A DNA stretch of 39,211 nt from Candidatus Bipolaricaulota bacterium (GTDB taxonomy: Bacteria; Bipolaricaulota; Bipolaricaulia; M55B111), in assembly GCA_018335015.1 (NCBI GenBank), contig JAGXKX010000008.1:1-39211 (forward strand). The letters are read 5' to 3'. Below the pieces are notes generated by a model. The model worked only from the letters and a program-made list of their open reading frames with translations. It was not told the DNA's origin and ran no database searches. Position numbers and translations under genes: made by a program. Of the stretch, positions 1 to 39,211 are shown piece after piece; the stretch's first letter is position 1; every line of letters begins with the position of its first letter.

Positions 1-51
1 TTGCCAAATTTCCCCCCTGGGCGATATCCAGTTCATAGACGTTGTATTTAC

Positions 52-293
52 CTACTGACTAAACCACTCGGAGGCGATTAATTCCAGAGTATCTTGTGGT
101 AGGACTTCGTAGTATACGTCCACGCGGAAAGCGTACGGTAGTTCTTTGACAACAGTTTCCAAGCCGAAATCCGTGAGAGCCATGGTACAGTGTTCGGACT
201 CGTAACACGTAGACAGTAGGAGTTGAAGCGTTGAATGGTTAGCCGCTCCCGAAAACCCAGGAGGTCGGCTTGCCTTAATATTTTCACAATACT
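52..293 (-). other. Possible C-terminal gene remnant, ending ...MALTDFGLETVVKELPYAFRVDVYYEVLPQDTLELIASEWFSQ*
   Basis: Read by eye in a minus frame different from the listed 69-aa ORF. It looks protein-like but an in-frame TAG closes it upstream near 294-296. No family recognised. Confidence 0.25.
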
Positions 294-304
294 ACTTTCG
301 AAAG

Positions 305-1096
305 TTAACCCTGGCCGACCATCTGGCTCAGGGTTTCATTAAAGGGTGGCCTTGCAATTCCCTTTTCCGTAATGATTCCCGTTATGTTTTCGGCAGGTGA
401 CACGTCAAAGCTTGGATTATATACGGGTACATCTTCTGGTGCTATGAGGGAACCGTTAATCTCTTTTACTTCGTCTGGAGAGCGCTCTTCGACCTCAATT
501 TCGGTCCCCATTGCGATTTCCATATCAATAGTCGAGGTAGGGGCGACGACGTAGAAGGGAACATTGCGATTCGAAGCGAGCACAGATAAGATGTAGGTAC
601 CGATTTTGTTCGCAGTGTCTCCATTAGCAGCTATGCGGTCAGCACCGACTAAAATAATATCGACATTTCCGTCCCGGATTAGTGTGGCAGCGACGCTATC
701 GACTATTAGTGTAGCCGGGATTTTTCCCTCCACGAGTTCGAATGCAGTAAGCCTCGCCCCCTGAAGTCTTGGCCGGGTTTCATCAACGTAAACATCAACG
801 GACTTCCCCGATTTGTGCGCCTCGCGAATTACTCCGAGCGCGGTTCCGTAACCAACAGTAGCAAGGGCTCCGGTATTACAATGAGTAAGTATACTAGCTT
901 TCTGTGGTACCACGACGTTTCCGTTTGCTGCCATTTTTTTGTTTGTCTTTACGTCTTCCTCGGCTATTAAATCGGCCTCTTGCCTGATTAAATTTACAAT
1001 ATCGCTAGCTTGTTTTTCCCGATTTTGCTCAAGTATTTCATCCATTCTCCCTATCGCCCAGGTAAGATTTACCGCTGTCGGCCGCGCAGAGTCTAT
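305..1096 (-). pseudogene. mtnA: Methylthioribose-1-phosphate isomerase-like (MtnA/eIF2B-related), N-terminally truncated
   Basis: ILTHCNTGALATVGYGTALGVIREA, VDETRPRLQGARLTAFEL, DIILVGADRIAANGDTANKIGTY and an in-frame upstream extension SARPTAVNLTWAIGRM are MtnA-like. An in-frame TAG (1097-1099) closes the frame. The N-terminal about 100 residues, including the expected RGAPAIG region, were not found upstream. Confidence 0.6.
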
Positions 1097-1479
1097 CTAC
1101 CCACCTTTCATTAATTATTTCAACTTTTCCAAGTTAAGTAATGGTCTAATTTTTCCTGTACTGGTGGCTTTTCCGGGTATAATTATCCTCAGGATGACGC
1201 ATTACCACGCCAAGCGGTACTTTATATCACAAAACACTTTGTTTTCTACCGTAGGCATCTATTCATTTTGAACCAACTTCTCCATTGTTTGCCAAAATAC
1301 CTTCGTAAAAGTAAACTTTTATTGTTTCAGCAGTATCCTAACTGGTCCGAGCGGTTAACTTTCACTGGGGGATACCCTCGGTTTAATTTGACCCCTTGCA
1401 AGGTATGGAATCAGACTGTTCTCAAATCTAATTTTATTACTTGTTATTTTCGGAGTAGTTCAAGCTTCGAGGTGGTTTG

Positions 1480-2802
1480 ATGGAAATTGAGGATTATTTG
1501 AACAGCTCATTTAGCTGCAGTTGTGGCAGGGAACATAAGGTGCCTATTAGAGAAATTGTTGTAGAAGGGGACGCTCTGCTGAAAGTCCCGGAAATAATAA
1601 AGGAGTTAACGGACAAATCTCGCCTCTATATTATTGGAGACAAAAACACTTTTGGCGCCGCGGGGAGCAGGTTAGCTGCGATATGTAGAAAAAACGACTA
1701 CAAGGTAAACAAAGTAATCCTGGAAGGGGAGCACGTAGTACCTGACCCCGATACGTTGTTTAAGATTCTAGAAAAGGTAGAGGCCGATGGTTATATGGTT
1801 GCCTGTGGGTCGGGAACCATCAACGACATCACACGCTACCTCAGTTATAAATTAAACAAACCTTACACGATAGTGGGGACTGCACCATCCATGGACGGAT
1901 ACGCTTCTTCGGTGGCTCCGCTCACCGTTGACGGAGTAAAGAAGACCTATAATGCCGCCCCGCCCGAAGCAATAATAGCCGATTTGGACGTATTGAAGGA
2001 TGCTCCGTGGAGGATGATACAGTCCGGATTTGGAGATCTGCTCGGCAAATACACATCACTTTTGGACTGGAAACTGTCGAAAATTTTGCTGAATGAGTAT
2101 TATTGTGCGCAAGCAGAAAGAATCGTAAGAGAAGAATTAACCAATATTATGGAGATCGGAAGTGAGCTAAAAGATAGGTCAAGAGAAAGCATAAAGGTGC
2201 TGACCAAAGGATTGATCAAGTCAGGCCTGGCAATGTTGATGGTGGAAAGTTCCAGGCCGGCCTCGGGTAGCGAACACCACTTTTCTCATTTCTTGGAGCT
2301 CTACGGGTCTCTTTTTGATCAAGGGATCCCTTCACACGGTAACAAGGTCGGTCTCGGTACTTACTTCACTTCGTCTCTATATCTAAAATTAAGTGAAGTT
2401 GATTTTTCTCGGATCGAGCTAAACCACGATCGTTCCTCCAGAAAAGAGGACATAAAAGAGATTTACGGAGAACGGGCCGAACCGGTAATCGATAATTTGA
2501 ACGAGCGCTGGAAAAACGAGCTAATAAGCGAGGATAGACTGGAACAGAAAGAAGACAAAATAAAAAAGTTAATCCGCGAATCTTCTAAGAGCCTTGAAAA
2601 CGTCCGGAGGTACCTAGATCAGATTGGAATCCTGGAACGAGAGGACGTAAGAGCTTTGGATACTGATTGGATAAAAAAGGGGCTAAAATTTGGCTTTGAA
2701 ATCCGAAATAGGTATACTATAAGCACTTTGCTTCGGCAGGCAGGATTATTGGAAAATTGGAGCGATGAGATGGTTGATAGTTATTGCCAGAAGGTGTTAT
2801 AG
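1480..2802 (+). CDS. sn-glycerol-1-phosphate dehydrogenase, AraM/EgsA type
   Basis: ACGSGTINDITRYLSYKLNKPYTIVGTAPSMDGYASSVAPLTVDGVKKTYNAAPPEAIIADLDVL and SGSEHHFSHFLE are G1PDH/AraM motifs. ATG at 1480 with GAGGTGG upstream. Confidence 0.85.
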   Translation: MEIEDYLNSSFSCSCGREHKVPIREIVVEGDALLKVPEIIKELTDKSRLYIIGDKNTFGAAGSRLAAICRKNDYKVNKVILEGEHVVPDPDTLFKILEKVEADGYMVACGSGTINDITRYLSYKLNKPYTIVGTAPSMDGYASSVAPLTVDGVKKTYNAAPPEAIIADLDVLKDAPWRMIQSGFGDLLGKYTSLLDWKLSKILLNEYYCAQAERIVREELTNIMEIGSELKDRSRESIKVLTKGLIKSGLAMLMVESSRPASGSEHHFSHFLELYGSLFDQGIPSHGNKVGLGTYFTSSLYLKLSEVDFSRIELNHDRSSRKEDIKEIYGERAEPVIDNLNERWKNELISEDRLEQKEDKIKKLIRESSKSLENVRRYLDQIGILEREDVRALDTDWIKKGLKFGFEIRNRYTISTLLRQAGLLENWSDEMVDSYCQKVL

Positions 2803-2831
2803 GCCAAAAACGAAAGACTAACCAACTCAGT

Positions 2832-2854
2832 AGCCCCGCCCAGGGGACGGGGCT
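2832..2854. terminator. Hairpin between convergent genes
   Basis: AGCCCCG-cccagggga-CGGGGCT, a perfect 7-bp stem between converging stop codons. No T-tract, so the function is inferred. Confidence 0.4.
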
Positions 2855-2868
2855 TGTAGGAAGCTAAT

Positions 2869-3711
2869 TTAACTCGGAATCCCGTAAATGTCATCCTCCA
2901 GATCTAGCTGATAAACTTTTTCCTGTTTGGAAATGTTATTTATCCGGTCTACATCGGATTCCTCTAGCTCGAAGTTAACTGCTTCGAAATTACTCTCTAT
3001 ATGATCTTTTGAGCTGGATTTGGGGATTGTTACAACATCTTGCTTTATTTGCCACCCTAGTACGATTTGCGCGGGAGTTTTTTGATATTTTTCCGAGAGT
3101 TCGTTAATTACTGGGTCCTGTAGTACTTTCGTCCGCGCCAGCGGTGCTGATGCCGTCATCGTTATGTCATTACTTTCGCAGTATTCCAGCAAATCCTGTT
3201 CTCTATTCCAGGGGTGGAATTCAACCTGATTGACGGAAATAGGTACGTCCGAAATTTTGTGGGCAACCCTCAGCTGATATTTGCTGAAATTACTTACCCC
3301 AATAGTCTTGACGAGACCGGATTCGTACAGTTTTGAAAGGGCAAGTAAAGTTTCTCGTAATGAAATTGCCGGATTGGGCCAGTGAATTAGGTAAAGGTCT
3401 AAGTAGTCAGTACCCAATTTGTCAAGTGACTGGTCCAGGGATCCAAGGACGTCGTCGTAGTGTAGATTAGTGGGTAGGACTTTGGAGGTTAAAAATAATC
3501 GGTCACGGTTGTAACTCTTTAGGACCTCTCCTATTTCTGCTTCGTTCCGGTATCCCTCAGCAGTGTCGATATGGTTGTAGCCTTTATCGAGTGCCACTCG
3601 GAGAGACTCCTTAACGGGTTCGCCCTGCAAATCCCAGGTACCAAATCCAATAAGAGGCATCTCGCCCCCAGTCTTTAAAGTGGTTGTAGGTATATCAGGC
3701 AAGTTCCTCAC
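2869..3711 (-). CDS. Aldo/keto reductase
   Basis: GFGTWDLQG, DTAEGYRNEAEIGEVL, DLYLIHWPNP, IGVSNFSKYQL, IPKSSSKDHIESN. Confidence 0.9.
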   Translation of the reverse strand: MRNLPDIPTTTLKTGGEMPLIGFGTWDLQGEPVKESLRVALDKGYNHIDTAEGYRNEAEIGEVLKSYNRDRLFLTSKVLPTNLHYDDVLGSLDQSLDKLGTDYLDLYLIHWPNPAISLRETLLALSKLYESGLVKTIGVSNFSKYQLRVAHKISDVPISVNQVEFHPWNREQDLLEYCESNDITMTASAPLARTKVLQDPVINELSEKYQKTPAQIVLGWQIKQDVVTIPKSSSKDHIESNFEAVNFELEESDVDRINNISKQEKVYQLDLEDDIYGIPS

Positions 3712-4054
3712 CCCTTTGTTATTTGTGTTATTTAAAACCGTTTGATGGTTAGTAGCCTTAGAATGTGGAAAGTTTATTTAAGTCTAGAATTTAACTTTTC
3801 TCTTTACCATGACAATTCCAACTGGGTGTTCGACTAGCCCCGAACCAAGTCTAAGAACCCCATACTCTAAAAATTATAACTATAAGAGACCTAGAAAGTA
3901 AAATAATTGCCGAAGCATAGGGAGAAACACTGCTAAATATTTGTTCGATAAGTAAAACTCTTCCCTGTTTCCAAAACTCGCCAAGAAATCCTCAGTCCGG
4001 CGAAGTGTCGTGGATTTGGAATTAATTTTTATTCTCGCAAGGATCGACGTTTCT

Positions 4055-4840
4055 TCAACCATGGAGAAGGCGGCCCTCCATTCCCCCCGCCACGGTAAGT
4101 ACCTGGCCTGTGATGTGTCCGGCAAGCCGGTGAGAAGAAAGGAAGACAATACTCCTCGCCATGTCCTCCGGGTGGCCGATAGACCGCAGCGATCTCGTCT
4201 TTAATGCATCTTTTACAGAATCCGTGTCTTGCATCTCCGGTGTGGCCATCTCCGTCTTTGTCCACCCCGGACAGATAGCGTTAACCCTCCCTTCCGGCGC
4301 TATCCTGACGATCTCGTTTTTCAGGGACCTGGTCAGGCCGTAAGTGATTGCGGCTTTCGCGGCGGAATAATCGGCATGGTTCTCCTCGCCGAATACGGCC
4401 GCTGTCGAACCTACTATAACCAATGAAGCCTTATCGAGGTCTGAATTCTGAAGGATTCGGAAGTATTCTCTACTACAGAGAAATACGGAAGTTTGATCGG
4501 TCGTGATGGTATTCTGCCAGCGCTCGAGAGACATGTCCTTTATTGGTACCTCTTCACTCGGCCAGATACCGGCATTGGCTACGAGAGCGTCAGGTGGTCC
4601 TAACCGGGACCTCACTTTGTTGAACATGTCTTCCGTTTCCGTTGGATTCGTCAGGTCCGCTTTATGTGTAGTGCAGTCTACCGGAAGTTCCTCTGCCAGT
4701 TCGTCAACCCGCTCCATCCGCGTATGTCCGTGGAGAGCCAGTTTAGCCCCCTCCCGGGCAAACTCGCGAGCTGTGGCTCCTCCAATTCCGCCCGAGGCCC
4801 CCGTTATAACGACGATCCTGTCATTCATACCTGTATCCAT
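4055..4840 (-). CDS. Short-chain dehydrogenase/reductase (SDR)
   Basis: VITGASGGIGGATAREFA (TGxxxGxG), NAGIWPSEE, YSAAKAAITYGLTRSLKNE (YxxxK), HITGQVLTVAGGM. Confidence 0.9.
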   Translation of the reverse strand: MDTGMNDRIVVITGASGGIGGATAREFAREGAKLALHGHTRMERVDELAEELPVDCTTHKADLTNPTETEDMFNKVRSRLGPPDALVANAGIWPSEEVPIKDMSLERWQNTITTDQTSVFLCSREYFRILQNSDLDKASLVIVGSTAAVFGEENHADYSAAKAAITYGLTRSLKNEIVRIAPEGRVNAICPGWTKTEMATPEMQDTDSVKDALKTRSLRSIGHPEDMARSIVFLSSHRLAGHITGQVLTVAGGMEGRLLHG

Positions 4841-4855
4841 CTTCTCACCTCTCGG

Positions 4856-5620
4856 TTAATCTCTTATTTTTGTCAATTCTTCTTTGGCACTGTTTGCAAG
4901 GAAGATCACGTCAGCGCCACAGATGACGTAATCGAACCCCTGATGGACCCTCTCATTTGCCTCCTTGCTGCCCCAGGAAAATATCCCGACTGGAACCTCC
5001 TTTTTCTTACATTTTTCCAGCACTTCATTTATTTTATCTTCAAATATCTGGGAACCCTCGTCCGGGCCGGGTTGATCCAACGAGTGAGATAGATCCCAGG
5101 GCCCAATAAATAAAGAGTCTAGGCCCTCGATCCCGATAATATCCGGGAGGTTCTCGAGCGCTTCTTTCGTTTCAATTTGAATTATTACTGCCTGGTTTTC
5201 GTTCTGGTGTTCATAACATTTATCCATATACTCCGCGCCACCCACCCCGTAGTTGGTGGATCGGGGATTTCCCACTCCTCGCTTACCAATTGGAGGAAAT
5301 TTAGCTGCATTGACGATCTCCCTGGCTTCCTCTCCACTATTGATCATTGGAGCAATAATTCCTTTTGCTCCACAGTCCAATGTTCTCTGGACTAGATCCA
5401 CGTTTTCCTGGACCCTGACAAACGGTACGACGTCTGCTGATTCTGCAGCAGTAACCAAACGCTCAATGGTCTCCGGATTTACCATGAAATGTTCTGCATC
5501 AATTACCACAAAATCGAAGCCAACGCCGGCCAAAACCTCTAACGCTGCCTGAGATCTAGAACAAAGAAAAGTTCCTACGGCCTGGTCTGTCCTATCAATT
5601 AATTTATTTATCTGATTCAT
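4856..5620 (-). CDS. HpcH/HpaI aldolase family protein
   Basis: FDFVVIDAEHF, PFVRVQENVDLVQRTLDCGAKGIIAPMINSGEEAREIVNAAKFPPIGKRGVG, IQIETKEALENLPDI, LFIGPWDLSHSL. Confidence 0.88.
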   Translation of the reverse strand: MNQINKLIDRTDQAVGTFLCSRSQAALEVLAGVGFDFVVIDAEHFMVNPETIERLVTAAESADVVPFVRVQENVDLVQRTLDCGAKGIIAPMINSGEEAREIVNAAKFPPIGKRGVGNPRSTNYGVGGAEYMDKCYEHQNENQAVIIQIETKEALENLPDIIGIEGLDSLFIGPWDLSHSLDQPGPDEGSQIFEDKINEVLEKCKKKEVPVGIFSWGSKEANERVHQGFDYVICGADVIFLANSAKEELTKIRD

Positions 5621-5911
5621 ATACTTTTCACCCGATCTGTTTTATAAGGTGTGATGAAAAGTTTACTTCAATTTTGGAGATTAGTAAATTAACTTAAGGT
5701 GCGGATAAGGGTTATAAGATTAAGTCCAGGGATAAAAAAATCGAAAAAATGAACTACTGTATGCCGACCTAGGTGCTTCTGTTTCCCTTGCTTTCTCTCC
5801 CATCTTTGCCCTATAAAAAGGGCGTACCTATTTAAGAGTTCCAGATATGCAAAATAATATTTCTCAAAAGATAAAAGTAATATTCTTGAAAGAAACTGCC
5901 ACTGTCAAGGT

Positions 5912-7027
5912 ATGGTTACGGTGAATCCCGGGGTAGAGAGGGGTAAAGCCGGTACACTGCGCTGGCGGTTTGGAACGGAGGGCCGGGTATATTCCTCTCC
6001 TGCTATTGGTGGTGACGGTACCGTTTACGTCGGGTCTTACGACGAAAACCTCTATGCGATAAATCCGGACGGTTCCCTAAAGTGGAAATATGAAACGGGA
6101 TACCTCATTCGGTCCTCGCCGGCCATCTCGAATACCGGTGTGATATACATCGGATCGGGTGATCACCATCTCTACGCGGTTAATCCGGACGGGGCGCTGC
6201 GGTGGCGGTTTGAGACAGGTTTTTTGGTCCGTTCCTCGCCGGCAATTGGTAGTGACGGAACAATATACGTTGGCTGTGAGGATAGCAACCTCTATGCAAT
6301 TAACCCCGATGGTTCGTTGAAATGGCTCTATGACACGGGATTTGTGATCCGCTCTTCTCCCGCTGTTGCGAAGGATGGAACCGTCTACATTGGATCCTAC
6401 GATGATTACCTCTACGCGCTTGAGCCGGGCGGCGAATTGAAGTGGAGGTACAGGACGGGCTGGTGGGTGAATTCGTCGCCCGCGATCGGGGAAAACGGGA
6501 CGGTTTATGTAGGGTCGAAGGACGGTCGGATTTACTCTATTAACCCGAACGGCACGTTAAACTGGAAATTCGATACGGACGGGGAGGTTTATTCTTCTCC
6601 CGCAATTGGCAGGACGGGTACGATCTACGTCGGATCCGAGGACGACAACCTATACGCGATTGACCCGGATGGAAGACTAAGATGGCGCTACGAAACCGGC
6701 GGTGGCTGGTGGGATTACGTCGATTCATCCCCGGCCGTTGGTAAAGACGGAAATATCTACGTTGGGTCCTACGACGGCTACATCTATTCATTGCATCCCG
6801 ATGGAAGCCTCAACTGGAAGTACGAAACCGGGGGGTGGGTCGATTCTTCTCCAGCTTTAGGGGGTGACGGATCCCTGTACGTTGGCTCTGGTGATAACCA
6901 CCTATACTCGATAAATACGTCTAGTTCGCGGTTAGCCGATTCTCCCTGGCCGATGTTCGGAAAAGACGTAAGGCATACTTCTCGATCGAAAACCCGAGGA
7001 ACTGGTCCAGGGAATGAAGAAAAGTAA
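5912..7027 (+). CDS. PQQ-like (WD40-like) beta-propeller repeat protein, 8 repeats, no obvious signal peptide
   Basis: Eight copies of G-x-L-x-W-x-[FY]-x-T...SSPA[IV]...G-x-[IV]-Y-[IV]-G-S-x-D-x-x-[LI]-Y-[AS]-[IVL]. Start codon uncertain. Confidence 0.85.
   Translation: MVTVNPGVERGKAGTLRWRFGTEGRVYSSPAIGGDGTVYVGSYDENLYAINPDGSLKWKYETGYLIRSSPAISNTGVIYIGSGDHHLYAVNPDGALRWRFETGFLVRSSPAIGSDGTIYVGCEDSNLYAINPDGSLKWLYDTGFVIRSSPAVAKDGTVYIGSYDDYLYALEPGGELKWRYRTGWWVNSSPAIGENGTVYVGSKDGRIYSINPNGTLNWKFDTDGEVYSSPAIGRTGTIYVGSEDDNLYAIDPDGRLRWRYETGGGWWDYVDSSPAVGKDGNIYVGSYDGYIYSLHPDGSLNWKYETGGWVDSSPALGGDGSLYVGSGDNHLYSINTSSSRLADSPWPMFGKDVRHTSRSKTRGTGPGNEEK
5930..6920 (+). repeat. About 120-bp tandem coding repeat encoding propeller blades
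   Basis: Eight consecutive repeats of about 39-45 aa within the 371-aa ORF. Confidence 0.8.
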
Positions 7028-7110
7028 CCGCGGATATTTTTTGGCTTCACCAATTAAAATTACAAGAATTTCCCCCATCTAGTTGGTTCCGTAGCCCAGC
7101 TGGCTTGAAT

Positions 7111-7150
7111 CCCGGTTTTCGAAGTGAACCGGATTAGGATATTTTTACGC
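7111..7150 (+). terminator. Possible terminator after the propeller gene
   Basis: ATCC(C)GGTT-ttcgaagtg-AACCGGAT stem with one bulge, followed shortly by ATTTTT. Confidence 0.35.
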
Positions 7151-7208
7151 CGGGTACCGGCTTGGCCCTAATTGAGAACTTCTCTGGTCCGAGTAGAATC
7201 GCAAGTCT

Positions 7209-8264
7209 TTAAGAAAGGTTTGCCCGGATTTCGTTTATCCTGGATTGAGCCTTTTTGTTCCCGACCAGGTTGATTTTCTCAGGATCGTCAACGCCAAGCC
7301 CTAGTTCCACTGCCCGTTTTATTTGCTCCTGCTGAAAAGCGTCGGTTCCCATTATTTCCTCGTTTGAACCCAGCGTCTTCAAGATAGCTATACCGACGGC
7401 ATCTACGGCGACCCTGTCAGTTCCCGCTACTATCAGGTTCGCCCTTTTTCGCTCGCCAGAAGAAGGACCGCCGTCGGTGAATACTTCCATTCCGTCCATG
7501 AGAATTAAATCGGGCGAGTATACTTGGTTGATTTCGGCGATCATTTTTCTCATCTTGGTGCTGGAGGGATGGAGTTCGCGCATATAATTATATCCCACTC
7601 TCGGTACTATTCCTACCGATAACTTGAGCGACATAGTGAATACCCCACCGAACTGATGAGTTTTCAGACACGGAGTGGATACTATCCTGTCCGCCTCCAG
7701 GATGGGTCGAGCAACCCGGAAACCTTCATTCCAGTGACTTTTCGAAGGCCGCTGAACTGGAAGGTCCTCCTCAGGGAGCTTGTCGAAGTTTATGAGATCG
7801 AACTCCAGGTCTTCGGCCAGTTCGTATATCCCCTTGTCCGCCAGGACATCCTCTGTCGAGGGAGGCCCACTCCTTTCCCCCAGGGTTATCGAACTTGCCC
7901 CTCGGTTTCGGAGTTCTTCTACTACCTTAATTAGCGTTTCATTGTGAGTAGAGGCAGGAAACGGATCTGCAGTATTGAAGTTCGGTTTGATCAATACTTC
8001 CGAGTCACTGAACTCGCTGTTCAGATCAAGAAGTGAGATTGCTTTCGCTACCCCTTCTTTTCGATCGTCTGTATTCACTACTGCAACACGGGTTCCTTGT
8101 TCATCCTTGCCGTGTTTCTTGACATTTTGACCGGCTTTTGCTACCCCGGATCCGAAGAGCCACGAAAGTGAAGCACCGGAGAGCCCGCGGATAAAACTTC
8201 TCCGGTCCAGTTTCCCATTCAGTATATTAGCCCTTTCCTCATTTCCGTTAGCTGTAGGCTGCAT
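7209..8264 (-). CDS. DUF362-family protein with Tat-type signal
   Basis: RRSFIRGLSGASLSWLFGSG twin-arginine N-terminus; LIKPNFNTADPFPASTHNETL, DRIVSTPCLKTHQFGGVFTMSLKLSVGIVPR, DLILMDGMEVFTDGGPSSGE. Confidence 0.8.
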   Translation of the reverse strand: MQPTANGNEERANILNGKLDRRSFIRGLSGASLSWLFGSGVAKAGQNVKKHGKDEQGTRVAVVNTDDRKEGVAKAISLLDLNSEFSDSEVLIKPNFNTADPFPASTHNETLIKVVEELRNRGASSITLGERSGPPSTEDVLADKGIYELAEDLEFDLINFDKLPEEDLPVQRPSKSHWNEGFRVARPILEADRIVSTPCLKTHQFGGVFTMSLKLSVGIVPRVGYNYMRELHPSSTKMRKMIAEINQVYSPDLILMDGMEVFTDGGPSSGERKRANLIVAGTDRVAVDAVGIAILKTLGSNEEIMGTDAFQQEQIKRAVELGLGVDDPEKINLVGNKKAQSRINEIRANLS

Positions 8265-8430
8265 TTTTACCTCCCCGTTAACTCTCCAGTTGGTAAATAA
8301 TGGTAATTAGAAATCTCGCTCATAAACCACCGATTATATTTTAACATAATTACTTCCAATATCTACCTGAGTTGCCGAGTAATAAAGGCGGGAGAACTAG
8401 TTTCCGAAACCGGGTCAAGTATTTTTTAAT

Positions 8431-8633
8431 CTCAGATCTTTCACCGGCGTATGAAAGCGAGACTTAATTCTGAGTATTGACTTCATTTTCCAATACTAGC
8501 TCTCTACCCCTTACCTGGCTGCCGGGATTTCGTCTTCTGGTAGGATTTGAAGGTTAAATCAGTCGCCAGCTAATGGGTAGAGAGCAGTTATCCGAACCAG
8601 ATAGCTCAATCTGCCGTTCGTGAAAGATCTGAG
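8431..8633 (+). ncRNA. Candidate structured RNA, element E1 (orientation inferred)
   Basis: 14-bp perfect outer stem CTCAGATCTTTCAC (8431-8444) with GTGAAAGATCTGAG (8620-8633), continuing CGGC/GCCG. 7-bp hairpin AGTATTG (8473-8479)/CAATACT (8491-8497). 11-bp GCTCTCTACCC (8499-8509)/GGGTAGAGAGC (8575-8585). CTGG-CTG/CAG-(TCG)-CCAG with a TCG bulge. CAGAT/ATCTG hairpin. The same architecture recurs at 23245-23461. Confidence 0.7.
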
Positions 8634-8682
8634 TTAATATCGTTCTTAGTTAGTTGAAACGGGTCTGGTTCCGAAAGATTGC

Positions 8683-10413
8683 TTATTCAAGATGGTGATA
8701 GTCCAGTTCATACCCTTCTTTAAGCGCTTGCTTAATGGTATCGGGGATCTTTTCTACATTTCGCATCTTGAGTTCTGGATGCTCCGGGCTACCCATCACT
8801 TCTATGTTCTTTTTCCAGTCTACCAACCTCTCCCGATGATCGTCCCGGTAGTGTGCACCCCGCGACTCTTCTCTCGCTATTGCCGAACGGACGACCGATT
8901 CCGCGACGGGAAGAGCGAACTTTAGTTCCACGGCTCGGTCAAACCTCTCTGAATTAATCTTATCTACAGCCTTAATATGGTTCGCTCTCTCCCTGAGATT
9001 GAGGATCCTGGTTAAACCTTGCTTGAGTCCCTCCTCCGTTCTGACTATACCCGCGTGTTTCCATAGAACTCTGCCGAGTTCGTCCATTAGTTCACCGGGA
9101 TCGTTATCGCCGCCCCCGTCGCGTATATCCTCGATTTCTGCGAGACCGGACTTTATCATAGCTTCAGGGGCAGAAGGATTGCTGACACTTTTAGCGTACT
9201 CCTTTAGCGCCACGGCCACGTGCTGACCGAACGTCACCACTTCGGCCAGGGAGTTGCCGCCAAGTCTGTTGGCACCGTGGAGACCCGCCGTTACTTCGCC
9301 GACCGCGAATAGACCTTCGACGGCGGTCTTACCGGTCTCGAAGTTAATCTTGACGCCGCCCATAGAGTAGTGTGTAGTTGGCGCAACCTCCATCCTTTCG
9401 CTGGTCGGATCCACTCCGACCTCCCGGAACTTTTCCACTATTCCCGGAATCCGCTCCCGCACCGATTCCGAGTCCTCGTGAGAAATGTCCAAATAGACGC
9501 CGCCCGCTTCCGTTCCGTTTCCTTTTTCGATCTCCCTGTAGATGGCTCTGGCTACCTTATCCCTGGCGTCAAGCTCCATCTTCTGCGGCGAATACCGCTC
9601 CATGAACCTATCGTCGTTAGTGTTGAAAAGCTTGCCCCCCTCTCCCCGGACAGCTTCCGTGACGAGACTTCCAAGTTTCTCCTCCGGCTTTACCATACCG
9701 GTCGGGTGGAACTGGACCATCTCCATGTCCTGAAGCCGGGCTCCGGCGTCAAAAGCCAGGGCCGGACCGTCACCCGTATTCTCGTGAGGCCGAGAAGAAC
9801 TCCGGCTGTAGATCTGAGTGTATCCGCCCGCGGCCAGGAGGACGGCTTTTACTTTGAATAGGAGTAGTTCAGAGGACTTTTTGTCGTAACCCACTGCTCC
9901 TATCGCCCGTCCTTCTTCCGTCAATATTTTCGTTACCACTACTTCCTGTTTGCGGGCCACGTTGGTTCCCTTTATGGCATCTACTAACGTCGCTTCGATT
10001 GCCTTACCCGTCCTATCCCCGACGAAACACGTCCGACGAAAGGATTGAGCTCCGAAGTAGCGCTGATCTATACTTCCGGAATCCGTGAGGTTAAAATTAC
10101 ACCCCCATTCTCGCAACTCCTTTACTCTATCTGGAACTTTTTTGCAGAGTAGTTCGACGGCTCTCGGATCGTTGATAAATCCACCTTCCCTTAAAGTATC
10201 TGCCGCGTGTATCTTCCAGTTATCCTCAGGGTCCAGGTTGCCGAACGAGGCGTTAATCCCGCCGGCCGCTTTGACCGTATGGGCGTCCCCGAACTCTCTT
10301 TTCCCAACTACTAGCACATCTAAGGAGGTCCGGTCCAGCTCTAAAGCCGCTCTCAGACCGCCACCTCCGGCGCCGATGATCAGTACGTCTGAATCTATTG
10401 TCGAATAGTTCAT
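8683..10413 (-). CDS. FAD-dependent fumarate reductase/succinate dehydrogenase flavoprotein or L-aspartate oxidase-like
   Basis: DVLIIGAGGGGLRAALEL, TVKAAGGINASFGN, RRTCFVGDRTGKAIEATL, LQDMEMVQFHPTGM, HYSMGGVKIN, GLHGANRLGGNSLAEVVTFG. No Fe-S or membrane subunit adjacent. Confidence 0.82.
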   Translation of the reverse strand: MNYSTIDSDVLIIGAGGGGLRAALELDRTSLDVLVVGKREFGDAHTVKAAGGINASFGNLDPEDNWKIHAADTLREGGFINDPRAVELLCKKVPDRVKELREWGCNFNLTDSGSIDQRYFGAQSFRRTCFVGDRTGKAIEATLVDAIKGTNVARKQEVVVTKILTEEGRAIGAVGYDKKSSELLLFKVKAVLLAAGGYTQIYSRSSSRPHENTGDGPALAFDAGARLQDMEMVQFHPTGMVKPEEKLGSLVTEAVRGEGGKLFNTNDDRFMERYSPQKMELDARDKVARAIYREIEKGNGTEAGGVYLDISHEDSESVRERIPGIVEKFREVGVDPTSERMEVAPTTHYSMGGVKINFETGKTAVEGLFAVGEVTAGLHGANRLGGNSLAEVVTFGQHVAVALKEYAKSVSNPSAPEAMIKSGLAEIEDIRDGGGDNDPGELMDELGRVLWKHAGIVRTEEGLKQGLTRILNLRERANHIKAVDKINSERFDRAVELKFALPVAESVVRSAIAREESRGAHYRDDHRERLVDWKKNIEVMGSPEHPELKMRNVEKIPDTIKQALKEGYELDYHHLE

Positions 10414-10654
10414 TTTACCTCCCCGTGGTTTCAGTTATCCGGATATAGCGGGTCCGACCTTTAGTATGCTTTTCTCTGAATTAAACCTGTTCGGTTGGTT
10501 GGTTATTGGTCACGTTGTTAGTATACTTAATAAAACTGGATATTTGTAGCAAACGGTTACAATAGAATAGATGTTTTCATTTACATATTTAACAAGGAAT
10601 GTTCCAGGACAACTTGAGTATAGGGTCTGTTTAGTCTCAATTGGAGAGGATAAC

Positions 10655-12109
10655 GTGACGAGAACAGAACGAGACTCTCTCGGCAAAGTAGAGGTACCGG
10701 ATGGAGTGTACTACGGAAGCTTTACCGCGCGTGCCCTGGAGAACTTTGAGCTTTCCGGGCAGACCGCCCCGCCGGAGTTAATTGCGGCTCTGGGCAAGAT
10801 AAAAGTCGCGGCAGCTCGCGTGAACGAAGAGATTGGCAATCTCGATCGGGAGAAGTCACGGGCCGTTGTCTCCGCAGCCGAGGAAGTAGTTGCCGGCGAG
10901 CATGAAGAACAATTTCCGCTCGACCTGATACAGGCAGGTGCAGGAACACCAATCCACATGAACGTAAACGAGGTCATAGCAAACCGGGCGACGGAGCTGC
11001 TGGGAGGAGGACTCGGTGATTATCTGGTTCATCCCAATGATCACGTAAATATGGGGCAGAGCTCCAACAACGTCGTGCCGACGGCCTTTAGACTTGTTAC
11101 TCTCGACTTAGCGGAAGATTTAGTGACTGAGATGGAAAAACTCGGTCAGGCTTTCGTAAAAAAAAGCGAGGAGTTTGCGGACCTGGTAAAAGTAGGCAGG
11201 ACTCACTACCAGGACGCCGTTCCGGTAACGCTTGGCCAGGAGTTCGGGGCCCACGCCCACGTCTGCCGAAGGTCGGTTAAAAGCATAGCGGAGTCTGCCG
11301 AAGGTCTATACGAGGTCGGGCTGGGTGGCAACGCGGTCGGTACGGGAATTAATACGCGCCCCGGGTTTAGAGAACGCCTTGTGGATGAGCTTTCCGCTAT
11401 TGCCGGTTTGGATCTGGTTCCGGCCAAGGACCCGATTGCGGTTACTCAGTCCATGGAACCATTCCTGAGGTTTTCCGGGTCCCTCCGCGAAGCTGCATCG
11501 GAATTGGTGAAAGTTGCCGATGACCTGATGTTTTTGAGTTCGGGGCCGAGAGCGGGTATAAACGAGATAGAGCTGCCCGAGGTGGAAGCGGGAAGCTCGA
11601 TAATGCCGGGTAAAGTCAACCCTTCAATAGTGGAGGCGGTAAAAATGAGCCTGCTTCAGGTTTTAGGTTACGACCAGACCGTGTCCCTTGCGTCTAGGGA
11701 GGGTCACCTGGAATTGAACGTCATGACCCCCTTGATAGGTAAGAACCTGATCTCCGCCGCTTTGCTATTTACCAGATCCCTAAAAACCTTTCGGGAAGAC
11801 TGTGTCGGGGGGATTCAGCCCAATCGTGAAGTAATCGAAAGGAATTTCGACAGAAGTACGGCCGTGGCTACGGCACTAAGTCCCTACCTCGGTTACGAGA
11901 GAGTGGCGGACCTGGTCAAAACCAGTTTGAAGGAAGAAAAGGGGCTGAAAGAACTGGTTTTGGAGCGAGAATTGCTCACGGAGGACGAACTAGAAACCGT
12001 TCTCGATCCGGAACGGCTGACCTCACCCGGAGAAATTGACGACCAGTTACGCGAGAAAGTTAAAAAGAGATTAAAGAAAGGGTCAGGCGGGGACGACGGA
12101 TCTAATTAA
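10655..12109 (+). CDS. Fumarase C / aspartate ammonia-lyase superfamily
   Basis: MNVNEVIANRA, NDHVNMGQSSNNVVPTAFRL, KVGRTHYQDAVPVTLGQEF, GSSIMPGKVNPSIVEAV. GTG at 10655 with GGAGAGGA upstream is preferred over 10571. Confidence 0.85.
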   Translation: MTRTERDSLGKVEVPDGVYYGSFTARALENFELSGQTAPPELIAALGKIKVAAARVNEEIGNLDREKSRAVVSAAEEVVAGEHEEQFPLDLIQAGAGTPIHMNVNEVIANRATELLGGGLGDYLVHPNDHVNMGQSSNNVVPTAFRLVTLDLAEDLVTEMEKLGQAFVKKSEEFADLVKVGRTHYQDAVPVTLGQEFGAHAHVCRRSVKSIAESAEGLYEVGLGGNAVGTGINTRPGFRERLVDELSAIAGLDLVPAKDPIAVTQSMEPFLRFSGSLREAASELVKVADDLMFLSSGPRAGINEIELPEVEAGSSIMPGKVNPSIVEAVKMSLLQVLGYDQTVSLASREGHLELNVMTPLIGKNLISAALLFTRSLKTFREDCVGGIQPNREVIERNFDRSTAVATALSPYLGYERVADLVKTSLKEEKGLKELVLERELLTEDELETVLDPERLTSPGEIDDQLREKVKKRLKKGSGGDDGSN

Positions 12110-12266
12110 ACTGGATTGCAACCAAACAGAAACGTCCAAAATGGCGAAATTCGTGAGGAGTCGACTGCGCTAATTAGGATTTGTAAAGGCCGGGTTGTCG
12201 TGGTTACCATTAATTCGATGAATTTTGGCCAGTTGAGTTAATTTTTGGAAGAAAAAGGGAGGAAAC

Positions 12267-12497
12267 ATGAAAAACAACGTGGGTAAGTGGGACAGCAGGA
12301 TAAGAAGCAGGCTCGGGATGATATTGATACTAGTTGGAATACTCCAATTTGTCGGTCTCGTAAAATTCGGACTGGTTACCGGGATAATACTTCTATTGGT
12401 AGGAATTATCCTGGTTGTTACGGGCACCACCCGTAAGTGTGGGGTTTATTCGCTGGTAGGAGTCGATACCTCGAAAGAAGAAGAGCCCGGTAGTTAA
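12267..12497 (+). CDS. Small DUF2892 (YgaP-like TM) membrane protein
   Basis: KNVGKWDSRIRSRLGMILILVGILQF...LVTGIILLLVGIILVVTGTTRKCGVYSLVGVDT resembles the DUF2892 pattern. GGGAGGAA before the ATG. Confidence 0.75.
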   Translation: MKNNVGKWDSRIRSRLGMILILVGILQFVGLVKFGLVTGIILLLVGIILVVTGTTRKCGVYSLVGVDTSKEEEPGS

Positions 12498-12545
12498 GAG
12501 TTATGCCCGGTTTAGGTTACCTTATTAGAAGGTCACTAGGTTAAA

Positions 12546-13892
12546 ATGGAAACAAAAAGTGACGAAACATTCGTGCTCCTGGGCGGTACGGGCGACCTGG
12601 CGCGCAAAAAGCTATTACCTTCTCTGTTTAACCTCTACAAGAAGGGTAAGCTGGGCGATTTTGACGTTATCGGCACCTCGCGTCACGACCTATCCAGAGA
12701 GGAGTACGTGCGGCATGTCGGGGTAAATATTAATAAAGACGAGACATGGGATGAATTTAAAGAAAACATTCGCTTTGCCCGGTTGAATTTCTATAACCCC
12801 GAGGGTTACGAGGTGCTGCAGAAGAAGCTCCTGGGGTGTGGCGATCAGAGATTATTTTACCTGGCCACCCTGCCCCAGCACTTCGACGTGATTACCGATA
12901 ACCTGGCCGCTCTCGACCTCGTAAATGAGACCTCCAAAGTATTGTACGAGAAGCCTTTCGGTGAAGACCTCCGGTCGGCAAAGAAGCTAAACCGGACTAT
13001 AAACGAGCTCTTTCCCGAGGAGAATATCTATCGAATAGATCACTATCTTGACAAAGAACTGGTCGGCAATCTCTCCATACTGCGATTTTCAAATTCCATA
13101 ATTGAGCCTATCATGAACGCGGAGTACGTCGATCAAATCCAGATAATTGCAAGCGAGGACTTCGGTGTTGGCGAGAGGGGAGGATTCTACGATCGTTACG
13201 GAGCCGTTAAGGATTTCTTTCAGAGCCACCTGCTGCAGCTACTGTCGCTGGTTGGAATGTCTACTCCTGAAAAGCTGGACGCAAAGTGTATAAGGGACGA
13301 GAAAGTCCGGGTCTTACAGGGAGTGAGTATTATGGATACGATGACGGGCCAGTACGAGGGTTACCGGGACGAGGAAGGGGTAGATGAAGATTCGACGACA
13401 GAAACTCTGGCGGCGGTTAAAGCGTCCCTGGACGGACCGCGCTGGCAGGGAGTACCCTTTTACATTTTGACCGGAAAGAACCTGGCTAAAAAGTACTCAC
13501 AGATCTACATACAGTTCGACAAAAATAACCAGTCGGCAATGGCGGGTGATGGCACTATTCCCAACTCACTGGTGGTTAGCATTCAACCCGATCGCGGCAT
13601 ATACCTCGTTATTAACACCAAAGTGCCGGGTGGAATGCAAACTGAACCGGCAAAGATGGAGTTCTGTCACGCCTGTCACCACGGTCCAAATACTCCGAGT
13701 GCTTACGAGAACCTGCTCGCTCAAGCTCTGGCCGGGGATCAGCGTTCTTTCATTCGTTACGACGAAATCGAAGAACAGTGGAGGATAGTTGACGGAATGA
13801 AGTTGCCAGAACCAACTATTTACAAACCGGGAAAGGTTCCTCCGGAAGTTCATAATTTTATCCAGGACGGGGAATGGCACGGACTGAGTTGA
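12546..13892 (+). CDS. zwf: Glucose-6-phosphate 1-dehydrogenase
   Basis: LLGGTGDLARKKLLPSLFNLY, EKPFGEDLRSAKKLN, RIDHYLDKELVGNL. Confidence 0.93.
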   Translation: METKSDETFVLLGGTGDLARKKLLPSLFNLYKKGKLGDFDVIGTSRHDLSREEYVRHVGVNINKDETWDEFKENIRFARLNFYNPEGYEVLQKKLLGCGDQRLFYLATLPQHFDVITDNLAALDLVNETSKVLYEKPFGEDLRSAKKLNRTINELFPEENIYRIDHYLDKELVGNLSILRFSNSIIEPIMNAEYVDQIQIIASEDFGVGERGGFYDRYGAVKDFFQSHLLQLLSLVGMSTPEKLDAKCIRDEKVRVLQGVSIMDTMTGQYEGYRDEEGVDEDSTTETLAAVKASLDGPRWQGVPFYILTGKNLAKKYSQIYIQFDKNNQSAMAGDGTIPNSLVVSIQPDRGIYLVINTKVPGGMQTEPAKMEFCHACHHGPNTPSAYENLLAQALAGDQRSFIRYDEIEEQWRIVDGMKLPEPTIYKPGKVPPEVHNFIQDGEWHGLS

Positions 13893-13930
13893 CCGTCCGA
13901 AAATCTTTTTGCCTATAGTAGAGTGATACT

Positions 13931-14674
13931 GTGCACCGGGATCCCGAAAAAGAAATAGTCACTATAAGAGTAAAAGGGAGGAAAGACCTTGCTCGGAAGG
14001 TGGCGGAGAAGTTTTACGAATCCCTTGGCAGGTTACTGTCGTCGAAGGATAAAGTAGTGGTATCACTAGCGGGAGGAAGGTCGGTTCAATCTTTTTACGA
14101 GAGGATACCAGGTATGGCGGATCTACTGAGCGGAGGAGACTGGCGGAGAGTTCATTTCTTCTGGACTGACGAACGGCTTGTTCCACCCGGTTCTTACGAA
14201 AGTAACTACGGGCTCGCGGAAGACTTGTTTCTTGGGGAATTGATGGGCCGCGATCTCGTCAGGCCTGACCAGATCCACAGGTTTCCAGGGGAGACCTCGG
14301 GCCCGTCACGAGCACTCAAGAGTTACCGCGACGATTTGGAGAAGATCTCGAACGGAGTAATCCACCTACCGGTACTCGGAGTCGGGGGCGATGGCCACGT
14401 CGGGTCTCTTTTTCCGGGTAGTGCCCAATTAAACGAGAATAGCTCCGAGTTCTCATTGGTAGAGGCATCCCCCAAGCCGCCAAAGGAAAGGGTTACAATC
14501 TCCCCCCGGTTGATTCGGGAATCCAAATACCCGTTTCTATTCTTCATTGGCGAGGAAAAACGCGAGGCCTACGAGTGTTTCAGGGCAGAAGCGACTACTT
14601 ATTCTGATTGTCCCTGCAAGCTGGCCTTTTCCGGTTCTCCTGGCGTCTGTTACGTAGTTACGGATCTCGATTGA
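13931..14674 (+). CDS. pgl: 6-phosphogluconolactonase
   Basis: VVSLAGGRSVQSFYERI, HFFWTDERLVPPGSYESNYGLAEDLF, LGVGGDGHVGSLFPGS; follows zwf; GTG start. Confidence 0.9.
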   Translation: MHRDPEKEIVTIRVKGRKDLARKVAEKFYESLGRLLSSKDKVVVSLAGGRSVQSFYERIPGMADLLSGGDWRRVHFFWTDERLVPPGSYESNYGLAEDLFLGELMGRDLVRPDQIHRFPGETSGPSRALKSYRDDLEKISNGVIHLPVLGVGGDGHVGSLFPGSAQLNENSSEFSLVEASPKPPKERVTISPRLIRESKYPFLFFIGEEKREAYECFRAEATTYSDCPCKLAFSGSPGVCYVVTDLD

Positions 14675-14679
14675 ACACT

Positions 14680-15405
14680 TTAACTTTTGTCGAGTAAATC
14701 TCTCAATACCTGGTTTGTTGGATTGTCGTGATCAATCATGACGAACTCGAAGTTCCCTTCGGTTTCCTCGTTGTAGTTTTCCACCAGAAGCCTGTCGTTA
14801 TGGGTGTCGCCGGAGTAGATACCGGAGCTTTCTCCAACCATGTGAGTCAGCGCGCGTGGATCCGGTTTCAGGAAATCCTCCCGGGTTACAGCGACAGACA
14901 GTTCGTGGTTTAACACTCTGGATGCCAGTTTCAGCTCCTGCCTGCTTCTACCGGTTATGTATCCAAGTTTGAATTGCTCTTCTATTTTGTCCAGCAAAGA
15001 AGTATCGACCACTGGTTTCTCCTGCCGCCAAAGGCCGTCCTCTGAAGGAGAATCTTCTTTCCCGAGATAGAGCCTATCGAAAATAGGTTTGACATTCTCC
15101 TTCCCGATCCGTTTTCCAGTCCGGTTTATTATCCATTCCATTTCCTCTCCCCGGGGAAATTCTTCGACAAAATTCTTCAGGTCTTCATTAAGCCCCGCAA
15201 GGGTTAGCCCTTCAGTTACACTATAGTCGTCTCCAAACTGCCCCTTTTTTCTGAAATCTCGAATGGTCTCCAGCGAAAGTGAACCGCTGTTGCCCAGTTT
15301 TGTCCATAACTTTTCGACAGTCTTCTTAACGGCCAGGTCGTAGCTATTTTCTACGCTGATAAGAACCCCGTCTATGTCCAGGACTATCCATTCCGGGTTC
15401 AACAA
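14680..15405 (-). CDS. HAD-superfamily hydrolase, last gene of the his operon; candidate histidinol-phosphate phosphatase
   Basis: WIVLDIDGVLI (DxDG motif I), GYITGRSRQEL, KPDPRAL, SGIYSGDTHNDRL. Follows hisC. Confidence 0.75.
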   Translation of the reverse strand: MLNPEWIVLDIDGVLISVENSYDLAVKKTVEKLWTKLGNSGSLSLETIRDFRKKGQFGDDYSVTEGLTLAGLNEDLKNFVEEFPRGEEMEWIINRTGKRIGKENVKPIFDRLYLGKEDSPSEDGLWRQEKPVVDTSLLDKIEEQFKLGYITGRSRQELKLASRVLNHELSVAVTREDFLKPDPRALTHMVGESSGIYSGDTHNDRLLVENYNEETEGNFEFVMIDHDNPTNQVLRDLLDKS

Positions 15406-15445
15406 CGTTATCAGCTCCTTTGATATAACTTCGGTTCACGTAAAC

Positions 15446-16459
15446 TTAGATTTGATCGCTTATATAACTCTTCAGAGCATGGGTAAACCGGTCGTTTTCT
15501 TCCTTTGTACCAACTGTAACTCTGATGTATTCCGCCAGCCTACCGGTAAAGCTCCGAACTGAGATGCCTCGATCAAGCAGGTAGTCCGAGGCGTCAAGAT
15601 TCATAAGCAGGAAGTTTGCCTCGCTGGGATGGGAATACCGCTCGAACCTATTATATAACTTTTTTCTCTGTTCTGTAAGAAGATCTATTCTATCACGGAC
15701 AAGTTCGTAGTGGTCGAGGAGCAACTCGGCGACCCTGAGCGAGAACGAGTTAAGGTTGTAGGGTGGCTTCACCCGAAGCATGTGTCCCACGACGTCAGAA
15801 TCTCCTGCAGCGAAGCCAACCCTGGCACCGGCTAGTCCGAAAGCCTTGGAGAAGGTTCGCAGAACAACCAGGTTGTCGTAGCCCTTGATCAAATTCATAT
15901 TGGTTTCGTCGGCAAATTCTCCGTAAGCCTCGTCCAGCACGACGGGAACACCTGTCTCCAGTATTTCAACTATCTTCCCGCGATCAAAAGTGTTCCCGGT
16001 AGGGTTGTTCGGGGAACAAAGAAATACGACGGCCGCACCGTTCAGGTTATCTTTTATCTTTTTTACCTGGAGGCCGAAGTCTTCTCCGAGGGGTACGGGC
16101 CTCACGTCAAGCCCGTTTAACTCCGCGTAAAACCGGTACATGGAGAAGGTGGGCGGGGTCACTACCGCGTGTTTGCCTGCGAACAGGTGGGTGGAGTAAG
16201 AGATCAGCTGATCCGACCCGCTACCGACGACTATATTGTCCTTCTTCAGGTAGTGGAAGTCGGCCAGCTTCTCCCTGAGGCTGTCTCCGCTGGACTGAGG
16301 ATACCTGTTTACGGTTAGTTTTTCCAGTTCGCCCAGGACCTTCCCCTTGAGTTCTTCAGGCAAAGAGAACGGTGACTCGTTCTTGTCCATTCTGATTCCC
16401 GCTTCGGCGGTGCCGGGATTGTAGGGACTGAAGTTCTTTACTGTCTCCCTTATCTTCAC
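15446..16459 (-). CDS. hisC: Histidinol-phosphate aminotransferase
   Basis: RMDKNESPFSLP, NNIVVGSGSDQL-type region, CSPNNPTGNTF, VVLDEAYGEF, LRTFSKAFGLAGARVGF; in the his operon. Confidence 0.92.
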   Translation of the reverse strand: MKIRETVKNFSPYNPGTAEAGIRMDKNESPFSLPEELKGKVLGELEKLTVNRYPQSSGDSLREKLADFHYLKKDNIVVGSGSDQLISYSTHLFAGKHAVVTPPTFSMYRFYAELNGLDVRPVPLGEDFGLQVKKIKDNLNGAAVVFLCSPNNPTGNTFDRGKIVEILETGVPVVLDEAYGEFADETNMNLIKGYDNLVVLRTFSKAFGLAGARVGFAAGDSDVVGHMLRVKPPYNLNSFSLRVAELLLDHYELVRDRIDLLTEQRKKLYNRFERYSHPSEANFLLMNLDASDYLLDRGISVRSFTGRLAEYIRVTVGTKEENDRFTHALKSYISDQI

Positions 16460-17091
16460 TTTCTCCTCCTTCCCAGTTCGTTCATCACGTCTCCGAGTTC
16501 TATTCCCCGTTCTCTCAATAGAACCAGTAGGTGATAGACTAAATCCGCGGCCTCGTCGACGAAATTATCGTCTTCCGCCGCAACTATTGCCTCTATAGCC
16601 TCTTCCCCCAGCTTTTTGTTTATTTCCTCGATTCCTCGAGCAAATAACTCTGAGGTGTAAGAATCCTGTCGGGGATTCTCTCTTCTGTCTCTAATGACCT
16701 CCTCCAGTTCCTTCAGTACGTTCAGGGAGTAGTCTATCCCACCCTCCTCTACCTCTGGCTCACCTATACTACGGTAGAAGCAGCTATTTTTCCCCGTGTG
16801 GCAGGCGGGTCCCTGCTGATTTACTCTTACCAGGAGGGCGTCTCCGTCACAATCCAGTTTCACATCCTCGACAACCTGGACGTTGCCGCTAACCTCACCT
16901 TTCTTCCTTATCCTTCCCTTGCTGCGGGAAAAATAGTGGGCAAACCCCGTGGAGAGGGTTTGCTCTAGTGCTTCGCTGTCCATGTAGGCGAGGGTCAATA
17001 CCTGCCCCCCCACGTCCTGAGCGATGGCCGGAACGAGTCCTGTCTCATCCCAGTCTACGGAATCAATAATTTCCCTGTTCTCGTCTGACAT
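16456..17091 (-). CDS. hisIE: Bifunctional phosphoribosyl-AMP cyclohydrolase / phosphoribosyl-ATP diphosphatase
   Basis: LTLAYMDSEALEQTLSTGFAHYFSRSKGRIRKKGE, LDCDGDALLVRVNQQGPACHTG, then KLGEEAIEAIVAAED..EAADLVYHLLVLL. Confidence 0.95.
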   Translation of the reverse strand: MSDENREIIDSVDWDETGLVPAIAQDVGGQVLTLAYMDSEALEQTLSTGFAHYFSRSKGRIRKKGEVSGNVQVVEDVKLDCDGDALLVRVNQQGPACHTGKNSCFYRSIGEPEVEEGGIDYSLNVLKELEEVIRDRRENPRQDSYTSELFARGIEEINKKLGEEAIEAIVAAEDDNFVDEAADLVYHLLVLLRERGIELGDVMNELGRRRK

Positions 17092-17836
17092 TGGTCCCCC
17101 TTTCCAATAGGAAGTTTTTCACTTCGGCTACGCTGTAGTCACCGTAGTGAAAGATCGAAGCCGCGAGCCCCGCGCTGGCGCCAGCTCGAAATGCTTGCTC
17201 GAAGTGTTGCGGTTCCCCGGCTCCCCCGGACGCAATAACAGGAATGTTGACTGCGTCAGCGACAGCGGAAGTTAATTCCAGGTCGAAGCCGGTCCTGGTT
17301 CCATCGGTTTCCATGGACGTTAGTAAAATTTCACCTGCACCAAGTTCTTCGACACGTCGAGCCCAGTCAACAACGGAAACGCTTCGGGGTTTGGTCCCTC
17401 CATGCGTGTGGACCCTCCAGCCCCCGTCAGCCTTTTTTCCGTCGATCGCTACCACTAAATTCGCTCGACCAAGAACGTCCGCCGACTTCCGTACCAGGTC
17501 GGGATTCTCAACGGCGGCGGTATTCATGAAAACCTTATCCGCTCCGTTACGAGCCAGACCTCTGACGCCCTCCACCGTTTTTATTCCCCCGCCTACGGTG
17601 AACGGTATAAATACCTCCCTCGAGACCCTTTTTACCAGGTCGAGCAAGATATTCCTGTTCTCCTGGCTAGCTGTTATGTCAAGGAATACGAGTTCATCTA
17701 TGCCGGCAGACTCGTATTCCTTGGCCAGTTCTACCGGGTCTCCTGCGTCTCGAAGGTTCTTAAATTGGATCCCCTTTACCACGCGTCCCTTCTTTATGTC
17801 GAGCGCGGCGACAATCCTCTTAGCCAGCATTTCCAT
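17063..17836 (-). CDS. hisF: Imidazole glycerol phosphate synthase cyclase subunit
   Basis: MLAKRIVAALDIKKGRVVKG, PFTVGGGIKTVEGVRGL, LLTSMETDGTRTGFDLELT. True start near 17836; the ORF-track start (17926) lies inside hisA. Confidence 0.95.
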   Translation of the reverse strand: MEMLAKRIVAALDIKKGRVVKGIQFKNLRDAGDPVELAKEYESAGIDELVFLDITASQENRNILLDLVKRVSREVFIPFTVGGGIKTVEGVRGLARNGADKVFMNTAAVENPDLVRKSADVLGRANLVVAIDGKKADGGWRVHTHGGTKPRSVSVVDWARRVEELGAGEILLTSMETDGTRTGFDLELTSAVADAVNIPVIASGGAGEPQHFEQAFRAGASAGLAASIFHYGDYSVAEVKNFLLERGTNVRREQGNY

Positions 17837-18521
17837 CACCGAAAGTGTCGGATATTTCTGCCAGGTCCAGGTTTCCTTCGTAGAGGGCCCTTCCGATAAT
17901 TGCTCCATCGAATCCCCTGTCTTCAAGGAATCCGAGGTCTTCCTGACTGGTTACTCCGCCGGCGTAAATAACCTCCTGGTCGCTCCAGAACCTTTCCACT
18001 TCGGCTACTCCCTCCAGTTTTCCGTCGGAACCGACAGAGGTAAAAATGAACCTGTTTGTATGGTATTTCAGTTTGTCGAAGACTTCTCGGTAATCGGCTT
18101 CCAGGGTCCTTTCCCAGCCCTCGACGGCAAGGCTTTCCGAACGGACGTCGAGGCTCACGGTTAGACCGTTGAACTCTTTTCCGACCCTTGCCAAAAAGCC
18201 CTCTTCCAGGGCCATGGTGCCAACGATGGGATTTGTAACGCCAAGCTCCCTGACGTTGCGAAGGTTTCTTTCCGTTCGTATTCCGCCACCCAGCTGAACA
18301 GAAAGATCGGTCCGTGAAAGTATCTTTTTCACCGTCACCAGGTTTTTCGGGCTACCGCTGAAAGCTCCGTCGAGATCGACAACGTGAACTTTATCAACGT
18401 AGGACTCGAACTCTTTTGCTATCTTAACCGGATCGCCGTAGACCTTCTTTGTTTCCCTTTTACCTTCCTCAAGCCTGACAGCCTCTCCATCCATCACGTC
18501 AATAGCGGGGTAAATTTTCAT
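17820..18521 (-). CDS. hisA: Phosphoribosyl-formimino AICAR isomerase
   Basis: MKIYPAIDVMDGEAVRLEEG, VQLGGGIRTERNLR, VIYAGGVTSQEDL. Confidence 0.95.
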   Translation of the reverse strand: MKIYPAIDVMDGEAVRLEEGKRETKKVYGDPVKIAKEFESYVDKVHVVDLDGAFSGSPKNLVTVKKILSRTDLSVQLGGGIRTERNLRNVRELGVTNPIVGTMALEEGFLARVGKEFNGLTVSLDVRSESLAVEGWERTLEADYREVFDKLKYHTNRFIFTSVGSDGKLEGVAEVERFWSDQEVIYAGGVTSQEDLGFLEDRGFDGAIIGRALYEGNLDLAEISDTFGDGNAG

Positions 18522-18529
18522 TTCTCCTC

Positions 18530-19117
18530 CTATAGCTGCTTGAAATTTTCCAGAATTTTAAGTCCTTTTTTGCTGGATTTTTCGGGATGAAACTGGACTC
18601 CAAAGACGTTTTCTCGCCGAACAGTCGCCGGGAAGGACTTTATTCCTCCGGCAGTTTCGTACTCAGTCTTTCCGGTTACGACGGACTCGTCCTCGGGGTT
18701 GGGGTAGTAGGAGTGGACGAAGTAGAAAAAAGAGCCCGGCTCCAGGTCCGACAGAAGTGGGTCCTCCCTTGCGGGAAATACCTGGTTCCAGCCTATGTGG
18801 GGCGAAGCTTCCCGGGGAAGACCGGAAACATCTCCGGCTAGAACACCGAGTCCTTCTCCTCCACCCTCCGAGCTGCTCGGGAATAGGAGATGCATGCCGA
18901 GGCAAATGCCGAGAAACGGCGTGCCTGCCTCGATTTTTCTCAAAATTGTCTCCCTCAGGGGTTTTAGTTTTTTTGCTACTTCGCCGAAGTTGCCTACTCC
19001 CGGTAAAACTATCTTGTCTGCCCCTTTCACCACATCGGGATTAACTGTGACGTTTCCGTCGAGGGCCTTTTTGACGCTGGCAAAATTACCGATCCCGAGA
19101 TCGACGATGGCTATCAA
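18530..19117 (-). CDS. hisH: Imidazole glycerol phosphate synthase glutamine amidotransferase subunit
   Basis: IAIVDLGIGNFASVKKAL, VLPGVGNFGE, GICLGMHLLF, FGVQFHPEKSSKKGLKILENF. Confidence 0.95.
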   Translation of the reverse strand: MIAIVDLGIGNFASVKKALDGNVTVNPDVVKGADKIVLPGVGNFGEVAKKLKPLRETILRKIEAGTPFLGICLGMHLLFPSSSEGGGEGLGVLAGDVSGLPREASPHIGWNQVFPAREDPLLSDLEPGSFFYFVHSYYPNPEDESVVTGKTEYETAGGIKSFPATVRRENVFGVQFHPEKSSKKGLKILENFKQL

Positions 19118-19647
19118 TTGCGTCCCCCCTTGGTGCTTTCAACCCTGTCCGAAGCCTTTGTCGCTTCACGAAGCGAAGTTCCGAGGGCCTTGAATCCAGC
19201 TTCGATAACGTGATGGGCGTTGGTACCTGCAAGCTGGCGAAGGTGAACCGTCGCTTCGAGAGAGCGAGAGAGAGCCAGGAAAAACTGCTTTGTCAGTGTA
19301 AGGGAAAAACCTGCCTCCGCCTCTTTCGGGTTCAGGTTAGAAACGAAGTAAGGGCGAGATAGGTCTACAGAAGCCAGAACGAGCGCTCCATCCATCGGAA
19401 TAAGAGCACTGCCGTACCTGGCGACTTTCTCGTCACCTATCTTCTCTTTCAATGCTTTCCCGAGGACGATTCCGGTATCCTCCCAGAGGTGGTGGCGAAG
19501 GTCCCAGTCCGCCTCGATTATCCCGGGTTGATCCAGGTAAAAAAGCAGCGTATTCAACAGGTGATCGAATACTTCGTCTCCGGTTTCTACGTTTATATTT
19601 CCTCCGAACTCGACGGTGATTTTAACTTCCTCGGTCCGTCTCTTCAT
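19114..19647 (-). CDS. hisB: Imidazoleglycerol-phosphate dehydratase, divergent
   Basis: FDHLLNTLLFYL, RHHLWEDTGIVLGKAL and NAHHVIEAGFKALGTSLREA conserve HHxxE-type motifs; operon position. Confidence 0.88.
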   Translation of the reverse strand: MKRRTEEVKITVEFGGNINVETGDEVFDHLLNTLLFYLDQPGIIEADWDLRHHLWEDTGIVLGKALKEKIGDEKVARYGSALIPMDGALVLASVDLSRPYFVSNLNPKEAEAGFSLTLTKQFFLALSRSLEATVHLRQLAGTNAHHVIEAGFKALGTSLREATKASDRVESTKGGRN

Positions 19648-20773
19648 CGTCTCTCACCTCCAGAGCTTTTAAGTGGTTGGACATCCCCTCAAGGTCCGCA
19701 AGTCTCTTTCCGATATAGCAGTTCTCCCGAAATTCTTCTTTTCCGGTCCGGGCAACGCTAATTGGTTTCATAAAGTCACGGACGGTCAGAACGGAATCGA
19801 ATTTGGCGGCACCTCCGGTCGGGAGTACGTGATTTACTCCCAGAAAGTAGTCCGCGGCAGCCGCTGGGGTATAGGTACCCAGGTAGACCGCACCGGCATT
19901 TCGAACGCGATCGAGAAGGTGTTCACCGCCGGTAGTCATTATCTGAAGGTGTTCGGGAGCCAGATCGTTTGCTCTCTCGATGCAGGACGGGAGGTCGTCC
20001 CTGATCTCGACTTTTGCACCGGAGTCCTCGCAATACCGCCCGAGGTCGGCCGAAGTGGTAAGCAACCAGGCCCGGGAATCCCGGTCGTGTTCAAGCTGAG
20101 ACCGTAGATCTGCCAGGACGTGACGTTCGTCGGCTGTCTCGTCGGCTACGATACAGACTTCTGAGGGACCAGCCAGCCCGTCTATTCCCACTTGACCGTA
20201 GACCTGTCTCTTGGCCTCATTGACGTACTTATTTCCCGGCCCAAAAATTTTATCGACCGACGTGAGGCCAGCCCCGTAGGCCATGGCTCCTATCGCCTGA
20301 ACCCCGCCCAGGCGATAGAGCTCGTCTATTCCCAGGACTTCTGCTACGTAGAGCACGTAGGGGTCAATATCCCCGTGTGATGAAGGTGGGCTAGTCACTA
20401 TCAATTCGTCTACACCGGCCAGCAGAGCAGGAATCCCGGTCATTATCAGCGTCGAAGGTAAAGGTTTCCCTCCAGGGACGTAAATCCCTACTCGTTCCAT
20501 CGGCCTGTAAAGTGTTCCGTAGATCGATCCGGACTGAAAGTAGAGGTCGCCGTCGGGTTTTTGCCTCTCGTGATGATCTCGGACTCGATCTATGGCGGCT
20601 TCGATGGCTTTTCTTTCCTCTTCAGAAATATCTTCCGATTTCGGATACTCACCCTCTTCCACGCGGAGCGGGCCCCGATAGTCGTCGTACTTCTCGGAAT
20701 ACTTCTCCACAGCTTTTTCCCCTTCGGATTCTATCTCGGCAAGTATCTCGGCCACGTAAGGCTTAAGTTCCAT
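19622..20773 (-). CDS. hisD: Histidinol dehydrogenase
   Basis: ERVGIYVPGGKPLPSTLIM, VDKIFGPGNKYVNEAKRQVYG, DGLAGPSEV, DLRSQLEHD, LAPEHLQI, NHVLPTGGAAKF. Confidence 0.95.
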   Translation of the reverse strand: MELKPYVAEILAEIESEGEKAVEKYSEKYDDYRGPLRVEEGEYPKSEDISEEERKAIEAAIDRVRDHHERQKPDGDLYFQSGSIYGTLYRPMERVGIYVPGGKPLPSTLIMTGIPALLAGVDELIVTSPPSSHGDIDPYVLYVAEVLGIDELYRLGGVQAIGAMAYGAGLTSVDKIFGPGNKYVNEAKRQVYGQVGIDGLAGPSEVCIVADETADERHVLADLRSQLEHDRDSRAWLLTTSADLGRYCEDSGAKVEIRDDLPSCIERANDLAPEHLQIMTTGGEHLLDRVRNAGAVYLGTYTPAAAADYFLGVNHVLPTGGAAKFDSVLTVRDFMKPISVARTGKEEFRENCYIGKRLADLEGMSNHLKALEVRDDEETDRGS

Positions 20774-21380
20774 TCTTGATCACTTCCCTTATCGAATATA
20801 TGAGTTCGTTTACCCGGTCGAATTTGGTCTTCTGGGAAATCCTGTTGACCAGTAATAGAGCCGAACTTTCCAGGATGGTTTCTATTTCTTCCAGTCCGTT
20901 TGCGGTCAGCGTGTTTCCGGTCTGGACCACGTCGACTATCGCGTCCGCCATCCCCGCTCTGGGGGCGAGCTCGGTCGAACCTGCAACCACAATTATTTCG
21001 ACTGGTACTCCAAGGGAACGGAAGAATTCTCTGGTGATCGCGGGGTATTCCGTGGCAATCCTGTAGCCCTCCATTCCCTCTGGAGAGCTCGTTTCTTCCT
21101 CCGGGCGAGCTACACTGACACGGCAAACTCCGAACGGTAGGGAAAGAGGAATAAATACATCGGCTGACTTTTCTCGAACCATGTCCCTTCCGGTGACACC
21201 GACGTCGGCCCCTTCTTCTACGTAGGTCGGAACGTCGGCGGGTTTTGCCAGCAGGACCTCGTGGTCACCATTTGAGTGGATGAGCTCACGGTTTTCTTCG
21301 ATCGTTAGACTCGGGATGGCTTGGCGAAGTAATTCTATCGCGTCGTCCAGGAGTCTTCCCCTTGGAAGGACGAATTTCAT
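20763..21380 (-). CDS. hisG: ATP phosphoribosyltransferase catalytic subunit, short form
   Basis: VLPRGRLLDDAIELLRQA, ADVGVTGRDMV, ADAIVDVVQTGNTLTANGLEEIETI; 205 aa with adjacent hisZ. Confidence 0.93.
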   Translation of the reverse strand: MKFVLPRGRLLDDAIELLRQAIPSLTIEENRELIHSNGDHEVLLAKPADVPTYVEEGADVGVTGRDMVREKSADVFIPLSLPFGVCRVSVARPEEETSSPEGMEGYRIATEYPAITREFFRSLGVPVEIIVVAGSTELAPRAGMADAIVDVVQTGNTLTANGLEEIETILESSALLLVNRISQKTKFDRVNELIYSIREVIKNGT

Positions 21381-22267
21381 GATTTCACCTCGATCGTAAC
21401 TCCGTTTTCTACCCTGTCTCTAGCCCGACGGATCTTCTTTTTATTAGTTCCACCAAGTTTTTCCCTGTCTCTCCCCTCCAGGCCGGTAAAGACATCGAGT
21501 AGTGATTCGAGGTTGAAGGCGAAACCGCAGGCGTCAGCGTTCCGGAAGGTGTATTCTCCTCCGTAACCCAGTGGCGACCCGGTAGCCGGGGAATATAACT
21601 CGAAAGTTAGGTCCTCGTAATAATGCATCCCCCTGACAGTACCAAAATCCGCGAAGATCCGTTCGTCGTCGATGGTTTTCAGGATTTCATTTAGTCTGGT
21701 GTAGCTACATCTTTGGTCTCTGAAGTTGAATAGGCGCCAGACCTCGTCCTTTTTTTTCTCAGTTATATCCAGGTCATCAATTAGGTCGAAACTCCTGTGG
21801 TAAAGAGCTCTGAAAACTTCGTCTCGTAGATCGGGGAGGTCGCTGGTGGCTGACTCCCAGACCTGTTTGCTTCCGATATCAACATAGAAATCCTCTATAC
21901 CAAGTGACTCCAGTCCCGTGATGATCGAGCTGATAATCTCGAGTACCATCCAGCCTTTATCTCCGCCGATGTACTCAGCACCGAACTGCCAGTCACCGGA
22001 AGTCTCACCGTCCAGGACCTCGGAGATGTAGAACAGCTTCCGCTTTTTTTCGGCTGTCAACCTGGATAGGATCTGCGAGGTTATATCGGGTTTGATTAGA
22101 TAGAATTCGCGCCCATCCGTGAATTTAGTCCCTCTGTCGAGCTCCTCACCGGCTTCTTCGATGGCCGGTAGGAGTATTTCTCGGTAATTCCAGAGGTCGT
22201 AATTCTCCCTGAGCACTCTGGCTACTGTTGACAGACTTTTGGACTGATTTATCCAGTTTCCGTTCAT
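21377..22267 (-). CDS. hisZ: ATP phosphoribosyltransferase regulatory subunit
   Basis: Class II aaRS-like fold signatures (LWNYREILLPAIEE, FYLIKPDITSQILSRL, YYEDLTFELYSPATGSPLGYGGEY). ATG at 22267 preceded by GGAGGTAAAT. Confidence 0.85.
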   Translation of the reverse strand: MNGNWINQSKSLSTVARVLRENYDLWNYREILLPAIEEAGEELDRGTKFTDGREFYLIKPDITSQILSRLTAEKKRKLFYISEVLDGETSGDWQFGAEYIGGDKGWMVLEIISSIITGLESLGIEDFYVDIGSKQVWESATSDLPDLRDEVFRALYHRSFDLIDDLDITEKKKDEVWRLFNFRDQRCSYTRLNEILKTIDDERIFADFGTVRGMHYYEDLTFELYSPATGSPLGYGGEYTFRNADACGFAFNLESLLDVFTGLEGRDREKLGGTNKKKIRRARDRVENGVTIEVKS

Positions 22268-22283
22268 ATTTACCTCCGATTTC

Positions 22284-22311
22284 AAAAAGGACTCGGGACT
22301 TTTTGTCCTTT
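22284..22311 (-). terminator. Terminator/attenuator-like hairpin just before the hisZ Shine-Dalgarno
   Basis: Minus strand AAAGGAC-aaaaagtcccga-GTCCTTT followed by TT (7-bp stem 22305-22311/22286-22292, U5 run). GGAC-aaaaa-GTCC is a mutually exclusive alternative. Confidence 0.5.
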
Positions 22312-22387
22312 GTTAACCTTGTGTTTTTAAACGAGAAAAATTTAAGATGTATTTTAACTAAGTTGGATTCTAAAAAAGGTAGTTAGG

Positions 22388-22474
22388 TTAGGTGGTGGAG
22401 ATGGGGGAGCATCTCCAATGATGGTTGGCGTGCGTTACGGAAAGTTCTTTTAACTGAGGATTTGAGTATGACAT
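22388..22474 (-). CDS. Candidate his leader peptide MSYSNPQLKELSVTHANHHWRCSPISTT
   Basis: 28-codon ORF with three His in five codons, upstream of the his operon and downstream of a TTGACA-N17-TATCAT promoter. Not in the ORF track because it is short. Confidence 0.5.
   Translation of the reverse strand: MSYSNPQLKELSVTHANHHWRCSPISTT
22396..22417. promoter_or_regulatory. Perfect 8-bp hairpin within the his leader
   Basis: Plus strand TGGAGATG-ggggag-CATCTCCA; on the minus strand it directly follows the CAT CAT codons. Confidence 0.6.
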
Positions 22475-22482
22475 TTCAAAAT

Positions 22483-22511
22483 ATGATACTTAGTAACTCG
22501 TGGCATGTCAA
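22483..22511 (-). promoter_or_regulatory. Sigma70-type promoter for the his operon
   Basis: Minus strand TTGACA (22511-22506), 17 nt, TATCAT (22488-22483). Confidence 0.7.
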
Positions 22512-22603
22512 CCTTTTTACCGGGTGAACTGGACAAACTATTTTATAGGGTTCCTTAACTCCCGGACCACCTTGCGTACGGCAGAATCTGTCATATACTT
22601 TTC

Positions 22604-22627
22604 TTGGGTTTTTCATGTAAAACCCAA
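22604..22627. promoter_or_regulatory. Perfect 9-bp inverted repeat upstream of the ferritin-like gene
   Basis: TTGGGTTTT-tcatgt-AAAACCCAA. Operator or hairpin; role unknown. Confidence 0.4.
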
Positions 22628-22713
22628 ACTCATACAAGTTGGCTTATATCGAGAACATTGTCGAAAGAGAACACTGTAGAGACCAAATTCGAAAATAATA
22701 ACGGAGGTATATA

Positions 22714-23223
22714 ATGCCTATTAGTTCAGATTCTTTAGAGATGGCCATCAAGTTTGAACAGGAAGGTTACGATTACTATACCGAGCACGCTGAAGACACG
22801 GACAATACTTTTGTGTTATCTGTACTGGAGAAACTGGCCGATCGGGAACAAGATCACATTAGAGTTATAAAGGAAATAGCCGAAGGCAAACCTGTCAGCG
22901 ACGTAAACCTAGAGAAAGTCGACCTGGAGGAAGCGACCAGGGAGGTATTCGAAGAGTTTTCGGCAAATGAAAGGGAGGGCTGGAAAGAAGAAAAGTCCAG
23001 CGTCTACGACCACGCGCTTGAACTGGAGACCAAGCTGGCCGAAATCTATAAAGACATGGCTAAAGACTCCGACGATGAAGACGAAGAAGACTTCTTTACG
23101 GCCTTGATGAAAGAAGAGGATAAACACTACGAGACTCTGCAAAACGTATTTTACTATCTGACGGACCACGATCGCTGGATGTCCGAGCAGGAAGGTAAGG
23201 TCTGGGGCTGGATGAACACGTAA
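22714..23223 (+). CDS. Ferritin-like/rubrerythrin-domain protein
   Basis: MAIKFEQEGYDYYTEHAED...LADREQDHIRVIKEI...ALELETKLAEIYKDMAKDS...LMKEEDKHYETLQNV. GGAGGT before the ATG. Confidence 0.85.
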   Translation: MPISSDSLEMAIKFEQEGYDYYTEHAEDTDNTFVLSVLEKLADREQDHIRVIKEIAEGKPVSDVNLEKVDLEEATREVFEEFSANEREGWKEEKSSVYDHALELETKLAEIYKDMAKDSDDEDEEDFFTALMKEEDKHYETLQNVFYYLTDHDRWMSEQEGKVWGWMNT

Positions 23224-23244
23224 TCAGTTCCAACCTTTATAGCT

Positions 23245-23461
23245 AGCTGACGAGGTCCTTCGACCGTGGCATGTAAGCAAGGCTTAATTTGTAAGGGATA
23301 AATTGCAAAGTCCTCTAAACCCTCTGTCGCTTGCCTGGCTGACAGGAGTTGCTATACCTTAAGGATTCTAAGGTTAACTCAGTCGTCAGGTGAGTATCAG
23401 AGGACAGGTACAAAAAACTAACCGATAATGCTTTGAGGCTTGGCCGGTAACGGAATCAGTT
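23245..23461 (+). ncRNA. Candidate structured RNA, element E2, same family as 8431-8633
   Basis: Outer helix AGCTGA/TCAGTT (23245-23250/23456-23461), TCC/GGA, ACCG/CGGT. CCTCTG (23321-23326)/CAGAGG (23398-23403). CCTG-G-CTGA/TCAG-(TCG)-T-CAGG with the same TCG bulge. CCTTA-aggattc-TAAGG. Shares AAGGTTAA[A/C]TCAGTCG[C/T]CAG with E1. Confidence 0.65.
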
Positions 23462-23626
23462 GGTTGGGCTAATTATTGGATAGGTGTGTTTTCACTCTTC
23501 TGCCAGCGACGAAAATATCCTATTTCCAAACGAAAGTTTGAAATAAGCCCCGCCCATTAGTGTTATGTACGGCTCGCAGAGCAGGGGGGTATTTCTCGAC
23601 GGGTGGTTAAGGTGAGTGGAGAAATA

Positions 23627-24463
23627 ATGAGAGTTGCCTTCCAGGGCGAACCGGGCGCTTACAGTGAGCAGGCACTTCATAAGTACTTTGAAGAAGAAGG
23701 AATTCGGGTGGAAGGGGTTCCCTGTGAATCCCTTGAAGACGTGATCCTGGAAGTTGAGTCCGGGAAAGCCCCCGGTGGTATAATCCCCGTTGAAAATTCG
23801 ATAGGCGGATACGTCGACAGGTCATACAAGCTGATTTCGCAGGGCAACGTTTACGTTAACGGAGAAGTCTATCTTCGCGTCAGGCACTCTCTTCTCGCAA
23901 TTGATGGAGCCGATCTATCGCAAGTGGATACCGTCTATTCTCACCCTCAGGCACTGAAGCAATGTAGAGAATTTCTTTTCGACCTGGAGGTGGAAACTCG
24001 AGCGACTTACGATACGGCAGGCTCCGCCAAGATGGTTAAGAAGAAAAAGGACCCGCGATTAGCTGCAATTGCCAGCAAGTTCGCCGGTGAAAAGTACGGA
24101 TTGAAGGTCCTAATGGAAGATATACAGACGGCAGGGAACAACCATACCAGGTTCTTGCTGGTAAGCCGAGAAACCCGATCGGAACGAATGGCCTGTGAGA
24201 ATTATAAAACCACGATAACCTTCGAACTCGGGGACGGAGCCGGATCACTATACGAGTGTCTGGCCCCGTTTGCCGAGAAGGATATAAACCTCACCATGAT
24301 ACAGTCCAGGCCAACTGAAACTGGCAGGTGGGAGTATCACTTCGATCTGGAGCTAGAAGGTCACCGAAAAGACGTGCCGGTTAATTCGGCAATTGCTGAG
24401 CTGAACCAGCTGGTTCCCGAGGTCCAGGTTCTCGGATCCTACCCCAGAGGCAAAGTTTCCTAA
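23627..24463 (+). CDS. pheA: Prephenate dehydratase (ACT domain)
   Basis: MRVAFQGEPGAYSEQALHKYF, GIIPVENSIGGYVDRSYKLI, VYSHPQALKQCREFL, NNHTRFLLVSRE, then ACT ESRP-like TMIQSRPTETGRWEYHFDLELEG. Confidence 0.92.
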   Translation: MRVAFQGEPGAYSEQALHKYFEEEGIRVEGVPCESLEDVILEVESGKAPGGIIPVENSIGGYVDRSYKLISQGNVYVNGEVYLRVRHSLLAIDGADLSQVDTVYSHPQALKQCREFLFDLEVETRATYDTAGSAKMVKKKKDPRLAAIASKFAGEKYGLKVLMEDIQTAGNNHTRFLLVSRETRSERMACENYKTTITFELGDGAGSLYECLAPFAEKDINLTMIQSRPTETGRWEYHFDLELEGHRKDVPVNSAIAELNQLVPEVQVLGSYPRGKVS

Positions 24464-24526
24464 CTTTCCGTTATCGCTGTTTTTTCTGTATCTTCTTTAT
24501 AATTTCCTTTATTTGTCGATAAACCC

Positions 24527-24555
24527 TTGACAATATCACGCCTATAGAGTAAAAT
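24527..24555 (+). promoter_or_regulatory. Sigma70-type promoter for the ilv/leu operon
   Basis: TTGACA (24527-24532), exactly 17 nt, TAAAAT (24550-24555). Confidence 0.75.
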
Positions 24556-24577
24556 GCTTAAAATCCAAGGTGAAAAT

Positions 24578-24718
24578 ATGGAGTCAACAAAAAGTATTCT
24601 TTCCCCTAAAACTGCTTCTGGCGGCGTGAAAACTGGCTCCATTGCGGGTGTTTTCTCCTGCATATCAGTCGTTACCAGTTCTCTCCTGATCGCTCTCGTT
24701 GTTATTCTGCCCCTTTAG
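24578..24718 (+). CDS. Candidate BCAA-rich leader peptide (46 aa)
   Basis: MESTKSILSPKTASGGVKTGSIAGVFSCISVVTSSLLIALVVILPL*. AAGGTG 5 nt before the ATG; just downstream of the promoter; stop codon sits in TGCCCC-ttta-GGGGCA hairpin. Below the ORF-track length cutoff. Confidence 0.7.
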   Translation: MESTKSILSPKTASGGVKTGSIAGVFSCISVVTSSLLIALVVILPL

Positions 24719-24723
24719 GGGCA
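24708..24723 (+). promoter_or_regulatory. Hairpin overlapping the leader-peptide stop codon
   Basis: TGCCCC-TTTA-GGGGCA, 6-bp stem with 4-nt loop. Confidence 0.55.
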
Positions 24724-24819
24724 ATTACTTCTGCATCCAAAACATTTCTGTAGTTTAACTTAAATTTTCTTTTTTCGAGTCTGGTTGAGTCTAAAACAAA
24801 ATATCGGGAGGTTTCTATA

Positions 24820-25086
24820 ATGACCCAAGAGGTAAGACAAGATCGAAAAAATATTGGTGAGCCAGGCAAAAGTACTACCATCACGGGACGTCGTTCTTGC
24901 CCCAGGTGTGGAGGAGAGATGACCACTACCCGTCAGGGAGTTGTTGCATCGTTTCCTTCTCCTGCTCTCGAACGGCTGGTGTGCTCGGACTCCGGCTGTA
25001 ATTACGCTAAATACGTAAAACTTGATTCGAACGGATTCTTCTCTGATGGGAGCCCGGCCGCCAGGAAAGGAGCCCAGGGTGCGTAG
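24820..25086 (+). CDS. Small zinc-ribbon-like protein, first structural gene of the ilv operon
   Basis: SCPRCGGEMTTTRQ...LVCSDSGCNYAKYVK (CxxC + CxxxxC). GGGAGG before the ATG; stop overlaps the ilvD GTG start (GTGCGTAG). Confidence 0.7.
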   Translation: MTQEVRQDRKNIGEPGKSTTITGRRSCPRCGGEMTTTRQGVVASFPSPALERLVCSDSGCNYAKYVKLDSNGFFSDGSPAARKGAQGA

Positions 25087-26767
25087 TGACAAGATAAAAA
25101 AAGGGCCGGAAAGGGCGCCTCATAGATCTTTAATGAGGGCAACCGGTCTTGACGGGAATGATATAGAGAAACCGATAATCGGGGTTGCGAATTCCTACAA
25201 CGAATTCGTTCCCGGCCACGTACATCTGGACGATCTGGGGGAGGTGGTTAAGCGTGGAATAACCCGGGGAGGAGGAACCCCTGTAGAATTTAATACGATA
25301 GCTGTTGATGACGGTATAGCTATGGGCCACGAAGGGATGTTTGCCTCCCTGCCGTCGCGGGAGGTAATTGCGGATTCCGTGGAATTACAGGGGTTCGCCC
25401 ATCAGTTTGACGGTCTGGTGCTGCTGGCTTCGTGTGACAAGATACTGCCTGGAATGTTAATAGGGGCGGCCAGACTGGACTTGCCCACGGTGGTTGTTAA
25501 TGGTGGCCCCATGGAATCCGGCTGTTTACAGGGTGAATCTATGGACTTGTCTTCCGTCTTTGAAGCAGTTCCCAAAGTAAAACAGGGGGATATGGGCGAA
25601 GATGAACTATTGGAAATTGAGAAACACGCCTGTCCCGGGGCTGGTTCGTGTGCGGGGATGTTTACCGCTAACACAATGGGCGCGATAGCTGAATCTATGG
25701 GGTTAAGTCTCCCATTTGCCGGAACCGCACCGGCAAAGTCCTCTGAGAGAAACGATATTGCTCTAAAAAGTGGCTCAAAGGTTGTCGAGCTGGTGAAAGA
25801 CAATAGGGGTATGAGGGAATTCCTCCAGGTTGAAAGCCTGCAAAATGGGTTAAGGGTAGGTATGGCGCTTGGCGGATCTACAAATATGGTCCTCCACCTG
25901 CTGGCTCTAGCAAACGAAGCCGATACCGATTTCGATCTGAATGACGTGGATCAGGTTGGACAGACGACGCCTCACCTGGTGGAGATGAGCCCCGCTGGAC
26001 CCCACAGAGTTGGAGACCTCCACGAAGCGGGCGGGATACCCGCAATCATGAAGGAGATAAGAAGGAAGATGATAGAAGGAGCTCCTGTGGTCGAGGGCGG
26101 AAAGGTAAGCGATCGTCTGGAAATGGAGCGTGAAATTGACCGAGAGGTAATTCGAAAATTTTCCGATCCCGTACACGATAAAGGTTCTATTGCCGTATTG
26201 AGCGGGAATTTAGCACCTGGGGGAGGAATTGTAAAACGGACGGCGGTGGACTCAAATATGCTCGCCCACGAGGGTCCGGCAAAAGTCTTTGACTCCGAAG
26301 AGGAGTCCGTTAAAGCAATAGATAGCGGAGAAATCGAACCGGGTGACGTAATAGTTATAAGATACGAGGGTCCAAAAGGCGGTCCCGGTATGAGAGAAAT
26401 GTTAACTCCAACAAGCAGAATCAGTGGAGGGAATCTCGCGGGTAAGGTGGCGTTAATTACTGACGGCAGGTTTAGCGGAGCTACTAGGGGTGCGGCAATA
26501 GGTCACGTTGCTCCGGAAGCTGCTTCCGGAGGAGCCCTCTCCTGTGTTGAGAACGGTGATCGGATAAAGATAGATATAACAGGAGGAAAGCTGGAATTGA
26601 AATTATCCGAAGAAGAGTTAGAGGAGAGAAAAAGCAGGGAGAACCATCTAGAAAATAAAACGAATACTTACGGCAGGAAATTTCTGGCGAAATATTCGAA
26701 ATTGGTTTCAGGTGCGGATAAAGGAGCAATCCTGGAGCCCGGCGATGTAAACGGAGGAGATATGTAA
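25079..26767 (+). CDS. ilvD: Dihydroxy-acid dehydratase
   Basis: RSDKIKKGPERAPHRSLMRATG, GVANSYNEFVPGHVHL, CDKILPGMLIGAARLDLPTVVVNGGPM, CPGAGSCAGMFTANTMG. GTG start at 25079 preferred over 25022. Confidence 0.94.
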   Translation: MRSDKIKKGPERAPHRSLMRATGLDGNDIEKPIIGVANSYNEFVPGHVHLDDLGEVVKRGITRGGGTPVEFNTIAVDDGIAMGHEGMFASLPSREVIADSVELQGFAHQFDGLVLLASCDKILPGMLIGAARLDLPTVVVNGGPMESGCLQGESMDLSSVFEAVPKVKQGDMGEDELLEIEKHACPGAGSCAGMFTANTMGAIAESMGLSLPFAGTAPAKSSERNDIALKSGSKVVELVKDNRGMREFLQVESLQNGLRVGMALGGSTNMVLHLLALANEADTDFDLNDVDQVGQTTPHLVEMSPAGPHRVGDLHEAGGIPAIMKEIRRKMIEGAPVVEGGKVSDRLEMEREIDREVIRKFSDPVHDKGSIAVLSGNLAPGGGIVKRTAVDSNMLAHEGPAKVFDSEEESVKAIDSGEIEPGDVIVIRYEGPKGGPGMREMLTPTSRISGGNLAGKVALITDGRFSGATRGAAIGHVAPEAASGGALSCVENGDRIKIDITGGKLELKLSEEELEERKSRENHLENKTNTYGRKFLAKYSKLVSGADKGAILEPGDVNGGDM

Positions 26768-28554
26768 TGGCTAACTCAAAAAATCAGGATGAATTGAACA
26801 CGGCTACGAAAAAAAGACCGAAAAAAGAAGAGGATGAATTGACCGAAGGCGAAAAAATGACTGGCGCAAGAGCGGTCGTAAGAGGTCTCGAAGAACAGGG
26901 AGTCGAAGTAATATTTGGAATTATCGGGGGAGCAATAATGCCGATTTACGACGAGCTGGGTAAGTCGGATAAAATTCGCCACATTACGACAACTCACGAA
27001 CAGGGAGCGATACACGCCGCGGACGCTTACGCCAGAGTAACTGGTAAGCCAGGGGTAGTCTTTGCCACTAGTGGGCCGGGGGCGGCAAATCTAATGACCG
27101 GCGTTGCCAACGCCTACATGGATTCTTCGCCGGTAATATCCTTTACCGGGCAGGTTGCTACCCCGTTGATCGGACAGGATTCCTTCCAGGAAGTTGACGT
27201 AAGGGGAATGAGCGACCCGATAACCAAACATAACTACCTGGTTATGAATCCGGAAGATGTGCCTGAAACCATCAGGGAGAGCTTTCACCTCGCCCAGTCC
27301 GGCAGGCCGGGTCCGATTGTCGTGGATTTACCCAAGGACGTTCAAATGGGAGAATTTATCTGGGAAGAAGATAGCCAGGATGAGAAAGAATTCGAAGGGT
27401 ACGAAGTAGATCCCGAAGTTAATGAGCAGGATGTGGAAGACCTGGCGGATAACCTGCTGTTAGCTGAAAGACCGGTGGTATTGATTGGAGGGGGAATAGC
27501 CCAGGCTGGTGCGGAGACGGAACTAATGAACGTTGTAGAAGAACTGGAACTACCCGTGGCGAGCTCTCTCATGGGGCTGGGATGCGTGAATTCCCGAGAC
27601 CCCCATTTCATCGGGATGGTTGGGATGCACGGGTCCGGCCCGGCTAACAAAGCAATCGCGAAATCCGATCTCCTGCTGGCGGTTGGAACCAGACTGGACG
27701 ATAGAATAACGGGGAACGTCGAAGATTTCGCGCCGAACGCGGAAATCGCTCACGTCGATATAGATCCAGCCGAAATGGGCAAAATAGTACAACCCGATTT
27801 CCCGGTGATTGGAGACGCAAAGGAGGTTTTAACCTATCTACACGAACAGGTTGAGGGAAGAGGCCGTACAGAGGAAGAATGGTGGAATAAAATTGAAAGC
27901 TGGTTCGAGAAATACTCTATAGACGCGAAGAAGGACGACTCGGTCCTTAAACCGCAGGAAGTTGTCAGAGTATTGAGTGAACTGACGGACAATAACGAGA
28001 CCATAGTTACTACGGGGGTCGGGCAACATCAAATGTGGGCGGCTCAGCATTACGAATTTACCCATCCGAATCAACTTATAACGAGCGGTGGTCTCGGTAC
28101 TATGGGATTTGGATTCCCCGCTGCGATAGGCTCTCAGGTTGCTGCTCCCGATAAGCCCGTCGTTGCTGTGACGGGTGACGGGTCGTTTCAGATGAATATT
28201 CAGGAATTAACTACGGCGGTGCGGGAAAAGATTCCGATTACCGTCGTGATCCTGAGGAACGGTTCTCTCGGCATGGTTCGCCAGTGGCAGCAGCTTTTCT
28301 TTGATAACAGGCTGGTAGAAACGCTAATAGACGAAGGGACTCCTTCACTGGCAAAGGTCACGGAGGCTTACGGAGGAAAAGGAATCTCGGTGGCGGAAGA
28401 AGAAGGTCTCCGCCCTGCGTTGCAGGATGCGCTGAATTACGATAGAGGCCCGTCGGTGGTGGAGTGTTTCGTCGCTGAGGAAGAAAATGTGTTTCCTATG
28501 GTTCCGGCGGGTGCGGCAAATGAGAACTTCATCCTGGGTGAAGACGATGCCTAA
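26767..28554 (+). CDS. ilvB: Acetolactate synthase large subunit
   Basis: TGARAVVRGLEEQGVEVIFGIIGGAIMPIYDEL, HEQGAIHAADAYARVTGKPGV, GDGSFQMNIQELTTAVREKIPITVVILRN. Confidence 0.94.
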   Translation: MANSKNQDELNTATKKRPKKEEDELTEGEKMTGARAVVRGLEEQGVEVIFGIIGGAIMPIYDELGKSDKIRHITTTHEQGAIHAADAYARVTGKPGVVFATSGPGAANLMTGVANAYMDSSPVISFTGQVATPLIGQDSFQEVDVRGMSDPITKHNYLVMNPEDVPETIRESFHLAQSGRPGPIVVDLPKDVQMGEFIWEEDSQDEKEFEGYEVDPEVNEQDVEDLADNLLLAERPVVLIGGGIAQAGAETELMNVVEELELPVASSLMGLGCVNSRDPHFIGMVGMHGSGPANKAIAKSDLLLAVGTRLDDRITGNVEDFAPNAEIAHVDIDPAEMGKIVQPDFPVIGDAKEVLTYLHEQVEGRGRTEEEWWNKIESWFEKYSIDAKKDDSVLKPQEVVRVLSELTDNNETIVTTGVGQHQMWAAQHYEFTHPNQLITSGGLGTMGFGFPAAIGSQVAAPDKPVVAVTGDGSFQMNIQELTTAVREKIPITVVILRNGSLGMVRQWQQLFFDNRLVETLIDEGTPSLAKVTEAYGGKGISVAEEEGLRPALQDALNYDRGPSVVECFVAEEENVFPMVPAGAANENFILGEDDA

Positions 28555-29068
28555 ACCAAAAGAAAATCAACTTCACCCCTTGACGGCTTTAGTAAAAAAT
28601 AAGAGTGGCGTACTTTCCCGCCTGTCCGGATTATTTGCCCGAAGAGGGTTCAACATAGATAGTCTTGCGGTGGGGGAAACGACTGACCCCAGGTATTCGA
28701 GGATATCGATAATAGTAAAAGGTGACAGGGAGACTCTGGACCAGGTAGTGAAACAGCTTAACAAGCAGGTCGACGTAATTTCCGTGAAGGATCTATCCGA
28801 CAGGTCCCACGTGGAAAGAGAACTTTCGCTTATTAAGGTGCATGCAAGCACCGAAAACCGGAGCGAGATAATCGAACTGGCCGACATATTCAGGGCGAAG
28901 GTGGCGGACGTAGGTAAGGATTTCGTAATCGTGGAAGCTACCGGCAGTGCCGACAAGGTGGAAGCGCTGGAGGATTTACTGGAAGAGTTCGGCATTGAAG
29001 AGATTGCCAGAACGGGAAGAGTCGTCCTGGAACGGGCGGAGAAAAGGAAAGACGAGAAACCAGAATAA
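28547..29068 (+). CDS. ilvN: Acetolactate synthase small (regulatory) subunit
   Basis: [51 protein letters not shown] at 28547 overlaps the ilvB stop. Confidence 0.93.
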
Positions 29069-29087
29069 CCTTAAAAAGGAGGATACT

Positions 29088-30074
29088 TTGTCAGCTACAG
29101 TTTACTACTCTGAGGACGCAGAAAAATCATATATTTCGGATAAGAAGGTTGCGATTATTGGTTATGGAAGTCAGGGAAGAGGACAAGCCCAGAATTTAAA
29201 CGATAGCGGCGTAGACGTAATTGTAGGGCTCAGAGAAGGTAGTTATTCTAGGGATAAAGCGAAAGACGATGGACTGAAAGTAGGGACCATTGAAGAAGCT
29301 GCAAAAGCCGGGGAAGTCGTCCAGATGTTAATTCCTGATAACGTCCAGCCCGAAGTTTACAGGAATAAGGTCGAACCCTACTTAAGTTCGGGCGATGCTC
29401 TATTCTTCTCCCACGGTTTCAATATACACTTCAACCAAATTCAACCACCCGATTACGTGGACGTGGTAATGGTAGCCCCGAAAGGTCCGGGTAACCTGGT
29501 CAGGCGGGTATACAAAGAAGGGGAAGGTGTTCCGGCTCTGCTGGCGATATACCAGGATTACACGGGGGAATCCAGAGACGTCGGCCTCGCTTACGCTCAC
29601 GGTCTTGGTGCTACTCGGGCCGGAGTAATTCTAACAACCTTCAAGGAGGAGACGGAGACCGATCTCTTTGGCGAACAGGCTGTCCTCTGCGGCGGTGTCA
29701 CGGAGCTAATAAAAGCCGGCTATGAGACGCTAACCGAGGAAGGGTACCAACCTGAGATCGCCTATTTCGAAGTTTTAAACGAACTGAAGCTGATTGTAGA
29801 CCTGATCTACGAAGGTGGGTTGACGGAAATGAGGAGATCCATCAGCGATACGGCCGAGTACGGTGACCTTACGAGGGGAAAAAGGGTAATCGGGGAGGAA
29901 AGCAGGAAGGCGATGAAAGAACTTTTAAAAGAAGTTAAGTCAGGAGAGTTCGCCCGGGAATGGATAACGGAAAACAAGGCAAATAGACCGCAATTTACCC
30001 GACTACAGGAGATGGACGAAAACCACGAAATCGAAGACGTCGGGCGAAAATTAAGAGAAATGATTACACGATAG
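29088..30074 (+). CDS. ilvC: Ketol-acid reductoisomerase
   Basis: [68 protein letters not shown] start at 29088 after AAAGGAGG; the track start at 28947 lies inside ilvN. Confidence 0.93.
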
Positions 30075-30086
30075 GGGAATTTCAAA

Positions 30087-31631
30087 ATGGAAGGTGGAAA
30101 GGTAGAAATATTTGATACTACCCTGAGAGACGGCGAACAAACTCCCGGTTTGAGTTTCCCTCTGGCGGAAAAGCTTGAAATTGCCCGGGAGCTGGATCAA
30201 CTCGGGGTTGACGTTATCGAAGCGGGGTTTCCGGCGAGTTCCAAGGAAGAAATGGAGTGCGTTGAGGAAATCGTTCGAGCAGTGGAAACACCAGTATGCG
30301 GTCTGGCGAGGATTAAGGAAAGAGACTTAAAACCGGCGTTCGACTCCGGAGTGGAGGTAGTCCACGTCTTTGCGTCAACGTCGGAAATTCAGATGAAGAA
30401 ATCGATGAAAATGACACGGGACGAGGTGCTCGAGCAGTCCGTTGATATAGTGTCGGTGGTTAAAGAAGCGGGAAAAACATGTCTCTATAGCCCCATGGAC
30501 GCTTCTCGGACCGAAGAGGATTACCTCCTGGAGATCAGTAGAGCGGTTGAAGAGGCCGGAGCCGACATGATAAATATACCGGATACTGTCGGAGTAGCCC
30601 TGCCCGATCAGGTCAGGGGTATGGTTACGGCAGTCAATAATGAAGTAGAGATACCTCTCAGCGTCCACTGCCATGACGATTACGGACTGGCTGTAGCGAG
30701 CTCTATAGCGGGAGTAAGAGGGGGAGCCAAGCAGGTTCAGGTAACGATAAACGGTCTCGGTGAAAGGGCGGGAAATGCTTCCCTCGAAGAGACTGTTATG
30801 AACGTGGAAAGGATGGATACATTTCATACCGGGATAGAGAAGGAAGGACTCTTTAAGGCTTCCAAGCTGGTTGAGAGATTGAGCGGAATCCAGTTACCCC
30901 CAACTAAGCCGGTCGTAGGTAGAAACGCGTTTTCTCACGAAAGTGGTATCCACGCAGCGGGAATGGTCGAGGATAAGAGCACTTTTGAACCGGAGTTGAT
31001 GAATCCCGAAACGGTGGGTCACAGGAGACGGTTCATCGTCGGCAAACACGCTGGAAGGCAGGGCCTGGAAAAAGTACTCTCCGAGGCTGGTCTGGAGCCT
31101 AATGAATCGGAAATAAACCAGATATTGAAAAAGGTAAAATCGATAAGCAGCAACGGCAAGAAACTTTCGGAAGCCGACCTTTACGCTATCGCGGAAACCG
31201 AACTTGGAAGACCGACGGGAAAGGAGCTCGTGGAACTGGATCAGGTCTTCGTGATGACCGGCGACAACGCGACCCCTACTGCTACTATCACGGCCAAGGT
31301 TGAAGGGGAAGAAAGAACGGAATCCGGTAACGGAGTTGGGCCTATAGATGCAGTCTTTAGCGCGATGAAGAGTATTATAGGGGAGAAAAAACAGATAGAA
31401 ATCTCCGAATTTCGAATTGACGCTATTACTGGAGGTAGTGATGCGGTAGCAAACGTGGTAGTTGCACTCGAAGACGAGAGGGGCACTGCAGCAGAAGCTA
31501 GAGGTACGGGGGACGATATAGTAATTGCCAGCGTGGAAGCACTATTAAACGCGGTCAATCTCCTTGCGAGAAAGGACGATGCGGAACGGGATATAAGTAA
31601 GAAGGTCAAGAACCTTGAGACAGAGAGATGA
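30087..31631 (+). CDS. leuA: 2-isopropylmalate synthase
   Basis: FDTTLRDGEQTPGLSFPLAEKLEIA, SVHCHDDYGLAVASSIAGVRGGAKQVQVTINGLGERAGNASLEE; C-terminal regulatory domain. Confidence 0.9.
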   Translation: MEGGKVEIFDTTLRDGEQTPGLSFPLAEKLEIARELDQLGVDVIEAGFPASSKEEMECVEEIVRAVETPVCGLARIKERDLKPAFDSGVEVVHVFASTSEIQMKKSMKMTRDEVLEQSVDIVSVVKEAGKTCLYSPMDASRTEEDYLLEISRAVEEAGADMINIPDTVGVALPDQVRGMVTAVNNEVEIPLSVHCHDDYGLAVASSIAGVRGGAKQVQVTINGLGERAGNASLEETVMNVERMDTFHTGIEKEGLFKASKLVERLSGIQLPPTKPVVGRNAFSHESGIHAAGMVEDKSTFEPELMNPETVGHRRRFIVGKHAGRQGLEKVLSEAGLEPNESEINQILKKVKSISSNGKKLSEADLYAIAETELGRPTGKELVELDQVFVMTGDNATPTATITAKVEGEERTESGNGVGPIDAVFSAMKSIIGEKKQIEISEFRIDAITGGSDAVANVVVALEDERGTAAEARGTGDDIVIASVEALLNAVNLLARKDDAERDISKKVKNLETER

Positions 31632-31733
31632 AATAAGGTGTGGAATGTTCCTGGTTCAGAAGATTTCCTTCAGACAAAGATCGAAAAGAACTAAATAAAC
31701 GACTAAGGGCTAAAATAAGAAAAGGTGAAATAG

Positions 31734-32714
31734 ATGAAAAACGTTGCTGTAATACCGGGAGACGGAGTTGGACCGGAGGTAGTGGAGGCGGCAATGGAGG
31801 TACTGAAGGAGTTACCGGTCGGCCTCGAATTCGCTAAATACAATGCCGGTGATGCTGTCCTGGCCGATAGAGGAACTGCTTTACCCGAAGAGACTCTAGA
31901 AGCAGCCCGGGAAGCGGACGCTGTTTTACTCGGTGCTGTGGGTGATAGTGCCGCCGACGTGGTTATAAGATTAAGACAGGAACTGGATACCTACGTCAAC
32001 CTCAGACCGATAAAGGCATATTCCGGAGTAGATTGTGTGGATCCCGAAGCGGATCTGGTTATCGTAAGAGAAAATACTGAGTGCCTGTACGCGGGGATAG
32101 AAAACGAAATAGTTCCGGGAGTTACTACTGCCACGAGAGTGATCTCCGAAGAGGCGAGCAAAAAAATTGCGGGATACGCTTTCGAATACGCGGAAGCGGA
32201 AGGCAGACCTCTGGTAAGCGCGATTCACAAGAACAACGTTCTGCCCGTAACCGGGGGGCAATTTCTAAAATCAGTTGAAGAGGTTTCTAGAGGATCCGAC
32301 GTCGAATACGAGGATATACTCGTCGACGCGGCCGCGCTGTACCTCGTAAAGGAGCCTTCGAGGTTCGAAGTCGTCCTCACAACCAACCTGTTTGGTGATA
32401 TCCTTTCCGACCTTGCCGCGGGATTAATTGGCGGATTGGGCTTGTCACCTTCGGCCAATATTGGAGATGAACACGGCCTGTTCGAGCCCGTACACGGAAC
32501 TGCCCCGGATATCGCCGGCAAGGGAGTGGTAAATCCTACCGCGGCAATTCTTTCCGCCGGTTATATGCTTAATTTCCTGGGGGAGCCCGATCAGGCAAAA
32601 AAACTGGAAAATGCGGTGGAGAGAACGCTTGCGGCGGGAGACACGACTCCCGATCTGGGAGGTAGTATGGATACTATGGAAATGGCAAGAGCGGTTTCGG
32701 GGAGGGTTGATTAG
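31734..32714 (+). CDS. leuB: 3-isopropylmalate dehydrogenase
   Basis: [82 protein letters not shown]. Confidence 0.85.
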   Translation: MKNVAVIPGDGVGPEVVEAAMEVLKELPVGLEFAKYNAGDAVLADRGTALPEETLEAAREADAVLLGAVGDSAADVVIRLRQELDTYVNLRPIKAYSGVDCVDPEADLVIVRENTECLYAGIENEIVPGVTTATRVISEEASKKIAGYAFEYAEAEGRPLVSAIHKNNVLPVTGGQFLKSVEEVSRGSDVEYEDILVDAAALYLVKEPSRFEVVLTTNLFGDILSDLAAGLIGGLGLSPSANIGDEHGLFEPVHGTAPDIAGKGVVNPTAAILSAGYMLNFLGEPDQAKKLENAVERTLAAGDTTPDLGGSMDTMEMARAVSGRVD

Positions 32715-32716
32715 CG

Positions 32717-34312
32717 ATGACCGAGCAGGACGTATTAGTTTTTGATACTACCTTGAGGGACGGTTCCCAGGGCAGGGATATAAATTTCTCGCTGGAGGAT
32801 AAAAAGAAAGTCGCCGTCCGACTGGACGACCTGGGAGTTGATTACATCGAAGCGGGCTGGGTGCCGAGCAATCCAAAGGATACGAAGTTCTTTCAGGAAT
32901 TCGATCAGGAAGACCTGGAGGATGCAAGGCTTGTAGCGCTTAGCAGTACCAGAAGGCCCGATACGGCTCCAGGCGAGGATAAGAACCTACTGGGGTTGAT
33001 TGACTCCGGAACTCCGGTTGTCGGAGTGGTAGGGAAAAGCTGGCGCCTCCACGTGGACGAAGTTCTTGGGGTCTCGTCTGAGGAGAACCTGAGGATGATT
33101 GCCGATTCCGTAACCTATCTTCGCGACCACGGGAGGGAGGTGCTCTACGACGCCGAGCACTTTTTCGACGGGTTTAAGGACGATCCTGATTATGCCTTCG
33201 AAACACTCAAAGCCGCCGAAAAAGCAGGGGCGGACATTATCTGCCTCTGCGATACCAATGGTGGAACTACTCCCGCCGAGGTCGGGGAAATAGTTGGTCG
33301 TGTTCGCAAAGTCGTTGACTCGCAGCTTTCTGTTCACGCTCACGACGACACGGGATTGGCAGTAGCGAACTCCCTCCTGGCAGTTGAGGCCGGGGCCGAA
33401 GTGGTACAGGGGACGATAAACGGTTACGGGGAAAGAGTTGGTAACGCGGACTTATGTACACTGATACCGGATCTGGTGCTGAAAAAGGGGTTAAAGTGCT
33501 TAAAATCGGAAGATAGCCTGAAGGATCTAACCTCCGTATCACGGTTCGTTTCGGAAATAGCAAACAAACCGCCCGAGAAGAGAGCACCATTTGTGGGGGT
33601 AAATGCCTTTAGCCATAAAGCCGGACTTCACGTGGATGCCGTACTGAAACAACCGGGGACTTTTGAGCACGTTTCGCCTGATGCTGTCGGTAATGAGCGA
33701 AGATTTCTTGTATCAGAACTTTCGGGTGGCAGTACCGTAGAGCGGAAGCTAAAGAGTGTAGGCGTCGATATGGAAAAGGAGGGAGGTACTCACAAAGAGG
33801 TGCTGGAGAACATAAAGAAACTGGAGGAAGATGGCTACCAGTTCGAGAACGCCGACGCTTCTTTTGCTCTGCTGGCAAAGAGGGTTCAGGGAGAATTACC
33901 GGAGTTTTTCGAGGTCCTCGAATACGAAATACTAACCACCAGGGTAGACGGGGAAGAGCCTACCGCAAAGGCCAGCGTGAAACTCAGAGTGGACGGAGAA
34001 GTCAGAGACGCAATAGAAAGAGGGCACGGGCCCGTGGACGCCCTCGACAACGCATTTCACAGGTGTCTCAATAGCTTCTACCACTCTATCGAGAATATGA
34101 AGTTGACGAATTATAAAGTCAGAATCCTCGAAAGTTACCGGGGAACTGCTGCCGTGCCGCGCGTCATGATCGAAATGACGGACGGGGGAAAGACCTGGAA
34201 TACTATTGGAGTTTCCGAAGACGTCATAGAGGCAAGCTGGGAGGCGCTGCGTGACGGTTACATCTACGGACTGCTTAGCGAACGGACGGAAGTTACCGGT
34301 CACGTGGATTGA
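32717..34312 (+). CDS. cimA: (R)-citramalate synthase
   Basis: FDTTLRDGSQGRDINFSLEDKKKVAVRLDDLGVDYIEAGWVPSNPKDTKFF, DAEHFFDGFKDDPDYAFETLKAAEKAGADIICLCDTNGGT. Confidence 0.88.
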   Translation: MTEQDVLVFDTTLRDGSQGRDINFSLEDKKKVAVRLDDLGVDYIEAGWVPSNPKDTKFFQEFDQEDLEDARLVALSSTRRPDTAPGEDKNLLGLIDSGTPVVGVVGKSWRLHVDEVLGVSSEENLRMIADSVTYLRDHGREVLYDAEHFFDGFKDDPDYAFETLKAAEKAGADIICLCDTNGGTTPAEVGEIVGRVRKVVDSQLSVHAHDDTGLAVANSLLAVEAGAEVVQGTINGYGERVGNADLCTLIPDLVLKKGLKCLKSEDSLKDLTSVSRFVSEIANKPPEKRAPFVGVNAFSHKAGLHVDAVLKQPGTFEHVSPDAVGNERRFLVSELSGGSTVERKLKSVGVDMEKEGGTHKEVLENIKKLEEDGYQFENADASFALLAKRVQGELPEFFEVLEYEILTTRVDGEEPTAKASVKLRVDGEVRDAIERGHGPVDALDNAFHRCLNSFYHSIENMKLTNYKVRILESYRGTAAVPRVMIEMTDGGKTWNTIGVSEDVIEASWEALRDGYIYGLLSERTEVTGHVD

Positions 34313-35187
34313 GATATCCTGGTTCCAGTCTCTTCTGTCCCGGTGATTTTACCGAACTCCTCCTTTACCTGGAGCGCAAGTTCACCCGGTTCCCCGTCGC
34401 CTATTTTTCGACCATCTATCTCCGCTACGGGAGCAACCTCGGCGGCGGTACCCGAGAGGAAAACTTCGTCCGCTGTGAGGACCTCTGCCAGCCCCAGATT
34501 TTCCTCCTTGACCTGGTAACCGAGATCATTCAGGAGATCAATAACTACGTCCCGGGTGATTCCCGGTAAGTTATTTATTACCGGTGGAGTGTAAACCGCG
34601 TTCTTACGGTAGACGAAAACGTTGTCGGCGCCACCTTCGGATACGTTTCCGTTCGTATCGAGCATTAATGCCTCGTCGGCTCCCCAGGTGTTTGCCTGCA
34701 TTAGAGCGAGAACGTTAGTCAGATAATTTAGGTGTTTGACCGTCGGTGGTAGACCGTCTTTTGGTTGGTTACGGATGGTGGTAGTTAACAGGTTTAGCCC
34801 CTCTTCGTAAAGTTCGGGTCCGTAAAGAGCTTCCCATTCTTTGGAAATTATTATGACCGACGGGTCGGTACAGGACTCGATATCGATTCCGAGAGAACCT
34901 GTGCCCCGGGTAACGACCGGTCGGATGTAAGCTTCCTCAAACCCGTTGACTCTGAGAGTTTCAAGAATCTTCTCTTCCATTTCATCTCGGTCAAGAGGAA
35001 TCTCCAGTTTTATTGCTCTGGCGCTCCTGTATAATCTGTCCAGGTGTTCGTCCAGCTTGAACACGTAGCCGTCGTAAGCCCTGATCCCTTCAAATACGCC
35101 GTCTCCGTAAAGAAGCCCGTGGTCAAACACACTAATTTTTGCTTCGTCTTCCGGAACAAATTCCCCGTCGAGATAGATTTTTGCCAT
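34300..35187 (-). CDS. ilvE: Branched-chain amino acid aminotransferase
   Basis: YLDGEFVPEDEAKISVFDHGLLYGDGVFEGIRAYDGYVFKLDEHLDRL, NYLTNVLALMQAN, EVFLSGTAAEVAPV. Converges with and overlaps the cimA stop by 13 bp. Confidence 0.93.
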   Translation of the reverse strand: MAKIYLDGEFVPEDEAKISVFDHGLLYGDGVFEGIRAYDGYVFKLDEHLDRLYRSARAIKLEIPLDRDEMEEKILETLRVNGFEEAYIRPVVTRGTGSLGIDIESCTDPSVIIISKEWEALYGPELYEEGLNLLTTTIRNQPKDGLPPTVKHLNYLTNVLALMQANTWGADEALMLDTNGNVSEGGADNVFVYRKNAVYTPPVINNLPGITRDVVIDLLNDLGYQVKEENLGLAEVLTADEVFLSGTAAEVAPVAEIDGRKIGDGEPGELALQVKEEFGKITGTEETGTRISQST

Positions 35188-35280
35188 TTTCCCTCCTTTA
35201 GAAAGAATAGGTTCTTAGTTCTTCTAACACTGTCGTATATGCTCGCGGAATCCTTATTTGCCCCTTCCTTTGATGAGAAA

Positions 35281-36666
35281 TTAGCTCTCTGTTTCTTCGT
35301 AACCCTTCAATATAAGGCTGGTTTCTGTGGTCTGAACTTCTTCCATGTTCCGAAATTCCTCGATCAGATCGTTTAATTGCTGAACTGAGCCGGACTCCAG
35401 GTGAGCCTGGATATCCTTGTCACCCGTCAGCTCGTAGACGGTATCCACTTCTTCGAACGAGGCAATTTTTCGGGTTGCTCGAGTCGTATAAGAAGCACTA
35501 TTCAGGGAGAAAGAAATCAATGCCTCCACTTTAGCGGGTATCCTGCTCTTTATATCGAGTTCCAGGATGTCGTCCGCTATCTCCAGGAGGTCGATGTCGG
35601 TAAATCTTGTTTTGCCGTCCGACGCGGAATCCTTTACCCTGGAGACTATTTCCTGGAGTTGATTCTCGCCGGGCTCGATCCCCATTTCGTTTAGCCGGTC
35701 TTTTACTGCGGCCTTTCCGGTATACTTATCGATGATTATTTCGCGTTGCTTGTGGACTATTTCCGGAGGAATTGCCTCGTATGTTTCCGGGTTTTCGAGT
35801 ACCGCCTTCGTGTGGAGCCCCGACTTGTGAGCAAAGGCGTGTTCACCGACGATCGGTTCTATTTCAGAGTTAAACAACCCGGATGCTTTTTCGACCGTCC
35901 GCGATATTTCGGGTAACATCTCGAGTTTCCAGTCTTTATCTACCTCGTATAGTCTGGATAAAGCGACTACGACCGGCGCCAGCGGTGCTATTCCCGTTCT
36001 TTCTCCCAGTCCGTTGACCGTTACGTCAATTAGGTAGGCCCCCGACCCGAAGCCCGATAGTGAATTTGCCACCGCCATTCCGTAGTCGTTATGGCAATGA
36101 GTGTGGACGGGGACGTTAATTCTACGCACGACGTCCTCGATGAGCTTTCCGTAAGAGAAAGGGGTCGAGGTCCCTACAGTATCGGCGATACTTATCCTGT
36201 CGGCTCCGGCTTCTGTCGCGGTGACGATTGCTTCTTCGAGGTATCCAGGATCCGTTCTGGTCGCGTCCTCCGGGGTAAAACGGACTTTAAGATCCCGGTC
36301 TCTAGCATAGGAAACTGACTCCCGTATCTTTTCGAGGGCGCCGGTTCGATCTATGTGGAGCTTGTGTTCAAGGCTGAGCTGGGAGGTTCCCAGAAAGATC
36401 CCGACCCAGTCTACATTGACCTCGGAGGCCATGTCAATATCCTCTTTTAGAGCTCTGGAATGGGCCATAGTTTCGGCTTTGAGATCGTCCTTGGCTATGA
36501 TCCGGCAGGCCTCTTCGATGTCGTCTGATACCACGGGATGTCCGAGTTCGATAATGTCTACCCCAAACTCGTCAAGCTGGAGAGCTATCTCTTTCTTTTC
36601 TTCGATTGAAAACGAAACACCGGGCGTCTGCTCGCCTTCTCTAAGAGTAGTGTCAAGTAGTTGCAT
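35281..36666 (-). CDS. Homocitrate synthase-like (DRE-TIM metallolyase)
   Basis: LLDTTLREGEQTPGVSFSIEEKKEIALQLDEFGVDIIELGHP, VHTHCHNDYGMAVANSL, GEHAFAHKSGLHTKAVL. Clustered with lysK-like and hicDH-like genes. Confidence 0.8.
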   Translation of the reverse strand: MQLLDTTLREGEQTPGVSFSIEEKKEIALQLDEFGVDIIELGHPVVSDDIEEACRIIAKDDLKAETMAHSRALKEDIDMASEVNVDWVGIFLGTSQLSLEHKLHIDRTGALEKIRESVSYARDRDLKVRFTPEDATRTDPGYLEEAIVTATEAGADRISIADTVGTSTPFSYGKLIEDVVRRINVPVHTHCHNDYGMAVANSLSGFGSGAYLIDVTVNGLGERTGIAPLAPVVVALSRLYEVDKDWKLEMLPEISRTVEKASGLFNSEIEPIVGEHAFAHKSGLHTKAVLENPETYEAIPPEIVHKQREIIIDKYTGKAAVKDRLNEMGIEPGENQLQEIVSRVKDSASDGKTRFTDIDLLEIADDILELDIKSRIPAKVEALISFSLNSASYTTRATRKIASFEEVDTVYELTGDKDIQAHLESGSVQQLNDLIEEFRNMEEVQTTETSLILKGYEETES

Positions 36667-36667
36667 T

Positions 36668-37705
36668 TTAACTTCCCCCAGATTCTTCTAGTTTGTTCAA
36701 GGCTACCACTAAAACTTCTCGGGCGCGGGATAGTTCCTCCAGCTCGAGGTGTTCGTCTGGCGTATGGTCCAAGGAAGAATCGCCGGGACCATAAGCGATT
36801 ATCGGAACCTCCCAGGTTTCCGCAAGTATATTCATGTCGGCGGTTCCCGTCTTTAGCTTGAAGCTTGGCTTACCGCCGACTTCTCTTATTCCGCCGATAA
36901 ATGCGCTAACAAGCCGCGATCTCTTCGACGACCTCACCGCTGGTATATGCCTGGTCGTCTCCACGGAGGCCTGACCACCATGGTTTCTGATAAACTCGCG
37001 CAGTTCCTCCCGATTGAAGTCGGTGCTGGTTCTAATGTCCAGCGTCATGTCAACGGTGTCCCGGAAAGGTTCGTTTTCTGTCACGATATCGGTGAGGCGA
37101 ACGTCGGTGCTATTGTAGCCAGACGAGGTGGAGTCAAAAGTATTTCTGAGCTGGTGGAAAAACGACACAGCCTCTTCTGCGGGAAGAGGCGTCTTCTCAC
37201 CTCTGTGGGTTTTTGAGACTGACTGAGAATAAGATAGCCGAATAGAGCCCCGGTAACCGAGAGTAATTCCGTCCCAGCTGCTTGGTTCCCCGACTACTAC
37301 GTAGTCAGGTGACATGTCCTCCCGGACTGCGTAGGCTCCCTTTGAACTCGTCTCCTCTTCAACCACGCCGACGACGGAAACTTCGACATCGCTGGAATTG
37401 GCGAACTGACTGCCGGCTCCGATAAACGCTGCCAGGGCGCTTTTTGCATCCACAGCACCTCTACCGTATATATTGCCACCGGATTTCCTGACCGGTATTT
37501 CCCCCTCTACTGTATCCAGGTGGCCCAGAAGCAGAACTTGCGTACTTCCTTTTCCTATTCTACCGATCAAATTTCCCGTCTCGTCTTGTTTCGTATGGTA
37601 TCCCAGCCCTTCCATGACCGGTTGGAGAAAGTCAACTAATTTCTCTTCCTTGCCGGATGGGCTGTAAATCTCCAGCATTTTTCGCAATAGTCTTTTCGTG
37701 TTCAT
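36668..37705 (-). CDS. M20 peptidase, LysK-like ([LysW]-lysine/ornithine hydrolase)
   Basis: LLLGHLDTVEG, GRGAVDAKSALAAFIGA, VVGEPSSWDGITLGYRG, FKLKTGTADMNILAETWEVPIIAYGPGDSSLDHTPDEHLE. Confidence 0.82.
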   Translation of the reverse strand: MNTKRLLRKMLEIYSPSGKEEKLVDFLQPVMEGLGYHTKQDETGNLIGRIGKGSTQVLLLGHLDTVEGEIPVRKSGGNIYGRGAVDAKSALAAFIGAGSQFANSSDVEVSVVGVVEEETSSKGAYAVREDMSPDYVVVGEPSSWDGITLGYRGSIRLSYSQSVSKTHRGEKTPLPAEEAVSFFHQLRNTFDSTSSGYNSTDVRLTDIVTENEPFRDTVDMTLDIRTSTDFNREELREFIRNHGGQASVETTRHIPAVRSSKRSRLVSAFIGGIREVGGKPSFKLKTGTADMNILAETWEVPIIAYGPGDSSLDHTPDEHLELEELSRAREVLVVALNKLEESGGS

Positions 37706-37710
37706 CATAG

Positions 37711-38712
37711 TCAGAGGTGGTCTATAATTTCGTCCGTTAATTCGGTTGTGGTCGAGTCACCACCTAAATCCGGCGTAAGAACCTCCTTTTCTTCCAGAAC
37801 TTTACCCATCGCGGCTTCTATCCCCCCGGCGGCCTCGGGCTGGTCGACGTGTTTCAGCATCATTATTCCCGACCGCAACAGACCCAGAGGATTAGCAACG
37901 TTTTGACCGGCGATGTCCGGAGCTGATCCGTGGACCGCCTCGAACACCACCACGTCGTCCCCGAAGTTACCCCCGGGTGCGACTCCAAGGCCACCGATCA
38001 ATCCTGCGGATAGGTCCGATAGGATGTCACCGTAGAGGTTTGGAGCAAGAAGAATTTCGTAGTCCTCGGGATGAAGGATCAACTGCATAGCCATGTTATC
38101 GACGATTTTTTCGTCCAGTTCTATCTCGGGATAGTCCTGGGAAACCCTTCTGGCCGTATCCAGGAAGAGGCCGTCGGACTGCTTCAGGATATTTGCCTTG
38201 TGAATTGCAGTTACTTTTTCTCTGCCTTCACTTTTTGCGTATTTGAAAGCAAATTTCGCGACCCTCTCGGAGCCCTTTCTGGTTACGAGTTTTATTGATT
38301 CGGCGTACTCTCCGGCAATTTCGTGTTCGATTCCGCTGTATAATCCCTCCGTGTTTTCCCTCACGGTAACGAGATTCACGTCTCCGGCCTGAAAATTTGG
38401 CCCCAGCCCGGGGAGTCTCTTTACCGGCCTGACGTTTGCGTAAAGCTTTAGTTTTTTTCTGAGGGCGACGGTCAAACTGCTATACCCCGATCCGATAGGA
38501 GTAGTAATCGGACCTTTGAGGCCCACGGAGGTTTCTTCGATGGATGATATCATGCGATCTATAATGACATCTCCCTTTTCTTGCCGGGGATTGGTCTCGA
38601 CTATTTCCCAGTCGATCTCGGCGGACGAGCTATCTATTATCCTTCGTGTTGCCCGGCTTATTTCCGGTCCAATACCGTCACCCGTTATTAGTGAAACCTT
38701 TACCTGTTGCAT
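37711..38712 (-). CDS. Isocitrate/isopropylmalate dehydrogenase family, probably homoisocitrate dehydrogenase
   Basis: [98 protein letters not shown]; second such paralog in the window. Confidence 0.8.
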
Positions 38713-38715
38713 GAT

Positions 38716-39211
38716 CTATAGGTTAAACGTCCCGTGTTTATCGAGGTGAGAAACGAGCCCTCCGTCATCGAGTATCTTATTCATTTCGGGTGGCAGGGGA
38801 GACAGTTCAATCTCTTTCTCCTTATCCAGGTTATTCAAGTTTCCTTCTTCAAGATCGACGTACAGTTCGTCTCCCTGGTCTATCTTGTCTGTATCACATT
38901 CTATTATCGGTAACCCGATATTTACGGCGTTGCGGTAGAATATTCGGGCGAAGGACTTTGCCAGGACTGCTCCGACGTCCGAGTGTTTGATTACTGTAGG
39001 TGCCTCTTCCCGGGAGGATCCGGAACCGAAGTTGTGTCCCGCGACAATGAAGTCACCAGGTTCCGCCTTATCTCTGAAATTAGTGTCCACGCCTTCCATA
39101 GCGTGCTCGGCTAGCTTATCGTCGTCCGTTATTTTCATCAGGTATTTGCCGGGAATTATATAGTCGGTATTGATGTCGTCCCCAAACTTATGGGCTTTTC
39201 CGGTTAGTTCT
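38716..39211 (-). CDS. Aconitase-family small subunit (LeuD/homoaconitase-type), 5' end beyond the window
   Basis: Reading past the track start (39138) gives ELTGKAHKFGDDINTDYIIPGKYLMKITDDDKLAEHAMEGVD...FGSGSSREEAP. DDINTDYIIPG shows the gene extends past 39211. Confidence 0.88.
   Translation of the reverse strand, partial: ELTGKAHKFGDDINTDYIIPGKYLMKITDDDKLAEHAMEGVDTNFRDKAEPGDFIVAGHNFGSGSSREEAPTVIKHSDVGAVLAKSFARIFYRNAVNIGLPIIECDTDKIDQGDELYVDLEEGNLNNLDKEKEIELSPLPPEMNKILDDGGLVSHLDKHGTFNL

Follow-up and report, generated by a model that had tools for sequence, protein, structure and literature searches.

A probable ribosome-mediated histidine attenuator with an apparently leaderless leader peptide upstream of hisZ in Bipolaricaulota

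Is the expression of the histidine operon of an uncultured Candidatus Bipolaricaulota bacterium set by translation of a short leader peptide, as an earlier note proposed when it read the region upstream of hisZ as an attenuation-like leader, and if so, by which output would the leader act on hisZ? In the 39,211-nt stretch of DNA analysed here (the window), the operon runs on the minus strand in the order hisZ-hisG-hisD-hisB-hisH-hisA-hisF-hisI (hisZGDBHAFI), and a rubrerythrin-like gene is divergent from it (start 22714). The sequence comparison presented below makes it very probable that the leader confers ribosome-mediated histidine attenuation on hisZGDBHAFI, with either a terminator or sequestration of the hisZ ribosome-binding site (RBS) as a possible output. 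For hisZ of the window, the best NCBIfam model was TIGR00443 hisZ (E 4.4e-25), yet the match stayed under the cut-off of the model. Five genomes represent the genus, and only three of them (G000, G001 and G002) have the his operon; HisZ is 80% identical in G002 (Candidatus Bipolaricaulota bacterium isolate GSL_GSL3510_5, the nearest named relative) and 71% identical in G001. The features of the leader and of its counterparts are collected in Table 1.

Table 1. Features of the his leader in the window and leader ORFs of related genomes.
Feature	Position	Strand	Description
-35 hexamer	22506..22511	-	TTGACA; TTGACA in G002 and TTGATT in G001, at equal spacing
-10 hexamer	22483..22488	-	TATCAT; spacer 17, 8 nt to ATG; TATTAT in G002 and TATTTT in G001, also 17 and 8
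Leader ORF	22388..22474	-	MSYSNPQLKELSVTHANHHWRCSPISTT-stop; 28 codons plus stop, without Shine-Dalgarno (SD) sequence
Putative regulatory His codons 18-19	22418..22423	-	CAT CAT; at equal positions CAC CAT in G002 and CAT CAT CAT in G001
Hairpin 1	22396..22417	-	TGGAGATG-CTCCCC-CATCTCCA; within the ORF, directly 3′ of His codons 18-19
Terminator-like/alternative hairpin	22286..22311	-	AAAGGAC/GTCCTTT plus T tract; present, weak
hisZ SD	22272..22277	-	GGAGGT; ATG at 22267
hisZ	21377..22267	-	ATP phosphoribosyltransferase regulatory subunit; heads the operon; PF13393 E 5.6e-26
Leader, G002			TTGACA-17-TATTAT-8-ATG, MSYENGQKKTVFSSSAKHHRRCSRHLHHLT-stop; homologous, 30 codons
Leader, G001			TTGATT-17-TATTTT-8-ATG, MNIFRKQSKSYFVTSNAHHHRGCLHHSPYLT-stop; homologous, 31 codons
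Leader ORF, G025			MRSQMSSSLTNFFLSSLTAHHHPCHWVH-stop
Leader ORF, G028			MATLNVVNLCSGVLAAHHHSAYWLH-stop
Leader ORF, G049			MLQQNFCKDFIRGFSAHHHPVHHLH-stop
Leader ORF, G073			MCNQKLSSATNLFLSGLSAHHHPHHWVH-stop
Leader ORF, G077			MNNLTSMFLTSRVCVIDCCRLRVEVCNAHHHIA-stop; upstream of hisZ
Leader ORF, G031			longer His-rich ORF, less clear

The leader ATG lies 207 nt upstream of hisZ, and histidine is encoded at codons 15, 18 and 19. The earlier note had described a 28-codon ORF containing HANHH, a TTGACA-N17-TATCAT promoter close to the ATG at 22474 and a perfect 8-bp hairpin right after the two CAT codons. All three were found as described, and both congeners retained the HH pair at codons 18-19, the 17- and 8-nt spacings of the promoter and the hairpin, so that promoter, 8 nt, ATG, His 18-19 and an immediately following hairpin form a layout common to the three species. 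Taken singly, the parts are unremarkable. The promoter matches at 11 of 12 hexamer positions, by itself within chance (one found versus 1.3 expected for the region); of 189 sampled upstream regions of the window genome, 5 contained an HH short ORF (the his leader counted), as did about 1% of the dinucleotide-shuffled versions of the his leader, and HHH short ORFs were found in 0/189 other upstream regions of that genome. It is the conservation in relatives that places the his leader clearly above chance.

We compared the congeneric leaders at the nucleotide level, where the genus-level features rest on three sequences only. Codons 4-17 were identical between the window and G002 at 21 of 42 positions (50%), and the promoter region of G001 did not align to that of the window. 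From the 3′ arm of the hairpin onward, 20 of 22 nt were identical between the window and G002 despite different reading frames, a sign that selection acts on this block as RNA. The frame shift of the last leader codons results from a single nucleotide in the hairpin loop, where a run of five C in the window (22402-22406, minus strand) is one base shorter than in G002; this difference is either real or an assembly error. Hairpin 1 had a predicted energy of -10.3 kcal/mol (z -3.6; 2/200 shuffles equally good), and 7 of its 8 pairs form in all three congeners, with one A-U pair in two species replaced by G-C in the third. Covariation in hairpin 1 did not exceed the shuffle control with these three sequences. 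The competing ccaa/ttgg pair amounts to only 4 bp.

The distance between promoter and ORF suggests how the leader peptide would be initiated. Between TATCAT and the ATG stand 8 nt (ATTTTGAA), and a transcript start 7 nt past the -10 hexamer would fall on an A that lies 2 nt 5′ of the ATG; promoter geometry thus predicts a start site that coincides with the start codon or lies 1-2 nt from it. No SD was found ahead of the leader ATG in the window, G002 or G001, and in none of them was there another in-frame ATG, GTG or TTG upstream of HH. A leaderless or nearly leaderless leader peptide is therefore the best reading, and because the geometry is kept in the three congeners, it is a conserved feature rather than an accident of the window. 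Additionally, we surveyed 1.03 Mb of the window genome for leaderless starts as a genome-wide norm, which the counts led us to reject. Among 551 candidate ATG starts, 243 had an SD-like sequence; TANNNT hexamers 7 nt before SD-less ATGs were in weak excess (14 versus about 8), and full promoter matches 6-8 nt before an ATG numbered 4 versus about 2 expected. Given these slight excesses, leaderless starts look like a minority in this genome.

HisG turned up in nine of the Bipolaricaulota genomes searched, the three congeners and six outside the genus, and a His-rich leader ORF preceded hisG or hisZ in 9/9 of them, less clearly in G031. The comparison of His codons across relatives suggested with the original reading thus came out in its favour. 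The leader ORFs of the six genomes outside the genus are preceded by SD-like sequences (GGGGTGAT, GGAGTGAT, GGGGAGGATC and GGGAGG). In G028 and G077, intrinsic-terminator-like hairpins with T tracts lie between the leader ORF and the first gene, an arrangement that resembles classical his attenuators. The region upstream of hisZ in G077 (L050) has the look of a textbook his attenuator, with HHH near the end of the ORF, a CGCCTAGAG/CTCTAGGC stem and a strong terminator, GGACCTC...GAGGTC-TTTCTCTTT.

The geometry of the promoter, the ORF, the His codons and hairpin 1 were directly seen, together with their conservation; from them we infer the start site, that the ribosome stalls and in which direction the operon responds. 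Transcription would begin at the leader ATG or no more than 1-2 nt from it, giving a (nearly) leaderless mRNA from which the peptide would be made. Under a shortage of charged tRNA-His, the ribosome would stall at His codons 18-19; if its footprint extends, as is usual, about 16 nt from the P-site codon, most of the hairpin-1 5′ arm would then be covered. When histidine is plentiful, the ribosome would proceed to the stop codon and cover the 3′ arm. The differing RNA folds would then set operon expression. Of the attenuation-like leader first proposed, the His leader peptide, the near-leaderless geometry and hairpin 1 are conserved, and the terminator and its GGAC/GTCC alternative are not. Against attenuation stand the weak, non-conserved terminator-like element, the lack of consistent derepression in the SD simulations, the 1-nt loop difference from G002 that alters the frame of the last codons, and the small genus-level sample.

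With the same His leader peptide, the output may be translational, the hisZ SD being sequestered and no termination taking place in the leader, a reading to which we give a little under an even chance. For the three leaders together, RNAalifold gave a consensus with hairpin 1 and, beside it, a stem covering the SD, but several pairs of that stem are disrupted in one species. In the helix list, the pairing partners of the hisZ SD were AUCUCC of the hairpin-1 3′ arm or local upstream pyrimidines; a complement to the SD, AUCUCC(A) or UGUCUCCA, occurs in the hairpin-1 region of all three congeners, and a local SD pairing, ACUUUUAG/CUGGAGGU, is common to G002 and G001. Against this, pyrimidine runs able to pair with an SD are frequent by chance. 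The lack of a conserved terminator in the genus also favours SD sequestration, as does G025, in which a stem of the 8-bp class lies over the hisG RBS.

We then folded the leaders state by state, without a ribosome, with a ribosome stalled at the His codons and with a ribosome at the stop codon. SD access in the window was 0.26, 0.12 and 0.67, respectively; in all states it was 0.02-0.03 in G002 and 0.11-0.14 in G001. The simulated folding of the three congeners gave no common derepression on stalling, and since the values differ among them, no common ON/OFF logic emerged. For SD sequestration this is unfavourable, as simulated stalling reduced SD access or left it unaltered, the wrong sign for expression induced by starvation.

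Alternatively, the same leader peptide could control termination of transcription at the hairpin 22311-22286, which appears doubtful. The earlier note had placed a U5 terminator at 22284-22311, and the hairpin is indeed there, a 7-bp stem with a T tract at the right place, but it is a weak candidate for a terminator. The predicted energy was low (-7.2 kcal/mol, z -1.3, 18/200 shuffles equally good), the loop is 12 nt long, the T tract lies partly within the stem, and a terminator scan allowing loops of up to 8 did not list the hairpin. Neither G001 nor G002 has a counterpart. Given the weak hairpin and its absence from both congeners, termination as the output is not supported, and the mutually exclusive GGAC/GTCC alternative proposed with it is likewise weak and absent from both. 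Points in favour of termination are the better terminators that two members of the phylum, G028 and G077, carry at the equivalent position, and the use of intrinsic terminators at some gene ends of the window genome (25/392 versus 5/1176 in shuffled sequence). Overall, SD sequestration stands slightly ahead of the terminator, and within the genus the switch may consist of sequestration of the hisZ SD.

It is unlikely, though consistent with recognisable intrinsic terminators at few gene ends of this genome and with an unstructured leader 3′ of the ORF that holds few conserved elements, that the output is Rho-dependent, the progress of the ribosome on the leader ORF deciding whether Rho catches RNA polymerase before hisZ. 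Finally, a chance ORF behind a promoter that is constitutive for hisZ or controlled by a DNA-binding repressor is very improbable: HH short ORFs in leader shuffles and the frequency of promoter-like sites would allow it, but the His codons stand at identical codon numbers in three species, His-rich leaders accompany HisG in all nine genomes, and no conserved operator-like palindrome overlapping the his promoter was found.

Attenuation through the leader peptide, the preferred reading, also has a more far-reaching version, which is speculative and, in its entirety, improbable. The his leader would be truly leaderless, the output would not be a terminator, and hairpin 1, besides being coding sequence, would act as an SD/anti-SD exchanger towards the hisZ RBS. 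The initiation mode of the sensor ORF would also have changed within the phylum, as the more distant relatives retain an SD on their leader ORFs.

We compared the leader with known systems. Neither the Rfam His_leader model (even at E 10) nor the T-box riboswitch model matched at gathering or permissive thresholds. The E. coli/Gammaproteobacteria his attenuator (hisL; Rfam His_leader) likewise precedes the his operon and has a leader peptide whose tandem His codons are followed at once by a hairpin; the leader in the window differs in its fewer consecutive His codons, its lack of an SD, of a conserved terminator and of an Rfam match, its phylum and its hisZ-first operon. His leader peptides are known in Gammaproteobacteria and several Firmicutes lineages, and the Firmicutes attenuators, which precede his operons and were derived by comparison, carry three to five His codons immediately 5′ of the attenuator structure (PMC9413887). 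Their predicted terminator and antiterminator hairpins are not conserved in the Bipolaricaulota genus, and Bipolaricaulota is not among the lineages in that study (PMC9413887).

Leaderless leader peptides, which the earlier note considered unusual, are uncommon but have published precedents: the attenuator peptides LeuL, TrpL and IlvL of Streptomyces lividans (PMC8079986), the ilvB leader peptide of Corynebacterium diphtheriae (PMC5784534) and TrpL of Sinorhizobium meliloti (PMC7298713). In these systems the transcript starts at the leader start codon, and some are without a typical terminator; they concern other amino acids and phyla, and their start sites were measured, unlike the one predicted here from promoter geometry. 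No report of attenuation in Bipolaricaulota was found in the non-subscription literature searched. The mechanism is thus known in kind, and both its occurrence in Bipolaricaulota and a leaderless his leader appear to be unreported. The present reading would extend ribosome-mediated histidine attenuation to Bipolaricaulota, in every HisG-bearing genome searched, and SD-bearing and leaderless sensing ORFs within one phylum would offer a natural comparison of how initiation mode affects attenuation.

The window also contains a second amino-acid leader, at 24527-24723 on the plus strand, before an 88-aa ORF and ilvD-ilvB, which is a probable branched-chain attenuator. It has a TTGACA-17-TAAAAT promoter, an SD-like AAGGTGA, a leader ORF at 24578-24718 (plus strand) ending in SLLIALVVILPL-stop, and a hairpin, TGCCCCTTTAGGGGCA, that includes the stop codon. 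G001 and G002 retain the LVVILPL-stop end, the hairpin and the AATWACTTCT that comes after it. The 88-aa ORF (24820-25086, plus strand), between this leader and ilvD, encodes two CxxC/CxxxxC-like pairs and also occurs in G001 and G002; Pfam and NCBIfam searches gave no match for it.

Ahead of the rubrerythrin-like gene, the divergent region (22604-22627 and 22651-22694) holds a palindrome with 12-nt arms, TTGGGTTTTTCA/TGTAAAACCCAA, together with a 16-nt direct repeat, GAGAACAYTGTMGARA, in three imperfect copies. Neither was seen by eye in the G002 sequence; in the window they form a possible operator.
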